Origin: Muribaculaceae bacterium
GTDB lineage: Bacteria; Bacteroidota; Bacteroidia; Bacteroidales; Muribaculaceae
Reading direction: 5' to 3'
Length of the DNA stretch: 64,000 nucleotides
Assembly: GCA_017935045.1 (NCBI GenBank)
Contig: JAGBIJ010000045.1
Coordinates: forward strand, 1-64,000
The position numbers were made by a program, and so were the translations under genes. How positions within the stretch are numbered: position 1 is the first letter of the stretch; each line of letters opens with the position of its first letter. Shown one piece after another: positions 1 to 64,000 of this stretch. The notes beneath the pieces are model-generated. The model was not told the DNA's origin. It saw only the letters and a list, made by a program, of their open reading frames with translations, and ran no database searches.

Positions 1-62
1 GAAAAGAAAAAAGCTGACAAATCATTGCTGACTTATCGGCTTCGGGCAAGATGGTTGTTTCC

Positions 63-1310
63 TTACATCGGCGCATAGTTAATTTCACCGAGGGAGTTGA
101 TTGCATCCTGTTTCAGGCTGTCAACAACATGGAGGTATCGCTCAGTCATCTTTATGGAGGTGTGTCCGAGGAGACTTGACACCGTTTTTATATTCGCTCC
201 TTTGGTAAGGACGTTCACCGCAAAGCTGTGCCGGGCGCAATGCCATGTGATTTTCTTCCTGATGCCTGCCGCCTTTACCCATTTACGAAGATACAGGTTA
301 CAGATGTTGTAATGCGGGAGTTTGAATATACGTTCATCAAAGTTGTCGTTATCCGGCTCGCCGATCAGACGGATAAGGGTGTCGTTCAACGGAACGATTA
401 CCCAGCTTCGGCTGCTGTGGTCTTTTGTCTTCTGCTGCTGGAACCGCAATGTCTGGGTTGAGTAATCCACATTGCGGTAGGTCAGCTGGCTTGTGTCGCA
501 CCAACGCACCCCGGTGTATAAACCGAAGATGAACGCACGGTGAATCTCCGGTTTCTCTCCCTCAAAATGTGTCGCCACAAGCTGCTGTATTTCCTCCGGC
601 AGAAGGATCTCCTTTTGCAGCGTCATGTTGTCGTTCTTCAACACGAAACCACGGCACGGATTTTTCTTGATGAGGTCTTTGTCAACGGCAGCAGTAACCA
701 AACGCTTGAACATCCGGAAATAGATTTTGGGACCGTCGCCTGTTCCGTTCTCTTTCAAATATTCCACATAAGCCGCCACCATGTCAACCGTCAGTTGCGT
801 CATCTTCAGATTTTTCTTGTAGAGAGAGTATCTCGGTGTATCGGCAAGAAAGTTCATGAACTTTTGCAGACCGTGTCCGAGTGTTATGCGGGTGTATTTC
901 GTGAGCGACGGGGATTTGATGAACTCCTTGCAAAACTCAAGAAAATCCTCGTCCATGTCTTTTCGGAGACGATAGCCCTCCCTGTCCTCCAGGAAAGATT
1001 GCTCACGTTCAAAACGTATCTTTTCAGCAAGGGCAAGAGTATTCTTGTTCTGCATACGTTCCTGCTGGTTGCGGGGATGAAGCCAGATATACAGGTTGAG
1101 GTTTTCTTTCTTGCGGGAGTGTTTGATTTGGTATTTCGGTTTACCCGCCATCGCTCCATTGGTGTAAAACACCTGATTGCCGTCCTCGTCAAGCACGGGC
1201 GACTCAGTCCTGCCGAGATAATATTCAAGATAGAGGCTGGCACGTCCGTCGCTCAATTCCGATTGCCGGAGCTTGGGATTCTGCTTCTTGCGATTTTCTA
1301 TTTTTGCCAT
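63..1310 (-). CDS. Tyrosine recombinase (site-specific integrase)
   Basis: Cuts and rejoins DNA at attachment sites to move an integrative element. The 415-residue protein has a basic N-terminal arm-type DNA-binding region (about 1-95), a SAM-like core-binding domain (about 120-215) and a C-terminal catalytic domain. The catalytic set is visible: R269 (TGVRW), H357-x-x-R360 (HCARH), H383 (LLGHT) and the nucleophile Y392 (ERYLHV). I chose the ATG at 1310 (MAKIENRKK) over an upstream in-frame ATG because a TAnnTTTG promoter box lies between them. It is followed on the right by two AT-rich unknown genes, so it probably marks an integrated island whose other end is left of the window. No attachment site can be named because only one end is visible. 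Confidence 0.92.
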   Translation of the reverse strand: MAKIENRKKQNPKLRQSELSDGRASLYLEYYLGRTESPVLDEDGNQVFYTNGAMAGKPKYQIKHSRKKENLNLYIWLHPRNQQERMQNKNTLALAEKIRFEREQSFLEDREGYRLRKDMDEDFLEFCKEFIKSPSLTKYTRITLGHGLQKFMNFLADTPRYSLYKKNLKMTQLTVDMVAAYVEYLKENGTGDGPKIYFRMFKRLVTAAVDKDLIKKNPCRGFVLKNDNMTLQKEILLPEEIQQLVATHFEGEKPEIHRAFIFGLYTGVRWCDTSQLTYRNVDYSTQTLRFQQQKTKDHSSRSWVIVPLNDTLIRLIGEPDNDNFDERIFKLPHYNICNLYLRKWVKAAGIRKKITWHCARHSFAVNVLTKGANIKTVSSLLGHTSIKMTERYLHVVDSLKQDAINSLGEINYAPM

Positions 1311-1327
1311 AAAATTATAATTTTGCG

Positions 1328-1335
1328 CAAAGATA
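1328..1335 (-). promoter_or_regulatory. Bacteroidetes -7 box for the integrase
   Basis: TATCTTTG on the minus strand fits TAnnTTTG and lies 17 nt before the ATG at 1310. I see no clear -33 TTG at the right distance. It rules out the longer annotation starting at 1382. Confidence 0.55.
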
Positions 1336-1470
1336 ATCCGAGGTATAATAATCTGAAAATCGCCGTTTACAGACCTTAACATTTACCCTCTGACTACAGT
1401 CCATAATCGAGGGTACAAAAGGTGTACTTTTTGAGAAAATCGGGACAAAAGCAGGAAAATCACCGCAATA

Positions 1471-2589
1471 TTGACAACGGCTATCTCTCTGATAACAAGT
1501 GTAATTAGCTCATCTGACTTATTTCCGTTTTTCTATCAAAGAAACCTGAACAATTTCACATTGACCGGCGACAGTACTGTTTTGTCAGAATACTTTATAG
1601 GGAATTGGAGATTCGAAGACAGCAGTTACAATAAAATAGTTCCGTACAATGTATATAAATTGGACAAAGACAACATTATCACAGTGTTATACACTGATAG
1701 GATCAGCAGCAAAGTCGGCATGATTAACAATGATTATCCTTATAAGTGGACTGTCGAAGATGATTCGCTGGTGTTTAGCCAATTCTACCAAGGCACAATC
1801 TATAGAAACAGACCGTCTGCGATTAAGCGACAAGCCTGCTATAACAGACGAAATAAGAATCAGGCGCCGGAGTTCAGTTTTACATGCCGTCTGCCTGAGC
1901 TCGCGCGACTGACAAATGTGAAAACGGGTGGAATACATGCATTAGCCCATTTTTATGGAGTTATGGAGAAAGCTGACTCCCTGGCATACCTGACTCTGGA
2001 TTATCGTAAGGGAGCTTATTCTTTTTCTTTCACGGATTGGACTAACGCAATGCATTTTAACAATCTTAAATCCACTCCTTTATGGTACAGATGCCTGCTG
2101 CCGACCGGTATTAAATCGGTCATAGCTTGCGATGTAAGCGATTTTTTCTTTGTATATCATAATAACTCCTTGATATGGCTGCATGTACAGGCATCTCCTG
2201 TAGACTATAGTGTCAATCAGGCTACGTATATGCCGTCATCGACTGAGCTGGAGGGAATAAGAAAAATGATTCAAAAAAGTGATATGGGAAAGGGCCATAC
2301 TGTCCGCAGAAATCGCGGATTCGCAGCAGCTTACAACATCCCTGAGCGACAGCGGCCTTTCTATGCGGCGTTGCTTGACGCTTCGTTTTCGATAACTCCT
2401 GCGTATGTCTCCAGATTGCTCAACTCGATGACATACGTGTATGTATATAGCGATACGGTCTGGCCTGAATACAATGGACAGCCGGATTGGGATTTATCGC
2501 CAACCGGGACATTGAAAAACTGGCTTGACTTCCGTACGTTTTATATGGATCCGGAAACTATACTCAAATTGGGAGGAGGTAACAGATAA
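1471..2589 (+). CDS. Unknown protein, possibly 5'-truncated
   Basis: I do not recognise a family. The open frame encodes up to 372 residues, but its only early start is TTG at 1471; the first in-frame ATG comes more than 80 codons later. The N-terminus (LITSVISSSDLFPFF) is hydrophobic, but it is not a clean signal peptide. The rest is rich in aromatic residues, without transmembrane segments, and mostly beta-like. The gene is clearly richer in A and T than the chromosome beyond 3.3 kb. It overlaps the next gene by one base (TAATG at 2587-2591), so the two are probably co-translated. With the missing good start and a recombinase just upstream, a gene whose 5' end was replaced by integration is plausible. 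Confidence 0.6.
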   Translation: MTTAISLITSVISSSDLFPFFYQRNLNNFTLTGDSTVLSEYFIGNWRFEDSSYNKIVPYNVYKLDKDNIITVLYTDRISSKVGMINNDYPYKWTVEDDSLVFSQFYQGTIYRNRPSAIKRQACYNRRNKNQAPEFSFTCRLPELARLTNVKTGGIHALAHFYGVMEKADSLAYLTLDYRKGAYSFSFTDWTNAMHFNNLKSTPLWYRCLLPTGIKSVIACDVSDFFFVYHNNSLIWLHVQASPVDYSVNQATYMPSSTELEGIRKMIQKSDMGKGHTVRRNRGFAAAYNIPERQRPFYAALLDASFSITPAYVSRLLNSMTYVYVYSDTVWPEYNGQPDWDLSPTGTLKNWLDFRTFYMDPETILKLGGGNR

Positions 2590-3146
2590 TGCGTTATATG
2601 CTTATGAGACAGATAACCATATCGTGCTTGATTGCAATAATTGTTACTGCATGCACCGCGACCAAACAAACGGTACATGTATCGTATGACATAAAGTCTT
2701 ATCCTGTGAGCGCTGACAGTGTTGTTTCTTGTGTCAAGGGCAATGATGTCTTATGTTATAGAGCAGGGCATCACGGTTACAACTGGTGTGTCATCGTAAG
2801 AGCTGGCCAGCAGTATAAGGTGTTTCATGGAAATACCAATGACAAGTCGTCATTTCAAGATTCCATTTGCTTAAACCCTCGCTTGCTGAGCTGGGCTTTT
2901 GACTCGTTGCCAAGCGAGAGTAGACGGTTGACACCAGTATATCGTAAGGAGTATATATCTTTCTATAGGCAGTTGGAGCTTATTGATTCCAAGGGAGATA
3001 CAATCTATCGATTAAACGATGCAATAGGATATGACGGCCAAGGTAAAGAAGCGTTTAACAAAAAACTGGACGAGCTTCTTTGGAATACATTTATGTGGAT
3101 AACTATACCCCCTTTGCGTCAATATATCGATAGTCCACGGAAATGA
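2589..3146 (+). CDS. Unknown lipoprotein of the accessory island
   Basis: A 185-residue protein with a lipoprotein signal: a basic start, a hydrophobic stretch (ITISCLIAIIV) and a TAC lipobox, with the lipidated cysteine near residue 22. It is likely anchored in the outer or inner membrane facing the periplasm. No family was recognised. Several ATGs lie close together (2589, 2601, 2610); the first overlaps the upstream stop codon (TAATG) and is used here because it gives translational coupling. Base composition matches the upstream gene and differs from the GC-rich genes after 3.3 kb, so these two genes probably arrived together. The pair could be a surface module of the island, but nothing in the sequence says what it does. 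Confidence 0.65.
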   Translation: MRYMLMRQITISCLIAIIVTACTATKQTVHVSYDIKSYPVSADSVVSCVKGNDVLCYRAGHHGYNWCVIVRAGQQYKVFHGNTNDKSSFQDSICLNPRLLSWAFDSLPSESRRLTPVYRKEYISFYRQLELIDSKGDTIYRLNDAIGYDGQGKEAFNKKLDELLWNTFMWITIPPLRQYIDSPRK

Positions 3147-3274
3147 CGGAGCTCTCAATTTCAGTTATGTGAATACGGGCAGTAGGCCGGCGTGTAGGAC
3201 AGCTCTTTCCCATGGGCTGAAAAGACAAATTTTGTAAAAACATAAGAATAACAGGGTTTCGCGGATTCAGAGGA

Positions 3275-3305
3275 TTGCATGGGAAGAATTTTTTCACTAA
3301 TTTTG
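3275..3305 (+). promoter_or_regulatory. Promoter of the M28 peptidase gene (near-leaderless)
   Basis: TTG at 3275-3277, 20-bp spacer, TAATTTTG at 3298-3305: a full Bacteroidetes promoter. The ATG is at 3310, only 4 nt beyond the -7 box, so the transcript should begin at or almost at the start codon. Confidence 0.75.
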
Positions 3306-3309
3306 CAAG

Positions 3310-4284
3310 ATGAAATGCAAATCGCTGGCGGCCGTGGCTTTGGCCGCGTTATCAATATCGTGCGGCAAGAGTCAGGCCGGAAGAAATGGAGCTGATACGG
3401 GTGCCGAGGCCGACGTGCAGCCGCAGCCTGCTGCGGAGGTCTCGTTTGACGCTGACAGCGCTTACGCTTACGTGGCGCGCCAGGTGGAGTTCGGCCCGCG
3501 TGTGCCGGGAAGCACGGCGCACCGTCAGTGCGGCGAGTGGCTGGCTTCGGAACTGAGACGCCACGGAGCGGAAGTGACAGTGCAGGAGGCCACGCTTACG
3601 GCCTTCGATGGCACGCAGCTGCCGGCCCGCAATATAATCGGTTCGTTCAATCCTCAGGCTGCAGAGCGTATCCTGCTGCTGGCGCATTGGGACACGCGTC
3701 CGTGGGCTGACAATGACCCTGACCGGACCAACCACAGCAAACCGGTGCCGGGAGCCGACGACGGGGCGAGCGGCACAGGGGTGCTTCTCGAGATAGCGCG
3801 TCAGCTGAGCCTGTCAGACAACAAACCGGGTGTCGACATCCTCTTCACTGACGCCGAGGATTATGGCACGGACGGAGATGACGAGTCCTGGGCTTTGGGC
3901 ACACGATATTTTGTGCAGAATCGGCCGGAGGGAGTGACGTACCGTGGGGCGATATTGCTCGACATGGTGGGAGGCAAGAATGCTCAGTTCCGCCGTGAGT
4001 ATTTCTCGCAGCAGTACGCGCCGCAGCTCGTCGATGCAGTATGGGCCGCAGCGGGCATGGCCGGCGAAGGAGCCCTGTTCAGCAATGAGCTGGGGGGCGC
4101 CATTACGGACGACCACGTGGAGCTGATAAAGGGCGGTATCCCGGCCATCGACATTATCACGTTTGACCCGGCCAACGGATTTCCTCCGTACTGGCACACC
4201 GTAAACGACGACATGAGCAATATATCGGCAAAGACACTTGGCTCCGTGGGGCGCGTGATGATGACGTATCTGAATAATATATAA
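3310..4284 (+). CDS. M28-family zinc peptidase / glutaminyl cyclase-like lipoprotein
   Basis: A 324-residue exported zinc enzyme of the M28 fold, in the branch containing glutaminyl-peptide cyclotransferases. Such enzymes convert N-terminal Gln to pyroglutamate or act as aminopeptidases. The N-terminus has a lipobox (SISC, Cys18). Likely metal ligands are H126 (AHWDTRP), D150/D151 (GADDGASG), E183 (DAEDYG), D218 (LLDMVG) and H296 (YWHTVNDD), in the usual order. Length fits bacterial members. Many Bacteroidetes periplasmic and outer-membrane proteins begin with pyroglutamate after signal cleavage, so cyclase activity is the more attractive role; peptidase activity cannot be excluded. tyrS follows after 40 nt without an obvious own promoter. 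Confidence 0.85.
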   Translation: MKCKSLAAVALAALSISCGKSQAGRNGADTGAEADVQPQPAAEVSFDADSAYAYVARQVEFGPRVPGSTAHRQCGEWLASELRRHGAEVTVQEATLTAFDGTQLPARNIIGSFNPQAAERILLLAHWDTRPWADNDPDRTNHSKPVPGADDGASGTGVLLEIARQLSLSDNKPGVDILFTDAEDYGTDGDDESWALGTRYFVQNRPEGVTYRGAILLDMVGGKNAQFRREYFSQQYAPQLVDAVWAAAGMAGEGALFSNELGGAITDDHVELIKGGIPAIDIITFDPANGFPPYWHTVNDDMSNISAKTLGSVGRVMMTYLNNI

Positions 4285-4324
4285 GTAAATGTTCAAATTA
4301 AACTGATAGTAACATACATAGAAT

Positions 4325-5620
4325 ATGAATTTCGTAGAAGAACTGACGTGGCGTGGAATGATCCACTCCATGATACCCGGCACCGAGGAGCTGCTCAGCG
4401 GCGACAAGATGGTTACGGCATACGTGGGCATAGACCCTACGGCCGACTCGCTGCATATAGGCCACCTGTGCGGCGTGATGATGCTGCGCCATTTCCAGCG
4501 CGCCGGCCACAAGCCGCTGGCTCTGGTAGGCGGAGCGACGGGCATGATAGGCGATCCGTCGGGCAAGAGCCAGGAGCGCAATCTGCTCAATGAGGAGACT
4601 TTGCGGCATAATCAGGAGGCAATCAAGGCTCAGCTGGCCCGCTTCCTCGACTTTGAGAGCGATGCTCCCAACCGCGCCGAGCTGGTAAACAATTATGACT
4701 GGATGAAGGATTTCTCCTTCCTGGACTTCGCCCGCGAGGTCGGCAAGCATATCACGGTCAACTATATGATGGCCAAGGACAGCGTGAAGCGCCGTCTGAA
4801 CGGCGAGGCCCGTGACGGACTGTCGTTCACGGAGTTTACGTACCAGCTGCTCCAGGGCTACGATTTCCTGCACCTGTACCGTGAGAAGAATTGCCGTCTG
4901 CAGATGGGAGGCTCGGACCAGTGGGGCAACATCACAACCGGCACGGAGCTGATACGCCGCACGGATGGCGGCGAGGCTTACGCGCTGACCTGCCCGCTGA
5001 TTACCAAGGCCGACGGCGGCAAGTTCGGCAAGACGGAGAGCGGCAACGTATGGCTTGACGCCGCCCGCACGAGTCCCTACAAGTTCTATCAGTTCTGGCT
5101 CAATGTGAGCGATGACGATGCAGAAAAGTATCTGAAGATATTCACGTTCCTGACTCAAGAGGAGATAGCCGCTCTTGCCGAGGAGCATGCCGCCGATCCC
5201 GGCAAGCGTCCGATGCAGAAACGTCTGGCCGAGGAGGTCACAGTCATGGTGCATGGCCGCGATGCTTACGAAGCCGCTCTTGACGCCAGCCGCATCCTGT
5301 TCTCCAGCAGTGCGGGCGACGCGCTTACGCGTCTGGACGAACAGACGCTGCTCGACATCTTCGAGGGCGTGCCGCAGTTTGAGGTAAGCGCCGAGAAACT
5401 GGCTGCCGGCATCCCCGTGCTCGAGCTGCTGGCCACCGAAACACAGATTTTCCCCTCAAAGGGAGAGGCGCGCAAGATGATACAGGGCAACGGTGTAAGC
5501 ATAAACAAGGAGAAATATACCGACCCCAACGGCGTGATTACCGCCGCAAGCCTGCTTGACGGCAAGTATATCATCGCTCAGCGCGGCAAAAAGAACTACT
5601 ACCTCATCAAAGCGGTGTGA
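4325..5620 (+). CDS. tyrS: Tyrosyl-tRNA synthetase
   Basis: Class I aminoacyl-tRNA synthetase charging tRNA-Tyr with tyrosine in the cytoplasm. The 431-residue length is normal for bacterial TyrRS. The ATP-binding HIGH motif is intact at residues 44-47 (SLHIGHLCG), and the KMSKS-type loop reads KFGKT at about 233-237, as in other bacterial TyrRS. The GSDQWGN tyrosine/tRNA-binding segment is present, and the C-terminus carries an S4-like RNA-binding domain ([15 protein letters not shown]). It probably shares a transcript with the preceding M28 gene. A strong bidirectional hairpin terminator follows at 5643-5682, facing the convergent histidine kinase gene. Confidence 0.97.
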
Positions 5621-5642
5621 CAATACGTCTTAAGAACGATAC

Positions 5643-5682
5643 AAAGAGAGTGGCGTGACCCCGGAGTCGCGCCACTCTCTTT
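5643..5682. terminator. Bidirectional terminator between tyrS and the kinase gene
   Basis: Perfect 13-bp stem (5643-5655 with 5670-5682) whose outer pairs are A/T runs, with a 14-nt loop. It lies between two convergent genes and supplies a U-tract on both strands. Confidence 0.85.
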
Positions 5683-5688
5683 ATTGTT

Positions 5689-6924
5689 TCAGCGGCGGCC
5701 GCCGGCCAGAGGGAGCATGATGCGGAATGTGGTGCCCTGCCCCGGCTCGGAGCGGAGTACAAAAATGCGTCCGTTGTGGTACTCCTCAATTATGCGCTTT
5801 ACCAGAGTGAGGCCGAGACCCCAGCCGCGTTTTTTGGTAGTAAATCCGGGGTTGAATACGTTTTTGAAATTCTTGCGGGCTATCCCTTTGCCAGTATCAG
5901 AGACGTCGATGTAGCAGTAGTCTTTCTCTTGCCCGGTAGTGATGGTAATCGTACCGCAGCCATCCATGGCGTCGACAGCGTTCTTGGTAAGATTCTCCAT
6001 GACCCATTCAAACAGCGAGCGCGACACATTGACGCCGTAGTCCTCGTCCCCGAGCTCCATGCGCAGGTCTACCTTGCGGGATATGCGGCTTTTCATATAG
6101 TCAAGAGAACCGGAAAGCATGTCATTGAGGTATTCAAGGTCAAGCTCGGGGATAGAGCCTATCTTGGAAAACCTCTCGGCGATGGTAGAGAGGCGATTGA
6201 CATCCTTGTCCATCTCGCGCACCACCTCGTCGCTCACGCCATAGCTTTCCAGCAGATGTGTCCAGGCCATAAGAGAGGAAATCGGGGTGCCGAGCTGATG
6301 GGCCGTCTCCTTGGACAGACCGACCCAGACGCGGTTCTGCTCCGCCCGCTTGGTGTAGACTATGGTAATGAAGACAATCACGCCGAGAAAGACCATGACA
6401 CCGAGCTGTATGTAGGGATACCAGCTCAGACGGCGCAGCATCTCGGAGTCTTCGTAATATATATATTGGTAGGCGTTGTCGAAAATCTCGATGCGTATAA
6501 AGTGTTCGTCGGTTTTTGCCAGCGTGGCAATCGGCACTCCGCGGCAGGCGCGGAGCAGACGCTGATGGAGGTACTCCTTGTCTACGGCGCCGAGATCCGC
6601 ATACAGAATCTTGTCGCGCCCGGCCTCGGGGAGATTGTAGTTGCGATAGTCCATGATGTTGCCCTGAGCATCGGCTATCATCACGGGAATAGTATTATTG
6701 TTCTCGATTATGGAGAACAGGAATTCTATATCGCTGGCAGACTCCTGCTGAGCAAGCCGCTGCGTGGCATCGGCCCAGACTTCCATACGCTCGCGTTCCT
6801 GAGCCGAGAGGCTCTTTACCAGATTGTTGGAGATAAGCAGAAATATGATAATCGCGGTAACGGATATGAGCAGAAACACCATCTTGCCGAGCCGCTGGCG
6901 ATCGTAGAAAGAATACTTCAGCAT
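5689..6924 (-). CDS. Orphan two-component sensor histidine kinase
   Basis: A 411-residue inner-membrane kinase. Two transmembrane segments (about 15-34 and 169-190) flank a periplasmic sensor region of about 130 residues. The phospho-acceptor H209 lies in an unusual H-box (ETAHQLGTPISS; a Gln follows the His in place of Glu). The ATPase half has the N box (NLTKNAVDAM, 311-320), G1 (DTGKGI, 343-348) and G2 (GWGLGL, 367-372). No response regulator is encoded next to it. It overlaps the upstream HAD gene by 7 nt and ends the psd-pssA-DUF4834-HAD operon, so it is co-expressed with phosphatidylethanolamine synthesis. Sensing envelope or lipid state is a reasonable guess; the ligand is unknown. Confidence 0.9.
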   Translation of the reverse strand: MLKYSFYDRQRLGKMVFLLISVTAIIIFLLISNNLVKSLSAQERERMEVWADATQRLAQQESASDIEFLFSIIENNNTIPVMIADAQGNIMDYRNYNLPEAGRDKILYADLGAVDKEYLHQRLLRACRGVPIATLAKTDEHFIRIEIFDNAYQYIYYEDSEMLRRLSWYPYIQLGVMVFLGVIVFITIVYTKRAEQNRVWVGLSKETAHQLGTPISSLMAWTHLLESYGVSDEVVREMDKDVNRLSTIAERFSKIGSIPELDLEYLNDMLSGSLDYMKSRISRKVDLRMELGDEDYGVNVSRSLFEWVMENLTKNAVDAMDGCGTITITTGQEKDYCYIDVSDTGKGIARKNFKNVFNPGFTTKKRGWGLGLTLVKRIIEEYHNGRIFVLRSEPGQGTTFRIMLPLAGGRR

Positions 6925-7829
6925 TTTTTGTAATTTTGCAATACGAATCGGGCCACAGAATCCTCGTCGTTACAGCCAATGACCACATCAGCCATCTCCT
7001 TCAGCTCCGGGACGGCGTTGCCTACGGCCACGGCTGTGTCAGCCAGACGCAGTATAGGCACATCGTTGACATTGTCGCCGAAAGCCACTATGCGTCCGGC
7101 TCCGATGTCGCTGGCCACGCTTTCTATGGCGGCCGCCTTGCTCGTGGAGGGGCCGAACATCTCAAGCTGCCCCCATTCGTTGCCAAAGGTATCGTGGTAG
7201 CACAGGGGGGTAACAGGCACATGCCGGTCTACAATCTCGCCATACAGCGCATACGCGCGATCCCAGGGCTGCACGCTGTAGAGCAGCATGGTGGTGTCCA
7301 GGTTTTCGGGCAACAGAGACTCGCCGTCGGGCGGCACGGAAAAGTGCTTTACCGGCGTATGGCTGCGCTCCTCAAGGAAACACAGCTCATGCTGATTGAG
7401 CTGTCCGATATGATAGACCTCAAGACGCTCTCCGGAGTAAGTATATATATAAGTATATATAAATGTGGAGACGCCGTGGACGCGATACATCTCCACCAGA
7501 CGCGAGGCGACACCGGGCGGAAGAAATTGCAGACGCGAAAAGCGGCGGGAGGAGAAATCGAACAGAGCCGCTCCGGTCATCACGGCTCCGGGGATGCTTA
7601 TCTTTATATCCTTGAGCAAAGTGATGGCGGTGGCCGGAGTGCGCGCGGTGGCTACGGTAAAGGCCGCGCCGCCGGCAATAGCCACATTGAGCATCAGCGC
7701 AGACTCGGAACTGACACGCGAGTCGGAGCCGAGCAGCGTGCCGTCCAGGTCAGAGACAAAAAGGGTGCGGCCTCGTAGCAGCCCGTGGCCGAAACTTATG
7801 TGCGGGACTCTGGTATTATAGTGTTCCAT
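6918..7829 (-). CDS. Cof-type HAD-superfamily hydrolase
   Basis: A 303-residue cytoplasmic HAD phosphatase with a C2-type (Cof) cap. The nucleophile motif is DLDGTLLGSD near residues 27-36, and motif IV is FGDNVNDVPIL near the C-terminus; the cap between them has the Cof-family length. Members dephosphorylate small metabolites such as sugar phosphates or flavin precursors; the substrate cannot be read from the sequence. The gene starts 21 nt after the DUF4834 gene and overlaps the kinase start by 7 nt, placing it inside the phospholipid operon. The first 22 residues before DLDGT are longer than usual, so a later start cannot be excluded. Confidence 0.88.
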   Translation of the reverse strand: MEHYNTRVPHISFGHGLLRGRTLFVSDLDGTLLGSDSRVSSESALMLNVAIAGGAAFTVATARTPATAITLLKDIKISIPGAVMTGAALFDFSSRRFSRLQFLPPGVASRLVEMYRVHGVSTFIYTYIYTYSGERLEVYHIGQLNQHELCFLEERSHTPVKHFSVPPDGESLLPENLDTTMLLYSVQPWDRAYALYGEIVDRHVPVTPLCYHDTFGNEWGQLEMFGPSTSKAAAIESVASDIGAGRIVAFGDNVNDVPILRLADTAVAVGNAVPELKEMADVVIGCNDEDSVARFVLQNYKKC

Positions 7830-7850
7830 CTAATGTCATCAAGAGAGGGG

Positions 7851-8240
7851 TCAGCAGGCGCTCCACTCGGCGTCGCTGATCTGCGATTCGTATCTGTATT
7901 CTGTAAATACCGGAGAGCCGGCGGAATCAAGCCATGCTTCGTGTCCGCTCAGCGCCAGAGCCTCAAACTGCACAGTCTCCGCATATTCCGGCGGAATTAT
8001 GCGCCGTGGGGAGGAGTAACCCGCGCGACGGCGGCGGTATGCGCTGCCCGGTCTTTGAGTGCGGCCACGCCGTTCCTCTTCACGGGGCGCAGACTGATTG
8101 AACATGTCGGGGTCTATGCCCATCTGCCGGAACATCTGCTTCTGCATCTTGCGCGCGCTGTAGCGCAAAAACCAGCGCAACAGCTTCGGAGCAAGCCATG
8201 CAAGCAGCCATACGGACAGAATGACATACAGTATTATCAT
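7851..8240 (-). CDS. DUF4834-type small membrane protein
   Basis: A 129-residue protein with one N-terminal transmembrane helix (IILYVILSVWLLAWLAPKLL) followed by a basic, low-complexity cytoplasmic tail and an acidic C-terminus ending in DAEWSAC. Size, topology and position after pssA match the Bacteroidetes DUF4834 family, which is found beside psd and pssA; I assign it from memory of that context. Function is unknown. Being translated between phosphatidylserine synthase and the downstream genes, it may help assemble or regulate the membrane lipid enzymes, but this is inference. Confidence 0.75.
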   Translation of the reverse strand: MIILYVILSVWLLAWLAPKLLRWFLRYSARKMQKQMFRQMGIDPDMFNQSAPREEERRGRTQRPGSAYRRRRAGYSSPRRIIPPEYAETVQFEALALSGHEAWLDSAGSPVFTEYRYESQISDAEWSAC

Positions 8241-8284
8241 AATCTGATTACATTATTACATCATATTTCCCATACTTTCCGGCT

Positions 8285-8986
8285 TCAGCCGCGCATCCCT
8301 GCAAACAGATTGCAGACAAACGAGCTGACAGCATAATAGGCAATGAGGTAAAACAAGCCCTCCCAGCCCAGCAGAAGAATACAGGATATCGCTATAATAA
8401 CGAGCAGCCACCGCATAATGTTGCCTTTCAGTGCAAGCGACTTGAATTTCAACGAATACATGTCTACCGGCGCGACCATAAGCAGGGCTACGGTCACCAC
8501 GCAGCCGGCGGCAGCATATAGATTTACCCCGGCACCGGTAGCGGTCATGGCGCCCAGGCCGATACAGAACAGGGCGGCAGCCGGAATCGGCAGTCCGCGG
8601 AAAACGGTAGCCTGGCTGTCGTCGATGTTGAATTTAGCAAGTCTGAGCGCGCCGCAGGCCGGAATCAGCAGACAGAGCATACATATCCACAGCGGAGCGC
8701 CTCCGCTCTGGAACAGGTTGAACAGTATCATGGCCGGAGCCACTCCGAAGCTTACCAGGTCAGACAGAGAGTCAAGCTGTTTGCCCAGATCTGAATAGGC
8801 CCCCAGAAGTCTGGCGGCAAGTCCGTCGCAAAAGTCAGCCACAGCAGCCAGCATGATGAAGCAGAAGGCCATGATGTAGCCCGGATGGCCGCTCAAGGTA
8901 TCAAGCGGATGGAAAGCGCAGTAGACAGCCATGCAGCCACTCAGCAGATTGAGCAGCGTAATCGTATTGGGTATATACTTTTTCAT
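8285..8986 (-). CDS. pssA: CDP-diacylglycerol-serine O-phosphatidyltransferase
   Basis: Makes phosphatidylserine from CDP-diacylglycerol and serine in the inner membrane. The 233-residue protein has several transmembrane helices and the complete CDP-alcohol phosphotransferase signature D54-G55-x2-A58-R59-x8-G68-x3-D72-x3-D76, which holds the metal ions and substrate. Length suits the type II (membrane) enzyme. It lies 17 nt downstream of psd, so the two consecutive steps to phosphatidylethanolamine are co-transcribed. The ATG at 8986 gives the natural hydrophobic N-terminus (MKKYIPNTITLLNLLSGC). Confidence 0.95.
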   Translation of the reverse strand: MKKYIPNTITLLNLLSGCMAVYCAFHPLDTLSGHPGYIMAFCFIMLAAVADFCDGLAARLLGAYSDLGKQLDSLSDLVSFGVAPAMILFNLFQSGGAPLWICMLCLLIPACGALRLAKFNIDDSQATVFRGLPIPAAALFCIGLGAMTATGAGVNLYAAAGCVVTVALLMVAPVDMYSLKFKSLALKGNIMRWLLVIIAISCILLLGWEGLFYLIAYYAVSSFVCNLFAGMRG

Positions 8987-9003
8987 AAGTGTGATTGATG
9001 TAT

Positions 9004-9678
9004 TTATGAGGGGAAGACAGCTATCGGCGTCAGGCCGCCACGTGTCTTTTGTCCAAGCTCGACGAGAATCTTGCTGTCCACGGGCAGAAATATGTCTACG
9101 CGCGAACCAAATTTTATGAAACCGAGATGTCCGTCGATATTGGCCTCGTCACCCTTGCGGGCGTAAGTCACAATTCGCCTGGCCATGGCGCCGGCTATCT
9201 GCCGCACGGTAATGCGGTCGCCCTGCGGAGTGACAATGCCTATGGTGGAGCGCTCGTTCTGGGTGCTGGCCTTAGGCAGATAAGCCGAAAGAAAACGGCC
9301 GCGGTGGTGCTTCACATACTCTACCTTGCCGTCTACCGGAAACCAGTTGGCATGTACATTGAGAGGGCTCATGAAGACACTTATCTGTATGGCGTCGGAG
9401 TGAAGATACTCGCCTTCATAGGTGCGCTCGATGACTACTACCTTGCCGTCGACAGAGCTGATACAGCGTCTGTCGCGCGGCCCGCGGTAATGGCGGTAAG
9501 GACAGCGGAAGAAGTTGAAGACAAAGCCATAGGCCACTACGCTGATGCCGCAAAGCAGCATCGGTATCTGGACAGGACGCATGAAAAGCCATACCGGGAT
9601 GTTGAGCATTACCAGCATAGCGAGCAGAATCAGCAATATATTTGTGCCTTCACGATGGATTTTCATAAGTGTCTTCAT
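9004..9678 (-). CDS. psd: Phosphatidylserine decarboxylase proenzyme
   Basis: Decarboxylates phosphatidylserine to phosphatidylethanolamine at the inner membrane. It is the short (PSD-A) type: 225 residues, two N-terminal hydrophobic segments, the MSPLNVHANWFP substrate segment and the self-cleaving Gly191-Ser192 (KFGSRVD), where Ser becomes the pyruvoyl cofactor. I start it at 9678 (MKTLMKIHREG). The longer in-frame ATG at 9753 lies upstream of a clear promoter at 9724-9754 and would not be transcribed from it; an ATG at 9666 is a second option. First gene of the psd-pssA-DUF4834-HAD-kinase operon. Confidence 0.94.
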   Translation of the reverse strand: MKTLMKIHREGTNILLILLAMLVMLNIPVWLFMRPVQIPMLLCGISVVAYGFVFNFFRCPYRHYRGPRDRRCISSVDGKVVVIERTYEGEYLHSDAIQISVFMSPLNVHANWFPVDGKVEYVKHHRGRFLSAYLPKASTQNERSTIGIVTPQGDRITVRQIAGAMARRIVTYARKGDEANIDGHLGFIKFGSRVDIFLPVDSKILVELGQKTRGGLTPIAVFPS

Positions 9679-9723
9679 ACACGCTGCCACGGACAAAGCC
9701 GGCCAGTCATGGGTTTTATTCAG

Positions 9724-9754
9724 CAAAGTTACTAATAATTTCCTTACCTGCAAA
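9724..9754 (-). promoter_or_regulatory. Promoter of the psd operon
   Basis: On the minus strand TTTG (9754-9751), 19-bp spacer, TAACTTTG (9731-9724): an exact match to the Bacteroides consensus. It fixes the psd start downstream of 9720 and is divergent from the promoter at 9771-9802. Confidence 0.8.
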
Positions 9755-9770
9755 TGTTACGGTCATATAA

Positions 9771-9802
9771 TTTGATGTTATTGCCTTTTTTTCCTAATTT
9801 TG
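9771..9802 (+). promoter_or_regulatory. Promoter of the pseudouridine synthase-purE-ispG operon
   Basis: TTTG at 9771-9774, 20-bp spacer, TAATTTTG at 9795-9802. The ATG at 9822 follows 19 nt later. Divergent from the psd promoter. Confidence 0.78.
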
Positions 9803-9821
9803 CATAAAATTTTGATTATAT

Positions 9822-10763
9822 ATGCTGAATCAAGACCGTCGCCGGAGGGCATCGTCTTTCCGTCCCGACCATATCATAGAGCGTGTGAACGACACGTCTC
9901 AGAGCGCCGGGCTGCTCGCTTTCATGCAGCTGATGCTCCCTGACACCAACCGGACACGGCTGAAATCCCTGCTCAAATACGGCCATGTACGCATGAACGG
10001 CGTAACAGAACTGCGCCACGATTCGGAGGTCAGACCCGGATACAAAGTGGAACTCAATACGGGCAGGCCGTTTGTAGTCTTTTCCAATCCACGTGTGAAC
10101 CTGATATACGAGGACGATCACCTGCTTGTCATCAACAAGGGCTACGGCCTGCTGTCCATGGGCACTCCATCGGCATCACGGGAAAAGACGGCTTACACCA
10201 TAATGCGCGAATATGTGAAACGCGTGCATCCGCTCAACAAGATTTTCATAGTCCACAGACTGGACCGGGACACATCCGGCCTGATGATGTTCGCCAAGAG
10301 CCAGGAAGCCAAGGAGGCAATGCAGCACAACTGGAACAACATGGTGCTGGAACGTATATACGTAGCCGTACTTGAGGGATATGTAGAGCAGGACTCGGGC
10401 GAAATACGGTCCTGGCTGGCAGAGAACAGCCAGCACGAAGTCTATTCGACACAAGACAAAGACAAGGGAAAACTGGCCGTGACACGCTACCGTGTGCTGG
10501 AGCGCGGCCACGGCTATTCGCTTGTGGAGTTTTCGCTCGACACGGGCCGCAAGAACCAGATACGCGTACATGCCTCCGACCTGGGGCACCCCATAGCAGG
10601 CGACCGCAAGTACGGCGCGTCGGGAAGCCCTATCCATCGTCTGGCCCTGCACGCCCGCACGCTCCGCTTCGTGCATCCTATAAGCCGGAAGATGTGCGCT
10701 TTCGAGCTGCCCGTCCCCTCCCGCTTCGCCGGCCTTGTGAAGTACGGCACCCATAAAGACTGA
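9822..10763 (+). CDS. RluA-family RNA pseudouridine synthase
   Basis: Isomerises specific uridines in rRNA or tRNA to pseudouridine. The 313-residue protein has an N-terminal S4 RNA-binding domain (about 30-85) and an RluA catalytic domain with the HRLDRDTSGL motif, catalytic Asp148. The late motif RKNQIRVHASDLGHPIAGD, which contacts the substrate, is intact. The S4-plus-catalytic layout resembles RluC/RluD, but the modified position cannot be deduced, so I give no symbol. purE follows after 20 nt and ispG 5 nt after that, so the three probably share the promoter at 9771. Confidence 0.9.
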   Translation: MLNQDRRRRASSFRPDHIIERVNDTSQSAGLLAFMQLMLPDTNRTRLKSLLKYGHVRMNGVTELRHDSEVRPGYKVELNTGRPFVVFSNPRVNLIYEDDHLLVINKGYGLLSMGTPSASREKTAYTIMREYVKRVHPLNKIFIVHRLDRDTSGLMMFAKSQEAKEAMQHNWNNMVLERIYVAVLEGYVEQDSGEIRSWLAENSQHEVYSTQDKDKGKLAVTRYRVLERGHGYSLVEFSLDTGRKNQIRVHASDLGHPIAGDRKYGASGSPIHRLALHARTLRFVHPISRKMCAFELPVPSRFAGLVKYGTHKD

Positions 10764-10783
10764 ACAGATAAATCGCATATTAT

Positions 10784-11290
10784 ATGAAACCTGTAGTAAG
10801 CATAATCATGGGCAGCACTTCAGACCTGCCCGTCATGGAGAAAGCCGCCGCTCTGCTGGACGAGCTTGAGATTCCGTTTGAGATGCTGGCTCTCTCTGCC
10901 CACCGCACTCCGCGCGAGGTGGAGGATTTCGCAGCCGGAGCCGCCGGCCGTGGCATACGCGTCATCATAGCCGCTGCCGGCATGGCGGCTCATCTGGGAG
11001 GTGTCATAGCCGCCCTGACCACCCTGCCTGTCATCGGAGTGCCTATACGCTCGTCGTTCGACGGTCTTGACTCGCTCCTGTCCATAGTACAGATGCCCCC
11101 CGGAATACCGGTGGCCACCGTAGGTGTAAACGGCGCTCTCAACGCCGCCGTGCTGGCCTCGCAGATTCTGGCTCTCTCGGACGAAAGGATAGCCGGACGC
11201 GTCGCGGAATACAAAGCGTCGCTGACGCAAAAAATAGTGAAGGCCAACGCAGACCTGAAAAGCGTAAGCTATAAATACAAGACTAACTGA
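10784..11290 (+). CDS. purE: N5-carboxyaminoimidazole ribonucleotide mutase
   Basis: Class I PurE of purine synthesis, converting N5-CAIR to CAIR in the cytoplasm. At 168 residues it has the expected length. The GSTSDLPVM nucleotide-binding loop (10-18), the SAHRTP active-site segment (38-43, catalytic His40) and the AAGMAAHLGG loop are intact. It sits between an RNA-modification gene and ispG; this order reflects operon packing and does not indicate a shared pathway. No purK is adjacent. Confidence 0.96.
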   Translation: MKPVVSIIMGSTSDLPVMEKAAALLDELEIPFEMLALSAHRTPREVEDFAAGAAGRGIRVIIAAAGMAAHLGGVIAALTTLPVIGVPIRSSFDGLDSLLSIVQMPPGIPVATVGVNGALNAAVLASQILALSDERIAGRVAEYKASLTQKIVKANADLKSVSYKYKTN

Positions 11291-11295
11291 GACTC

Positions 11296-12921
11296 ATGTC
11301 AAGATACAACTACCGGCGGCGTGCCAGCCAGCCCGTCAAGGTTGGCGGCCTTACCATAGGCGGCGACAACGCTATCTGCGTGCAGAGCATGACGAATCTC
11401 AGCACCAACGACGTACAGGGTTGCATAGATCAGGCATTGCGCATAGTCGAAGCCGGCGGGCAACTCGTCAGGCTTACCACCCAGGGGGTACGTGAAGCCG
11501 GTAATATCGGGCTTGTGCGTGCCGGGCTGCGTGAGCGCGGATGCGGCGTGCCCGTAGTGGCAGACGTGCATTTCAATCCAAAAGCGGCGTTCAAGGCGGC
11601 TACGACATGCGATAAAGTGCGCATCAATCCAGGCAATTTCGTTGACGCGGCGCGTACGTTCCGCAAATTGGAGTTTACCGATGACGAATATGCCGCCGAA
11701 ATCGACCGCATACGGACATCGCTCGTACCCTTTCTCGACCTGTGTCGCGCCCACGGCACTGCCGTGCGGCTCGGCGTCAACCACGGCTCCCTGTCCGACC
11801 GCATCATGAGCCGCTACGGCGACACGCCCGAAGGGATGGTGGAGAGCGTCATGGAGTATCTGCGTATCTGCCGTGATGTGGATTTCAATAATATAGTAAT
11901 TTCCATCAAGGCTTCCAACACTACAGTCATGGTGCGCACAGTGCGTCTGCTTGTGGAGGCTATGGATGCCGAGGAGATGCGTTTCCCGCTGCATCTGGGC
12001 GTGACGGAAGCCGGCGACGGCGAGGACGGACGCATCAAGAGCGCTGTAGGCATAGCAGCGTTGCTCAACGATGGTCTCGGAGACACCATCCGCGTCTCAC
12101 TGAGCGAGGCTCCCGAAGCGGAGATACCTGTCGCCCTGGCTCTTGTCAGCCATGTGGCCGCACGTGCAGGAGCGCAACCCGCCGTAGAGCCGGCACGCAC
12201 ATCGCCTGTTCCGACGCGCACGCTGGCCGACGCCCTGCCCGGCGACTTCTTCGCGCTACATGCCGACACAGACGGAGAGTTTCCCGCATCGTGGCACCGT
12301 GCTGACGCCGCTTCGCTTCCCGAGCTCCCCGCTGACGGCAATCCGGTCATTCTCTCGGCTCCGGCGGCCAACAGGGTCGGACTCATGCAGTCATGGATTG
12401 AGAGGTTTGTGGCTCTCGGTGCAAAGAACCCCGTGATACTGAGCGCGCGCTACGACGACAAGGATGAAAAAATCCTCACGCTGAAAGCCGCAGCCGATCT
12501 GGGCGCCATGCTCATCAACGGCCACGGTTCCGGCATAGCCGTATTCGGCCTGCCTGACGCCGAAAGCGCTGCCCGCGTGGAGTTAGGCATACTCCAGGCC
12601 GCGCGTCTACGCTTCTCAAAGACCGAATACATAGCCTGTCCTGGATGCGGACGCACCTTGTTTGATCTCAGCGCCACACTGCAGCGTGTCAAGCAGGCGA
12701 CTTCTCATCTCAAGGGGCTGAAAATCGGTGTGATGGGGTGCATAGTCAATGGGCCGGGCGAGATGGCTGACGCGGATTACGGCTACGTCGGAGCAGCCGC
12801 AGGAAAAATCAGCCTGTATCGTGGCAAGAAGTGCATAGAGATGAATATACCGCAGGAAGAGGCCATAGAGCGTCTGACGGCGCTTATAAAGTCCGACGGG
12901 CGCTGGCGGAATCCCGAGTAA
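11296..12921 (+). CDS. ispG: 4-hydroxy-3-methylbut-2-enyl diphosphate synthase (large form)
   Basis: Fe-S enzyme of the MEP isoprenoid pathway, reducing MEcPP to HMBPP. At 541 residues it is much longer than the E. coli type (about 370): an extra domain lies between the TIM barrel (roughly 1-270) and the C-terminal cluster domain, as in plant and Bacteroidetes enzymes. The 4Fe-4S ligands are visible at Cys448 and Cys451 (CPGCGRT) and Cys482 (GVMGCIVNGPGE), with the following Glu as fourth ligand. The central insert (about 280-420) is the least conserved part and is rich in Ala and Pro at its start. Last gene of the operon starting at 9822. Confidence 0.95.
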   Translation: MSRYNYRRRASQPVKVGGLTIGGDNAICVQSMTNLSTNDVQGCIDQALRIVEAGGQLVRLTTQGVREAGNIGLVRAGLRERGCGVPVVADVHFNPKAAFKAATTCDKVRINPGNFVDAARTFRKLEFTDDEYAAEIDRIRTSLVPFLDLCRAHGTAVRLGVNHGSLSDRIMSRYGDTPEGMVESVMEYLRICRDVDFNNIVISIKASNTTVMVRTVRLLVEAMDAEEMRFPLHLGVTEAGDGEDGRIKSAVGIAALLNDGLGDTIRVSLSEAPEAEIPVALALVSHVAARAGAQPAVEPARTSPVPTRTLADALPGDFFALHADTDGEFPASWHRADAASLPELPADGNPVILSAPAANRVGLMQSWIERFVALGAKNPVILSARYDDKDEKILTLKAAADLGAMLINGHGSGIAVFGLPDAESAARVELGILQAARLRFSKTEYIACPGCGRTLFDLSATLQRVKQATSHLKGLKIGVMGCIVNGPGEMADADYGYVGAAAGKISLYRGKKCIEMNIPQEEAIERLTALIKSDGRWRNPE

Positions 12922-12937
12922 ATATAACAAAGCAGCG

Positions 12938-12974
12938 ACTGCGCGGCGGCTACACTATGATGCCGTCGCGCAGT
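12938..12974. terminator. Hairpin at the ispG/lolD convergence
   Basis: 13-bp stem (12938-12950 with 12962-12974, one G-U) and an 11-nt loop. It overlaps the last codons of the convergent ABC transporter gene. The U-tracts are weak, so terminator function is probable but not certain. Confidence 0.55.
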
Positions 12975-13606
12975 TCTATTATACGCTCGCCGGCGCGGGC
13001 CAGCTCCGGATCATGGGTCACTATTACGAATCCCTGGCCAAAACGATCGCGCAAATTGAGAAACAGCTGCTGAATCTCGTCGCGGTTACGCGTATCAAGG
13101 CTGCCCGTCGGCTCGTCGGCAAAGACTATATCCGGCTCGTTTACAAGCGCGCGGGCTACAGCGACTCTTTGCTTCTCTCCCCCGGAGAGCGCCGCGGGCT
13201 TATGGCCGGCACGCTCTGCCATACCGAGTGCGTCAAGCAATTCCAAAGCCCTCTTCTGGGCGGCGCTGCGCTTCATTCCACCTATCTGCGCCGGGAGCAT
13301 CACATTCTCGCAAGCCGTAAACTCGGGCAGCAGCTGATGGAACTGGAAGACAAAGCCGATATGCCTGTTGCGAAAGGCAGACAGGCGTCTGTCGTCGAGC
13401 GATGTCACATCGACATCATCATACAGCACTCTGCCGCTGTCGGGACTGTCGAGTGTGCCCATTATCTGCAGCAACGTCGTCTTGCCGGCGCCGCTTGGGC
13501 CGGTAATGGAAGTAATCTGTCCGGCAGCGACCTCCAGCGATATGTCGCGCAACACCTGCAGATGGCCGAAAGATTTGCATATATTCTCAAGTCGGAGCGT
13601 AGTCAT
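12950..13606 (-). CDS. LolD-like ABC transporter ATP-binding protein
   Basis: A 218-residue ATPase of the MacB/LolD class, which powers release of lipoproteins from the inner membrane or mechanotransmission by MacB-type permeases. Walker A is GPSGAGKTT (36-44), the signature LSGGEKQ (140-146) and Walker B DIVFADEP (159-166); the inserted Q-loop and the H-loop (VTHDPE) are present. No permease gene is adjacent; Bacteroidetes often encode LolCE-like permeases elsewhere. It is the third gene of rpoN-tcdA-lolD, joined to tcdA by an ATGA overlap. Confidence 0.9.
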
Positions 13607-14322
13607 CGGCTTATGATTTTGTTTATAATATAAGAGGCAATGTAAATACCGAATATGGAGGGGATGGCAGCCATCGTGCCGAATGATGTACGCTTGCCCG
13701 ACATTCCGTCCTCCCTTATCAGCGCAGACGCCTTCGGAGCTTCGGAGCTATACACTACCGGCAACCGCGGCCTGCGCCCCATGCGCTTGAAGCGGTCTCT
13801 TACGGCACGCGCAAGACCATCCTGACGAGTCTCCCAGAGGTCAGCGTACCGTACGGCCGACGGGTCAAGCCGTCCTCCGGCACCCATCGAAGAAATAACC
13901 CTGACATGCCGGCGCACACAGGCATCGAGCAATGCGACCTTAGGGGCGACGGTATCGATGCAGTCAGCCACGAAATCATAACCGCCGTCAAGCAGATTAT
14001 CCACCCCGTCAGTGTCCAAAAACTGCTCTATAGGCGTCACGACGCAATCCGGGTTAATGTCGGCGATCCTCTCCTTCATCAGAAGGACCTTGCTGCGGTC
14101 CAGAGTGGAGCGCAGAGCTATGATCTGGCGGTTCAGATTAGTCACGCTTACGGTGTCGGCGTCAATCAGGGCAATCTGCCCCACCCCGCCGCGCGCCAGC
14201 ATTTCGGCGGCATAGCCGCCCACTCCGCCGATGCCTACGACCAGCACCCTGGCCGAGGCAAGCCGCTCTGCGGCTTCGGCGCCTATCAGACACACAGTCC
14301 GGTCATTCCAGTTCTGCATCAT
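13603..14322 (-). CDS. tcdA: tRNA threonylcarbamoyladenosine dehydratase (ThiF/E1 family)
   Basis: ATP-dependent enzyme that cyclises t6A37 in tRNA to ct6A. The 239-residue protein starts with the E1-like Rossmann motif GIGGVGG (30-36), then the [13 protein letters not shown] adenylation segment and R/K residues typical of ThiF-family enzymes. The C-terminal hydrophobic tail ([16 protein letters not shown]) matches the membrane-associated helix of TcdA/CsdL. Two adjacent ATGs (14322, 14319) precede QNWNDR; the second forms an ATGA with the rpoN stop. Translation is thus coupled to rpoN upstream and to the ABC gene downstream. Confidence 0.9.
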
Positions 14323-15743
14323 AACTTACCTATCTCTTTACGCAGACGCGCCACCGGTATACCGAGGCGGTCGCGGTATTTTGCCACGGTGCGCCGGCTT
14401 ACCTCGTAACCTTTTTCCAGCAACATGGCACACAGGCGCTCGTCGCTGAGCGGATGGCGCTTGTCCTCGCCCCGCACTATGGCGCGCAGGGCGGCCTGCA
14501 CGGCGCGTGCCGAGACAGCATCGCCGTCGTCTCCGTAGCCTTCGCTGAAGAAGAAGCGCAGAGGCAGCACCCCGTAAGGAGTAGCTGCGTATTTTCCGGC
14601 CGTCGCGCGCGAGACCGTACTCACATCGTAGCCCGTATCCGCGGCTATATCCTTCAGACCCAACGGACGCAGGGTATGTTCATCGCCCGCCAGCAGATAC
14701 TCCTTCTGCCGGGCCGCGATAGCCGTCATCACGGCATATAGGGTGTCGCGCCGCTGTCTCAATATCTCTATGAAATCTCGGGCATCATTGTAGCGGCTCA
14801 TCACAAACTCGGCATCACTATCCTTGCGCCTCTGTCTGTTGCGTTCCATCAGCTTGACTGCCGATGCGAATCCCTGCTCTATGGCAAGTTCGGGAATACC
14901 CGAAGGCAGCCCCACACTTATCTCCCCCTCGGGAGAGACATCTACTACAAAATCCGGCACTATCGGCCTGGCCACATCATCGCGGCCCGAACCCACCACG
15001 CTGCCAGGCTTCGGATTCAGACTCACTATAAGCCCCACTGCCTTCTCCACACGCCCGGCATCCATCTTCAACTGCGACACGATACGGTGGGTGTGTTTCA
15101 TCGTAAAGGCCTCAAAGCACTCTTCGATTATGCGCAGCGCGTCGGCCACCACAGCCGACTCAGGCATGCGCCGCAACTGCAGCAACAAGGCATCACGCAG
15201 ATCTACCGCGCCTACGCCTGCCGGATCGAGCGAACGGACCACCTCCATAGCCTGCTCCATCTGTCCGGGACTTACCTCGATACCGGGGCCGAACGCCAGG
15301 TCATCGGTCATGGCGGCCACCGACCGCTGCAGATATCCGTTGGCATCGAGATTTCCCACAATATACCGGGCCAGGAAAGACTGTTCGTCGGTCAGATCTC
15401 GTTCGCGCAGCTGCTCCTCCAGAAAATCGTAGATAGAGACAGAATCATCCGCCTGGCGTGTCCAGACGGGCGCCGTCTCGTCAGCAGAGACATCACGCGC
15501 CTGTCGCCACAAAGCCGTCTCACGGCTATGGTCAGCGGCCACCGCAGGTCCTGATTCCTCGTCCAGGGCAAGTGCCGGATTATCGGCCAGCTCGCGCTCT
15601 ACAGCGTCCTCGGCCTCCTGCTGGTTCATCTCAAGCATGCGCACATAGCGCACCTGCATCGGCGAAAGCCGCTGCTGCAACGTCAGCTCGGATTGCTGAC
15701 GCAGACCCGACGATAATCCGCTGTCAGAACTTGCGTAATCCAT
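14319..15743 (-). CDS. rpoN: RNA polymerase sigma-54 factor
   Basis: Directs RNA polymerase to -24/-12 promoters that need an AAA+ activator. The 474-residue protein has a Gln-rich N-terminal activator-contact region (ELTLQQRLSPMQVRY), a core-binding domain and the C-terminal RpoN box (RRTVAKYRDRL, about 450-459) that reads the -24 element. All regions are present, so it should be functional. No enhancer-binding protein gene or obvious GG-N10-GC promoter was noticed in this window. It heads a three-gene operon with tcdA and lolD, overlapping tcdA by 4 nt. A near-match -7 box (TAACTTCG) lies about 40 nt upstream. Confidence 0.95.
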   Translation of the reverse strand: MDYASSDSGLSSGLRQQSELTLQQRLSPMQVRYVRMLEMNQQEAEDAVERELADNPALALDEESGPAVAADHSRETALWRQARDVSADETAPVWTRQADDSVSIYDFLEEQLRERDLTDEQSFLARYIVGNLDANGYLQRSVAAMTDDLAFGPGIEVSPGQMEQAMEVVRSLDPAGVGAVDLRDALLLQLRRMPESAVVADALRIIEECFEAFTMKHTHRIVSQLKMDAGRVEKAVGLIVSLNPKPGSVVGSGRDDVARPIVPDFVVDVSPEGEISVGLPSGIPELAIEQGFASAVKLMERNRQRRKDSDAEFVMSRYNDARDFIEILRQRRDTLYAVMTAIAARQKEYLLAGDEHTLRPLGLKDIAADTGYDVSTVSRATAGKYAATPYGVLPLRFFFSEGYGDDGDAVSARAVQAALRAIVRGEDKRHPLSDERLCAMLLEKGYEVSRRTVAKYRDRLGIPVARLRKEIGKL

Positions 15744-15847
15744 AATTCAGCCCCCTGGAGGGCAGTTTTTCTCCGCGAAGTTACTATTTTTTCCCCCGAT
15801 AGACTAAAATATTTCACGAAAAATTTCACAGACCACAATTTTTCTAT

Positions 15848-15855
15848 TAATTTTG
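15848..15855 (+). promoter_or_regulatory. -7 box of the TPR membrane protein gene
   Basis: TAATTTTG, 32 nt upstream of the ATG at 15888. No convincing -33 TTG was seen at 19-21 bp. Confidence 0.6.
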
Positions 15856-15887
15856 CACCTTGAAAAAACAACTATATAAGAATAATT

Positions 15888-16619
15888 ATGGCAAACAAGA
15901 ATAATAAGAAAGCCAACGAGACAACCGGTATCGAGGAGATGAGCGAATCCCTTACCTCCTTCAGCTCAAAAATAGAGCAGCATAAGAAAAAGATCGGCAT
16001 GGCCGTCTCTGTGATCATCATCATCGCTCTGGCCGTCTTCGGCTTCGTATTCTGGAACCGCCACAGCGACAATGAATCAGCAAAAAAGTACAGCGGCGTA
16101 GAGGCCAAGGTGGCAGCCCAGGCCATGAAAGCCGACCCGGCAGTCCGTGACTCCGTATTCAACGCACTCTCCATCAAAGAACTTCAGACACTTGCCAAGT
16201 CAGACCAAGGCAAAGCCGGAGGCAACCTCGCCAATCTCGACCTTGCATCACGATATTACGGCGAAAAGAAGTATAATGAAGCTATAGCTTGCCTTAAGAA
16301 TGTAACAATCGACGAGCCGGTAATGAAAGCCAGCGCCACCATTCTTCTCGCTGACTGCTACGTCAACACAAAGAAGTATAACGAAGCCATCGCTGCTCTT
16401 GACGACGCCATCGGCCTCTCGACCGACAACCCCGAAATTGCAGTACGCGCCATGCTGAAAAAGGCCACAATCCTTGACAGCCAGAAAAAATACGCCGATG
16501 CCCTCGCTGTCTACGAGACAATGCAGAAAGACTATCCGCAGCAGACAGCCATGATGGCACAGGCCGGCTTCAACGTGGAAGGCTACATCGCCCGCGACCA
16601 GGCTCGCCTCAACAAATAA
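15888..16619 (+). CDS. TPR-containing inner-membrane protein (YfgM-like)
   Basis: A 243-residue protein: a charged cytoplasmic N-terminus (about 1-36), one transmembrane helix (IGMAVSVIIIIALAVFGFVFW, roughly 36-57) and a periplasmic domain of three to four tetratricopeptide repeats, seen as recurring KKYNEAIA / KKYADALA segments. The layout is that of YfgM-type proteins, which help periplasmic chaperones at the translocon. The family link comes from layout, not from a search. It is flanked by its own -7 box and a very strong terminator, so it is expressed alone. Confidence 0.82.
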   Translation: MANKNNKKANETTGIEEMSESLTSFSSKIEQHKKKIGMAVSVIIIIALAVFGFVFWNRHSDNESAKKYSGVEAKVAAQAMKADPAVRDSVFNALSIKELQTLAKSDQGKAGGNLANLDLASRYYGEKKYNEAIACLKNVTIDEPVMKASATILLADCYVNTKKYNEAIAALDDAIGLSTDNPEIAVRAMLKKATILDSQKKYADALAVYETMQKDYPQQTAMMAQAGFNVEGYIARDQARLNK

Positions 16620-16634
16620 AAAGATATAAAGCTC

Positions 16635-16680
16635 CTGCAGCAAAAAAGCCTTCCCGTCGGGGAAGGCTTTTTTGCTGCAG
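16635..16680 (+). terminator. Strong intrinsic terminator
   Basis: Perfect 21-bp stem (16635-16655 with 16660-16680) and a GTCG tetraloop. The stem contains A6/T6 runs, so it supplies a U-tract on either strand and serves the TPR gene and the convergent lipoprotein gene. Confidence 0.9.
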
Positions 16681-16699
16681 CGGTCGCTGCTGACTTAAA

Positions 16700-16725
16700 T
16701 CTTATAAGTCTTATAAATCTTATAA
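16700..16725. repeat. Short AT-rich tandem repeat
   Basis: TCTTATAA occurs three times with a 9-bp period (16700, 16709, 16718) inside an AT-rich stretch (16691-16745) between a terminator and the end of a minus-strand gene. No promoter direction fits it. Confidence 0.7.
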
Positions 16726-16760
16726 AAATTATAAATATTATTAAAAACCAGAGGGCTTTT

Positions 16761-17414
16761 TCAGTTGCCGGACGTATCAGCAGCCGAGAGCAGGCTGTCG
16801 GAGCGCAGCACTATCTCAAGGCGCGGGCCTACCTCTCCTGTCGCCAGCAATTCGGGCCGCGTCTCCACACGCAGCGCCGTCTTGCCGTAGCTGTACTCGC
16901 TGATACGTGCGTTACCCTCGTCATATTCATCTATTTTTTCCAGCTCCCCTTCGTTTCGGTCGGCAAGCGAAGCTGACAGATATTCCACCAAGGTCTCCGG
17001 GAAAAGGTCGCCTGTGCCCTTGTTACGGATACGGACCTCATGGGAATTGACCACCGTTACCTCCCATTGTCCGGGTAATCCGGAAAAATCTGTAAACAGC
17101 GGAGTCCCCATTGCGTCAGTCAGCACACCGTCGAAATTATATTCTGTGGAATCCAGCGGCTCTCCTACGTTTATGGCATCCGCCACACTGGAGACAGTCA
17201 TGGCAATATCGTAATCGGCTATATACTGTTCGTCCCCGGATGCCTCTGAGCCCGAAGTGTCCGCGACCGCCGTATCGGCAACGATACCTACTCCGGAGTC
17301 AGCCGTAGCCGCATCCCTCGCGCAAGCCGACAAAAGCAGCAGACCGCCGCCACACAGCGACCATCCCGCCGATGAAGCTGAAATACGTAAACGGCTGTAA
17401 AATAAGCTAATCAT
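16761..17414 (-). CDS. Unknown lipoprotein
   Basis: A 217-residue protein with a lipoprotein signal (GGGLLLLSAC, lipidated Cys near residue 31) and an Ala/Asp/Thr-rich linker before a globular domain of about 140 residues. The domain alternates beta-like segments (QWEVTVVNSHEVRIRNK, TALRVETRPELL), and I do not recognise it. It should be periplasmic or surface-anchored. The gene is transcribed alone, convergent to the TPR gene and divergent from the acyltransferase. The N-terminus before the hydrophobic stretch is long for a lipoprotein, so the true start may be a later codon. Confidence 0.75.
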   Translation of the reverse strand: MISLFYSRLRISASSAGWSLCGGGLLLLSACARDAATADSGVGIVADTAVADTSGSEASGDEQYIADYDIAMTVSSVADAINVGEPLDSTEYNFDGVLTDAMGTPLFTDFSGLPGQWEVTVVNSHEVRIRNKGTGDLFPETLVEYLSASLADRNEGELEKIDEYDEGNARISEYSYGKTALRVETRPELLATGEVGPRLEIVLRSDSLLSAADTSGN

Positions 17415-17572
17415 AGAGCAGTACTGAAATTCTCGGCGAAGTTAGCAAAAATCCCTCTATCAGCCAAAAATCCTGACAAAAAATTCAGCCGTTTTCGCTT
17501 ACATGTCCTTGAACATGTTCTTGAAAACCCGCTCCATATATTCACTCGTGATTCGCCCGGAATGTAAAAATA

Positions 17573-17604
17573 TTTGGCGTTATGAATATTTTTAATTAAA
17601 TTTG
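17573..17604 (+). promoter_or_regulatory. Promoter of the acyltransferase gene (near-leaderless)
   Basis: TTTG at 17573-17576, 20-bp spacer, TAAATTTG at 17597-17604. The ATG is at 17609, 4 nt after the -7 box. Confidence 0.75.
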
Positions 17605-17608
17605 TGAG

Positions 17609-18439
17609 ATGAAAGAGCTGCCGCTGAAAATAGACCTGCAAATGATAGTACATGAACGCTTGCCGCGCGGCAAGCGCCGTATGGTGCCGCGCGTGCTGAT
17701 AAAGTGGCTTGAGCGACTGGTCCACCAGGACGAACTCAACGATATTCTGGAGACAACCTTTCCTAAGACAGGCTCCGCTTTCGCCCGCGGCGCCCTGGAC
17801 TATCTCGACATCAAGACAGAGGTCAGAGGGCTGGAAAACATCCCGGCCGACGGCCGCTTCATATTCGCCAGCAATCATCCGCTGGGAGGACTGGACGGCA
17901 TAGCGCTGATAAGCGTATTGGGCGAGCGTTATGGCGACGAACGGCTACGGTTGCCCGTGAACGATATGCTGATGAACGTACGGCCCCTACGCGGAGTCTT
18001 CATCCCTATCAACAAATTCGGACGTCAGGGACGCGAGGCGGCCCGTCAGCTCAATGAGACATACGCTTCTGAGGCACAGATAGTATTCTTTCCGGCCGGA
18101 CTGGTGTCACGTCTGCAAAAAGACGGGTCAATATCCGATCTCGTCTGGCAAAAGACATTTGTAGCTAAAGCGCGTGAATACGGACGTGACATCATCCCTG
18201 TACACTTCTCAGGCCTCAACAGCCGCCGCTTCTACCGTGTGGCGCGCTGGCGCAAGAGGCTCGGCCTGAAGTTTAACTTCGAGCAGATACTGCTGCCCGG
18301 AGAAGTATGCAAGGCCCGCGGCTCCAATTTCAAAATCACTTTCGGCAAACCCATACACTGCGCCGACCTGGAGCGGATGGGAACCAATTCTGCGGAGATT
18401 GCGGCCGAAATACGAAAAATATCTTACTCACTGGCCTGA
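17609..18439 (+). CDS. PlsC-like glycerolipid/aminolipid acyltransferase
   Basis: A 277-residue member of the 1-acylglycerol-3-phosphate acyltransferase superfamily. The catalytic His-Asp pair is in NHPLGGLDG (His90, Asp96; one residue wider than the usual HX4D), and FPAGLVSR (161-168) corresponds to the FPEGT block. It transfers an acyl chain to a lysolipid at the inner membrane. The wider spacing and NHP context resemble lyso-aminolipid O-acyltransferases as much as classical PlsC, so the substrate may be lyso-glycine or lyso-ornithine lipid; no partner N-acyltransferase is adjacent. It has its own promoter. Confidence 0.8.
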   Translation: MKELPLKIDLQMIVHERLPRGKRRMVPRVLIKWLERLVHQDELNDILETTFPKTGSAFARGALDYLDIKTEVRGLENIPADGRFIFASNHPLGGLDGIALISVLGERYGDERLRLPVNDMLMNVRPLRGVFIPINKFGRQGREAARQLNETYASEAQIVFFPAGLVSRLQKDGSISDLVWQKTFVAKAREYGRDIIPVHFSGLNSRRFYRVARWRKRLGLKFNFEQILLPGEVCKARGSNFKITFGKPIHCADLERMGTNSAEIAAEIRKISYSLA

Positions 18440-18440
18440 G

Positions 18441-18503
18441 TGCAACATTTCACGTTATACGACGTTTAGATGTTGTACGGGGTAACCCACGGGAGCCTGC
18501 CCG
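18441..18503 (+). promoter_or_regulatory. Inverted repeats in the beta-galactosidase leader
   Basis: TGCAACAT (18441-18448) and ATGTTGTA (18470-18477) form an imperfect inverted repeat, followed by a small hairpin CGGG/CCCG (18490-18503). No TAnnTTTG box was found before the gene. It could be an operator or a structured leader. Confidence 0.35.
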
Positions 18504-18541
18504 GTTCCAATTTACGAAAGACTCAGCAAAACCTATAATAA

Positions 18542-20950
18542 ATGAAAAAAATACTTATTCCGTCTGTGCTTGCGGCGCTGGCTCTGTCAGCCTCCGCCGC
18601 CGGACGTACTGACCTGATGCTCAAGAAGGGCTGGCAATTTTCCAAGGACAGCATACAGTGGGAGAGCGTGACCGTCCCCCACGATTGGGCCATCTACGGT
18701 CCCTTCGACCGCAAATATGACCTCCAGAAAGTCGCCGTCGAGCAGAACGGCGAGACCGAGGAAACATGGAAGACCGGCCGCACAGGCGGTCTGCCATACG
18801 TAGGCAAAGGATTCTATAAGACCACGTTTGAAGTGCCCGACACAGCCGGCAAGAGCCTCACGCTTGTCTTCGACGGCGCCATGAGCCACGCCCATGTCTA
18901 TGTCAACGGGCGGCAGGTGGTCTACTGGCCGTACGGCTACAATACCTTTCATGCCGATGTGACTGACGCCGTGCATCCCGGAGCCAACACTCTGGAGGTA
19001 AGCCTGGAGAACCTGCCCAAAAGCTCGCGCTGGTATCCCGGCGCCGGACTCTACCGCAACGTACATCTGATTACGACCGACCGCGTCCATGTACCCGTGT
19101 GGGGCACATATATTACTACCCCCTACGTGAGCAAGCAGTATGCCACTGTCAATCTCAAGACCGATGTCCGGGGGCTGGACAAGGGGCAGACCTACCGTCT
19201 GGAGACCGTAATCCGCAATCCCAAGGGGGAACAGGTGGCTTCCGCAGCGTTCGACTATAAATATTTCCCCGGTGTCACAGCCGATCAGAACTTCAAGATA
19301 ACGGCGCCCGACCTGTGGAGTCCGGAGAATCCGGCGCTGTACACGGCTGAGACAAAAGTCATAACAGACGGAAACACAGCCGACACCTATACTACCCGCT
19401 TCGGCATACGCTCCGTCGAGGTGCGTGCCGGCGAGGGCTTCTTCCTCAACGGTGAGAAGCGCAAATTCAAAGGCGTCTGCAACCACCATGACCTCGGCCC
19501 CCTCGGCGCCGCGGTCAATACCGCCGCGCTGCGACATCAGCTGGAGCTGCTCAAGGAGATGGGCGCCGATGCCGTACGCACCTCTCACAACATGCCGGCG
19601 CCCGAGCTGGTAGCCTTATGCGACGAGATGGGTCTGATGATGATGGTGGAGCCTTTCGATGACTGGGGATTCCGGCCCAAGAGCGAAAACGGCTACGGCT
19701 CCCTTTTCAACGAGTGGGCCGAAAAGGATATGGTCAATATGGTGCGCCAGTACCGCAACAACCCTTCGGTGGTAATGTGGAGCATCGGCAACGAGGTTCC
19801 CTCGCAGTGGGGACCCGACGGCATAGGAGAGCTGAAGTTTCTACAGGACATAGTGCATCGGGAGGACCCCACGCGCCCCGTGACCTGCGGCATGGATCAG
19901 TTTGACGCCGTGGTCAACAACGGCTTCGCAGCCGCTCTCGACGTGCCGGGCTTCAACTATAAGGTCAACCGCTACGGAGAAGCCATCGGAAAGCTGCCGC
20001 AGAATCTGATTCTCGGTTCCGAGACAGCCTCTACGGTCAGTTCGCGTGGTGTATACCACTTCCCTATCCAGACCGGCGGCAACATCATGCACCCCGACAA
20101 CCAGAGTTCCAGCTACGACACCGAGTACTGCTACTGGAGCAATCTGCCCGACGACGATTTCGCCGTGGACGATGACCTGGACTACAACATGGGTCAGTTC
20201 GTATGGACCGGATTCGACTACTTAGGCGAACCTACCCCCTACGATACCGACGCATGGCCCAGCCACTCCAGCGTCTTCGGCATAATCGACCTCGCCTCTC
20301 TGCCCAAAGACCGCTACTATCTGTACCGTTCCAAGTGGAACGAGAAAGAAAATACCCTCCACATACTGCCCCACTGGACCTGGCCGGGACGCGAAGGCCA
20401 GGTGACACCGGTGTTTGTCTACACCAATTCGCCCAAGGCGGAGCTCTTCATCAACGGCAAGAGCCAAGGCATACGCGAAAAGAACGACTCCACTCACATG
20501 AACCGCTACCGCCTGATGTGGAACGAGACTGTCTATGAGCCGGGCGAGGTCAAGGTGGTCAGCTACGACACCGCCGGCAATCCTACTGGCGAAGCCTCCG
20601 TACGCACGGCCGGCACACCGGATCACATCGTACTCAGCGTCAACCGCGACCAGCTCAAGGCCGATGGCGAAGACCTGGCTTACGTTACCGTACAGGTGGC
20701 CGACAAAGAGGGCAATATAGTGCCTGTGGACAGCCGCGCCGTGAAGTTCGCCGTAAGCGGCGCCGGCAAGTTCCGCGCCACGGCCAACGGCGACCCGACA
20801 TCGCTGCGACAGTTCCATCTGCCGGAGATGGACCTCTTCTCCGGAGCCGCCACGGCCATCGTGCAGAGCGGAGAGAAAGCGGGTAACCTTACTCTGACGG
20901 CAACGGCCGAGGGTGTCGCGCCCGCATCTATCACAATTCCTGTAAAATAA
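18542..20950 (+). CDS. Exported GH2 beta-galactosidase
   Basis: A family 2 glycoside hydrolase of 802 residues with a cleavable signal peptide (to about residue 20), so it acts in the periplasm or at the surface. Domain order: sugar-binding jelly roll (about 20-190), Ig-like domain (190-300), TIM barrel (310-600), a DUF4982-like Ig domain, and a C-terminal Big/invasin-like domain (about 690-800). The acid/base is Glu418 (WSIGNEVPSQ) and the nucleophile is probably Glu494 (LGSETASTV). galK and galM follow directly, which points to galactose release from beta-galactosides of diet or host glycans. Other GH2 activities cannot be excluded from the sequence alone. Confidence 0.9.
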   Translation: MKKILIPSVLAALALSASAAGRTDLMLKKGWQFSKDSIQWESVTVPHDWAIYGPFDRKYDLQKVAVEQNGETEETWKTGRTGGLPYVGKGFYKTTFEVPDTAGKSLTLVFDGAMSHAHVYVNGRQVVYWPYGYNTFHADVTDAVHPGANTLEVSLENLPKSSRWYPGAGLYRNVHLITTDRVHVPVWGTYITTPYVSKQYATVNLKTDVRGLDKGQTYRLETVIRNPKGEQVASAAFDYKYFPGVTADQNFKITAPDLWSPENPALYTAETKVITDGNTADTYTTRFGIRSVEVRAGEGFFLNGEKRKFKGVCNHHDLGPLGAAVNTAALRHQLELLKEMGADAVRTSHNMPAPELVALCDEMGLMMMVEPFDDWGFRPKSENGYGSLFNEWAEKDMVNMVRQYRNNPSVVMWSIGNEVPSQWGPDGIGELKFLQDIVHREDPTRPVTCGMDQFDAVVNNGFAAALDVPGFNYKVNRYGEAIGKLPQNLILGSETASTVSSRGVYHFPIQTGGNIMHPDNQSSSYDTEYCYWSNLPDDDFAVDDDLDYNMGQFVWTGFDYLGEPTPYDTDAWPSHSSVFGIIDLASLPKDRYYLYRSKWNEKENTLHILPHWTWPGREGQVTPVFVYTNSPKAELFINGKSQGIREKNDSTHMNRYRLMWNETVYEPGEVKVVSYDTAGNPTGEASVRTAGTPDHIVLSVNRDQLKADGEDLAYVTVQVADKEGNIVPVDSRAVKFAVSGAGKFRATANGDPTSLRQFHLPEMDLFSGAATAIVQSGEKAGNLTLTATAEGVAPASITIPVK

Positions 20951-20979
20951 ATAAGTTAACCCAATAATATATCTGACCT

Positions 20980-22125
20980 ATGGAAATGAAAGATAAGATC
21001 GCTACAGTGTTCGCCGAGAAGTTTGGCAAACCCGCCGGCACATTCTATGCCTCTGCCGGCCGCATCAACCTGATCGGCGAGCATACCGACTATAACGAAG
21101 GCTACGTTTTCCCGGGAGCCATTGACAAGGTAATCATGGCCGAAATCCGGCCCAACGGCACCGACAAAGTCCGCGTCTTCTCGATTGACATCGACGAATA
21201 CGCCGAGTTCGGACTGGAGGAGAAGGATGCGCCCTCACAGTCATGGGCACGCTACATCTTCGGCATCTGCCGCGAAATCATCAAGCGCGGCGGCACAGTG
21301 AAGGGCTTCGACACTGTCTTCGCCGGCAATGTGCCTTTAGGTGCCGGTCTCAGCTCATCGGCCGCTCTGGAGAGCTGCTTCGCTTTCGGATTGAACGATA
21401 TGTTCAACGACAACAAAATCGACAAGTTTGAGCTTGCCAAAATCGGACAAAGCACCGAGCATAACTATTGCGGCGTCAACTGCGGCATCATGGATCAGTT
21501 CGCCTCCGTATTCGGCAAGAAGGACCACCTTATCCGCCTGGACTGCCGCGATCTGAGCTACGAGTATTTCCCCTTCGCTCCCAAAGGCCACAAACTGGTA
21601 CTCATCGATTCCCGCGTGAAGCACGAGCTTAAGGATTCTCCCTACAACAAGCGCCGCGAGAGCTGCGAGCGTGTAGCCAAAGCGCTCGGTGTCAAGAGCC
21701 TGCGCGACGTCTCGCTGGCTGAGCTCAACGCGGCTCGCATCGGCTTCAGCGACGAGGATTACCGCCGCGCCAAATATGTGATTGAGGAGAAGGACCGAGT
21801 GCTTACTGTCTGCGCAGCTCTGGAACGCGGCGACTACGACGAGGTGGGCAAGATGATGTATGAGACTCACGAGGGGCTCTCGAAGGACTACGAGGTAAGC
21901 TGCGAGGAGCTGGATTTTCTGGCTAATCTGGCCAAAGAGTGCGGCGTGACCGGCTCGCGTATCATGGGCGGCGGCTTCGGCGGCTGCACCATCAATCTGG
22001 TGCCCGACTCGCTGCATGACGGGTTCATCGCCACAGCTAAAGAGAAATTCAACGCGAAGTATGGCCACGAGCCGATGGTATACGACGTGATTATCAGTGA
22101 CGGCGCACGCAGACTGGAGGACTGA
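20980..22125 (+). CDS. galK: Galactokinase
   Basis: Phosphorylates alpha-D-galactose to galactose-1-phosphate, the first kinase step of the Leloir pathway. The 381-residue protein has the galactokinase signature GRINLIGEHTDYNEG, the GHMP ATP loop PLGAGLSSSAALES and the late GGGFGGCTINL loop. It follows the exported beta-galactosidase by 29 nt and precedes galM by 5 nt. No galT or galE is in the window, so the later Leloir steps are encoded elsewhere. Confidence 0.96.
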   Translation: MEMKDKIATVFAEKFGKPAGTFYASAGRINLIGEHTDYNEGYVFPGAIDKVIMAEIRPNGTDKVRVFSIDIDEYAEFGLEEKDAPSQSWARYIFGICREIIKRGGTVKGFDTVFAGNVPLGAGLSSSAALESCFAFGLNDMFNDNKIDKFELAKIGQSTEHNYCGVNCGIMDQFASVFGKKDHLIRLDCRDLSYEYFPFAPKGHKLVLIDSRVKHELKDSPYNKRRESCERVAKALGVKSLRDVSLAELNAARIGFSDEDYRRAKYVIEEKDRVLTVCAALERGDYDEVGKMMYETHEGLSKDYEVSCEELDFLANLAKECGVTGSRIMGGGFGGCTINLVPDSLHDGFIATAKEKFNAKYGHEPMVYDVIISDGARRLED

Positions 22126-22130
22126 ACGAT

Positions 22131-23180
22131 ATGACTGTCGAGGAAAGAATAGTACCGAGTGTGAAGGGGGACATACGCCTCTTCACGCTCAGCAATGGCC
22201 ACGGCATGACCGTGGAGCTGTCAAGCCTGGGCGCCGGCATAGTGAGCGTAGTCGTGCCCGACGCCAGGGGCAATCTCGACGACGTGGCTCTCGGCTACCG
22301 CGACCCGCTCGACTATATGTATGACGGTCCCTGTGCCGGCAAGACCCCTGGCCGCTACGCCAACCGCATAGCGGCAGGCCGGTTCAGCATCGACGGCGAG
22401 ACATATCAGCTGGCCATAAACAACGGCCCCAACGCCCTGCACGGCGGTCCCGAAGGATTTCAGAACCAGATATGGGATGCCGAGATTCTCAGCGACGGGG
22501 TACGCTTTACATACGTCTCTAAGGATGGCGAGGAGGGATACCCCGGCACATTGACCGCCGTGGTGGAGTACACGCTCGAGCGCGAGTTCAACCGCCTCAA
22601 CATCGACATCCGCGCCACCACCGACAAGCCTACTGTGGTCAACCTGACCAATCACACGTACTGGAACCTGCGCGGCGAAGCCTCCGGCACCGCGCTCGAC
22701 CACGTGATGACCATGCTCTGCTCACGCTTCCTGCCCGGCGACGATACCCTGATTCCTTCAGGCGAAATGACGCCCGTGGCCGGAACGCCGATGGACTTTA
22801 CCGCCCCCAAGCGTCTCGGCCAGGACGTGAAGGCAGACTTCCCGGCCATCAACTACGCCAAGGGCTACGACTCAAGCTGGGTGGTCGACAACTGGGAAAA
22901 AGACAAATATCAGGACTGCATCGTCACGCTCGACGAGCCTGAGAGCGGCCGGCGTCTGGAGATCGGTTCCACCCAGCCCGCAGCCCACGTCTATACAGGC
23001 AACTGGCTCAGCGGCTCCCCTCTGGGCAAGAGCGGACGCAGCTATGAGGATTACGACGGTGTGGCCGTGGAGATGCAGGGTATGCCCGACGCTCCCAACA
23101 AGCCTCAGTTCCCCGGCCAGCTGCTCCGTCCCGGCGAAACCTATCATCAGACCATTACCTTCACATTCAAAACCATCTGA
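22131..23180 (+). CDS. galM: Aldose 1-epimerase (mutarotase)
   Basis: Interconverts beta- and alpha-galactose so that GalK can use sugar released by the beta-galactosidase. The 349-residue protein has the GalM family segments NRIAAGRFSIDG (substrate arginine), NGPNALHGGPEGF (His) and NLTNHTYWNL (catalytic His), and a late Glu in VEMQGMPDAPN. No signal peptide is present, so it acts in the cytoplasm. It is located directly after galK and is followed after one base by a lipoprotein gene. Confidence 0.94.
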   Translation: MTVEERIVPSVKGDIRLFTLSNGHGMTVELSSLGAGIVSVVVPDARGNLDDVALGYRDPLDYMYDGPCAGKTPGRYANRIAAGRFSIDGETYQLAINNGPNALHGGPEGFQNQIWDAEILSDGVRFTYVSKDGEEGYPGTLTAVVEYTLEREFNRLNIDIRATTDKPTVVNLTNHTYWNLRGEASGTALDHVMTMLCSRFLPGDDTLIPSGEMTPVAGTPMDFTAPKRLGQDVKADFPAINYAKGYDSSWVVDNWEKDKYQDCIVTLDEPESGRRLEIGSTQPAAHVYTGNWLSGSPLGKSGRSYEDYDGVAVEMQGMPDAPNKPQFPGQLLRPGETYHQTITFTFKTI

Positions 23181-23181
23181 T

Positions 23182-23901
23182 ATGCTAAACCGAAAATCTA
23201 TCCTCGCCATTCTTCTGGCCGGCGCCGCTCTGACGGCCTGCCAGCAGGGCAAAGGCGACGCAACGAAAGACTCGGCTGCCACCGACACTGCGGCGGCAAC
23301 CCGCCCTGCACCGGAGGAAGCCGCTCCGGCTATCGACACGGCTGTACTCAAAGCCGACGTAGAGAAAATCATAGCCAAGCTCTACAGTTTCAACCAGAGC
23401 TTCTACTATGACTCCGAGAAGCCTCTGTTCCAGAAATACGGAACTAAAGACCTGTATGAAGCCATCGACGGCAATATCCGCAAAGCCCGCGCGCAGCTCA
23501 ACAACAGGGACAAAAACATTGTTACCGGCACACCTGCAAGCCTCCTGGTAGGCGACATAATGGATGACTTCGAACTCGGTACCGACGGCTCGGAAGAATA
23601 CAAATACAAGGGTTACAACGTCTCGGATATAAAAATCGGCGATGGAGGCAAGACCGCTACAGCCACAGTGGTAGCCCGCTCCCACCTTGTAGAAAACTAT
23701 GACTGGGAGACCGGCAACGAGTATAATCCACCGAAAGTGGCGGAAAAACTGAAGCAGACCGTAGTACTCCACTTCGTCAACGAAAGCGACAATCCGGCAG
23801 AGCCGGACTGGAAAATCGACGACATCGAGATGCACGGCCACGGCATGCTGAAATCAAAGCTGCAACAAAACAAGCTTTACTATCCGAGCTTCGCCTCCTG
23901 A
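23182..23901 (+). CDS. Unknown lipoprotein at the end of the gal operon
   Basis: A 239-residue lipoprotein with a clear signal (SILAILLAGAALTAC, lipidated Cys near residue 19) and a low-complexity Ala/Thr/Asp linker. The folded part (about 55-239) has NTF2/DUF3828-like character: helices, then beta strands ending in PDWKIDDIEMHGHG; this is a visual impression only. I start it at 23182, one base after the galM stop; the longer in-frame start at 23044 lies inside galM and has no signal peptide. Co-transcription with galK-galM is likely, but a role in galactose use is not shown. Confidence 0.75.
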   Translation: MLNRKSILAILLAGAALTACQQGKGDATKDSAATDTAAATRPAPEEAAPAIDTAVLKADVEKIIAKLYSFNQSFYYDSEKPLFQKYGTKDLYEAIDGNIRKARAQLNNRDKNIVTGTPASLLVGDIMDDFELGTDGSEEYKYKGYNVSDIKIGDGGKTATATVVARSHLVENYDWETGNEYNPPKVAEKLKQTVVLHFVNESDNPAEPDWKIDDIEMHGHGMLKSKLQQNKLYYPSFAS

Positions 23902-23926
23902 TCCTGATTCCCTTTCAAGCCACCGC

Positions 23927-23964
23927 AAGCCACGGAGTTCCAGCGACCCCGTGGCTTCGCTTTT
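23927..23964 (+). terminator. Terminator of the gal operon
   Basis: 9-bp stem (23927-23935 with 23949-23957), extendable by CGC/GCG-type outer pairs, followed by TTTT at 23961-23964. Confidence 0.75.
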
Positions 23965-24033
23965 AGTAATAAAGGGATAAAAATTTTTATGCTGAAATTC
24001 GGGGTTTATGTCTATACTGTCAAAATTTTATAT

Positions 24034-24041
24034 TAACTTTG
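24034..24041 (+). promoter_or_regulatory. -7 box of the cobalamin riboswitch transcript
   Basis: TAACTTTG fits TAnnTTTG and ends 10 nt before the first base-paired part of the aptamer. No clear -33 TTG was seen. Confidence 0.6.
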
Positions 24042-24051
24042 CAAGCGTATT

Positions 24052-24261
24052 CAGGTAAGCGCCCTTCGGGACGCTTGCGGCGGACCTGAGGGGAGAGACC
24101 CGAGGGGACGCTAATAGGGAAAGCTGTGAAAATCAGCTGCAGTACCCGCTGCTGTAAGTAAGTCGCGCTTCAGGCGCGAGCCGGAAATGTCACTGGGACG
24201 CAACTCCCGGGAAGACCCGGCCGACACCACGATGGTGTCGCTACAAGCCAGAAGACCTGCC
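24052..24261 (+). promoter_or_regulatory. Cobalamin (B12) riboswitch aptamer
   Basis: The B12 box is explicit: GCCAGAAGACCTGCC at 24247-24261. Upstream lie the other conserved blocks in order: AATAGGGAA (about 24113), a GTGAAAAT block within the J6/3-type core, CCGCTGCTGTAAGT (about 24147) and GTCACTGGGA (about 24188). The closing helix is CAGGT (24052-24056) with ACCTG (24255-24259). A nested hairpin follows (24265-24271 with 24291-24297, and 24271-24275 with 24281-24285), then AGCCTT/AAGGCT (24302-24321). These may form the expression platform. The next large gene starts at 24478. Confidence 0.93.
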
Positions 24262-24323
24262 TGCATACCGCGCCGCTCGGCGGCGCATAAGCGGTATCTT
24301 AAGCCTTCGGGAGTTAAGGCTCG

Positions 24324-24446
24324 GTGCGTCTCTTGTTTATTGACACATTCCATCTTTCGTTTCCCCTCCTGATTGGGGAGATACTGCTTTGTGCGCTGTC
24401 TGCCGCGGCATCTGCCCTGGTAGTGACGGGCTATATACGTGTGTGA
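24324..24446 (+). CDS. Candidate small hydrophobic leader protein
   Basis: A 40-codon frame (GTG start, TGA stop) lies between the riboswitch and the giant gene. It would encode a single membrane helix: LLIGEILLCALSAAASALVV preceded by a short start region. The gene begins just 3' of the last platform hairpin (24302-24321), where a start codon controlled by the riboswitch would be expected. It may be a true small membrane protein, a regulatory leader peptide or a gene remnant; a chance frame is possible. It was too short for ordinary gene calling. Confidence 0.35.
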   Translation: MRLLFIDTFHLSFPLLIGEILLCALSAAASALVVTGYIRV

Positions 24447-24477
24447 ACAACTTATTATCTAACAAAAACTTATCTAT

Positions 24478-27400
24478 ATGTACAGAATTTTTCGCTATCT
24501 GACGGTTTTGGTTCTATGCGCCGTCTCGGCGTTGCCGGCCTTGGCTGCAACCGAGGTCTACGACATGCCGAGGAAAGACGGGCAGCATCCGGTCAAGACC
24601 GTAGAAGGAGAACTCCTGTTTTATGATATGGGAGGTTCTTCAGGGTCTACACCCGGCTATTTTGCCGGCTACACCCGGTTTGTGCCTGCCGATGAGTCTG
24701 GACAGGTGCAGATTTCCTTCAACACTCTCGACCTGACCGGGAGCGCCGCTGTCTATATTTATGACGGCGATATAAACTTTACAGGCTACTATTCCGACAT
24801 TCCTGAAGGCTATCTGGCCAAGCTGACAGGCTCCGAAGCGGGCGGCACATTTGTCTCAACCACCGGCTCGCTCTCTGTATTGTATCACTGCAAGGGCACC
24901 GGAGGCGGCGCCGGATGGGAAGCTCTGGTAACCGAGGTGCCGAGCAAGCAGCAGGAATGGAAAGAGGTGTCAGCGGTCCGCACAGGTCTTCCGGTGGCAT
25001 ATCCCGGGAAACAGGGGCAGCCGCTGATTAAGGTAAACGCCCTTACCGACGGCGGCGCCGAGCCGCTCTCTGTCAGCGAACTTGCCTTTACATTGGGCGG
25101 TACGCTGCCTCTGGACAAGCTGTCGAATCTCAGAGTGGTCTACAGCAAGTCGAGCGACGCCCCCGAGGGAGACGCTTTCGGAGTGACAGCTGCCGGCGCG
25201 TCCGCGCTCACGTTCAGTGGCGATGTGCCCCTGAAGCATGGCGACAATTACTTCTGGCTGCTGGCCGACATAGCCGACGACGCTGCCGCCGGACAGACCG
25301 TAGAGGCTACACTGACCGGCCTTACCGCCGGCTCGACACAGCGCGTAGCCTCTCCCGTCGCTCCGGAGGGAAGCGTGACTTTGGCCAATATGGTGCTTCT
25401 CTCATCTACACCAAAGACATGGAAAGTAGGCGACATGCCTATAGATTTTTACGATGACGGCGGTATCGGCGGCAAGATAAGCGCTGACTTTACGGGTCAG
25501 GCCACATTCGTACCCACGACGCCTGGCAGGAAAGTCAGAATCCGCTTTACGAAGCTCGCTCTGTTCAATACCTCGTCCACAGGCAAGAATGACGTACTCA
25601 AGGTCTACAACGGCACCGCTGCCGACGACGCGCAGCTGCTTGCCACCGTCCTGAAAGACCTGATTACAGTTCATTCCACCGCCGCCGACGGCTCGCTTAC
25701 CGTCTCTCTGACAAGCACCACCGGCGTGCCTGCCGACGGATTCGAAGCTGTGGTGGAAGAGTTCACGCCCCAGCCCATGGAGATAGAGTCCATAGCCGCC
25801 TCGCGTCCCGACACAGGCAATGCCGCAGCAGGCGAGGAGGATGTGAGAATACTGCTCTTTAACGTCAGGACCCGCAATACGGAGCCGGCTCTGACACTCG
25901 ACAGCTTTGATTTCGCATCGGCTTCCACAGCTCCGGTAAGCGCGGCCCGCCTCTACTTCCTCGGGGCTGACGCCACGTCTGCCGGCACGCTTGTAGGCTC
26001 GGCGCCGGCGCCGGGAGCCACATTCTCCATTGCCGCCGACAGTCCCGTGACCCTGGCTGAGCGCGACAACTGGTTCCTGCTATGCTATAATGTGGGACGC
26101 GACGCCGTCAACGACCAGACCCTGACAGCCGCTCTTACAGCAGTGGTGTCCGGAGCAATCAAGACCGCTGCCACGGAAGGCAACCCCGCCGGAGAGCGCA
26201 AGATTGAGAACGTATATTACTCACGCACAAAGCACGCCACGTATACCGTCAACGGCACATGGCAGTTCAAGACCACACCTTCGCAATACAGCTATTACGG
26301 CTATGACAACACCGAGGGCGAACAGATTACCACGTTCCTTCCTGCCACCGATGGGATGACCATGGAGATAGATTTCTCCAAGTTCAACCTTGCGAGCAGC
26401 AACTACGGCACCCCGGCGGTCCTCAAGATAATAGACGGAGAAAGCGCCGACGGCACTGTACTCTGGGAAATGACATACAGCACCCGCAGTGAGGGTCCCG
26501 GCCGCGCGTTGCGTGCCGGCAATGCAGCCGGAGCCCTTACCGTGGTGTTTAACTCCAACGGCAATCGCGGAGGCTCGGGCCAGGGCTTCGCAGCCACTGT
26601 CCGCGAATACCGCTCCCACCCCATGGAGGTAACAGCTGTCGAGGCTGTACAGACCAACACGGACAATATCCGGCCCGCTGCGACGGACCAGGAGATAATC
26701 AGCGTCAAGGTCACGGCCGACGGCGACCAGAATCCTGTCTCGGTAACTGAGCTTGATATCGATATGAAAGGCTGTCAGGATATAGTCAAGACAGTGAAAA
26801 TCTACAGCACGGGCAAAGACCAGACGTTCGCCACCGGCGCTCTCGTAGCCGAGAAGGCTGTGGACCCGCAGTCTGCCGTACAGAAGATAACACTGGCCAA
26901 TCCGCTCGCGCTCAATGAGAAAGACAACTGGCTGCATGTAGCCTACGATATGGCCGAGACCCTGCCGTCCGACCGCAAGGTAGACGCATCTGTGGCTGGT
27001 CTGACCGCCGGAGGCAAGAACGTAGCCGTCACTGCCGCCGATCCCGATGGAGAGCGCATGACCAAGAATATATATTATTTCGAGGGTGGCGGCAAGACCG
27101 TGACCGTAGACGGCTCCATGCTGTTCTACGACAACATGGGCCCCGACGCCAAGTACACCACGGACGCCCAAGGCTCTGTGACATTCATGCCGACAGAAGG
27201 CAAGATAATCCGCTTTATCTTCAAAAACTTCTATACCAACATCCGCGACTACTTCTACATCTACGACGGAACGGACACCCAGGCCACGCCGCTTCAGAAG
27301 CTCTCCGGCTCGAAGAGCGACCTGGCTCCGGTCATCTCTACAGCCGACAACGGCGCGCTTACCGTAGTATTCGAACCTACAAAGCCCTACAACGACGGCT

Positions 27401-30400
27401 GGGAGATAGAGGTGCAGGCTTTTGAACCGCAGCCCCTCGCTGTCAAGCAGGTCAGCACAGAGCCGGTCAACGACATAAAGATGCTGCGCGGTTCCGAGAA
27501 CAACAAGATGCTCAAAGTGGCCGTGGAGATAGCCGGCGACAAGGGTCTTGTCGACCTGACATCTTTCGACTTTTCCGCCTTGGCCACAGATATGGCCACA
27601 CTGCGCGCCGCACGCCTGTGGTACACCGGCGAGAGCGACGTATTCGGCACATATTCGCAATATGGCGAGACTCTGTATGCCGACCCGCTGGCCTTTAGCG
27701 GCTCACAGCAGTACCGTCAGGCCGGAACATATTATTATTGGTTGACTTACGATGTGACGCCCGCCGCCTCGCTGGACGCGCAGATGCAGGCTCGGCTGGC
27801 TTCGCTGACCGCCAACGGCGCGACTGTGACTCCGGCTGAGGAGCGCGATGCCCTGGTCACAGTACAGGAGGGCATGCACGGCACATTTACCGTAGGTACG
27901 TCCGGCCAGGAAGATTACCTCTCCGTGAGCGCCGCTATCGAAGCCATGAAGGGCGGCATCGACGGCCCTGTGGAGCTGCTGCTCTCTGACGGCAATTACA
28001 AGGAGCTGGTCAAGGTGCCTGCCATAAGCGGCTCTTCGGCCATGAATACCATCACCATGCGTTCGGCTTCGGGCAAGCGCGAGAATACGGTCATCACTTA
28101 CGATGTCTACACCGATCCCGGCAGCTCGCATTATGCCGACCGCTACGGCGTCTTCACTCTCGACGGAGTAAGCCACTTCACTCTGCGCGATGTGACTGTG
28201 GCCACTGAGGCCCTGAATTTCCCCGGCGTCGTATATGTGCGCAACCAGTCGCGCGACAACACTGTGGAAAATTGCGTCATCCGCTCCCCCCGCTCCAATG
28301 ACCAGGGCAAGGGCACAAGCAATGTCTACATGTATGCCAAGAATGAAGCCAACTGCAATTCCGACCGATTCACTCTGAAAGACTGCCTGGTGGACGGCGG
28401 CCTGATAGGCGTGAACATGGGAGGCACCGGCTACGTGGCTCTCCCGCAGGAACGCGGCGGCCATATTACCGGCAATACATTTGTCAATCAAGGCAGCAAG
28501 GGCATCTATGTCCACAATGAAGACGATGTCATAATAGAGGGCAACACCGTGTCCAGCGACGGCGAAGGCACCACCAGCTCGTTCTGGGGCATTGACGTAA
28601 GCCTGGGCCACGGACCCACTGTCATCAGTGACAACGTGGTGCGCATGACCGGCCCCGTATCTTCGGCCCACGGCATGTATGTGCGTGCCAACGACTCCAA
28701 CTGGCTCAAGGAGCAGACACACCGTATATACAATAATGAGATAAATATCTCCGGTATCAGCTCCGCCGTGACCGGTCTGCGCGTGAACAACGACCTGCCC
28801 GGTGTGGAAATTACCCACAATACCTTCCGTCTGCGCGGCGACAACGCCAATTCCAACGGCATATACTTCAGCGGTACGATGGCCGAAGGACTGTTTGCCA
28901 ACAATATAGTGCAGAACGAGGCGGGCGGCACAGTCTACGGAGTGAACCGCGAGGCTTATCTTGCCGAGCTGCCGATGCGCGGCAATGTAGTCTGGACTTC
29001 GGGCGATGTATTCGCTTACGTAAGCCAGAACCGCACGTTCGACGAGTGGAAGGCTGTAGCCACCCTCGACACTGACCCGGCGCTGGAGCAGACGCAGTTC
29101 CTTTCCGATGAAATTCTGGAGCCGGCTGAGAAAGGCTCGCTGTGCAACGGCAACCCTGTGGACTACGTGACAACAGACCTCAACGGCAGCGCGCGCGACA
29201 AAGAGCATCCCTCTGCCGGAGCCTACGAGTACGGCGAGTCGACAGGCGCTCCGGCTATGGCCGAAGGCATGCCCGCCTTCCGCGACATCACTCACGAGAG
29301 CGCCATCATGCAGGTAGCCTCTACCATGACCGGCACACTCAATTATTTCGTGACCGACAGCGACGCCGAAGCTCCCTCGGCAGAGGAGATAACCGGCGAA
29401 GATCTGAAACTGGAGCTCCGCAAAGGCCGCACAGCCGAAGTCAAGCTGACAGGACTCAAGCCCAACAAGACATATAGGGTCTACAGCGTGCTGACCAGTC
29501 TGCGCGGCGTGCAGTCGGACGTACTCACATCCGAACCTTTCACTACCACATATACTCCGACCGCCGTCGCCACGTTCGAAGACGCCGGTATCGTGAACAA
29601 TGTGATCTACGACGGCACATTCAGCTTCACAGGCTTCACGCTCGAAGACATCACTGACGGCGTAGGCGAAGCCCCGAACGCCAAGGCCGCCCTGATGGAA
29701 GATGGCTATGGAGTTGTCAGGCTGACCAATTCCGATGACCTGAGCCTCGACGGATTCTTCATCAAGAATGAAGCCGAAGTTACTCTGACAACCCGCGACG
29801 CGTCGCTGCGCGAGCAGAAGACCAAGACAGTGGCCGCCAGCCCTGCCTGGACTTATGTCAACCTGCGCGACCTGGGTCCCATGACTTATCTCGACTTCGA
29901 GAGCGACGGCAATGTAAGCATCGACAATTTCGCCGGCCAGCCGCTGACGCTTGAGGTGACTGTGGACTTCGACGAGACCGTACGCCTGACCGAAGGCGCG
30001 GAGACAAGCGTGCCGGCAAGCATAAGTGGCGGTGTGGGTCCGTATGCCATAGAATGGCGCGACGCCTCCGGCGCGACTGTAGGTACGACCGGCGCCCTCT
30101 CGCTGAAACCCGCACACAGCGCGGCATACACTGTCAGCGTGAGCGACGCCTGGGACAGCAAGGCTTCCGCCGCGTTCAAGGTCTATGTGGAGGGCGCTCA
30201 GTACGCCGCCACTTTCGACGACCTGCAGCTTGAGCCGGAGTCCAACTGGCACGGCGACACCGAGGACGAGGACTACATGAGCGGCTCGTTCTTCAGCGGC
30301 TCGTTTGAGTTCAACAACCTCTACATGGCCGATTGGGACTCGTGGGCTTTCTTCGGTTATTCCAATTCGACATCGACTTCATTCTCCGACTATTATACTG

Positions 30401-31383
30401 ACCAGTATAATTCGGCTGTCGGCCATGGCCACGGAGACTCGGCCAACTACGGTGTGCTTTACGCTTCCGACTTCATGGGACAGAGCGAGGCTACTGTGAC
30501 CAATTCCGCAGCAGGCCAGACTGTAGAGGGCTGTTGGTTTACCAACTCGGCCTGGGTCGTAAGCGCCATACTCAACGGCGACGGCATGAGCGAGGCCTTC
30601 GGCAAGGACGACAATCTTATACTCCATATTACGGGCCTTGACTCCAAGGGCGAGACTACCGGCGCTGTCGATTTCCCGCTGGCCGACTACAGTGCCGACG
30701 ACGAAAAGGACCGCTGGTACCTCGACAGCTGGCAGTGGTGCGACCTGAAGCCTCTGGGCGCAGTATGCAAGCTGAGATTCAACATTACCGGCAGCAAGAG
30801 CAGCAGCTACGGCCTTACTACTCCCGCGTATGTGTGTCTCGACGACCTGGGCACAGGACGAGAGGTAGCCGAAGCCGAAACGGTAACATTGCTGACCAAC
30901 GCGGAGACTCCCTCCGACAGCTTCGCCCTGGAGCCCTATTTCAGCTTCAAGGCAGACGAGGGCACCGTAAGCTACGTCATAGAGTGTGAGGACAGCCGTG
31001 TAAGCCTGAACGACGGCACAGTCACTGTAGAGGCTCCCTCCGGAGAGCAGATGAGTCTTGTGGCCCACGCCACGCAGCGCGGCAAACATGAATATGTGCG
31101 TATACCTGTCAAGGTTGACGCCCGTCCGCTTGGAGTGGAGACCGTAGAGACGGTAAAATCCGTTGTATACCCGAATCCTGCCCGCGATTATGTCCGCGTA
31201 AGCAGCGAGGCGACAGACTATACCGTGACTCTTATAAGCATGGATGGCCGCGCGCTGATAAGCATGAGCGGATGCAGCGGTACGGTCACCATGGATCTGA
31301 ACGGCGTCAGCGCCGGCAACTATCTTGTGAAAGTGACATCGGCCGACGGCCGAGCCAAAGTTCACAAGCTCCTTGTAAAGTAA
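24478..31383 (+). CDS. Giant modular surface protein under B12 control
   Basis: A 2301-residue secreted protein with a signal peptide (1-23, ending ALPALA). The N-terminal half has four two-domain units, each a CUB-like jelly roll (starting near 49, 324, 589 and 868, with YIYDG-type motifs) plus a module resembling the BNR-associated N-terminal domain of Bacteroidales sialidases. Next come a right-handed beta-helix (about 1150-1505, many N-x-V/I-x-N turns), an Fn3-like domain (1596-1693), a jelly-roll-like domain (1698-1821), a PKD-like domain (1825-1905), a DUF4465-type domain (about 1911-2130) and a Por/T9SS-like sorting domain (PNPARDY near 2230, ending VHKLLVK). Surface cobamide-binding BtuH-type proteins have, as far as I recall, DUF4465 folds. 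With the riboswitch upstream, cobamide capture or adhesion is the leading hypothesis. No TonB transporter is adjacent. Confidence 0.85.
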   Translation: MYRIFRYLTVLVLCAVSALPALAATEVYDMPRKDGQHPVKTVEGELLFYDMGGSSGSTPGYFAGYTRFVPADESGQVQISFNTLDLTGSAAVYIYDGDINFTGYYSDIPEGYLAKLTGSEAGGTFVSTTGSLSVLYHCKGTGGGAGWEALVTEVPSKQQEWKEVSAVRTGLPVAYPGKQGQPLIKVNALTDGGAEPLSVSELAFTLGGTLPLDKLSNLRVVYSKSSDAPEGDAFGVTAAGASALTFSGDVPLKHGDNYFWLLADIADDAAAGQTVEATLTGLTAGSTQRVASPVAPEGSVTLANMVLLSSTPKTWKVGDMPIDFYDDGGIGGKISADFTGQATFVPTTPGRKVRIRFTKLALFNTSSTGKNDVLKVYNGTAADDAQLLATVLKDLITVHSTAADGSLTVSLTSTTGVPADGFEAVVEEFTPQPMEIESIAASRPDTGNAAAGEEDVRILLFNVRTRNTEPALTLDSFDFASASTAPVSAARLYFLGADATSAGTLVGSAPAPGATFSIAADSPVTLAERDNWFLLCYNVGRDAVNDQTLTAALTAVVSGAIKTAATEGNPAGERKIENVYYSRTKHATYTVNGTWQFKTTPSQYSYYGYDNTEGEQITTFLPATDGMTMEIDFSKFNLASSNYGTPAVLKIIDGESADGTVLWEMTYSTRSEGPGRALRAGNAAGALTVVFNSNGNRGGSGQGFAATVREYRSHPMEVTAVEAVQTNTDNIRPAATDQEIISVKVTADGDQNPVSVTELDIDMKGCQDIVKTVKIYSTGKDQTFATGALVAEKAVDPQSAVQKITLANPLALNEKDNWLHVAYDMAETLPSDRKVDASVAGLTAGGKNVAVTAADPDGERMTKNIYYFEGGGKTVTVDGSMLFYDNMGPDAKYTTDAQGSVTFMPTEGKIIRFIFKNFYTNIRDYFYIYDGTDTQATPLQKLSGSKSDLAPVISTADNGALTVVFEPTKPYNDGWEIEVQAFEPQPLAVKQVSTEPVNDIKMLRGSENNKMLKVAVEIAGDKGLVDLTSFDFSALATDMATLRAARLWYTGESDVFGTYSQYGETLYADPLAFSGSQQYRQAGTYYYWLTYDVTPAASLDAQMQARLASLTANGATVTPAEERDALVTVQEGMHGTFTVGTSGQEDYLSVSAAIEAMKGGIDGPVELLLSDGNYKELVKVPAISGSSAMNTITMRSASGKRENTVITYDVYTDPGSSHYADRYGVFTLDGVSHFTLRDVTVATEALNFPGVVYVRNQSRDNTVENCVIRSPRSNDQGKGTSNVYMYAKNEANCNSDRFTLKDCLVDGGLIGVNMGGTGYVALPQERGGHITGNTFVNQGSKGIYVHNEDDVIIEGNTVSSDGEGTTSSFWGIDVSLGHGPTVISDNVVRMTGPVSSAHGMYVRANDSNWLKEQTHRIYNNEINISGISSAVTGLRVNNDLPGVEITHNTFRLRGDNANSNGIYFSGTMAEGLFANNIVQNEAGGTVYGVNREAYLAELPMRGNVVWTSGDVFAYVSQNRTFDEWKAVATLDTDPALEQTQFLSDEILEPAEKGSLCNGNPVDYVTTDLNGSARDKEHPSAGAYEYGESTGAPAMAEGMPAFRDITHESAIMQVASTMTGTLNYFVTDSDAEAPSAEEITGEDLKLELRKGRTAEVKLTGLKPNKTYRVYSVLTSLRGVQSDVLTSEPFTTTYTPTAVATFEDAGIVNNVIYDGTFSFTGFTLEDITDGVGEAPNAKAALMEDGYGVVRLTNSDDLSLDGFFIKNEAEVTLTTRDASLREQKTKTVAASPAWTYVNLRDLGPMTYLDFESDGNVSIDNFAGQPLTLEVTVDFDETVRLTEGAETSVPASISGGVGPYAIEWRDASGATVGTTGALSLKPAHSAAYTVSVSDAWDSKASAAFKVYVEGAQYAATFDDLQLEPESNWHGDTEDEDYMSGSFFSGSFEFNNLYMADWDSWAFFGYSNSTSTSFSDYYTDQYNSAVGHGHGDSANYGVLYASDFMGQSEATVTNSAAGQTVEGCWFTNSAWVVSAILNGDGMSEAFGKDDNLILHITGLDSKGETTGAVDFPLADYSADDEKDRWYLDSWQWCDLKPLGAVCKLRFNITGSKSSSYGLTTPAYVCLDDLGTGREVAEAETVTLLTNAETPSDSFALEPYFSFKADEGTVSYVIECEDSRVSLNDGTVTVEAPSGEQMSLVAHATQRGKHEYVRIPVKVDARPLGVETVETVKSVVYPNPARDYVRVSSEATDYTVTLISMDGRALISMSGCSGTVTMDLNGVSAGNYLVKVTSADGRAKVHKLLVK

Positions 31384-31412
31384 TCGTTTTTCTAATTTTT
31401 ATTCTTTGCCAG

Positions 31413-31446
31413 AAGGGGGCGCGATGTGCCGATCGCGCCCCCTTTT
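31413..31446 (+). terminator. Terminator of the giant gene
   Basis: Perfect 13-bp GC-rich stem (31413-31425 with 31432-31444), 6-nt loop and a T-tract (31443-31446). Confidence 0.9.
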
Positions 31447-31574
31447 ATCATGCAGACCGTAATCCGGCTATGGAAATACGCTACAAGTGCAGCATAGTCT
31501 TTGGACTGTCGTTTCCTCACACGTGGAAAGGGTAATTTCGGACAATTTTTCGGCCAAAAAGAGCAACGGAATGA

Positions 31575-31605
31575 TTGCAGTTTCGCGGGGTATTTAGTAA
31601 TTTTG
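31575..31605 (+). promoter_or_regulatory. Promoter of the phospholipase A gene
   Basis: TTG at 31575-31577, 20-bp spacer, TAATTTTG at 31598-31605. The ATG at 31615 follows after 9 nt, giving at most a few leader bases. Confidence 0.75.
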
Positions 31606-31614
31606 CAGCCTGAA

Positions 31615-32457
31615 ATGAGAATGATACGAGTCATATTGAGCATATTGTGTGTCATGGCGCTCCCCGTTGCCGTGTCCGGCCAGATAATCAAAGTAGAGCG
31701 TGAGAAAAGTTTTACGGATTCACTGCGTGAGGAATTTGACCGTGGCCCGTATTTCGGTCTGTACAGAGACAATTATTTCATTGTCGGCACAGATCCCACG
31801 CATAAGCCTACCGCCAATAATTCTGACATAAAGTTTCAGGTCTCAATAGCCCAGAAGCTCACGAAATCCACACTGCCGGGCAAGACATATCTGTTTCTGA
31901 CCTATACGCAGAATGTAGCCTGGGACGTATTCAAGCGTTCTATGCCGATGCACGATTTTACATTCAATCCCGGCCTGGGTCTGGTCAAGCCCCTGTTCTC
32001 ACGCGACCGGTTCATAGGCAAGGCCACGCTGCTGATAGAACACATGAGCAACGGACGCGACTCGATTCAGAGCCGCTCGTGGAACCGTATATCACTGGGC
32101 GCGTCGATATTGATAGATGAATTCGTATGTATCGACGGTAAATTCTGGATTCCTATAGTCGATGGAGAAAACAACCGGGATATCCTGGATTATGTCGGTC
32201 TGTTTCAGGGCGGTGTCAGTGTGATGAGCCACAACAGAAAGTTTGGCGGCTCGCTTCATTTCGTGAAGCGGCGCGGCTGGAACCTGAGCTGCAACACGAT
32301 TCTGGAGCTGTATTGGCGTCCCTGGGAGCGCGCCAACCAATATTTCTTTCTGCAGTGGTATAACGGATATGGGGAAAATCTGCTGGATTACAACAAATTT
32401 CACAATCGTCTGAGGCTGGGTATCGTAATCAAGCCGCGTTTCTTCTCAGAGTTCTGA
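31615..32457 (+). CDS. pldA: Outer-membrane phospholipase A
   Basis: Integral outer-membrane beta-barrel that hydrolyses phospholipids mislocalised to the outer leaflet. The 280-residue protein has a signal peptide (ending AVSGQ). The OMPLA catalytic signature is intact: His143 and Ser145 in EHMSNGR and Asn157 in SRSWNR, spaced as in the E. coli enzyme. The later strand QWYNGYGENLLDYN also matches OMPLA. I use the ATG at 31615 (an ATG at 31621 is equally possible) because a complete promoter ends at 31605, so the longer frame from 31501 is not plausible. It stands alone, convergent to the aro/cytochrome operon. Confidence 0.92.
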   Translation: MRMIRVILSILCVMALPVAVSGQIIKVEREKSFTDSLREEFDRGPYFGLYRDNYFIVGTDPTHKPTANNSDIKFQVSIAQKLTKSTLPGKTYLFLTYTQNVAWDVFKRSMPMHDFTFNPGLGLVKPLFSRDRFIGKATLLIEHMSNGRDSIQSRSWNRISLGASILIDEFVCIDGKFWIPIVDGENNRDILDYVGLFQGGVSVMSHNRKFGGSLHFVKRRGWNLSCNTILELYWRPWERANQYFFLQWYNGYGENLLDYNKFHNRLRLGIVIKPRFFSEF

Positions 32458-32463
32458 CCCGAT

Positions 32464-33252
32464 TCATACGGGTACGGCAATCGACTCCATAAGCCTGGCC
32501 AGAGCTTCGGGCGTGAGTTGCTGCGCCGCATCAGTCATGGCCTCCGCCGGGTTGCAGTGTGTCTCTATGATAAGGCCGTCGTAGCCGCGCGACAAGGCTT
32601 CGCGGCTCAGTGGCGCGATGTGGCAACGCGCGCCGCCTATGTGCGAGGGGTCGCATAGCATAGGCAGTTCGGGCAGCTCGGCGCGGAATCTGTCGGCTAC
32701 TTCCCAAAACGGTGTGTTGCGGTACGGCGGACAAGTGTCGTCTGGACGGATGAAGGTCTTGAAACCGCGCAATATGGCTCCCAGACGGCTCAGACCGCAG
32801 CGGGCGAACCGCTCGACTGCGCCTATCCACAGGTCGAGGTCGGCGCTCGCCGGATTCTTGACAAAGACAGGTATGTCTGTACCCCGCAGAGCTTCGGCTA
32901 TCTCCTGGGTAACGAACGGACAGGCCGTCGTGCGCGCGCCTATCCATACCACGTCTATTCCGGCGCGAAGGGCGAGCTCGGCATGTCTGGGTGTGCCTAC
33001 CTCGGTTGCAGTAAGCATCCCGAACCGCTCCTTGACTTCGGCAAGCCAGGGCAGAGCCAGCTCTCCGTAACCCTCAAATCCGCCGGGACGCGTGCGCGGT
33101 TTCCACACGCCGGCGCGGAATATACGCACGCCTGCCCTATGCAGGGCGCCGGCAGTCGTCAGGACCTGTGTACGGGACTCGGCCGAGCAGGGACCGGCGA
33201 TAATGAGGGGAGAGCCATCGGTATTCATTATATGTTTCATGTCGGAAATCAT
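32464..33252 (-). CDS. 3-deoxy-7-phosphoheptulonate synthase (type I-beta, no mutase domain)
   Basis: DAHP synthase joins phosphoenolpyruvate and erythrose-4-phosphate in the first step of the shikimate pathway. Of 262 residues, almost all are the catalytic barrel: AGPCSAES near the N-terminus, VWIGARTTACP, VKNPAS, the Asn-Thr-Pro loop YRNTPFW and the metal-ligand segment CDPSHIGG. There is no fused chorismate mutase or ACT domain, so feedback control by that route is missing. The ATG at 33252 forms an ATGA overlap with the ccsA-like stop, which makes this the last gene of the eight-gene operon; ATGs at 33240 and 33228 are alternatives. Its place beside a chorismatase-like gene is notable. 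Confidence 0.88.
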   Translation of the reverse strand: MISDMKHIMNTDGSPLIIAGPCSAESRTQVLTTAGALHRAGVRIFRAGVWKPRTRPGGFEGYGELALPWLAEVKERFGMLTATEVGTPRHAELALRAGIDVVWIGARTTACPFVTQEIAEALRGTDIPVFVKNPASADLDLWIGAVERFARCGLSRLGAILRGFKTFIRPDDTCPPYRNTPFWEVADRFRAELPELPMLCDPSHIGGARCHIAPLSREALSRGYDGLIIETHCNPAEAMTDAAQQLTPEALARLMESIAVPV

Positions 33253-35126
33253 TGATAAGCGTGGAGAGAGGGAAGATAGTTTACTCCTATGTAAGTCATC
33301 AGTATCGAGGCGAAGGCAAGCAACATCAGAGCGCAGAACAGACGCGGGCGGGATGCCGGCGCCAGCGACCGATGCAGCGGCAGAGCGTAGAGAAGCATTG
33401 TAACCAAAGCCCATGTCTCTTTAGGATCCCAAGCCCAATATCTCCCCCAGCTCTGCTCGGCCCATACGGCTCCGGTAAATATACCGAGTCCGAGCAGATA
33501 GACACCCGGCGCCAGCAGCCGCCGGGCCAGACCGAGCCACCGGTGCGCGGGCTTTATCAGACCGGCTATCGCCAGCGGCATTGTAAAGGCAAGCATGGCA
33601 TAGGCCGTCATCACAATGGAGACATGGATTGTGAGCCACGGCGATGCAAGCACCGGCATAAGCGGCGACATTACCGGGTCTTTATAAGAAAGATATGCTA
33701 CTAACGCTGTAAATCCGCTCATCAGCAGCCCTATGGCCGTAACTGCCGAATCGCGGCGCCCTATAAACAGAGTCAGCAGCGCAATGGCTACTGAGAGAAA
33801 CTGCATAATCTGCGGCGCCCCCGACAGGGACATGGAGCCGTTGACCCACCACGCCCAGATGTAGACTGCCGTGCCGGTGAGAGCTACTGTCACAGAGAGC
33901 GGCAACAAAAACCTCGGTATCCGCTTGCAGGCAAGCGCAATGGCTATGATGCCGCAGACAAGGCTGAGAATGAAGTACAGTCGCAGAGGCTGGATATGGT
34001 TGTACAGTACCTCGGCGCGGATGGAAGCCTGCGGACGCAAAGAGCCGGAATCAGACGGCAGAGGGGTAAAGAGCCGGCCTTCACATGCCTCGGCAAACAG
34101 CACTACCTTCTCGTCCAGGCGTAGTACGGCATCATCGAGCGGGCCGCTGCCTCCCTGATACAGAGCTGCGGGCCGGTATGCGCCCTCCTCATACAGCTCG
34201 ACCGGAGAAATGTAGTGCGAGCGTATCCCAAGTGCATCGCGCAAAGGTTCGCTTTTAACGTATATGAAGCGCTCTTGACTCCATTCTGCCGGATAGAGTA
34301 TGACGCTTGCGAGAAAACGCTCGGCGCTCAAGCCGGCTACCGAGGAGCTGCCGGTCAGTTTGAGAGTGAACTCGCGGGCGACGGTACTGTAGGGGACTAT
34401 ACGTCCGCGGAATTCCACCTGACAGGCCTCAAGCGCAGCAGCCGTAGAGTCCGGCACCGCCGGGGCGGCGGCGGCCGGAACGGCGGCAAGAAATATGGGC
34501 GCGAGCCAAAGCGCGGGGCGGAAGCGGCGCAATAGAAATATGAAGCCGGAGACTGCGAACAGTGCGTAGCCGCAGAACGAGAGAAGCGTACCCCAGAAAT
34601 CGCTGCGTACGGTCAGTATGCTGCCACCTTTCCCGTCGAACGAGGTCTGATATAACCGGTAGCCCTGTATGTCGGCCGGTCTGTTCATGGAAATTTCGAT
34701 GGATTTTCCGTCCGACACCAGAAGAGAGCGGAAATCACGCGGTATCGTCATACCGGGATAATATTCGGTTCTGAACTCTTTCAGAGTCAGCCGGCACGGC
34801 AGCGGCAGGGTCTCTCCAGTGTCGGAGACGAATGTATCCATTGTTCGCCCCGGCGAGAGATGCAGGCTACCGCTGACAGCCGTCAGGGCTGACGCGCCTC
34901 CTCCCGCAAGCATCAGCAGAAACGAGAGGTGGAGGGCAAACAGCAGCGGACGCCGCCACAGCCGCGACACCGCCATACCCCATAGCAGACCGGCGCCGAC
35001 GACGCACCAGAACGCCAGCCACTGCCATGACGAATAGACGGAAGCAGGCATGAGCGACGTGGCGCCGACAAACAAGGTCGCCGCCACGCATACGGTCAGA
35101 ATTATCTTTCTGTCAGAACGCGGCAT
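33249..35126 (-). CDS. Fused ResB-CcsA (system II) cytochrome c maturation protein
   Basis: Moves haem across the inner membrane and attaches it to CxxCH motifs of exported apocytochromes. The 625-residue protein fuses a ResB-like N-terminal half (about 1-215, four membrane helices around a beta-rich periplasmic part) with a further periplasmic region and a CcsA-like C-terminal half of about eight helices. The CcsA haem-handling motif is seen in WGRYWAWDPKETWAL near residue 560, with flanking His residues. Such fusions are usual in Bacteroidetes. Two of its likely clients, the di-haem oxidoreductase and the mono-haem lipoprotein, are encoded upstream in the same operon, so it may be a dedicated synthetase. 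Confidence 0.9.
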   Translation of the reverse strand: MPRSDRKIILTVCVAATLFVGATSLMPASVYSSWQWLAFWCVVGAGLLWGMAVSRLWRRPLLFALHLSFLLMLAGGGASALTAVSGSLHLSPGRTMDTFVSDTGETLPLPCRLTLKEFRTEYYPGMTIPRDFRSLLVSDGKSIEISMNRPADIQGYRLYQTSFDGKGGSILTVRSDFWGTLLSFCGYALFAVSGFIFLLRRFRPALWLAPIFLAAVPAAAAPAVPDSTAAALEACQVEFRGRIVPYSTVAREFTLKLTGSSSVAGLSAERFLASVILYPAEWSQERFIYVKSEPLRDALGIRSHYISPVELYEEGAYRPAALYQGGSGPLDDAVLRLDEKVVLFAEACEGRLFTPLPSDSGSLRPQASIRAEVLYNHIQPLRLYFILSLVCGIIAIALACKRIPRFLLPLSVTVALTGTAVYIWAWWVNGSMSLSGAPQIMQFLSVAIALLTLFIGRRDSAVTAIGLLMSGFTALVAYLSYKDPVMSPLMPVLASPWLTIHVSIVMTAYAMLAFTMPLAIAGLIKPAHRWLGLARRLLAPGVYLLGLGIFTGAVWAEQSWGRYWAWDPKETWALVTMLLYALPLHRSLAPASRPRLFCALMLLAFASILMTYIGVNYLPSLHAYQ

Positions 35127-36219
35127 AGTCCGTCGTAAGTTTCTTGACAGCCATGCACTCCGTCTCTATCAGCCAGCCGGGGCGGCATACAGGCGCGAGG
35201 GTAATGACACGCGGTGTGTCGGGGAAACGGGTGTCGAAGATGTCGCGTACGGCGGCATAATCCGCAGTGTCGCGCAGATAGACTATGAAGTGAGCCACAT
35301 CGGCAGTCGTGCAGTCAGCTTCAGCAAGAAGAACGGAGATATTCTCCAGCATGCGCTCTGTCTGACCGAGGATATCGCCGGGATGCACTATCTCGCCCTT
35401 GTTGTCTATGCTCGCCGTACCTGATATGTAGACGTGGCGGCGGTCGGCATAGTCTACAGCCGTACCACGCTCAAACGCCACACCGTATTCTATGGTCGGA
35501 TTAAGATGCGTGGCTCCGTAGAGCAGACGCATCTGCCCCGGCTTCAGCGATGTGTCACAGACAGCATTGAAGCTTACAGACACTGCGGGATCCGGGTTGC
35601 GGCCTTCAATCCCTGTGGAGCTGATGAAGTGAGTGTCACGCGAGAGTCCGGCGCGGGCAAACATATCGTTGCGCCCGGACACTACTCCGGCATAATTCAC
35701 GTCTACGTCACGTACGAAGAACCATGTCCGCAGGCAGTGGTCAAGCATTGTCGCCCCCCTTTGTCTCAGAATGGCATCAAGTTTGTCAAGATAGGCGGCT
35801 GTAAGGGCGTAAGCGGTATCGCCGCACGGCGGGGTGTCGCCCATCCATATCCGCCCGCGGGGGCTGCTATATACTCCGGGCGCGGTACGGGTATAGTCGG
35901 CTTCGGCCTCCAATACAATCCATAAGGCCGCTTTGGCGCCGTCGAGGGGCGGCTGCTGCACGGCCGTTGACGCGCAATCGGCAACAGGGAGCGCCCCGGC
36001 CTGATTGGTGGCGTCACTGAGAAACCAACGCATGAAGACAGGCGCCATATCAAGGTCTGCCGCAAGTTTGCCGGCCATCTCGAGTATGCCTTCTATCTGC
36101 GCTGCGAACGGCAGCCGGACATCTTTGCAGCCGACTATGGCGTGGGCCTCCCTGCGACCCGTGTCGCAAAGCGCGAGGCGGGCGTGGCAACAGGATGTCT
36201 CTATATATCTGTAATCCAT
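35113..36219 (-). CDS. Rid/YjgF-fold protein, chorismatase-like
   Basis: A 368-residue cytoplasmic protein whose C-terminal part (about 245-360: YISGTASIDNKGEIVHPGD... up to the ETECMAV strand) is a Rid/YjgF domain. The N-terminal half carries RTWFFVRDVDVNY and a following ISSTGIEGR segment, which recall the FkbO/Hyg5/XanB2 chorismatases that turn chorismate into hydroxybenzoate or dihydrodihydroxybenzoate. That link is by eye only; a multi-domain Rid deaminase is the alternative. I start at 36219 (MDYRYIETS), 4 nt after the haem lipoprotein stop; the longer start at 36276 would overlap that gene. The 3' end overlaps the cytochrome maturation gene by 14 nt. Confidence 0.7.
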   Translation of the reverse strand: MDYRYIETSCCHARLALCDTGRREAHAIVGCKDVRLPFAAQIEGILEMAGKLAADLDMAPVFMRWFLSDATNQAGALPVADCASTAVQQPPLDGAKAALWIVLEAEADYTRTAPGVYSSPRGRIWMGDTPPCGDTAYALTAAYLDKLDAILRQRGATMLDHCLRTWFFVRDVDVNYAGVVSGRNDMFARAGLSRDTHFISSTGIEGRNPDPAVSVSFNAVCDTSLKPGQMRLLYGATHLNPTIEYGVAFERGTAVDYADRRHVYISGTASIDNKGEIVHPGDILGQTERMLENISVLLAEADCTTADVAHFIVYLRDTADYAAVRDIFDTRFPDTPRVITLAPVCRPGWLIETECMAVKKLTTDYAAF

Positions 36220-36223
36220 AATA

Positions 36224-36925
36224 TCAATAGTTTGCGCCACTGTTGATCCAGTCGCGGACAAGATTGAGTTTGACATCGGACACCACTTCTACCGAATGAT
36301 CATAACTCCACGAAGCCGATTCGGTCGAGGAGAGTATGCGGTACAATACGCTCTGAGAGGCATCGTCCGGACATACGCGCATACGGTCCGGCTCCTTGAG
36401 CGAAGTCACGCCTACAAGCTCGCGGAAACTTACCCCGTCGCCCAGATGGAGTGAGGCCGCGGCATGGGACGACGCTCCGTGGCAGTTCACACAGGTGGTA
36501 TTGAATATGTCATGCTGTATGGTGGCAGACATGGAGACATCCACATTGCCGGCATCGAGAGTAATATCGGATCCGGAACAAGAGCTGCTGGCAAAGCTGG
36601 CCACACGGCGCCGCAGACGGTCGATGACACACAGCTCCACGGTCGACACTTCTGCCGGGATACCTTCGAGAACCGCATCACAGCTCCCGTCGGAGTCCGG
36701 CCTTACATTCTTGCTGATAAGGGCGTAATCATTGCCATAGGCAAAACCGGCGAGAGCCAAGGTATATCCGTCGCTCCAGCCGTCGGCTCCGGATACGGAA
36801 GCGGTCAGACGGGCCGTAGCGCCCGTCTTGTCGGCTATGCCGCTGTCGTCGTATATGCGTCCTTCGTCGCACCCTGCGAGCATGACTGCCGCGAGAAGCG
36901 GACTGATTAAAAACCTGGTCTTCAT
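36224..36925 (-). CDS. Mono-haem c-type cytochrome lipoprotein
   Basis: A 233-residue lipoprotein (lipobox LAGC, Cys19) with an N-terminal Ig-like or transthyretin-like domain (about 35-130) and one haem-binding motif, CVNCH (145-149), with Met and His residues downstream as possible sixth ligand. The haem half resembles the short cytochrome domain that Bacteroidetes and Planctomycetes fuse to surface lipoproteins. It would carry electrons in the periplasm or at the outer membrane. Its start overlaps the porin stop by one base (TGATG). Haem attachment needs a system such as the ResB-CcsA protein encoded two genes downstream. Confidence 0.85.
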   Translation of the reverse strand: MKTRFLISPLLAAVMLAGCDEGRIYDDSGIADKTGATARLTASVSGADGWSDGYTLALAGFAYGNDYALISKNVRPDSDGSCDAVLEGIPAEVSTVELCVIDRLRRRVASFASSSCSGSDITLDAGNVDVSMSATIQHDIFNTTCVNCHGASSHAAASLHLGDGVSFRELVGVTSLKEPDRMRVCPDDASQSVLYRILSSTESASWSYDHSVEVVSDVKLNLVRDWINSGANY

Positions 36926-38139
36926 CAGAACGTATATTGAGCCATTATGGTAACATTGCTTGTAGCCAGTCCGAGATTGTCCTCGTCGCGGTCCATCTGC
37001 CGGTCGTGGCCGGTGCGCCCCGTGTACTGATACATGCCTTGAAGTTTCAGATTGATTTTATCGAAGAAATAGTTGACTCCGATCGCAGGCATATTGAGCA
37101 GGCCGCCCTTGCCGGAGGAATTGCGTTCGAATATGTCATAGCGCAGGGCGCCCTGCAGCTTCGGGGTAATGAAGTAGCCGGCCTGCGCGTAGCCGCCGTA
37201 ATAGTCATAGCTCTTGTCTATCTTCTGCCGCTTGGTAAAGCCAACGTGCATGTAGTAGAACTCGGCTCCGAAATACCAGCGGTCTTTAAGCCATGAAAAC
37301 TCGGCTCCGAGGCGGAAATCGTTGGTACTCTCGTTCTCGCTCTCTACATTGAGCGAGCCGGAGATACCTACCAGCATCTTGTTGATCTTCAGGTCTCGCG
37401 GACTACCCTGAGAGGCGGGCATCACACCGAAAGGCTGCCACGTGAGACGCGCCGCATAGAGCAGCGAAGGGATGTGCCAGTCATCGGAAAAGGTCTTGGT
37501 CGCCATATTTATGTCAGCTCCGGTACCGTTGAAGATACCGACCTGGTACCCGAATTTCTTGGCGAACATGCCGTGTACCTCCACGCCGAGATCAAATCCA
37601 GTGCCTATGTGCGGTGTCACGGCGTTGAGCGAATAGGGCAATATTACGGGGGCTGTAAGCGAGGTCGGCATTACGGGGAACAGAGTCTCGCCCAGCGTGG
37701 TAAGATATGCGTGTGAGAAAGGTGTCTTGAACTTGCCTATGCGTACGCCTATCGCTTCTTTGGGGCGAATGTCGGCCCAGGCCTGCTGAAGTATCGCTCC
37801 TCCTTTGGCCGCCGCATTGATAGAGAGATTGAATGTCACGATTTTAAACGCTTTGCCGGTAAAGCCGAGTACAGCGTAAGGAATGGCGAATCCGCTGTTG
37901 GCTACATTGTCCTGATTGTAAGCGGGGTCGAGGCCGGCATCGTCATAGTAATTATAATTGGCCGACGCCTGTACGAGCAGGTAGGGCTTGAACAGGAAGT
38001 CGCCGCTCTTAGTTTCAAAGGTAAAACCCTTGTGTCCGGCCAGCGACACGACACCGTTTTCAGTATCGGCGTCATACTGGGCGAGAGCCGGAAAGACAGC
38101 TGTGAGGGAGAGAAGAAATATGGTAATCAGTTTTTTCAT
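36925..38139 (-). CDS. OprP/OprO-like outer-membrane porin
   Basis: A 404-residue protein with a clear signal peptide (ending AVFPALAQ) and long runs of alternating amphipathic strands (FKPYLLVQASANYNY, VRIGKFKTPFS, YFGAEFYYMHVG), ending in an aromatic residue (MAQYTF), the signal for outer-membrane barrel assembly. It resembles the phosphate-selective porin O/P family that in Bacteroidetes carries diverse anions and other solutes. The solute is unknown. It lies between the di-haem oxidoreductase and the mono-haem lipoprotein, so it may serve the same substrate. Confidence 0.85.
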   Translation of the reverse strand: MKKLITIFLLSLTAVFPALAQYDADTENGVVSLAGHKGFTFETKSGDFLFKPYLLVQASANYNYYDDAGLDPAYNQDNVANSGFAIPYAVLGFTGKAFKIVTFNLSINAAAKGGAILQQAWADIRPKEAIGVRIGKFKTPFSHAYLTTLGETLFPVMPTSLTAPVILPYSLNAVTPHIGTGFDLGVEVHGMFAKKFGYQVGIFNGTGADINMATKTFSDDWHIPSLLYAARLTWQPFGVMPASQGSPRDLKINKMLVGISGSLNVESENESTNDFRLGAEFSWLKDRWYFGAEFYYMHVGFTKRQKIDKSYDYYGGYAQAGYFITPKLQGALRYDIFERNSSGKGGLLNMPAIGVNYFFDKINLKLQGMYQYTGRTGHDRQMDRDEDNLGLATSNVTIMAQYTF

Positions 38140-38169
38140 GTCTTGATGTTGATATGGTTGAGAAATAGA

Positions 38170-39600
38170 TCAGAGTGACTGTAGGAATTTTACAAGAGCG
38201 TTACGGTCGTCGCGGGGCATCTGCCTGAATTTGTTTTTAGAGGCTTCTCCTTCGCCTCCGTGCCACATTATGGCTTCGACGAAATTGCGGGCACGGCCGT
38301 CATGCAGAAAGTAAGTGTGACCGTTGACCTTCTCCTGCAGTCCTATGCCCCAGAGCGGAGTGGTGCGCCACTCGTTGCCTCGGGCCAGGCCTGAGACATA
38401 GTTGTCATTGAGACCTACGCCCATTATCTCCGAGCCCATGTCGTGGAGCAGAAAATCCGAATATGGATGTATGGTCTGGTTGCCCAGCCAGGGCAGCTGT
38501 GTGCCGGCCAGCAGCGTGGCACCGCGCGGACGCGTGTGGAGAGTCGTGACATGGCACAGATGACACCCGGCCTGATAAAACATCTGCTCGCCCCGCTTTA
38601 CCTGCGGATCGTCGGTATTGCGGCGTGCCGGCACGCCGAGCGAGTGCATGTACAGGTCCACATTCTCCATATCTTCGGTCGAGACATCGAGCTTGTCGTA
38701 GGCGAGTCCCATCATCGAGCCTTCAGTCATCTGCATCTGGCCCTCGCATATCTCTTCGGGATAGCGGCTGTTGGTCACGCCCATATCGGAAGAAAAGCCG
38801 AGTTCGACGGTCAGGTCGGCATGCTGCGCCTTGTTGCCGGAAAGGCCCAGGCAGAGTTTGCCGCGTTCGGTAACATAGTTGCAGCGGCCGGAGATACCCC
38901 ATTCGGGATAGTTGCTCTGAGCGGCGAGACGCTCGATTTCCGCCGGGTCGAGAGCCATCATCTGTCCCATGCCTACGTGGCGCAGAGGCACACGCACGGT
39001 GCAGAAGAGGTCTTCGGGAGCGATTTCATCGGCATACCAGTCGGTAATAGTGTATTGCGGATATGCCAGCTCGTAGGTGTCTCCGTCAGGAAATGAGAAT
39101 GTCTGGTATTTCCAGTCGACCTTCAGTTTTCCTTCGGGCTTTACCCCATATATGGCCTGATCATGGAGGACACGGCCATATTGGCGGAAGAAGGCGCCGT
39201 TGTGGCGCGTGATATATATCAGCATTGCCGAAAAACCATAACTGCCCGAACCGCCGTCATTCCAGAGCCCGGGACGGGTGCGTCCGGCGTTGCGGTGGCA
39301 GCTGCCGCAAGAATAACCGGCATATACGGGGCCGAGGCCTCCGCCCTCGCCGGCAGCAGATGTGCGCACATCGTCATAGAGACGGTCGCCTCTTACAAAC
39401 CGCGTCAGATAATCGCCGGATACCCACGGCGCCTCGGAATCGTAAGCCACCGACGAGTTCAGGAATATAGTGGAAGTGCCCGCCGACAATTCATAGCCGG
39501 CGGGAACCTCCACATCTATCATATCCAGGCCGTCGTCATCACACGCGGAGAGCAGCGGCGTAAGGATAAGGGTCAGAAAAAACTGTTTCGTGAGATTCAT
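38170..39600 (-). CDS. Di-haem oxidoreductase lipoprotein (DUF1111/DHOR family)
   Basis: A 476-residue exported protein with a lipobox (LLSAC near residue 20). It has two c-type haem motifs: CGSCH (98-102) and CHLCH (346-350). The family is distantly related to MauG and bacterial di-haem peroxidases and is often called thiol oxidoreductase; no substrate is established. Partner genes with imelysin (irpA/irpB-type pairs) are known in other bacteria, as here. I start at the ATG at 39600, which shares its A with the imelysin stop (TGATG); the frame could extend one codon to a TTG. Periplasmic-facing or surface-facing redox function is likely. Confidence 0.9.
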   Translation of the reverse strand: MNLTKQFFLTLILTPLLSACDDDGLDMIDVEVPAGYELSAGTSTIFLNSSVAYDSEAPWVSGDYLTRFVRGDRLYDDVRTSAAGEGGGLGPVYAGYSCGSCHRNAGRTRPGLWNDGGSGSYGFSAMLIYITRHNGAFFRQYGRVLHDQAIYGVKPEGKLKVDWKYQTFSFPDGDTYELAYPQYTITDWYADEIAPEDLFCTVRVPLRHVGMGQMMALDPAEIERLAAQSNYPEWGISGRCNYVTERGKLCLGLSGNKAQHADLTVELGFSSDMGVTNSRYPEEICEGQMQMTEGSMMGLAYDKLDVSTEDMENVDLYMHSLGVPARRNTDDPQVKRGEQMFYQAGCHLCHVTTLHTRPRGATLLAGTQLPWLGNQTIHPYSDFLLHDMGSEIMGVGLNDNYVSGLARGNEWRTTPLWGIGLQEKVNGHTYFLHDGRARNFVEAIMWHGGEGEASKNKFRQMPRDDRNALVKFLQSL

Positions 39601-40751
39601 CAATTCTGGGTTTTGCGGGGAACACCGTCCTTGAACAACAGGAATTCAAGGGTATGGAAACCACGTACTGACTGTACGGCCTCTATCTTGTCGTCACCGT
39701 CGCCGTCAGTCCAGTTGAGATTGTCGTAATTGCCGGAGTTCAGAATCTGTACAATGGCATCCTGGTCAAGCGGCCAGCTGTCCATGTTGGGGTCGAGTCC
39801 GAGAGCGTCTACGGGACCGAACAGGAATGCCTCGCTCTTCTCCCAGGGCTGGCGGGCCTTGAGCCATGCGTCGCAGGCAGCTGCGAAATTGGCGTCGGAG
39901 GGGGCGGAATTGAATTTCACTACAGCATCGTAGAGAGCGGAATTGAGGTCGCGCAGCTCAGTGTAAGTGGGAATAACCACGGCATCCACGAAATTGTCGA
40001 CTACGGCCTGCAGGCGGGTGTCATCGGCATTGAAGGCCATTACCGCGTTTTTAAGATCTTTCGACAGAATCTCCTCAAGGTCTGCGCATGCAGTCATGGC
40101 AGCACGGGCCTCAGCGCTGTTGATATTGTTACGGAAGGGCTGGGGAATGGCCAGAATGACCTCTGCGGCTGTCGATATAGCCTCTTGCACACGCCGGTTC
40201 AAAGCGGGATTCCGGGCGGCTACCAGCGCGGACAGGGATTTGGGGCTTACTGTACCGTCGAGAGAACCATAGTAGGAATTGCGGATAGAGTATATATTGT
40301 TGGTATAGTCTTCACGCGAATGCCAGCTGTACCATGACTCCACGGCGTAGAGGGCACGCTCTATCTCGCCGGAGATATACAGATGGTAGGGGTCGCCTAT
40401 CTTGGCTGTGCCCACTTCGTTGGCTATGTCTGCGCAGCCGTCGATAATCTGCTCCACGCAGCTCAGAGCCGACGAGTAGTCTCCGCCCTTATGCTGCTTG
40501 AATTGCTCTGCGAACGATTCGCCGCCGTTGTAGGACACGGTCCAGTTGCTGTGCAGGTCTGCCGCGTCCTTTTTGAGCAGGGCGCCGACCTGTGTCATAT
40601 AGTTACCCCAGGATTTGGCGTTTTTGGCAGTGTAGTCGATGGCGGCGCTGTCGGCCTCTCCGGGGCCGGGAGCGGGCTTAGGATCATCGTCGGAGCATGC
40701 CGCCAGAGTCAAGCCCATCAGGGCGTAGATGGATAAGTGTTTCAGTTTCAT
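39600..40751 (-). CDS. Imelysin-family (M75) lipoprotein
   Basis: A 383-residue lipoprotein (LTLAAC, Cys near 19) with a proline-rich linker and an all-helical imelysin domain. The family's GxHxxE motif is at 364-369 (GFHTLE). Imelysin proteins (IrpA, EfeO, ICMP) bind metal and are linked to iron uptake; peptidase activity is doubtful. It begins 30 nt after the first porin gene and is translationally coupled to the di-haem oxidoreductase. This pairing supports a redox-linked metal acquisition role. It should be on the outer membrane or in the periplasm. Confidence 0.9.
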   Translation of the reverse strand: MKLKHLSIYALMGLTLAACSDDDPKPAPGPGEADSAAIDYTAKNAKSWGNYMTQVGALLKKDAADLHSNWTVSYNGGESFAEQFKQHKGGDYSSALSCVEQIIDGCADIANEVGTAKIGDPYHLYISGEIERALYAVESWYSWHSREDYTNNIYSIRNSYYGSLDGTVSPKSLSALVAARNPALNRRVQEAISTAAEVILAIPQPFRNNINSAEARAAMTACADLEEILSKDLKNAVMAFNADDTRLQAVVDNFVDAVVIPTYTELRDLNSALYDAVVKFNSAPSDANFAAACDAWLKARQPWEKSEAFLFGPVDALGLDPNMDSWPLDQDAIVQILNSGNYDNLNWTDGDGDDKIEAVQSVRGFHTLEFLLFKDGVPRKTQN

Positions 40752-40781
40752 ATCGTTTTGTTTTATTGTTTTTGATTTATC

Positions 40782-42134
40782 TTATTTTTTCAGGAACCAG
40801 GCGATGTATGCCACTCCTATTGAAAACTCGTTTTCAGAATTATAGGGGCCTTTGCCGAACATGGATGCGGTGCCTAACTGCCGGGTGGTATAGTCGGCCT
40901 TGACCACAAGATTGGGAAGCGCGTACCAGTTCAGGCCGAATTGCCATTGGCTTGTCTCCAGGCGCTTGTCCATAGTCTGCTTGCCCTGGCCGCGGTACTG
41001 CGGATTATAGTATTCGTAACGGACGTAGGGATAGATTACCGGGCATTTGCGGGTGCCTGCGAGCGCGGCTATGTTTACCCCGACCTCAGCGCCATAGCTC
41101 AGGGCGTTTTTGGCTATAGGGACAAGACGCGAATAGGGGCTCTTGTTGGAGAGCATGCGGTTGGCCTCGGAGAGCGCCGCGGAATTGCCCACGTAGCCGT
41201 AAGTCACATTGGCGCGTGCCGTCACATATTTATTGCGATACTGGGCGTCCCAGGTGCCTATGGCCACCGGGATGCGTCCGATGGACTTGTATGTCTGCTC
41301 CTTGTCGGCATTGCTGCCTGCGTCACGGCAATAATAGAATGACACGCCGGTACGCAGGCCCGGCACGCCGGTGTAGTCAACGCGGGCCACGTAGCCGGGA
41401 GAGGTAAAGTTGTCTGTCTCAAAATATCCGGCCTTTCCGCCGATAATCCACTCGTTGCGGTCGAAGCCGTTGGCATTGAGACCGGCCACTACCATCAGCT
41501 GATAGTCGAATCGGGTATAGTCGCGGCCGAAGGATCCGAACAGCTCGATACCTGTCTCGTGCCATGTGGAGGGCAGCAGAGCCGTCTCGGCCTGCCGACG
41601 CTGTGTGCCGAAGAAATTGATGGGTTCGTGGTGGGCGTTCGTCAGTCCGACCGGCACTATCAGATGACCTGCGCGGACGTTGATCTGCGGTATGATGAGG
41701 CGAGTGATATGGAATTGCTCCAGCGCTACCTCGCCACCTTTTTCTATCTCAGTCTCGTATTCTCCGTTTTCGCTGTTTTCAATCTCTACGGCGCTGCCTA
41801 CGCCGCCTGCCTCAAACTCAATCTCTGCGCCAAGTATCCACTTGGGATTGAATTTGTAATCGAAGGCCAGGACGAAGCGGGGTATCTCTATCTTGTTGCG
41901 GTGGGTGCGCGTGTTGCCCGAGGAGACTCCGGCAAACCGGTTGATGCCGTAATCCATGAAAGAGGCGCGCATCTCTCCGTATCCACCGAAGCGAAATTTG
42001 TTATAACCGGCTGTATCAGCCTGAGTAGCCGGCAGCTGGTGTCGGTCTGAAGTCGTCTGCTGAGCGGATGCCGCCGCGCCGCCTCCGGCCAGGGAGACGG
42101 CTGCGCACATCGCTATCTTCAAAATCAAATTCAT
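40782..42134 (-). CDS. Outer-membrane porin, first gene of the imelysin operon
   Basis: A 450-residue protein with a signal peptide (ending AAASAQ) and beta-barrel character: alternating strands such as WILGAEIEFEAGG, VRAGHLIVPVGL and FSIGVAYIAWFLKK at the end. It resembles OprP-like or DUF-type porins of Bacteroidetes and is distinct from the second porin in the operon. The REFRFGGYGEMR-like first strand (FRFGGYGEMRASF) is common to porins encoded next to imelysins and cytochromes. It heads the eight-gene operon. A MITE lies only 19 bp upstream of its ATG, so its original promoter is now beyond the element. Confidence 0.85.
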   Translation of the reverse strand: MNLILKIAMCAAVSLAGGGAAASAQQTTSDRHQLPATQADTAGYNKFRFGGYGEMRASFMDYGINRFAGVSSGNTRTHRNKIEIPRFVLAFDYKFNPKWILGAEIEFEAGGVGSAVEIENSENGEYETEIEKGGEVALEQFHITRLIIPQINVRAGHLIVPVGLTNAHHEPINFFGTQRRQAETALLPSTWHETGIELFGSFGRDYTRFDYQLMVVAGLNANGFDRNEWIIGGKAGYFETDNFTSPGYVARVDYTGVPGLRTGVSFYYCRDAGSNADKEQTYKSIGRIPVAIGTWDAQYRNKYVTARANVTYGYVGNSAALSEANRMLSNKSPYSRLVPIAKNALSYGAEVGVNIAALAGTRKCPVIYPYVRYEYYNPQYRGQGKQTMDKRLETSQWQFGLNWYALPNLVVKADYTTRQLGTASMFGKGPYNSENEFSIGVAYIAWFLKK

Positions 42135-42153
42135 TGCTTAAGGTTGAGTGTTA

Positions 42154-42474
42154 GAGGCTGTTTAATAACAAATGTGAATTATGGGGCGGCGGATTTTCAG
42201 GCAGAATCCGGTTAAGTCGATGGAGCATAGCGGGCTATGCGACTGAGACGCGGCCGGATTCTGACGAAAATCCGGCGGACATTGCAAATTATCCTTATTT
42301 TTTATCATTGTGTGTAAAATTATTCAACTAAGTTATTATTGCGCGGTCTCGAAATCGCAAATGTATTTTGCCCTTTGTCTCAGTCGCATAGCCCGCTATG
42401 CTCCTTCGTCTGCATGACAAAATCCAAGTTGCGATTTCGACCCCATAATTCACATTTGTTATTAAACAGCCTCT
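42154..42474. mobile_element. MITE with 33-bp terminal inverted repeats
   Basis: A 321-bp element without a gene. Its ends are perfect 33-bp inverted repeats (42154-42186 and 42442-42474, outermost GAGGCTGTTTAATAAC), flanked by a TTA direct repeat (42151-42153 and 42475-42477). Inside are two stem-loops: A (arms 42190-42198/42266-42274 and 42203-42211/42254-42262) and B (arms 42349-42360/42430-42441). Their loops carry the same 28-nt sequence in opposite orientation (42222-42249 and 42377-42404), itself partly palindromic. TNA duplications suggest mobilisation by an IS5-family (IS1031-type) transposase, which is not in the window. Confidence 0.88.
42222..42404. repeat. Inverted 28-nt core copies inside the MITE
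   Basis: Identical 28-nt segments at 42222-42249 and 42377-42404 in opposite orientation, each containing GCATAGCGGGCTATGC. They allow pairing between the two halves as an alternative to two separate hairpins. Confidence 0.85.
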
Positions 42475-42487
42475 TAGTTTCCGGGTG

Positions 42488-42495
42488 CAAAATTA
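42488..42495 (-). promoter_or_regulatory. -7 box upstream of the MITE, probable original operon promoter
   Basis: TAATTTTG on the minus strand points at the porin-imelysin operon. A transcript from here would contain the complete MITE in its 5' leader (about 350 nt before the ATG at 42134). The -33 element is unclear. Confidence 0.5.
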
Positions 42496-42555
42496 CTATG
42501 CGGCCGGAAAGTGGGAAATACCTTAAAAAAAGTAAAAATACAGGGACGAAAAAAG

Positions 42556-42583
42556 GCCGCCTACTGCTTTCGCGGTAGACGGC
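42556..42583 (-). terminator. Terminator of the esterase-like lipoprotein gene
   Basis: Stem-loop with GCCG/CGGC, CTAC/GTAG and GC/GC pairs around a TTTC loop; on the minus strand it is followed by T6. It separates the gene ending at 42606 from the MITE region. Confidence 0.8.
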
Positions 42584-42605
42584 TTTTGTGAAAATCTGTA
42601 AATTA

Positions 42606-43445
42606 TCAGCGGCGGCGGGTGTAGATCCAGCGCATGAACTCGTCGGTCTTGAAAAGGTGGAAACCGTTGTGTCCGCCCGTGGGGTAACTGCGGTAGACCA
42701 CGTCAGCGCCCATCTTCTCCAGCTCCTCGGCCAGCTTCCGGTCAGGCTCGGCGCTGACCGATCCGTCGTCGTCGCAATGCTCTAACCATAGCGAGGACTT
42801 GGCCAGCTCAGGCGCGCGGGACTTGTTGATTGCTCCGGCTATAGATGCCACACCGGCAAATCGATGCGGTTCGCGCGAAGCTATGTCGAGCGTATTGATA
42901 GCTCCCATGGAGAAGCCTGCCAGGATTATACGGTTCGGATTGATGGGGTATTCCGCCGTAATCCTGTCAATCAGCTTGTTGAGGGCCGGATAATACCATG
43001 TCGTAATATCAAACCAAGGCATTTCTGCTGAGTCGAAAGGCACAGGACGCTTAGGTATGCACCAATAGAAGTCGGGATGGCACTGCGGATACAGTACGTA
43101 GGCGGGATACTCCTTGTTGAGCGCGGCGAAATATGCGCCGCCGTGCTTGAGCTGCTTGCTGTTGTCGGTGCCCCGCTCTCCGGTGCCGTGGAGGAAAACC
43201 ACAAGAGGGAATCCCCCTTTGGGCGGTTTGGACGTGGAAGCGGGAGCGAGCAAACGATAGGGAATATCGCATCCGCTTTCGTATGTGAAAGTGCCTGATG
43301 AATATAGGCGGTCAGGATCAATGTCTTCCGCGTTGACCGGAACAGGCGGCTTAAGCTCGGCCGTCGCGTCCGAGCCACAGCTGCTGAGCGCTATGAAAAC
43401 GAGGCTAAGAAGCAATAAACGGCGTATGTTACGGAGATTTTTCAT
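42606..43445 (-). CDS. Alpha/beta-hydrolase lipoprotein (esterase/peptidase-like)
   Basis: A 279-residue lipoprotein (FIALSSC, Cys near 23) with an alpha/beta-hydrolase fold. The oxyanion segment is FLHGTGERG, the nucleophile elbow GFSMG (Ser near residue 180), and the catalytic His is probably in TGGHNGFH. This matches the exported phospholipase/carboxylesterase or prolyl-oligopeptidase-like enzymes common in Bacteroidetes, including acetyl-xylan-type esterases. Substrate unknown. It is transcribed alone, divergent from the M6 protease gene, with a -7 box at 43476-43483. Confidence 0.85.
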   Translation of the reverse strand: MKNLRNIRRLLLLSLVFIALSSCGSDATAELKPPVPVNAEDIDPDRLYSSGTFTYESGCDIPYRLLAPASTSKPPKGGFPLVVFLHGTGERGTDNSKQLKHGGAYFAALNKEYPAYVLYPQCHPDFYWCIPKRPVPFDSAEMPWFDITTWYYPALNKLIDRITAEYPINPNRIILAGFSMGAINTLDIASREPHRFAGVASIAGAINKSRAPELAKSSLWLEHCDDDGSVSAEPDRKLAEELEKMGADVVYRSYPTGGHNGFHLFKTDEFMRWIYTRRR

Positions 43446-43475
43446 GGGCAGGATGCAAAATATTATATCGGATTA

Positions 43476-43483
43476 CAAAGATA
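43476..43483 (-). promoter_or_regulatory. -7 box of the esterase-like gene
   Basis: TATCTTTG on the minus strand, 30 nt before the ATG at 43445. Confidence 0.55.
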
Positions 43484-43497
43484 ACCAAAATAATTGG

Positions 43498-43505
43498 TAT
43501 ATTTG
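43498..43505 (+). promoter_or_regulatory. -7 box of the M6 protease gene
   Basis: TATATTTG, 54 nt before the ATG at 43560; back to back with the minus-strand box at 43476-43483. Confidence 0.55.
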
Positions 43506-43559
43506 CATGCCGAAACGTGTATCTCACTAAAAATTATTTACAACATATAAATTAACCTA

Positions 43560-45956
43560 ATGGATAAAGTCAAATCATTACTGTTGGCCGGTCTGTGCGC
43601 CAGCTCCTTAGTCGCTTCGGCCATACCGGCCAGACGCGGGCCGCAGACCGTCACGCAGCCTGACGGCACTACGATAAGTATCTGCAAGACAGGCGATGAA
43701 TTCTCTCATTTTATAACAACTGCCGACGGTCTGTTGTTGAGTCGTGACACCGACGGAACCTGGTGTTACGGACGTATGGATGTATCTGGCCGGGTGACCA
43801 GCACTGGTATAAAGGCCGTGGATGCCGCCGTACGTAAGTCGGTGCCTCCGCAGGCAATGAAACTGCAGGAGGCTGCGGCCGTGCGCCGTGCCGCGGCCGG
43901 ACATCCGCGCCGCGCCATAGCCCAGAACGGCATGGGTCTGTATAACACCAATTTTCCCACTATAGGAGATGTAAATGTACTGGTGCTGCTCGTAGAGTAT
44001 AAGGACGTGAAATTCACACTTGATCATCCGTATGAATATTTCAACGCCATGCTCAACGAGGAAGGGTTCTCACAGTATGGAGGCACCGGCTCATGCAAGG
44101 ACTATTTCCGCGATAATTCCAACGATAAGTTCCGTCCTCATTTCGATGTGTTCGGTCCCATTACGCTGGAAAAGAACATGGCTGCCTATGGAGCCAACGA
44201 TATCTATGGCGAAGACGTGGCTCCGGACCAGATGGTGGCCGACGCCTGCCGGTTGGCCGACGGCCAGATAGATTTCTCCCGCTATGATATGGACAACGAC
44301 GGATACGTGGACAATGTATATGTATTCTACGCAGGCCAGGCGGAATCGAGTTATGGCGATGAAGATACTATATGGCCGCACAGCTGGAACATACAGAGCT
44401 ATCTTTCGCTGGACGGCAAGGTAATATCCAAATATGCGTGCAGCAGCGAGATGGAGGGAGACCGTCCGGACGGCATCGGCACATTCGTACACGAGTTCAG
44501 CCACGTCATGGGTCTTCCCGACCTGTATTCAACTGAGTACAACGACGCCTGTACGCCGGGGGCATACAGTGTAATGGACTACGGCCCCTACAACAACGAT
44601 GGCTGTACGCCTCCCAGCTATTCCATCTACGAACGCAATGCCTTGAGATGGATGGAGCCGGAGGTAATAGACGGCCCGATGAACGCCCGGCTTGAGAACC
44701 TCGCCGAGTCGAACCACGGCTATATAGTCCAGACACGCAAAGACAATGAGTTCTTCCTGTTTGAGAACAGACAGCAGAAAGGCTGGGACAAATATCTGCC
44801 CGGCCACGGCATGCTGATATGGCATATAGACTTCAATCAGGGAATCTGGGACAGGAATGAAGTCAACAACACAACATCGCATCAGTATGTCGACCTGATG
44901 GAAGCAAATAACTATACAGCAAGCAACAACGCCCCCAATCTGCTACGCAACTGGCCGTTCCCGGGCGAATCAGGCAAATATACAAGCTTTACCGCCGAGA
45001 CTACCCCCTCGATGCGCACCTGGGACAACGCCCGCCTGAATCTGCCTCTTACCGAAATATCAGAAAGCAAAGACGGAATAATCACATTCCTTGTGGACGG
45101 CGGCGTGGCCAAAATCGAGCGTCCGACGCTCAATCCCGAGACCGAGGTGGGAGATACCTGGTTCGTAGCCGACTGGAATCCTGTAGACAATGCAACCGAC
45201 TACCTGATCAGCGTCTATGTCTGCGGTAAGGGCGACGGCGGTATCGTAAAGCTGGATATGGGCAGCGGCTCCAGTCTCGACCTCGGCGAGTGGACATCAA
45301 GCTCGGCTGACTGCTACAAGTCCGCCGGCAACTACGGACAGGCTTCTCCCTCGCTCAAGCTGTCGAAAGACGGCGCATGGCTTGAGTCGCCCACGCTTCC
45401 CGGCGACGCTACTGCCATCAAATTCTGGTGCAAGGGACAGAACACCGATGACTCACACCTGAGCATATCCGGTCTGGCCGGAGGAAGCTGGACCCGTCTG
45501 CAGGACTATGTGCCGCTTAAGAACAAGGCCGAGGAAGTGGTCATAACCGATATACCCTCCAATGTGACCAAGATTCGTTTTGAATACAAGAAATATGGCG
45601 GCAATGTCGGCATTGACGACATTGAGATAGAGTGTGGCGAATCCGACAAACTGCTCGCTCCATACGACCGGATGAGTACGCAGGGCAGCACTACATTCCG
45701 CGTTGATGTACCTCAGGAGCATGCTTTGTCGTCATTGCGCTATTATGTAGTGGCTACCGACGGCACCGACGAATCGCGTGCTTCGGCTCCGGCCGTAGTG
45801 ACACTCAAGGCAAGCGGCATAAGCAGCATGCTGACCGAAACACCGGTCCGCACCGAGTATTATGATTTGCTCGGACGCCGAGTTCTCCGTCCCGCCAAAG
45901 GCGACATACTGATTATGCGCCGCGGCCACGAAGTACGCAAAATCATCATCCGCTGA
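43560..45956 (+). CDS. Secreted M6-family metalloprotease
   Basis: A 798-residue exported zinc protease of the immune inhibitor A (M6) family. It has a signal peptide (ending ASAIPA), an N-terminal propeptide region (about 25-130) and a catalytic domain with the zinc motif HEFSH (His311, Glu312, His315) followed by MGLPDLY. A Met-turn region (YSVMDYG) is also seen. After the protease come a beta-rich jelly-roll domain (about 560-710) and an Fn3-like segment. The end (YYDLLGRRVLRP to RKIIIR) resembles a Por/T9SS sorting signal, so it may be on the cell surface. Host proteins or mucus are plausible substrates; not shown by the sequence. Confidence 0.9.
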   Translation: MDKVKSLLLAGLCASSLVASAIPARRGPQTVTQPDGTTISICKTGDEFSHFITTADGLLLSRDTDGTWCYGRMDVSGRVTSTGIKAVDAAVRKSVPPQAMKLQEAAAVRRAAAGHPRRAIAQNGMGLYNTNFPTIGDVNVLVLLVEYKDVKFTLDHPYEYFNAMLNEEGFSQYGGTGSCKDYFRDNSNDKFRPHFDVFGPITLEKNMAAYGANDIYGEDVAPDQMVADACRLADGQIDFSRYDMDNDGYVDNVYVFYAGQAESSYGDEDTIWPHSWNIQSYLSLDGKVISKYACSSEMEGDRPDGIGTFVHEFSHVMGLPDLYSTEYNDACTPGAYSVMDYGPYNNDGCTPPSYSIYERNALRWMEPEVIDGPMNARLENLAESNHGYIVQTRKDNEFFLFENRQQKGWDKYLPGHGMLIWHIDFNQGIWDRNEVNNTTSHQYVDLMEANNYTASNNAPNLLRNWPFPGESGKYTSFTAETTPSMRTWDNARLNLPLTEISESKDGIITFLVDGGVAKIERPTLNPETEVGDTWFVADWNPVDNATDYLISVYVCGKGDGGIVKLDMGSGSSLDLGEWTSSSADCYKSAGNYGQASPSLKLSKDGAWLESPTLPGDATAIKFWCKGQNTDDSHLSISGLAGGSWTRLQDYVPLKNKAEEVVITDIPSNVTKIRFEYKKYGGNVGIDDIEIECGESDKLLAPYDRMSTQGSTTFRVDVPQEHALSSLRYYVVATDGTDESRASAPAVVTLKASGISSMLTETPVRTEYYDLLGRRVLRPAKGDILIMRRGHEVRKIIIR

Positions 45957-46027
45957 CTCTCTGAGAGTCAACTGCAAGAGGCTGTATAAGACACCCAAAA
46001 AGCAATATTATAAAGTTTTCAATTGAC

Positions 46028-46870
46028 GTGAAGAAGATTTTAGCCAGCCTGCTTCTGGGCACCGTCTGCATGACATCGGCATACTCTGCCGAGCCCGACT
46101 GCGAAGCCTATCGTAACGGCGTAAAGGAATATGACTCCTGTCATTACGCATCTGCTCTCGACAACTTTGTAGAAGCGAATAAATTGTTTCCTGAAAACGG
46201 ATATATTTATTACTACATTGGCCAGATCATGTATATGGCAAACGAGTACCAGAAAGCGTTTGATTACGCAATCGAATCGTTGCAATATTTCAAGCCTGAA
46301 GACGCAATCGCATCCTCTGACGTATATCAATTCCTTGGGCTTATGGCCACTAATTCGTCAGATGAAATCACAGACCTTTCCAGCGAAGATACGGCAAAAT
46401 TCTATGACTCAGCTGTGGAAATAGCTCCGGATTACTGGAAAGCATATCTTGAGCGTGGAACCTGGTACGACATCTATCGGAATGAATACTCTCGCTCGGA
46501 CGCAGACTATCTGAAGGCCATAAATCTAAATGCCAAAGAGATAGAGCCATACTCACGTCTTATCTGGAGTTATGAGGAGCGCGGGATGTATGATGAGGCC
46601 GAGAAAATATGCCGTATGTGCATAGCAGCCGATTTTGAATATCCCCACCACTACGACATCCTTTCCAAATTGCTTCTGAGAAAAGGGCAGAGGGATGAAG
46701 CCCGCGACACGCTTTGGAAAGCTTTTATGAAAAGCAATGGTTATTATTTCCAAGGTATGGAAACAGTAGACGCTTTCCCTGAAGAAGACCAACAATGGTT
46801 TATCAATCAGATACGCAGCCAGGCCGAAGCGCATCCGGATCAGACATACTGGAAGGAATATCTTGAATAG
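46028..46870 (+). CDS. Exported TPR-repeat protein
   Basis: A 280-residue protein with a signal peptide (MKKILASLLLGTVCMTSAYSA) and four to five tetratricopeptide-like helix pairs (CHYASALDNFVEANKLFPENG, EYQKAFDYAIES, and later EAEKICRMCIAADFEYP). The start codon is GTG at 46028; no ATG gives a signal peptide. It is in the periplasm or outside and probably a protein-binding scaffold. It lies 71 nt after the M6 protease gene; no TAnnTTTG box was seen between, so co-transcription is likely. Its base composition is less GC-rich than its neighbours, which may mark a more recent acquisition. Confidence 0.75.
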   Translation: MKKILASLLLGTVCMTSAYSAEPDCEAYRNGVKEYDSCHYASALDNFVEANKLFPENGYIYYYIGQIMYMANEYQKAFDYAIESLQYFKPEDAIASSDVYQFLGLMATNSSDEITDLSSEDTAKFYDSAVEIAPDYWKAYLERGTWYDIYRNEYSRSDADYLKAINLNAKEIEPYSRLIWSYEERGMYDEAEKICRMCIAADFEYPHHYDILSKLLLRKGQRDEARDTLWKAFMKSNGYYFQGMETVDAFPEEDQQWFINQIRSQAEAHPDQTYWKEYLE

Positions 46871-46881
46871 GCAGCAATATG

Positions 46882-46908
46882 GAAAGACCCCGGTGGACGG
46901 GGGCTTTC
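46882..46908. terminator. Bidirectional terminator
   Basis: Stem GAAAG-a-CCCCG / CGGGG-g-CTTTC with a 5-nt loop (one mismatch), between the convergent TPR and small lipoprotein genes. Confidence 0.75.
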
Positions 46909-46909
46909 T

Positions 46910-47062
46910 TCATTTTACGCTGTCCTGATGCGTCTGCTGCAGCATCTCGTGAGCCTGCGCATGGGCATTGTTGATTTGTTCTACAGAGGCTTCGCTCTTG
47001 CGCCCGCAGGCGCCCAGTCCGAGGGCCGTAAGACACACGACCGCAAATATCAGTTTTTTCAT
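46910..47062 (-). CDS. 50-residue small lipoprotein
   Basis: A complete 50-codon gene: MKKLIFAVVCLTALGLGAC, lipidated Cys19, then a 31-residue polar, helix-forming tail rich in Gln, Glu and His (VEQINNAHAQAHEMLQQ). A TAAATTTG box lies 13 nt upstream and a terminator directly downstream, so it is a single expressed unit. It resembles small Lpp- or entericidin-type lipoproteins in size, but no homology is claimed. A longer frame in another phase (46803-47078) is rejected because it lacks a signal and runs through the terminator. Confidence 0.7.
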   Translation of the reverse strand: MKKLIFAVVCLTALGLGACGRKSEASVEQINNAHAQAHEMLQQTHQDSVK

Positions 47063-47071
47063 CTCGATTTT

Positions 47072-47104
47072 TTTGCAAATTTAGCTAAAAAATTCGTATA
47101 TTTG
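47072..47104 (+). promoter_or_regulatory. Promoter of the RsmI-like gene
   Basis: TTTG at 47072-47075, 21-bp spacer, TATATTTG at 47097-47104; ATG at 47146. It overlaps the divergent box at 47076-47083. Confidence 0.65.
47076..47083 (-). promoter_or_regulatory. -7 box of the small lipoprotein gene
   Basis: TAAATTTG on the minus strand, 13 nt before the ATG at 47062. Confidence 0.6.
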
Positions 47105-47145
47105 CATCCTGACTCCATAAATCTCGCCTCGTCTTATCTACTCGC

Positions 47146-47862
47146 ATGGAAAATAAGCCTGTACTCTACCTTATACCCGTCAATCTCAGCGACGCGCCTC
47201 TCGCGTCTGCGCTGCCGGCCCGAAACCTGGAGCTGGTAAGCCGTCTGAAGCATTATGTGGTCGAGAATCTGCGTACGGCGCGCCGCTTCCTGAAGAAATG
47301 CGACCGCTCTATCGACATCGATTCCCTGACTTTCGCCGAACTCAACGTTCACTCTGACCCGGCCAAGGTGCCGGCCATGCTCGCTCCCATGGAGCGCGGC
47401 GAGGACATGGGGCTGATGAGTGAGGCCGGATGCCCGGCCGTAGCCGATCCGGGCGCGCTGCTCGTGGCCGAGGCTCAGAGACGCGGCTACCGGGTGGTGC
47501 CGCTGGTCGGGCCGTCGAGCATACTTATGGGGCTGATGGCTTCCGGATTCAACGGCCAGGGATTCTCTTTCCATGGTTATCTGCCCATTCAGTCCGCCGA
47601 CCGCGACAGGAAAATCAAGGAGCTGGAAGCCGCCGCGCGCCGCACAGGCATGACCCAGATTTTCATCGAGACTCCTTACCGCAATGACCGCATGCTGGCT
47701 CAGCTCGCGCATCTGCTGCAGCCCGACACCCTGCTATGCGTGGCCTCGGCCATTACCGATCCGGAGCGCGAGAGCATAGTCACTATGCCGGCCGCGCGCT
47801 GGAAGACACCGCCACGCTCTTACGACAAGATTCCCACCATATTTCTGATTTCACGCCCATGA
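47146..47862 (+). CDS. RsmI-like SAM-dependent (tetrapyrrole-methylase fold) methyltransferase
   Basis: A 238-residue cytoplasmic methyltransferase of the TP-methylase fold. It has the early LYLIPVNL strand, GLMSEAGCPAVADPG (SAM-binding region shared with RsmI) and VPLVGPSSILMGLMASGF. RsmI 2'-O-methylates C1402 of 16S rRNA; this protein is of the second, shorter Bacteroidetes type, so the exact RNA target is uncertain and I give no symbol. Its last codon overlaps the next start (ATGA at 47859-47862), so it is coupled to the hydrolase gene. Confidence 0.82.
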   Translation: MENKPVLYLIPVNLSDAPLASALPARNLELVSRLKHYVVENLRTARRFLKKCDRSIDIDSLTFAELNVHSDPAKVPAMLAPMERGEDMGLMSEAGCPAVADPGALLVAEAQRRGYRVVPLVGPSSILMGLMASGFNGQGFSFHGYLPIQSADRDRKIKELEAAARRTGMTQIFIETPYRNDRMLAQLAHLLQPDTLLCVASAITDPERESIVTMPAARWKTPPRSYDKIPTIFLISRP

Positions 47863-48851
47863 CCGACGCACGACAGTTCTCTATAAAATTCGATGAATGG
47901 GACCTGCCCGCAGAGGCGCCCAAGGACGGCCGCCCCGATACTCCGGCAAATACAGACACGCGCTCCATGGCCATGCGTGCCAAGATAGCCGAAGACGAAA
48001 AGAAGCGGCAGGAGCCCGTCTGCTACATCTCTTTCGGAAGCGGGTCGAGCGGCAACAGCTGCTATATCGGCACCCGCCGCGCCGGCGTAATAGTAGACTG
48101 CGGAGTGAATCCGGACATCATAGAGAGAACGCTGGAGGCCAACGGTGTGGGCATGACTGCTGTCGTCGGCGTATGCCTCACGCATGACCATTCGGACCAT
48201 GTGCGCTTCGTCTACAAACTGCTCCGGACTCATCGCCACCTGCGCGTCTACTGTACCAACCGTGTCCTAAACGCCATGCTGCGCCACCACGGCATATCGA
48301 AGCGCATCAAGGACTATCACAAGCCGGTATTCAAGGAGTTTCCTTTCACTCTCGGAGACTTTGAGATAACTGCTTTCGACGTGCCTCACGACGCTGCCGA
48401 CAACTCCGGATACTGCTTTCAGACCGGGCAGCTCCGTTTCGTCATAGCCACCGACTTAGGCGCCGTATCCGAGCGTGCCGAATACTACATGAAGGATGCC
48501 GACTATCTCGTCATCGAAGCAAACTATGACCGCGACATGCTGCGCCACGGCCCCTATCCCGAATATCTGAAAGCACGTATCGCAACCGACCACGGCCACC
48601 TTGACAACGCCGACACCGCCGCCTTTCTGAGCCGCATAGCTCCGGGCAGCAAGCTCAAGCATATCTTCCTCTGTCATCTGAGCAATGACAACAATACCCC
48701 CGAAAAAGCGCTTGCCACTGTCCGCACAGCGCTTGAGGCCGCAGGTCTGACCGTAGGCGACGGCAACGATACTCTCGCCGACCGCGCCGCTGACCTCCAG
48801 CTTCAGGCTCTGCCTCGGCTTCAGCCAACACGTTGGTACGTGCTACGCTAA
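47859..48851 (+). CDS. MBL-fold metallohydrolase (YycJ/WalJ-like)
   Basis: A 330-residue cytoplasmic metallo-beta-lactamase-fold enzyme. The metal motif is HDHSDH (His109, His111, Asp113, His114), followed by a later DHGHLDNADTA segment and FLCHLSNDNN, typical of the YycJ/WalJ subgroup, which is implicated in nuclease or mismatch-repair functions. About 55 N-terminal residues before the fold (MTDARQFSIKFDEWD...) are charged and unrelated to the family core. I start at the ATG at 47859, which overlaps the methyltransferase stop; the longer frame from 47736 lies within that gene. Confidence 0.85.
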   Translation: MTDARQFSIKFDEWDLPAEAPKDGRPDTPANTDTRSMAMRAKIAEDEKKRQEPVCYISFGSGSSGNSCYIGTRRAGVIVDCGVNPDIIERTLEANGVGMTAVVGVCLTHDHSDHVRFVYKLLRTHRHLRVYCTNRVLNAMLRHHGISKRIKDYHKPVFKEFPFTLGDFEITAFDVPHDAADNSGYCFQTGQLRFVIATDLGAVSERAEYYMKDADYLVIEANYDRDMLRHGPYPEYLKARIATDHGHLDNADTAAFLSRIAPGSKLKHIFLCHLSNDNNTPEKALATVRTALEAAGLTVGDGNDTLADRAADLQLQALPRLQPTRWYVLR

Positions 48852-48881
48852 GCTCCCCCCCGTATCTTCAATCGGCTCCCC

Positions 48882-50546
48882 TTACTCCGAATAACCAAAT
48901 TTCTTCAGATTGTTTTTAGCATTTTGCTGACCCTGCTTGGCCGCCAATCGCCACAACCTTACAGCCTCATCATTGTTTTGCGTAACTCCGTTGCCATTCC
49001 AATAGCAATTACCTAGACTGCATTGCGCCCGGGCATTCCCCTGCTCGGCGCTCTTTCTGTACCATTTCACGGCCTCGGCGTATGACTGAGCCACTCCGTT
49101 GCCATTCGCGTAGCACAAACCAAGATTACACTGCGCATCGGCGTTCCCCTGCTCGGCACTCTTTCTGTACCATTTCACGGCCTCGGCGTATGACTGAGCC
49201 ACTCCTTGGCCATTCGCGTAGCGCACGCCAAGACTGCATTGCGCATCGGCGTTCCCCTGCTCGGCGCCCTTTCTGTACCATTTCACGGCCTCGGCGTATG
49301 ACTGAGCGACTCCATTTCCGGTAGAGTACATCCAGCCAATGAAAAATTGCGCCCTGGCATTACCCTGCTCTGCGAACTGGAGGTAGATGGGAGCGGCTTT
49401 GGCGTATTCCTTGTTGTCATAGTATCGGTCGGCTTCGGCCAGGGTGTGAGACGAGGAAGCGGTCGGCGTGCGGACGGTATTGGCGGTCAGCTCGCCGGCG
49501 ATACGCAAGGGAGTGTTCTCGGTCAGAGTGATCTGCCGGCGGTGGGGCTGGTAGCCGTCGGCCGCGATTTCCAATGTGTGGACGCCGGCAGTCAGATTGT
49601 TGAGAGCCAGCGGAGTGGTCCCGACGCTCTTGCCGTCAATTATTACCCGGCTGTCATGCGGATAGTAATCTACCTGAAGTACTGCATAAACAGGGCTGAG
49701 AGCCGGTATGGTCACAGTCCTGTTCTCTCCTTCGGGCATCACGAAAGCGGTGGTGTACGGGCGGTGCCCATCCAAGGTGGCTTCGAGAGAATAGTTGCCG
49801 GCCACAAGTGGCCCTGACCATGAGTCTACGCCTCGCTGCCGTCCGTTGAGGGCTATTTTCGTGCCGGGAGTCTCGGCTTTTACGGTAAGCGTACCCATAG
49901 CCGAACGAAGGACAACGCTTCGCTTTACCTTACCGCCGTTACGGCTGACGGTAATGGTGCCGGAATCGGCGATATAGCCCGGAGCCTCGACAGAGTAGTG
50001 ATGGTCGCCATAGGAAAGGAATTCGCTCAACTCCCCGTCGCGGGTCGCTTTCAGCACGCCGTCTATCCGGACCACCACGTTCTCCTTGGGTGTCACGGAG
50101 AGCATCAGATAGTCGCCGCCGAGATCGGCTGGACCGGCGGCGCGGCCGTAGAGGATGTCGCGGGGAACATCGAGGGTCAGCTCATAGACTCCTTTGGATT
50201 TGAGCTGAGGTATTCCGAAGTCGGAGAAGTCCACTCGCAGTGTGGGCGCGCCGGGACAACGCACGTCGAACATCGAGGTGCCGCTGCCGGCGGCATCTCC
50301 TTCAAGCCATACCCAGTATTCGCTGCCGTAGTACTCCGGCTCCCCTATCAGGTTGCCGTCGAAGCTGGCTCCCGGCACCGGCAGCAACACCTTGACCACG
50401 GCGGCCTCGGCGCCGTTGACATCCTGACGGAGCTGCTTGCCGTGGAGTACGTCGCCCACGGGTCTGAATCCCTTGACCGACAGGGTCTGCGCCGACAGTG
50501 TGAGTACTGCGGCCAGCAGTAATGCAAATATGGCTAAACGTCTCAT
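48882..50546 (-). CDS. Exported PEGA and Sel1-repeat protein
   Basis: A 554-residue protein: signal peptide (ending LTLSAQ), an N-terminal beta-domain (about 20-150, shared with the protein at 58370), three PEGA-like beta modules (about 150-355, e.g. VIIDGKSVGTTPLALNNL) and four Sel1 repeats (about 385-545). The Sel1 units have a 36-residue period and are nearly identical in DNA (108-bp period; matching positions 49057, 49165, 49273). PEGA modules often bind envelope polymers and Sel1 repeats form protein-binding solenoids, so an extracytoplasmic scaffold is likely. It starts 34 nt after sufS; a shared transcript with the suf genes is possible but may be accidental. Confidence 0.85.
   Translation of the reverse strand: MRRLAIFALLLAAVLTLSAQTLSVKGFRPVGDVLHGKQLRQDVNGAEAAVVKVLLPVPGASFDGNLIGEPEYYGSEYWVWLEGDAAGSGTSMFDVRCPGAPTLRVDFSDFGIPQLKSKGVYELTLDVPRDILYGRAAGPADLGGDYLMLSVTPKENVVVRIDGVLKATRDGELSEFLSYGDHHYSVEAPGYIADSGTITVSRNGGKVKRSVVLRSAMGTLTVKAETPGTKIALNGRQRGVDSWSGPLVAGNYSLEATLDGHRPYTTAFVMPEGENRTVTIPALSPVYAVLQVDYYPHDSRVIIDGKSVGTTPLALNNLTAGVHTLEIAADGYQPHRRQITLTENTPLRIAGELTANTVRTPTASSSHTLAEADRYYDNKEYAKAAPIYLQFAEQGNARAQFFIGWMYSTGNGVAQSYAEAVKWYRKGAEQGNADAQCSLGVRYANGQGVAQSYAEAVKWYRKSAEQGNADAQCNLGLCYANGNGVAQSYAEAVKWYRKSAEQGNARAQCSLGNCYWNGNGVTQNNDEAVRLWRLAAKQGQQNAKNNLKKFGYSE
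49042..49344 (-). repeat. 108-bp tandem repeats encoding Sel1 units
   Basis: Three nearly identical 108-bp units within the gene at 48882-50546, each coding for AQSYAEAVKWYRK plus the AEQGNA.AQC turn. High DNA identity predicts unit gain or loss by recombination. Confidence 0.85.
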
Positions 50547-50580
50547 AGCGAAAGGTATTCCGGTAATAATATCTATATGT

Positions 50581-51784
<1,204 letters not shown>

Positions 51785-51798
<14 letters not shown>

Positions 51799-53158
51799 AA
51801 TCGTCACAGTTTAACGAGGCGCAGGCGGCACAGTCCGAAGCCGGGGAGTCGCCGGCAAGCCTCATGTCGACAAGATGGCGCAGGCGGTCACGAAGCACGC
51901 CGAGGCGCACCGGCTCTATGACATCGGCCATAAACGCCTGGCGCAGCAGTGTCTTGGCCGTACTCTCGCTCAGGCCGCGCGTACGCATATAGAATATCTG
52001 CATCGGGTCAAGCTGACCTATGGCGGTGCCGTGCGAGCATTTGACATCGTCGGCATAAATCTCAAGCTGGGGTTTGGAGAACATACGCGCATCCGGAGAG
52101 GCGACAAGATTGCGGTTGGCCTGATATGCCTCGGTTTTCTGGGCATCGGGAGCCACATATATGCGCCCGGTAAAAGCGCCGACAGACCGGTCGTCGACCA
52201 CATATTTAAAGAGTTCGTGGCTTGTACATCCGCCCGTCTCGTGGCGTATCAGCGTATAGTTGTCAAGACGGCGGTCCTCATCCTCTATACCCATGCCGAG
52301 CAGCCGCAGTTCCGCACCCCGGCCGCGCAGAGTGACGTATGTCTCGTTGCGCGTGACGCCGTTGAACAGCGTTATGCCGTCCACCAGAAGGTTGGCCCGC
52401 TCGTCGAGCGAGGCATAGAGACTGCCCAGCCGAGTCGTGAGACGGGAGGACTCCTCCAGCTCGTAGATGTCGAAGCGGGAATCGTGACCGCAGAATATCT
52501 CTGTGGTCTGCAAGTTCAGACACGGAGTCTGCTCCCCCTGGGTATGGTCGCAGCAGAGCAGACAGGCTTCGGCTCCCGGCTCCAGTACAATCAGCAGACG
52601 GCGTACAGCCATCATCGGTATCTTGTCGCCAAGTATGGCTACGAGCTGCAACGGTTTCTCTACTTTGACCCCGGCGGCCACATGGATAAAAAGGCCGTCC
52701 TGCGCCAACATGGTGTTGAGCGCGACAAGCGGATTGTCGAGCGGAGCGAGCCGACCGTAATAGCGTTCCACAAGTTCGGGCTGTGTCAGAGCCGCGTGAC
52801 GCAGGGAGCAGACGGTAATACCCTCAGGAAGCTGATTGCAGGAATTGGCAGTGGCGCCGAAGCTGTCGCCGCGCAGGAAAAACAACGCGGTACTCAGGTT
52901 AGGCACACGGCACGAAAAAGTCTCGGCGGGATTTATGTCAAGAGAGCGGCGGCCGAGATTAAGGCCGTAGTCGGGGGCGAGCAGAGCGGGCAGATCAGTC
53001 TGCTCGTAGTTCTCGCTTCCCTTGGCGGGGAGCTTGACAGCACGCAGGGTCTCGGCGGCGCGGTCGCGCCAGGCATTGAGCGCCGGAGCCCCGCCGGCGT
53101 CTATCAGCGAGCCTTCCGCCTCATACAGCTCTATGTATTGACTGAGCGGATTCTTCAT
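51785..53158 (-). CDS. sufD: Fe-S cluster assembly protein SufD
   Basis: Scaffold partner in the SufBCD complex. The 457-residue protein has a helical N-terminal region (about 1-100), a right-handed beta-helix core and the C-terminal conserved segment YADDVKCSHGTAIGQLDPMQIFYMRTRGLSE, which includes the functionally important His (SHG). SufB-type cysteine motifs are not present, so I call it SufD and not SufB. ATGA overlap with sufC upstream and 14-nt overlap with sufS downstream. Confidence 0.93.
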
Positions 53159-53931
53159 ACTGCACCCTCCTTTTCGGCGTCGCGTATGATGGGATCGAAG
53201 CCATTTTTCTCTATAAAGGCAGCTAATTCCGGACCGTCGGTACGGATTATGCGGCCTTTGTAAAGTATATGTATTACCTGCGGCTGCAGATAGTCGAGCA
53301 GACGCTGGTAGTGGGTAATCACTATTGTGGCGTTGTCGGCGGACTTGAGTTTGTTGACGCCGTCGGCTACGATACGCAGCGCGTCGACATCAAGACCCGA
53401 GTCTGTCTCGTCCAGGATAGAGAGACGCGGTTCGAGTACCGCCATCTGAAATATCTCGTTGCGCTTCTTCTCACCGCCGGAGAAACCCTCGTTGACCGAG
53501 CGCGAGGCAAGCTTGCTGTCAAGCTCTACTATCGAGCGCTTCTCGCGCATCAGCTTCAGGAAGTCTGTGGCGCTCATCGGGGGCAGTCCGAGGAATTTGC
53601 GCTTCTCGGTCACGGCGGCGCGCATGAAGTTCATCATGCTCACACCCGGAATCTCCACCGGATACTGGAAACCGAGAAACAGCCCCTCGTGGCTGCGTGT
53701 CTCGGGAGGCATAGCCAGCAGATCCTTGCCCATGAAGGTAGCTGTACCGCGTGTGACGGTATATGCGGGATTACCGGCCAGCACCATCGACAGCGTACTC
53801 TTGCCGGAGCCGTTGGGCCCCATTATGGCGTGTACCTCGCCGGCCTTAACTTCGAGATTTATACCTTTGAGTATCTCTTTGCCGCCTGTCTCGGCGTACA
53901 GATCAGATACTTTCAACATATCTTGTGCCAT
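53155..53931 (-). CDS. sufC: Fe-S cluster assembly ATPase SufC
   Basis: ABC-type ATPase that drives the SufBCD scaffold in the cytoplasm. The 258-residue protein has Walker A GPNGSGKST (about 38-46), the SufC signature NEGFSGGEKKRNEIFQ, Walker B-type LSILDETDSGLDVDAL and the H-loop ITHYQR. The ETDSGLD form is diagnostic of SufC. It is the first suf gene here and is preceded by a cvpA-like gene after 48 nt. sufB, which normally lies directly upstream of sufC, is missing from this position. Confidence 0.95.
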   Translation of the reverse strand: MAQDMLKVSDLYAETGGKEILKGINLEVKAGEVHAIMGPNGSGKSTLSMVLAGNPAYTVTRGTATFMGKDLLAMPPETRSHEGLFLGFQYPVEIPGVSMMNFMRAAVTEKRKFLGLPPMSATDFLKLMREKRSIVELDSKLASRSVNEGFSGGEKKRNEIFQMAVLEPRLSILDETDSGLDVDALRIVADGVNKLKSADNATIVITHYQRLLDYLQPQVIHILYKGRIIRTDGPELAAFIEKNGFDPIIRDAEKEGAV

Positions 53932-53979
53932 ATATTATGCTTGTATTCTAAGGATATTTTGTGTCTTTAGTATATAACG

Positions 53980-54525
53980 TCAATCGAAACTTATGGTTTT
54001 CGCCTCCTCCTGCTGACGCCGATGCTCCAGATCGTCGGGACTCTCGGTGCCGAACAAGGCGGGGGAGACAGCCATTACCAGCTCCACCACATTGCCGTCG
54101 CCATCGTCGCAGTAGTCGGCCAGACGTGAATCGGGACTCAGACCCAGCCACAGATTAAGGATGACGCTGAGTACCACCACCCACTTCATCAGCGAGAACG
54201 CAGCTCCGGCTATGGAGTTGAGAGCGCCCAGACGAAATATGCAGAGCGCGCTATTGAGGACCGTAGCAAGAAGCGAGAAAAGCATATAGACCACTCCGAA
54301 GACTATGGCGGCCGCCACCATTGAATATGTATATTCCGGGAAAATACCGCGGCCTAACTGCGGACATGTCTCCTGCAGCCACAGCGAGACATCCGAGCCG
54401 AAGATGCGTACGAAGACTATGCCGAAGGCCAGGCCGAGCAGCGTAGCCAACTGATGAAGCAGCCCGCGCGACCATCCGCGCCACACGGCGAAAGCCAGAA
54501 CCAATATGATGATAAGCGGATACAT
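53980..54525 (-). CDS. CvpA-family membrane protein
   Basis: A 181-residue inner-membrane protein with four predicted transmembrane helices (about 2-18, 24-42, 68-90 and 108-130) and a charged cytoplasmic tail. The GWSRGLLHQLATLLGLAFGI start matches the CvpA (colicin V production) family. CvpA proteins affect envelope stress and bile-salt tolerance; the mechanism is unknown. It has its own -7 box and likely forms one transcript with sufC-sufD-sufS, an arrangement that I recall from other Bacteroidales with sufB in between. Confidence 0.82.
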   Translation of the reverse strand: MYPLIIILVLAFAVWRGWSRGLLHQLATLLGLAFGIVFVRIFGSDVSLWLQETCPQLGRGIFPEYTYSMVAAAIVFGVVYMLFSLLATVLNSALCIFRLGALNSIAGAAFSLMKWVVVLSVILNLWLGLSPDSRLADYCDDGDGNVVELVMAVSPALFGTESPDDLEHRRQQEEAKTISFD

Positions 54526-54566
54526 ACTTTTTTTGCCGACTGAGAGCCGAAGCCCCCAATAGTCTG

Positions 54567-54574
54567 CAAATTTA
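54567..54574 (-). promoter_or_regulatory. -7 box of the cvpA-suf operon
   Basis: TAAATTTG on the minus strand, 41 nt before the ATG at 54525; no clear -33 TTG. Confidence 0.55.
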
Positions 54575-54611
54575 GCAAAAAAATCTCAGACGAGACGCCC
54601 GCATAAACCAA

Positions 54612-54643
54612 AAAGCGTCTCAGGCCTCGACCCGGGACGCTTT
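54612..54643 (-). terminator. Terminator of the CoA-transferase gene
   Basis: 8-bp stem AAAGCGTC/GACGCTTT with a 16-nt loop; on the minus strand the stem runs into TTTTT. It lies 140 nt after the CoA-transferase stop, between that gene and the cvpA promoter. The rest of the gap (54644-54783) shows nothing recognisable. Confidence 0.7.
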
Positions 54644-54783
54644 AAGGTTAATGAAGCAAAGACTTGTCTTATCTTTACAACCTGAAGGGCGGGCGCATTG
54701 TCTCGCCCTTATATCTTTATTACAAACGAATGGCCTGAAAGTTTAACCGGCCTCGTCCGATTTAACATCTATTAACCGTAGGC

Positions 54784-56280
54784 TCAGACACCGTACTTAG
54801 AGTAGTCGGCCTGCAGCATGTCGCCCGTAGCCTCGAAAGCTTCGTGCAGGGCGAAAGCGGCACGCAGCGTGTGGGGAGTGTGTCCGCCTTTCGAGAGCTT
54901 CAGATAATCCCACATCAGCTCCTTGTACATCGGATGCACGCAGTTCTCGATGATGGTCTGGGCACGCTGTATGGGGTCTTTGCCGCGCAGGTCGGCCACA
55001 CCCTGCTCCGTGACGAGAATCTTGACAGAATGTTCGGAGTGATCCACATGGCTGGCCATGGGGACGATGGCCGATATCTTGCCGCCCTTCTGGATAGAGG
55101 GGCAGGAGAAAATCGACAGATAGGCGTTGCGTGAGAAGTCGGCCGAGCCGCCTATGCCGTTCATCATCTTGGTGCCGCACACATGCGTAGAGTTGACGTT
55201 GCCGAAGATGTCGGCCTCCAGAGCCGTGTTCATGGCTATCAGTCCCAGTCGGCGTACGATTTCCGGAGAATTGGAAATCTCGCCCGGACGCATCAGTATC
55301 TTGTCGCGGAAGAAGTCGATATTGTCCATGAAGTGCAGCATGGCGTCGTCGGAGAACGTCAGCGCGCAGGTGGAAGCGAACTTACATTTGCCCTGCTCCA
55401 TCAGGTGCATGACGGCATCCTGGATTACCTCGGTGTACATCTCGAAGCGAGGTATCTCCGGGTTCTCGCCCAGACCGTAGAGTACTGCGTTGGCCACGTT
55501 GCCCACACCGCTCTGTATCGGCAGGAACTCCTTGGGCATCTTGCCGTCGCGCAGCTGCTGCGCCAGGAAGTGGCATACGTTGTCGCCTATCTTCTGCGTT
55601 ACCTCGTCGGCGGCAGTGAAAGCGTGGATGCTCTCGGAGGCGTTGGAGGGAACGATACCGATAATCTTGGCGGGGTCTATCTTCAGCACTGTCGAGCCGA
55701 TGCGGTCCGACGGACGGTAGATAGGTATCTCGCGGCGGCGCGGCGGGTCAAGCGGAATATAGTTGTCATGGAATCCGCGGAACGAAGTGCGGTAATAGGA
55801 GCTGTATTCTATTATGACCTTCTTGGCCATGCGGGCGATAGTGGGAGCCATGCCCAGACCGGCGCCGAGGATTACCTCGCCGTTCGGGCTCATCTCCGTA
55901 GCCTCGATGATGGCTATATCTATGTCGCCGTAAAAGCCGTAACGCAGGTCCTGGGAAAGATGGGAGAGATGGGTGTCGACGTATGAAATCTGGCCCCGGT
56001 TGATGGCGTTGCGCGCATCTTTGTGGCCCTGATAAGGGATACGGAGATTTACCGCCTCAGCTCGCGCGAGCTCGCCGTCCACATGGTCATTGGTGCTGGC
56101 GCCCGTAAACAGATTGATCTTGAACGGTTCGCCTTTTTCATGGAGCTCCTTGGCACGCTGAGCCAGAGCTACCGTTACAACCTTGGGTGTACCGGATGCG
56201 GTAAAACCGGAAAATCCCACATTGTCGCCGTTTTTAATGTAGCTGGCAGCTTCTTCAGCTGTAATAAAAGGGATACTCAT
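54784..56280 (-). CDS. Succinyl-CoA:acetate CoA-transferase (acetyl-CoA hydrolase/transferase family)
   Basis: Exchanges CoA between acetyl-CoA, succinyl-CoA or propionyl-CoA and free acids; in Bacteroidales it links acetate, succinate and propionate fermentation. The 498-residue length matches AarC-type enzymes. The candidate catalytic glutamate is Glu284 in MYTEVIQD, close to the corresponding position in AarC. The Gly-rich GVGNVANAVLYGL loop and the ALEADIFGNVNSTHV segment are intact. I start at the ATG at 56280 (MSIPFITAEE); 12 upstream codons in frame lie inside the promoter region. The promoter is interlocked with that of miaB. Confidence 0.92.
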   Translation of the reverse strand: MSIPFITAEEAASYIKNGDNVGFSGFTASGTPKVVTVALAQRAKELHEKGEPFKINLFTGASTNDHVDGELARAEAVNLRIPYQGHKDARNAINRGQISYVDTHLSHLSQDLRYGFYGDIDIAIIEATEMSPNGEVILGAGLGMAPTIARMAKKVIIEYSSYYRTSFRGFHDNYIPLDPPRRREIPIYRPSDRIGSTVLKIDPAKIIGIVPSNASESIHAFTAADEVTQKIGDNVCHFLAQQLRDGKMPKEFLPIQSGVGNVANAVLYGLGENPEIPRFEMYTEVIQDAVMHLMEQGKCKFASTCALTFSDDAMLHFMDNIDFFRDKILMRPGEISNSPEIVRRLGLIAMNTALEADIFGNVNSTHVCGTKMMNGIGGSADFSRNAYLSIFSCPSIQKGGKISAIVPMASHVDHSEHSVKILVTEQGVADLRGKDPIQRAQTIIENCVHPMYKELMWDYLKLSKGGHTPHTLRAAFALHEAFEATGDMLQADYSKYGV

Positions 56281-56311
56281 TTGTAACGTTTTAGATTTTA
56301 TGGTAATTTTG
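56281..56311 (+). promoter_or_regulatory. Promoter of miaB
   Basis: TTG at 56281-56283, 20-bp spacer, TAATTTTG at 56304-56311. It faces the minus-strand promoter; the two -7 boxes form the 18-bp near-palindrome TAATTTTGCACAAAATTA. Confidence 0.75.
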
Positions 56312-56313
56312 CA

Positions 56314-56345
56314 CAAAATTAATTATTAAATCCGAATTACACCAA
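56314..56345 (-). promoter_or_regulatory. Promoter of the CoA-transferase gene
   Basis: On the minus strand TTG (56345-56343), 21-bp spacer, TAATTTTG (56321-56314). Its -33 element lies 2 bp before the miaB start codon. Confidence 0.68.
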
Positions 56346-56347
56346 TT

Positions 56348-57718
56348 ATGAACCCATTTTTTTCACACGAAAGCGATAAAAATTGCACACATTCCCGTAA
56401 AGTGCGCATTGAAACGTACGGATGCCAGATGAATGTCGCTGACAGTGAGGTAATTGCGACTATGATGGGAGAAGCCGGATACTCTCTGACCGAAATTGAC
56501 TCTGAGGCGGACGCCGTAATCATAAATACATGCTCCATCCGCGACAACGCCGAGCAAAAGATTTTCTCTCGCCTGCAATACTGGAACGCGCTCCGACGCA
56601 AAGAGGGGCGACGCATCATCATCGGCGTGGCGGGCTGCATGGCCGAGCGCGTAAAGCGAGAACTGATTGACAACCACGGCGTAGACCTCGTGGCCGGGCC
56701 TGACTCCTATCTCGATCTGCCCAATCTCGTAGGGGCGGCCGAGACGGGAAATCCCGCCATCAACATAGAGCTGTCGACTACAGAGACATACCGCGACGTC
56801 ATACCCTCGCGCATAGGCACCGGACGCATCTCCGGCTACATCTCCATCATGCGCGGATGCAACAATTTCTGCTCCTACTGTATCGTCCCCTACACCCGTG
56901 GGCGCGAACGCTCGCGCGAGCCACGAAGCATCATGGCCGAGCTGGCCGACCTGCGTGACCGAGGATTCAAGGAGGCTATACTTCTGGGACAGAATGTCAA
57001 TTCATATTCTTATACCGACCCCGCCACCAGACTGACAACCGACTTCCCGGCCCTGCTCGCCATGGTTGCCCAGGCCGCCCCGCAGATGCGCATACGATTT
57101 ACCACATCCCACCCCAAGGATATGAGCGACGAAACGCTGCACGTCATAGCTGCCCACCCCAATCTGGCCCGCCACATACATCTGCCCGTGCAGAGCGGTT
57201 CGGACAAAGTGCTGAAAGCCATGAACCGCAAATATACCCGCGCCTGGTACATGGACCGCATCCAAGCCATACGGCGCATACTGCCCGGCTGCGGCATATC
57301 GTCTGACCTCTTTACCGGCTTCCACGATGAGACGGAGGAAGACTTCGCCCAGACGCTCTCGCTAATGCGCGAAGCGCGCTTCGACAGCTCATTCATGTTC
57401 AAATACTCCGAGCGGCCCGGCACTTTCGCCTCAAAGCATCTGCCGGACAATGTACCGGAAGATGTGAAAATAGACCGACTGAACCGCATGATAGCCGTGC
57501 AGAACGAGCTCTCGGCTGCCTCCAACAAAGCCGATATCGGCAAGCGCTTCGAAATCCTGGTCGAAGGACGCAGCAAGCGCTCGGCCGACGACCTCTACGG
57601 CCGCACCAGCCAGAACAAAGTCGTGGTCTTCCCCGCCGCAGGCCATCATCCCGGCGAATTTGTCACAGTCGAAGTTACCGGCGCCACCTCCGCCACACTC
57701 CTCGGCCGCGCCATCTGA
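56348..57718 (+). CDS. miaB: tRNA-2-methylthio-N6-dimethylallyladenosine synthase
   Basis: Radical-SAM methylthiotransferase that adds the 2-methylthio group to i6A37 of tRNAs. The 456-residue protein has all three domains: UPF0004 with cluster cysteines (TYGCQMN, NTCSIRD, AGCMAE), radical SAM with CNNFCSYC binding the second cluster, and a C-terminal TRAM domain (RFEILVEGRSKRS...). The order and spacing distinguish it from RimO and MtaB. A 23-residue N-terminal extension before the first motif is normal for Bacteroidetes. Transcribed alone from the face-to-face promoter pair. Confidence 0.95.
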   Translation: MNPFFSHESDKNCTHSRKVRIETYGCQMNVADSEVIATMMGEAGYSLTEIDSEADAVIINTCSIRDNAEQKIFSRLQYWNALRRKEGRRIIIGVAGCMAERVKRELIDNHGVDLVAGPDSYLDLPNLVGAAETGNPAINIELSTTETYRDVIPSRIGTGRISGYISIMRGCNNFCSYCIVPYTRGRERSREPRSIMAELADLRDRGFKEAILLGQNVNSYSYTDPATRLTTDFPALLAMVAQAAPQMRIRFTTSHPKDMSDETLHVIAAHPNLARHIHLPVQSGSDKVLKAMNRKYTRAWYMDRIQAIRRILPGCGISSDLFTGFHDETEEDFAQTLSLMREARFDSSFMFKYSERPGTFASKHLPDNVPEDVKIDRLNRMIAVQNELSAASNKADIGKRFEILVEGRSKRSADDLYGRTSQNKVVVFPAAGHHPGEFVTVEVTGATSATLLGRAI

Positions 57719-57758
57719 AAGGTCGTATATTTACGCAGCCTCCAGACAGTATCTACGC

Positions 57759-57793
57759 CAAGACGCTGAGCTGATTCCCGGCTCGGTGTCTTG
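57759..57793. terminator. Hairpin between miaB and the convergent exported-protein operon
   Basis: Stem CAAGAC...GTCTTG with inner GAGC/GCTC pairs and a 9-nt loop; no long T-tract. Confidence 0.55.
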
Positions 57794-57798
57794 TTAAT

Positions 57799-58362
57799 CT
57801 ATCGTTTAAAGCCGCTCATCGGATCTTCCTGCTCGGGAGCGGTAATTAGCTTCATTTTTTCCAATTCCTCTATAAACTTTTCCCAATTCTCAGGAATAGG
57901 CACATCCGAGTAAGACAGATGTCCGTCGTTGAGAGCCTGCCCTAATATACACATATTAGCATCCATGTCTTCTAAGGCCAACGTCTTTTCGCATGTATAA
58001 ATGTCAAAACCATTCTTTCTCGTGACAAAAGCCAAATAATAACATTCTGTTAACCCCGTCGGGTCGGGCATAGTCCACACCACAACTTCGTTACCAGCCA
58101 CATCCTTCTTATTCGCCACTATCTCCTCTGCTTTGAACGGAGCTTCATAACCATTCGTCTCCGTAAGCATAATGATTGCATCGGGCATTGTCCAGAACGA
58201 TGCATTCTCCGTACCGATATTGGCCGCCACTACCGGAAGCCATCTGTACTCAAAATCATATACTCTGAGTTTCTTCAAGCCCGCTTTCTGCGTTCCCTCG
58301 TCTGCGACTGCCCCCAGCACGGTCAGTAACGTCAGTACCATTGTCAGTAATCTTTTTTTCAT
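57799..58362 (-). CDS. Unknown exported protein
   Basis: A 187-residue protein with a signal peptide (MKKRLLTMVLTLLTVLGAVAD). The mature part alternates short strands and helices (VYDFEYRWLPVVAANIG, NDGHLSYSDVPIP) and has few cysteines; I do not recognise a family. It is the last gene of the C10-protease operon, starting 7 nt after the upstream stop, so it is co-expressed with the proteases. Both possibilities, a protease-associated accessory or inhibitor and an unrelated exported protein, are open. It is less GC-rich than the genes before it. Confidence 0.7.
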   Translation of the reverse strand: MKKRLLTMVLTLLTVLGAVADEGTQKAGLKKLRVYDFEYRWLPVVAANIGTENASFWTMPDAIIMLTETNGYEAPFKAEEIVANKKDVAGNEVVVWTMPDPTGLTECYYLAFVTRKNGFDIYTCEKTLALEDMDANMCILGQALNDGHLSYSDVPIPENWEKFIEELEKMKLITAPEQEDPMSGFKR

Positions 58363-58369
58363 AACTGTT

Positions 58370-59803
58370 TTATTTAAAATTAAACGTTATCACACCCTTT
58401 CTCGGCTCCTCTCCCCCAAAGCTGCTCCACTTGCTCAGCATTGCAGCCTGACAGCACTGTTTCCCGATGCCCGCATCGACAACATCAATCAGTTTCACGC
58501 TTGCAACCGTTCCATCCGAATTTACCATACACTCAACCCTTATAGTCTGTGGAGATTTAACCTTTACCATCGGTGTCGGATACGCTAACAGTCTTAACCC
58601 GCCGGAGCCTTCATCCCCGGGTGCGCCGGACTTATCCTCCCCCGCTTCCATGTCCTTACCTCGGTCTAAATTCTTCAGTCTTACAGCGGCCACCCTGTCG
58701 CCCAATGCAGCAGCCCTCTCCAGCAGCTCCGCCCCCTTTTTCTCATCCCGGACGACACCCTTTCCCTCCAGATAATAAATGCCCAGATTGCACAGCGCGT
58801 CAGACAGGGTGGACTTATCCCCTGCCGGCGCGTTTTTTATAGTCATCTCGTACCAATGCGCGGCCTCCTTATAGTCGCGCTGCATTTTCTTCTCCTTAGG
58901 CAGGAAAATGTGAGGTTGCGAGTAGATATGCGCCAGCCTGAACGCGGCGTGATACCTGCCCTGACCGGCTGCCATGCGCAGATACCGCAGCCCCTCGGCT
59001 ACATTTTTCTTCACATCTATCCCGTACAGCAACCGACGGCCCATCTCCTCCTGCGCCTTGTCATCGCCGGAGTCAGCTGCCTTACCGAGCAGCGAGATAC
59101 CCTCTTTCTTCTTTCCCTTGTCGAGCAGGGCGAGTGCCTGGGCGCACATCTTGACGGGGTCGGGCTGCTCCGATTCGGGCGGCAGCGGAGTCAGCTCCAG
59201 ATTTATGGCGAAATTACGACGTTCGGGACTGAGCGTGAATTTGCCTTCGGAAGTCTTGTACCCGGGCGCGCCGGCTGACCATACATGCTCTCCATACGGC
59301 AGCGCTTCCGCCACTACCCCGTCAGTCGCCGTACACACCCTGCCGTCCACGCTGACTGAAGCATAAGTCGGCTTAAGCAACAAGGTAAAGATACCGTTCT
59401 CTCCAGACATACCCAATAGCGCAGCCGGCACGTCGAGCCTCAGCGTGTAGCCCGTCTTCGGCTCCAGCCTCTCCACGCCGTAATCCTCGAAATAGACACG
59501 CAGGGTCTCGGCGCGCGGACACTTTATTTCCACCATACGGCAGCCGGCCTCAAGCCAGACTATATACTCGTTGACATCAAATAGCGGGTCTCCTATAAGA
59601 TCGCCGTCAAAACCGGCTCCCTCTATCGGCAGCTTCACTCGCACCACAGCGGCGGGGATGCCGTTGGCATCCTCGCGTATCAGAGAACCGTAGATGACGT
59701 CACCGTTAGGCTCTATCCCCTTGACTCCCAGTTTAGCCTGCTGCGCCGGCGCGAGCGCCGCCATGAGGCATATCAGCGATAATGTCAGCAGCGCCCGCCT
59801 CAT
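58370..59803 (-). CDS. Exported PEGA/Sel1 protein with TonB-C-like end
   Basis: A 477-residue protein with a signal peptide (ending AALAPAQ). Its N-terminal domain (about 20-150) is clearly paralogous to the protein at 48882: both read VKG...GDV, then AAVV.V.LP..GA.FDG.LIG.P and later LRV.F.D.G. A PEGA-like module (about 150-215) and Sel1 repeats (about 235-395) follow. The end (IRVECMVNSDGTVASVKLIDV to VITFNFK) resembles a TonB/energy-transducer C-terminal domain, a fold that binds partner proteins. I start at 59803; it overlaps the preceding stop (ATGA). Likely an envelope scaffold or adaptor working with the exported operon. Confidence 0.82.
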   Translation of the reverse strand: MRRALLTLSLICLMAALAPAQQAKLGVKGIEPNGDVIYGSLIREDANGIPAAVVRVKLPIEGAGFDGDLIGDPLFDVNEYIVWLEAGCRMVEIKCPRAETLRVYFEDYGVERLEPKTGYTLRLDVPAALLGMSGENGIFTLLLKPTYASVSVDGRVCTATDGVVAEALPYGEHVWSAGAPGYKTSEGKFTLSPERRNFAINLELTPLPPESEQPDPVKMCAQALALLDKGKKKEGISLLGKAADSGDDKAQEEMGRRLLYGIDVKKNVAEGLRYLRMAAGQGRYHAAFRLAHIYSQPHIFLPKEKKMQRDYKEAAHWYEMTIKNAPAGDKSTLSDALCNLGIYYLEGKGVVRDEKKGAELLERAAALGDRVAAVRLKNLDRGKDMEAGEDKSGAPGDEGSGGLRLLAYPTPMVKVKSPQTIRVECMVNSDGTVASVKLIDVVDAGIGKQCCQAAMLSKWSSFGGEEPRKGVITFNFK

Positions 59804-60300
59804 CCGGCAAACATAATATCGACTAAGTACCAACGTCCGCCTATGCGCTTGAAAGTCGCTGACAGAGTACCGCCACCTGTTTCTTCATCCACATCGTCCG
59901 ATTCCGCAACGTAATCTTCAAACGTATCGTCGGCGCTGTAATACACCACTGAGTCAGCAGTGGCGTCCTGCCACGTGGAGTAACTGTAAATGTTCTGCCA
60001 ATACTTTGCCTCCACCGGGAACTCACATTCCTCCATTCCTTTAGGAATCAGTAACTCATACACAAATTCCGATACATCAGAATATGGCAGTTTCAGCCGT
60101 GAGTCCCTGAATTTCTTGTCACTGCAGAATTTCTTCAGAAACACACGGAATGGCTCGGCACCCTTGTTCAGCGCGGACTTCGGATTCTCTACCGCGTCGC
60201 AGGCTTTTCTGTCTATTTTGGCCGCTACCTCTTCGAAGCTATGCGCATAAGCGCTCACAGCCGTCAGCACGGCGGCCATAAGCAAAATCAATTTTTTCAT
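59800..60300 (-). CDS. Small exported protein (DUF4348-like)
   Basis: A 166-residue protein with a signal peptide (MKKLILLMAAVLTAVSAYA). The mature domain ends in an NTF2-like beta pattern (TLSATFKRIGGRWYLVDIMFA), common in small exported Bacteroidales proteins; DUF4348 is my best guess from memory and not certain. It overlaps the C10 protease gene upstream and the PEGA/Sel1 gene downstream by 4 nt each, so the three are translationally coupled. Small exported proteins beside C10 proteases are sometimes inhibitors (SpeB/Spi-type); this one shows no clear homology to the propeptide. Confidence 0.75.
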   Translation of the reverse strand: MKKLILLMAAVLTAVSAYAHSFEEVAAKIDRKACDAVENPKSALNKGAEPFRVFLKKFCSDKKFRDSRLKLPYSDVSEFVYELLIPKGMEECEFPVEAKYWQNIYSYSTWQDATADSVVYYSADDTFEDYVAESDDVDEETGGGTLSATFKRIGGRWYLVDIMFAG

Positions 60301-62402
60301 AACACATTTATTCTAACAGGTTTATTATCGTCAGCGCTCACAAGATAAATACCCGGAGCCCAGCCGCTGCAATCTATCTCTACCGTCGCGCCGTCAGACT
60401 TGACCGAGGCAACCGTCATGCCGGACATGCCGCATACACTCACACAGCCCCCAGCTTTCAGGCCTCCGACTGTCAGCGTCCGGGACGCGGCGCTGTACCG
60501 CACCATGGCTTCTGCCGCTGCCGCCCCCTTCACTCCCGACTGACCAGCCGTAATTTCGTAGAATATCTGCCCGGTGCCTGTGGCCAGACACAGATAGCTT
60601 CCTTCAGCCACGGCGACGGGAACCTTGCACGGTATGCTTACAGTCTTCGTCACTCTCTTCCCTATCTTTATCGGCTCGGACTGACCCAGAATCGAGGCGC
60701 TTCCGTCAGGAGCCACAATCATAGCCATGATTTCATCCTCAAACACTTCATACTGGCATTTCACTGACGGTGTAAGCGTGAACTCATCCCCGCTCTGCAG
60801 CCGCAGCGGCACATCTACGCCGGTCGCGGTAAGCAGCATCTTGTCAGACATAGAGTTGCCCGACGATGAATACAGCCGGCCCACATGTACATCTATCGAA
60901 TCTTCCTTGCGGTCAGGCACATGCACACGGGTCCAGTTTCCGGAAGGCTTGCCCCCGAGGTCAGCGCACACTACGGCGTAAGCCTTGTAGTTCCCCGCCG
61001 GCACCTCACTGCTGGACAGCGACACGCTGACTGACTGTGTTCTGCCGTTCATCTCCAGAGTGGTCAGGTCCGGCTCCGCCACATAGCGGCTCGTGCCGTC
61101 GGCCGTGGAGACGAACTCCACGCCCTGCCAGTATTCCGACCGGGTCTGTGGAATGGAATTGATGAATCCGGCACGCGTGCCGTATCTGGTCACAACCGAC
61201 AGCTCCCCGCCGTCGTTTCTCATCCCTTCTCCCCCTGTTATATTGCCGTCAGCCACCACGTTGACTTTTGCTTCGTCGCCGGGTCGCGGAGGGCGGATTC
61301 CGAAAATAGCCGCCTGATTGGACGTATAATCCATAGTGATGCCGGGATTCAGATAGAATTCAGGCGTCAGAGCCGTAAGGGCATAATAGCCGTCGCCCGA
61401 TGCGCTGTAGCCCCAGTTGAAGTGAAACATCCCGGTGGCCGCCTCATAACCGTCGCAGATGAAAGCGTGGCCGCCCAGCATCATGTGCCCCTCATACAGC
61501 AGCGGACGGCCTTCCGACAACTCGGCATACAGCTTGTCGGCCCACTCCGCCTCGGTGTAATGCTGCTTCTGCTCATAATACAGAGCCGGCGAATAGTTGA
61601 AATTATCTATCAGACCTTTGGCCGCCATCAGTAGCGTCGCCGAACTGCTGTTCTGCCCCATATTGTTGTAGTCCATCTCCATAGACACGCCTAAATCCGC
61701 CAGCAGCCGGGCGACGGCCTGCCGCGACGCCGCAGATGCAGTCTCGTCATAGACATCCACCATCGACGCCCAGTCGTAGCGGCTGGATCCGAAGTCGGCC
61801 GTCAGCGTTACCTCCTTGCCGCAGATTTCGTCGGTATAAGTATGGGTTCCGCGACCCTGCTCCGGATAACGATGCAGGTACATTATCTGCGCGGCAGCCG
61901 TGGCCACGCAGCCCGAAACGCAATTCTCCTCAGCGCTGAAAGGCGGACACAGGTCGCTGAAAGGCGACGACTGATCCCAGCGGGCGCTTATCAGAACAGG
62001 TATGTCGTGCCGCTCTGCCGCAACCGTTTCCTCCCTGTAAGCCGACGCGCCTGCGGCTATCGCCGCGCTTATCTGCTCACGGTATGTTTCCAGCCACAGC
62101 CTCATGGGTTCGGGTAGCGGCTCAGAGCCCAGAGGCGCATCGCCGTAACCCAACACCGGACGGCTGCAGTCATCGGCCGACAGCAGTATGAATCCCGTTC
62201 CGCCACCGAACAGATAGACGCAGTTGTTGCCTTTATTATCTTTTAACGTCAGTCTGGGAGCCGTCGGGCAGTACGCAGCGACACGTTGTCCGAAGCCTCC
62301 GGCGGCACGCGCCAACGCCTCGCCCGGCGTAAGCTGCCTGGCTGCCGAGGGAAACGCCCCGACAGCCGCGGAAGCCAGAAGTATGTATCCGATACGTCTC
62401 AT
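60297..62402 (-). CDS. Secreted C10-family cysteine protease
   Basis: A 701-residue streptopain/SpeB-like protease. It has a signal peptide, a propeptide (about 25-135) and a papain-fold catalytic domain with Cys165 (SGCVATAAAQIMYLHRYP), His312 (GGHAFICDGY) and the oxyanion Trp in FHFNWGYSASGDGYY. Two Ig/Fn3-like domains follow (about 380-620). The end (SVCGMSGMTVASVKSD... GIYLVSADD) resembles a Por/T9SS sorting domain, which suggests the cell surface. I start at 62402 (MRRIGYILL); 62414 is possible. A second, related protease gene lies directly upstream (62416-64000), only 13 nt away. Confidence 0.92.
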   Translation of the reverse strand: MRRIGYILLASAAVGAFPSAARQLTPGEALARAAGGFGQRVAAYCPTAPRLTLKDNKGNNCVYLFGGGTGFILLSADDCSRPVLGYGDAPLGSEPLPEPMRLWLETYREQISAAIAAGASAYREETVAAERHDIPVLISARWDQSSPFSDLCPPFSAEENCVSGCVATAAAQIMYLHRYPEQGRGTHTYTDEICGKEVTLTADFGSSRYDWASMVDVYDETASAASRQAVARLLADLGVSMEMDYNNMGQNSSSATLLMAAKGLIDNFNYSPALYYEQKQHYTEAEWADKLYAELSEGRPLLYEGHMMLGGHAFICDGYEAATGMFHFNWGYSASGDGYYALTALTPEFYLNPGITMDYTSNQAAIFGIRPPRPGDEAKVNVVADGNITGGEGMRNDGGELSVVTRYGTRAGFINSIPQTRSEYWQGVEFVSTADGTSRYVAEPDLTTLEMNGRTQSVSVSLSSSEVPAGNYKAYAVVCADLGGKPSGNWTRVHVPDRKEDSIDVHVGRLYSSSGNSMSDKMLLTATGVDVPLRLQSGDEFTLTPSVKCQYEVFEDEIMAMIVAPDGSASILGQSEPIKIGKRVTKTVSIPCKVPVAVAEGSYLCLATGTGQIFYEITAGQSGVKGAAAAEAMVRYSAASRTLTVGGLKAGGCVSVCGMSGMTVASVKSDGATVEIDCSGWAPGIYLVSADDNKPVRINVL

Positions 62403-62415
62403 TTCAATATACATT

Positions 62416-64000
62416 TCATTTCAATATAAATGTAACATTTCCGATGGACGTAGTTATCACATATAGGCCACGCTGCAACTCCGAACAATCAATCGTGATT
62501 CGGCTGCTGCCGGGAGTCTCGTCCACCACTTTATAGCCCGATGCGCTGTACACCCTTATCGGTTCGCCAGGAGCCACACCGTCGATCGTCAGCATATTGT
62601 CCTTGATACGAAGCGCAGGCTTGAGGTTTTTTACAGTTTCCACACCACTGGACAATTCGCGTTCATAGAAAATTTCGTTGCCGTCCGCAAGAGCCAGCAC
62701 GCATCCTTCGGGCGGTGTGAAACGTATGGTGCAATCTATGGATATGCTGGCCGTTTGGCCGGCCTCAAGCTGCAATTCCGGACCGGCATACGCGCCGAGC
62801 TCGCCCTGAGTGCCGTTCGGACTGACCAGTACTACACGCGGAGCCGGGCTGCTGCCGGCATAATGGGATGTGATATCGGCAGTCACAGTAAACTCCTGAC
62901 CGGCTGCAAGTTTATCCGGAATATCAGCATTGCTTGCTTTAAGCAGAGCCTGAGAAGTCAGCGAGTTCTCAAAAGTGGCGTAATGGTGTCCGACATGCAC
63001 GTCAATCGTACTGACTTTATCGGCGCCGATACCTATACGACGCCATTTGCCGGAAGGCTTGCCGGCATCATCCGTACAAACTACAGGACGCGCAATATAG
63101 TCGCCTGCCGGCAGTACATCGCGGGTAATGCCGGCCGAGATATAGTAATTCCCGTAATAAGGTTCAAGCATATTGCTCGAACGCTCGGATATATAATAAG
63201 CCGTGCCGTCAGTCTTGGAGACGAACTCCGCTCCCGTCCACAGAGGGATGGTCTCCGGCGAGAGAGTGTCGTTGTAGAACGCAGGACTTTGGGTATTGGC
63301 CATACCCATTATCATGTACATATCCAGATTGCCTATCGGAGTAGTGCTTACAAGGTCGCCGTAAGTAAAAAACACCGGGATGGTCTCGTCTCCCTGCTGC
63401 GCCGGGCGCACCCCGAACAGCGCGGCCTGCCCCTGCGTGAAATCATTGCCACCGCCCGCCTGATCGCTGCCGTTGGGCGTGAGCGCGGTCAGAGGGAAAT
63501 AACCGTCGGCTGTGCCGCCCCATCCCCAGTTGAAATGAAACATGCCGCTCTCCGCGTTATAGCCGTCGCAGACGAAGCAATGGCCGCCGCTCTCCGAACT
63601 GCCCTCATAGATCACAGGGCGTCCGCCGGTCAGCTCACTATAAAGCATTCCGGTCCAATCGCTGTCCGTATAGTTGGCCTTCATCTCATGGCGTATGGAG
63701 GGAGAATAGCCGAAATACTTCAGCAGAGCCACGCCGGCCTTACGCAGCGGAGTGCCGCTCTGATTATATCCGCCGTAGAAATAGTCCATCTCCGTGGCCA
63801 CACCTAAATGCGCCATCAGCTTAGCCACTTCGGCGCAAGACTCGGCACTGCTGTCGCCGTTATAGACGGGCTGCATAAGCGACCAGTCGTATGCGCTGCC
63901 GCCGAAATCAGCCGACAGCGTATAGCTCTTTCCGTTGATATCATCAGTATAGCTATGGCTACCCGTGCCCTTAGCAGGGAATTTATGATAATACATTACC
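62416..64000 (-). CDS. Secreted C10-family cysteine protease, partial
   Basis: The C-terminal part (about 528 codons) of a second streptopain-like protease; the signal peptide, propeptide and catalytic Cys lie beyond the right edge of the window. Visible are the region after the Cys helix (MYYHKFPAKGTGSHSY), the catalytic His in GGHCFVCDGY, and FHFNWGWGGTADGYF. Two Ig-like domains and a Por/T9SS-like end (IRVYSASGYKV to NVTFILK) follow. It is a paralogue of the next gene, sharing the domain order. Together they indicate a tandem duplication. Confidence 0.9.
   Translation of the reverse strand, partial: VMYYHKFPAKGTGSHSYTDDINGKSYTLSADFGGSAYDWSLMQPVYNGDSSAESCAEVAKLMAHLGVATEMDYFYGGYNQSGTPLRKAGVALLKYFGYSPSIRHEMKANYTDSDWTGMLYSELTGGRPVIYEGSSESGGHCFVCDGYNAESGMFHFNWGWGGTADGYFPLTALTPNGSDQAGGGNDFTQGQAALFGVRPAQQGDETIPVFFTYGDLVSTTPIGNLDMYMIMGMANTQSPAFYNDTLSPETIPLWTGAEFVSKTDGTAYYISERSSNMLEPYYGNYYISAGITRDVLPAGDYIARPVVCTDDAGKPSGKWRRIGIGADKVSTIDVHVGHHYATFENSLTSQALLKASNADIPDKLAAGQEFTVTADITSHYAGSSPAPRVVLVSPNGTQGELGAYAGPELQLEAGQTASISIDCTIRFTPPEGCVLALADGNEIFYERELSSGVETVKNLKPALRIKDNMLTIDGVAPGEPIRVYSASGYKVVDETPGSSRITIDCSELQRGLYVITTSIGNVTFILK

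Follow-up and report, generated by a model that had tools for sequence, protein, structure and literature searches.

The described proteins closest to the one reported here are BtuJ1 and BtuJ2 of Bacteroides thetaiotaomicron (IPR027828; 9fct, 9i2l), small lipoproteins (PDB chains of 256 and 305 aa) encoded in riboswitch-controlled B12 uptake operons. The available text of PMC12751083 and PMC13398666 presents DUF4465 as the B12-binding BtuJ family, and the latter, in the part available, reports that eight divergent members bind B12. T9SS-tailed DUF4465 proteins, which join the domain to a C-terminal extracellular sorting signal, are a second point of comparison; IPR026444 is carried by 229 of 824 DUF4465 family sequences, the available section of PMC12751083 giving counts only. 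The terms CUB, multidomain, T9SS, sorting and Muribacul are absent, in this sense, from the main texts of both papers, so the architecture and riboswitch pairing described below seemingly were not described there. Other multi-domain accessory proteins are BtuH2 (7biz), a surface B12-binding protein with added Ig-like domains from a riboswitch-associated locus, whose B12-binding domain differs from DUF4465 (PMC8941943), and BtuG1 (8blw), a BtuG-BtuH fusion in which a propeller is joined to a BtuH domain and which is complexed with BtuB1, according to the available part of PMC10404256. Bacteroides-type btuB-btuG-btuH loci carry transporter genes within the transcription unit. The available part of PMC9723704 describes a flavobacterial TonB transporter preceded by a cobalamin riboswitch, which is not the arrangement found here.

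The window, that is the whole 64-kb stretch of DNA analysed, comes from a gut-type bacterium and presents a different pairing: a cobalamin riboswitch followed by one ORF of 2301 residues (24478-31383, + strand), as the first-pass annotation had also found, which we call the giant. Like BtuJ1 and BtuJ2 it has DUF4465, the TP-x-Y motif of the HI loop and presumptive control by a cobalamin riboswitch; it differs in its 2301-aa length, T9SS tail, CUB/BNR units and beta-helix, in standing alone on its riboswitch and in having Trp for Y146. It resembles BtuG1 in being a predicted multi-domain cobamide-binding surface protein, but neither BtuG1 domain is matched in it. We consider the giant to be probably a B12-repressed, T9SS-exported, very large BtuJ-type protein for extracellular cobamide capture, made from a single-gene transcription unit. 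No earlier description of a giant riboswitch-controlled DUF4465 protein was found among the matches listed in the open-licence literature.

Riboswitch and leader

An Rfam covariance-model scan placed the riboswitch at 24058-24278 (+ strand; RF00174, 83.5 bits against a gathering score of 31.5, E 4.3e-19), the only match at the gathering score in the window. The first-pass annotation had described a near-complete B12 aptamer with its B12 box at 24247-24261; inspection of the sequence agrees on the box, and the aptamer proves to be full length, with model positions 1-189 of 189 covered. A Bacteroidetes-type -7 promoter box, TAACTTTG, lies at 24034-24041 (+), called by the motif TAnnTTTG, which we take to be the consensus; the same motif occurs at the first base of the aptamer or within 30 nt upstream in 15 of the 17 giant loci examined and is absent in L099 and L095. 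The aptamer has the same direction as the giant ORF and precedes its start by about 200 nt, an arrangement shared by relatives. No expression platform could be discerned in the sequence of the intervening leader (24279-24477, +): the fold of 24244-24345 was not stronger than that of shuffled sequences (z -0.14), and we therefore claim neither transcriptional nor translational control. We infer that cobamide acts through the riboswitch to change expression of the giant gene. Beyond the gene lies a terminator-like hairpin (31411-31446, +; -29.6 kcal/mol, z -6.1), which was not among the calls of a consensus terminator scan.

The neighbouring genes are, upstream, an ORF without a Pfam match, an aldose epimerase and a galactokinase-type gene and, downstream, a phospholipase A1-type gene; there is no TonB transporter among them, as had been pointed out at the outset. 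The description "stand-alone" is apt for the locus. It does not extend to the system, as a btuB-btuG pair lies elsewhere in the genome and some relatives have the giant after btuH or btuB-btuG-btuH under a shared riboswitch.

DUF4465 domain and B12 pocket

The DUF4465 domain (PF14717, IPR027828), already proposed in the first pass, occupies residues 1952-2124 (30331-30849, +) at 179.8 bits against a Pfam cut-off of 25. Among solved chains of the family, a PDB sequence search matched it to 9hmu (E 1.1e-22) and 4jqr (E 7.7e-17), and a profile of 18 giants additionally matched 9fct, 9i2l, 9qpm and 4e9k, giving six distinct solved chains; the fold of the BtuJ family is an augmented beta-jellyroll. 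The first pass had assigned DUF4465 folds to BtuH-type proteins and proposed BtuH structures for comparison. This assignment needs correction, DUF4465 being BtuJ in the available text of PMC12751083 and PMC13398666, and the giant gave no match to the BtuH domain (7biz, 8blw H-domain) at E <= 1 in the PDB sequence search.

Alignment equates Y2118 (codon 30829-30831) with the HI-loop tyrosine Y245 of BtuJ1, within an NTPxY-type motif that reads T2115-P2116-A2117-Y2118, Thr replacing Asn. At the position of BtuJ1 Y146 the DE-loop Tyr is replaced by Trp (W2026, codon 30553-30555), as is also the case in 4jqr; the available part of PMC13398666 describes Y146 as shared by three structures, without calling it universal. 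In an alignment of 36 giants (that of the window and 35 relatives, three near-copies having been removed) 35 keep the HI-loop Tyr and 34 have Trp or Tyr where BtuJ1 has Y146, the figure for each being 16 of 18 in the family set. Among the exceptions are the same-family giants L099 and L100, in which Leu replaces the HI-loop Tyr and Met/Leu occupies the place of Y146; some giants may therefore not bind B12. In named genomes, the HI-loop Tyr is replaced by Phe in L121, and Val stands in the place of Y146 in L129 and L138. Given the strong DUF4465 match and the retained pocket tyrosine, the cobamide binding originally suggested is upheld as the likely function of this domain.

An extra domain at residues 1680-1820 (29515-29937, +) resembles the C-terminal half of DUF4465 (hhalign probability 94.8 against the DUF4465 alignment; Pfam DUF4465 only at E 0.09) and was found in 7 of the 36 aligned giants. 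Despite this likeness it lacks the HI-loop Tyr, and we rejected it as a second B12 site.

Recurrence in relatives

Giants were found in 18 of 149 sampled same-family genomes, and in 4 of 9 genomes of the window's genus. All 18 same-family giants stand behind a cobalamin riboswitch, 17 of them directly and one via a btuB-btuG-btuH operon. The named genomes, a set that overlaps the former, hold 38 giant-type loci, two of which are cut at a contig start and so are not assessable; the other 36 are without exception behind a cobalamin riboswitch (23 directly, 8 after btuH, 5 after btuB-btuG-btuH), most giants being alone on their own riboswitch. With three RF00174 matches per 2.22 Mb and the pairing present in every assessable giant of the relatives searched, chance pairing is very unlikely. 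A 471-aa DUF4465 frame in L102 had no riboswitch found beside it. The combination of riboswitch and B12-binding-type domain, recurring in relatives, points to a long surface protein for catching scarce B12.

The giants are mostly about 1860-2360 aa, many with a T9SS-type tail, and occur in Muribaculaceae, Prevotellaceae and Paludibacteraceae. Many of the relatives come from ruminants and horses. Named strains with a giant include Hoylesella marshii DSM 16973, Prevotella corporis DSM 18810, Prevotella pectinovora P4-76 and Marseilla massiliensis An819, so the capture role is open to testing.

Export and anchoring

The Por/T9SS-like end seen in the first pass is recognised by profile models: Pfam placed Por_Secre_tail at residues 2230-2299 (37.3 bits against a cut-off of 27), and the NCBIfam model of the T9SS type A tail, TIGR04183, has a cut-off of 23 bits and scored 40.7 on the whole protein and 44.5 when the C-terminal piece was scanned (31165-31383, +, stop codon included). 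A signal peptide is judged by eye from the translation to span about residues 1-24 (24478-24549, +), with no lipobox seen by eye in that region. The T9SS translocon SprA is encoded in the same genome (2709 bits), and the giant is a predicted substrate of T9SS. Across the giants, however, only 14 of 35 tails match TIGR04183 at E <= 0.01, a 36th, that of L107, being excluded as cut off by the contig end.

T9SS substrates may be either anchored or released. Alternatively, then, the giant might leave the cell, free or on vesicles, and act as a protein "cobalophore" gathering cobamide at a distance rather than as a fixed surface arm, although we regard this as unlikely. Its DUF4465 kin BtuJ1 and BtuJ2 are enriched in, and act through, B. 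thetaiotaomicron extracellular vesicles, as described in the available part of PMC12751083. BtuJ1 and BtuJ2 are lipoproteins, however, which may be the reason for their vesicle location, whereas the giant ends in a T9SS type A tail. Tails of this class are usually anchored to surface LPS (cf. the available part of PMC8545088), and the size of the giant and its helix/CUB arm would fit an anchored role.

Domain plan

Most of the 2301 residues belong to modules other than DUF4465. Residues ~27-1140 (24556-27897, +) form four tandem units of a CUB-like and a BNR_assoc_N-type part, delimited by profile scans and internal alignment, the latter backing the four two-domain units of the first-pass annotation. 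A whole-protein Pfam search gave BNR_assoc_N in three stretches, as well as CUB. When the units were scanned one by one, CUB fell below the cut-off in units 1, 2 and 4 (E 0.095, 0.0028 and 0.042) and was not found in unit 3, and BNR_assoc_N was above the cut-off of 25 bits in units 1 and 3, narrowly missed it in unit 4 with 24.1 bits and was not found in unit 2. The beta-helix region proposed earlier (residues ~1141-1590; 27898-29247, +) only just exceeds the PF13229 cut-off of 25.9 bits in a scan of that region by itself (26.0 bits) and lies below it in the whole protein (17.1 bits). The Fn3 and PKD domains also proposed there had no significant model match in Pfam, NCBIfam or piecewise scans. 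An anti-phage relation was set aside, there being no PADLOC match at E <= 0.01.

With the bulk of the protein made of other modules, and with BNR_assoc_N-type parts that match sialidase chains, DUF4465 might be a relic or a structural part, and the riboswitch might read B12 as a habitat signal for an adhesin or glycan-binding protein; the two relatives that retain the riboswitch without the pocket residues would fit such a scenario. We think it improbable nevertheless, as the pocket residues are retained in nearly all giants, the DUF4465 region is among their better conserved parts, and several lineages have btuB, btuG and btuH in operons with the giant. The labels "adhesin" and "cobamide-dependent" of the first pass found no direct support.

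Human cubilin recognises a host cobalamin carrier, and ligand-binding CUB domains have a calcium-site acidic triad. That the CUB array recognises host carriers (intrinsic factor, haptocorrin) and takes carrier-bound B12 is suggested by CUB-type repeats within a riboswitch-controlled, DUF4465-bearing protein and by a match of the unit profile to cubilin 3kq4_B (E 3.8e-4), but it is highly improbable, since the CUB fold is common, the cubilin match is weak and the triad is, by eye, not kept in the four units, while the ruminant and horse origin of many relatives neither supports nor excludes it.

Genome context and proposed role

Of the three RF00174 matches in the 2.22 Mb genome, one stands before a BtuH homologue, another before a DUF5074 propeller protein and the third before the giant. 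The BtuH homologue, on C4, matches the BtuH domain in the PDB search. The propeller protein on C12 was rejected as a proven BtuG, its sole PDB matches being two 9s6c chains named quinoprotein amine dehydrogenase-like. The btuB-btuG pair (BtuB 414 bits to 8blw_A) had no riboswitch at E <= 1 with Rfam, and model R1 gave just a chance-like 16-nt match; none was found for a DUF4465 gene on C13 either. Methylmalonyl-CoA mutase, a cobamide client, is encoded; MetH was rejected as a client for lack of a PF02965 match, and the corrin-ring isomerase CbiC was not found. These absences are provisional, since the assembly has 62 contigs and a completeness of 89.9%.

Returning to the giant as an anchored capture protein, the promoter box, complete aptamer, single 2301-aa ORF and terminator-like hairpin are consistent with a single-gene unit, from which low cobamide would permit expression. 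The giant would cross via Sec and then T9SS, with its C-terminal end as the anchor. Cobamide would bind in the DUF4465 pocket adjoining that anchor, and the four CUB/BNR units and beta-helix could form a long arm or a part that binds matrix. The BtuG and BtuB encoded elsewhere may then receive the captured cobamide, for use by methylmalonyl-CoA mutase in a cell for which no CbiC was found.

More tentatively, we speculate that the B12-regulated uptake layer of this lineage is extracellular, with riboswitches before dispersed single exported capture-type proteins (BtuH, the DUF5074 propeller protein, the giant BtuJ) and BtuB-BtuG without a detectable one. The giant might then be a multi-domain arm, holding the cell to a surface or matrix and concentrating cobamide next to its anchor, a "B12 boom" for which the lipoprotein systems have no described counterpart.

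B12 is contested in the gut, and in the known Bacteroides model small surface lipoproteins feed BtuBG. If our reading is correct, a conserved family of giants would add a second, possibly longer-range capture layer in the three families named above, and would connect T9SS with vitamin nutrition.

Riboswitch and transcription unit

The Rfam scan of the 64-kb window gave a single match at gathering score, a cobalamin aptamer (RF00174, 24058-24278 +) that spans model positions 1-189 of 189 and scores 83.5 bits where 31.5 is required. This confirms the B12 aptamer of the first-pass annotation and shows it to be complete; its B12 box, at 24247-24261 (+), stands where it had been placed. Upstream, at 24034-24041 (+), lies the promoter-type box TAACTTTG; TAnnTTTG is the Bacteroidetes -7 consensus, and of 17 giant loci inspected, 15 have such a box at the aptamer start or at most 30 nt upstream. 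Translation of the ORF behind the aptamer (24478-31383 +) yields the one giant gene of 2301 residues that had been claimed, and behind it the RNA can form a strong hairpin (31411-31446 +; -29.6 kcal/mol, z -6.1), which was absent from the output of a consensus terminator scan. With promoter box, aptamer, one ORF and 3' hairpin in succession, giant and aptamer therefore look like a single-gene transcription unit. The phospholipase A1-type gene past this terminator-like hairpin (31501-32457 +) is probably a separate unit.

A Pfam scan of ten proteins, the giant's neighbours and others, identified a glycoside hydrolase family 2 gene, a galactokinase-type gene and an aldose epimerase upstream, together with one ORF lacking a Pfam match, and downstream the phospholipase gene, a DAHP synthase and a cytochrome c assembly gene. 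No B12 transport gene was found among the scanned neighbours, in agreement with the earlier remark that no TonB transporter lies beside the giant.

Domains and the predicted cobamide pocket

Pfam places DUF4465 at residues 1952-2124 (179.8 bits) and also matches BNR_assoc_N, CUB and Por_Secre_tail, while NCBIfam recognizes a T9SS type A tail, so that both the DUF4465-type domain and the Por/T9SS-like end proposed at first are borne out. The four CUB-like/BNR-associated units are backed by an internal alignment showing four tandem CUB+BNR-type repeats; when each unit is scanned singly, CUB is seen at sub-threshold scores in 1, 2 and 4; BNR_assoc_N is found in units 1 and 3 and lies just below cut-off in unit 4. 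Across aligned N-terminal regions, BNR_assoc_N matches 28/30 and CUB 14/30 at E <= 0.01. The beta-helix survives, barely over cut-off when its region is scanned alone; for the Fn3 and PKD labels no significant model match was found. Missing from the original list of parts was a domain at residues 1680-1820, similar to DUF4465 in its C-terminal half by hhalign (probability 94.8), which lacks the HI-loop Tyr and is present in 7 of 36 aligned giants.

DUF4465 is the BtuJ family, whose members have been shown to bind B12: BtuJ1 and BtuJ2 of B. theta (structures 9fct, 9i2l; PMC12751083). The first-pass annotation had equated DUF4465 with the BtuH fold, which does not hold: BtuH is another family, the BtuH2 domain (7biz) being different (PMC8941943). 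A PDB sequence search aligned the giant with solved chains 9hmu (E 1.1e-22) and 4jqr (E 7.7e-17), and a profile of 18 giants matches six distinct solved DUF4465-type chains. BtuJ1 Y245 (HI loop) aligns with giant Y2118, within TTPAY, and BtuJ1 Y146 (DE loop) with W2026. The former position is Tyr in 35/36 rows of the named-genome alignment (Phe in L121) and 16/18 of the family alignment; the latter is Trp or Tyr in 34/36 (Val in L129 and L138) and 16/18, respectively. Two giants of one genus (L099 and L100, g23) are the family exceptions at both positions and retain the riboswitch; a changed ligand or function is possible there.

Distribution among relatives

We took 149 same-family genomes from a larger group: 96 carry PF14717, at least 145 carry RF00174, and 18, the window's included, have a DUF4465 frame above 2000 aa. 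Within the window's genus such a frame occurs in four of nine genomes, and five have riboswitches without DUF4465. The riboswitch lies directly upstream of 17 of these 18 giants, whereas the eighteenth (G109) comes fourth in a riboswitch-led operon, behind btuB, btuG and btuH. Three other DUF4465 loci were analysed alongside: L101 (985-aa frame) and L103 (323 aa), each with a riboswitch, and L102 (471 aa), where none was found at gathering score. An FopS-family sRNA match (RF04319) adjoins the giant's riboswitch at L096:10748-10815 (-).

The named GTDB collection supplied 64 matching loci, of which 38 contain giant-type frames, none shorter than 1170 aa (the remaining 26 were left out of the arrangement counts) and 36 are assessable, two being cut at the contig start. 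The riboswitch directly precedes the giant in 23, btuH intervenes in eight and btuB-btuG-btuH in five; four changes are required for the three arrangements on a tree of 32 giants. The L140 arrangement was checked by tblastn, L118 and L140 have a riboswitch match truncated by the locus boundary, and L123-L125, L127/L139 and L110/L113 are near-copies. The two sets overlap, since the contigs of L105, L115, L134 and L141 are as long as contigs in the family set. Sixteen family-set aptamers went into our riboswitch model R1 (those of the window, of 14 other giants and of L103, with L095 and L096 omitted), so the overlapping loci are bound to match it. Among named relatives the closest to the window giant is L104 (titled Muribaculaceae bacterium), at 48% over the whole length. 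TIGR04183 matches 14/35 giant tails at E <= 0.01, and unit number varies, unit 1 being missing in L110, L113, L119 and L122.

Further arrangements were observed. In L111:6248-18102 and L121:2065-14893 one riboswitch precedes btuH, a short giant (1176 and 1185 aa) and then another giant-like gene, whose product is very large (2331 and 2616 aa). A second btuH and a small DUF4465 gene lie immediately 3' of the giant at L152:11405-13382, there with a separate riboswitch, and at L167:11463-13211. Four loci have an extra cobalamin riboswitch 3' of the giant, no more than 150 nt away in three of them (L118:11126-11328, L113:11139-11342, L119:11190-11397) and at about 1.5 kb in L110:12515-12720.

B12 genes elsewhere in the genome

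The window's own assembly (2.22 Mb, 62 contigs, 89.9% complete) holds three cobalamin riboswitches over cut-off, one of them ahead of the giant. A second, on contig C4, precedes a 392-aa BtuH homologue (L006:7058-8236 -; 8blw, E 3.5e-72; 7biz, E 6.1e-45), and the third, on C12, a protein of 1214 aa (L007:11309-14953 -) in which Pfam recognizes DUF5074 at 212 bits. The latter two riboswitches have one gene each, neither adjoining btuB. DUF5074 (PF16819) is a propeller family listed alongside DUF4465 genes in PMC13398666, and its model also matches the genome's BtuG-like gene on C2 (51.8 bits). Because the sole PDB match of the C12 protein, 9s6c, is not a BtuG chain, we can only guess that it binds cobamide. 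Both proteins have T9SS-like ends by eye only, with no tail model match at E <= 0.01.

The genome's btuB (414 bits to BtuB1, 8blw_A) and btuG are paired on C2 (L022:10577-13827 +), where no riboswitch was found; a terminator-like hairpin, seen through a sub-threshold sRNA match, lies before them near 10451-10520 of L022. A second DUF4465 gene, on C13, is small and lipoprotein-like by eye, with no riboswitch match. SprA of the T9SS and methylmalonyl-CoA mutase are encoded; searches of this 89.9% complete assembly found neither CbiC nor the activation domain of MetH.

A proposed role

Control by a riboswitch, binding by DUF4465 and the occurrence of DUF4465 proteins with a T9SS tail (229/824 in section 8 of PMC12751083) are each already known separately. 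In the literature searched we found no description of a conserved giant family uniting all three, nor of a split like that in this genome, where riboswitches lead single exported proteins and none was detected for the transporter. Read from sequence, the locus comprises promoter box, aptamer, one gene, terminator-like hairpin, DUF4465 family membership and T9SS tail, and by the same kind of evidence the giant's pairing with B12 uptake genes is conserved. As B12 represses B. theta riboswitch-operon reporters near-completely (PMC12751083, section 5), we infer that it would likewise repress the giant. The protein would be anchored through its T9SS end, with the N-terminal modules serving as an arm or binding part and the DUF4465 pocket near the anchor capturing cobamide. 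The captured cobamide may then be handed to BtuG/BtuB, a route like the cargo transfer that PMC10404256 proposes for BtuH.
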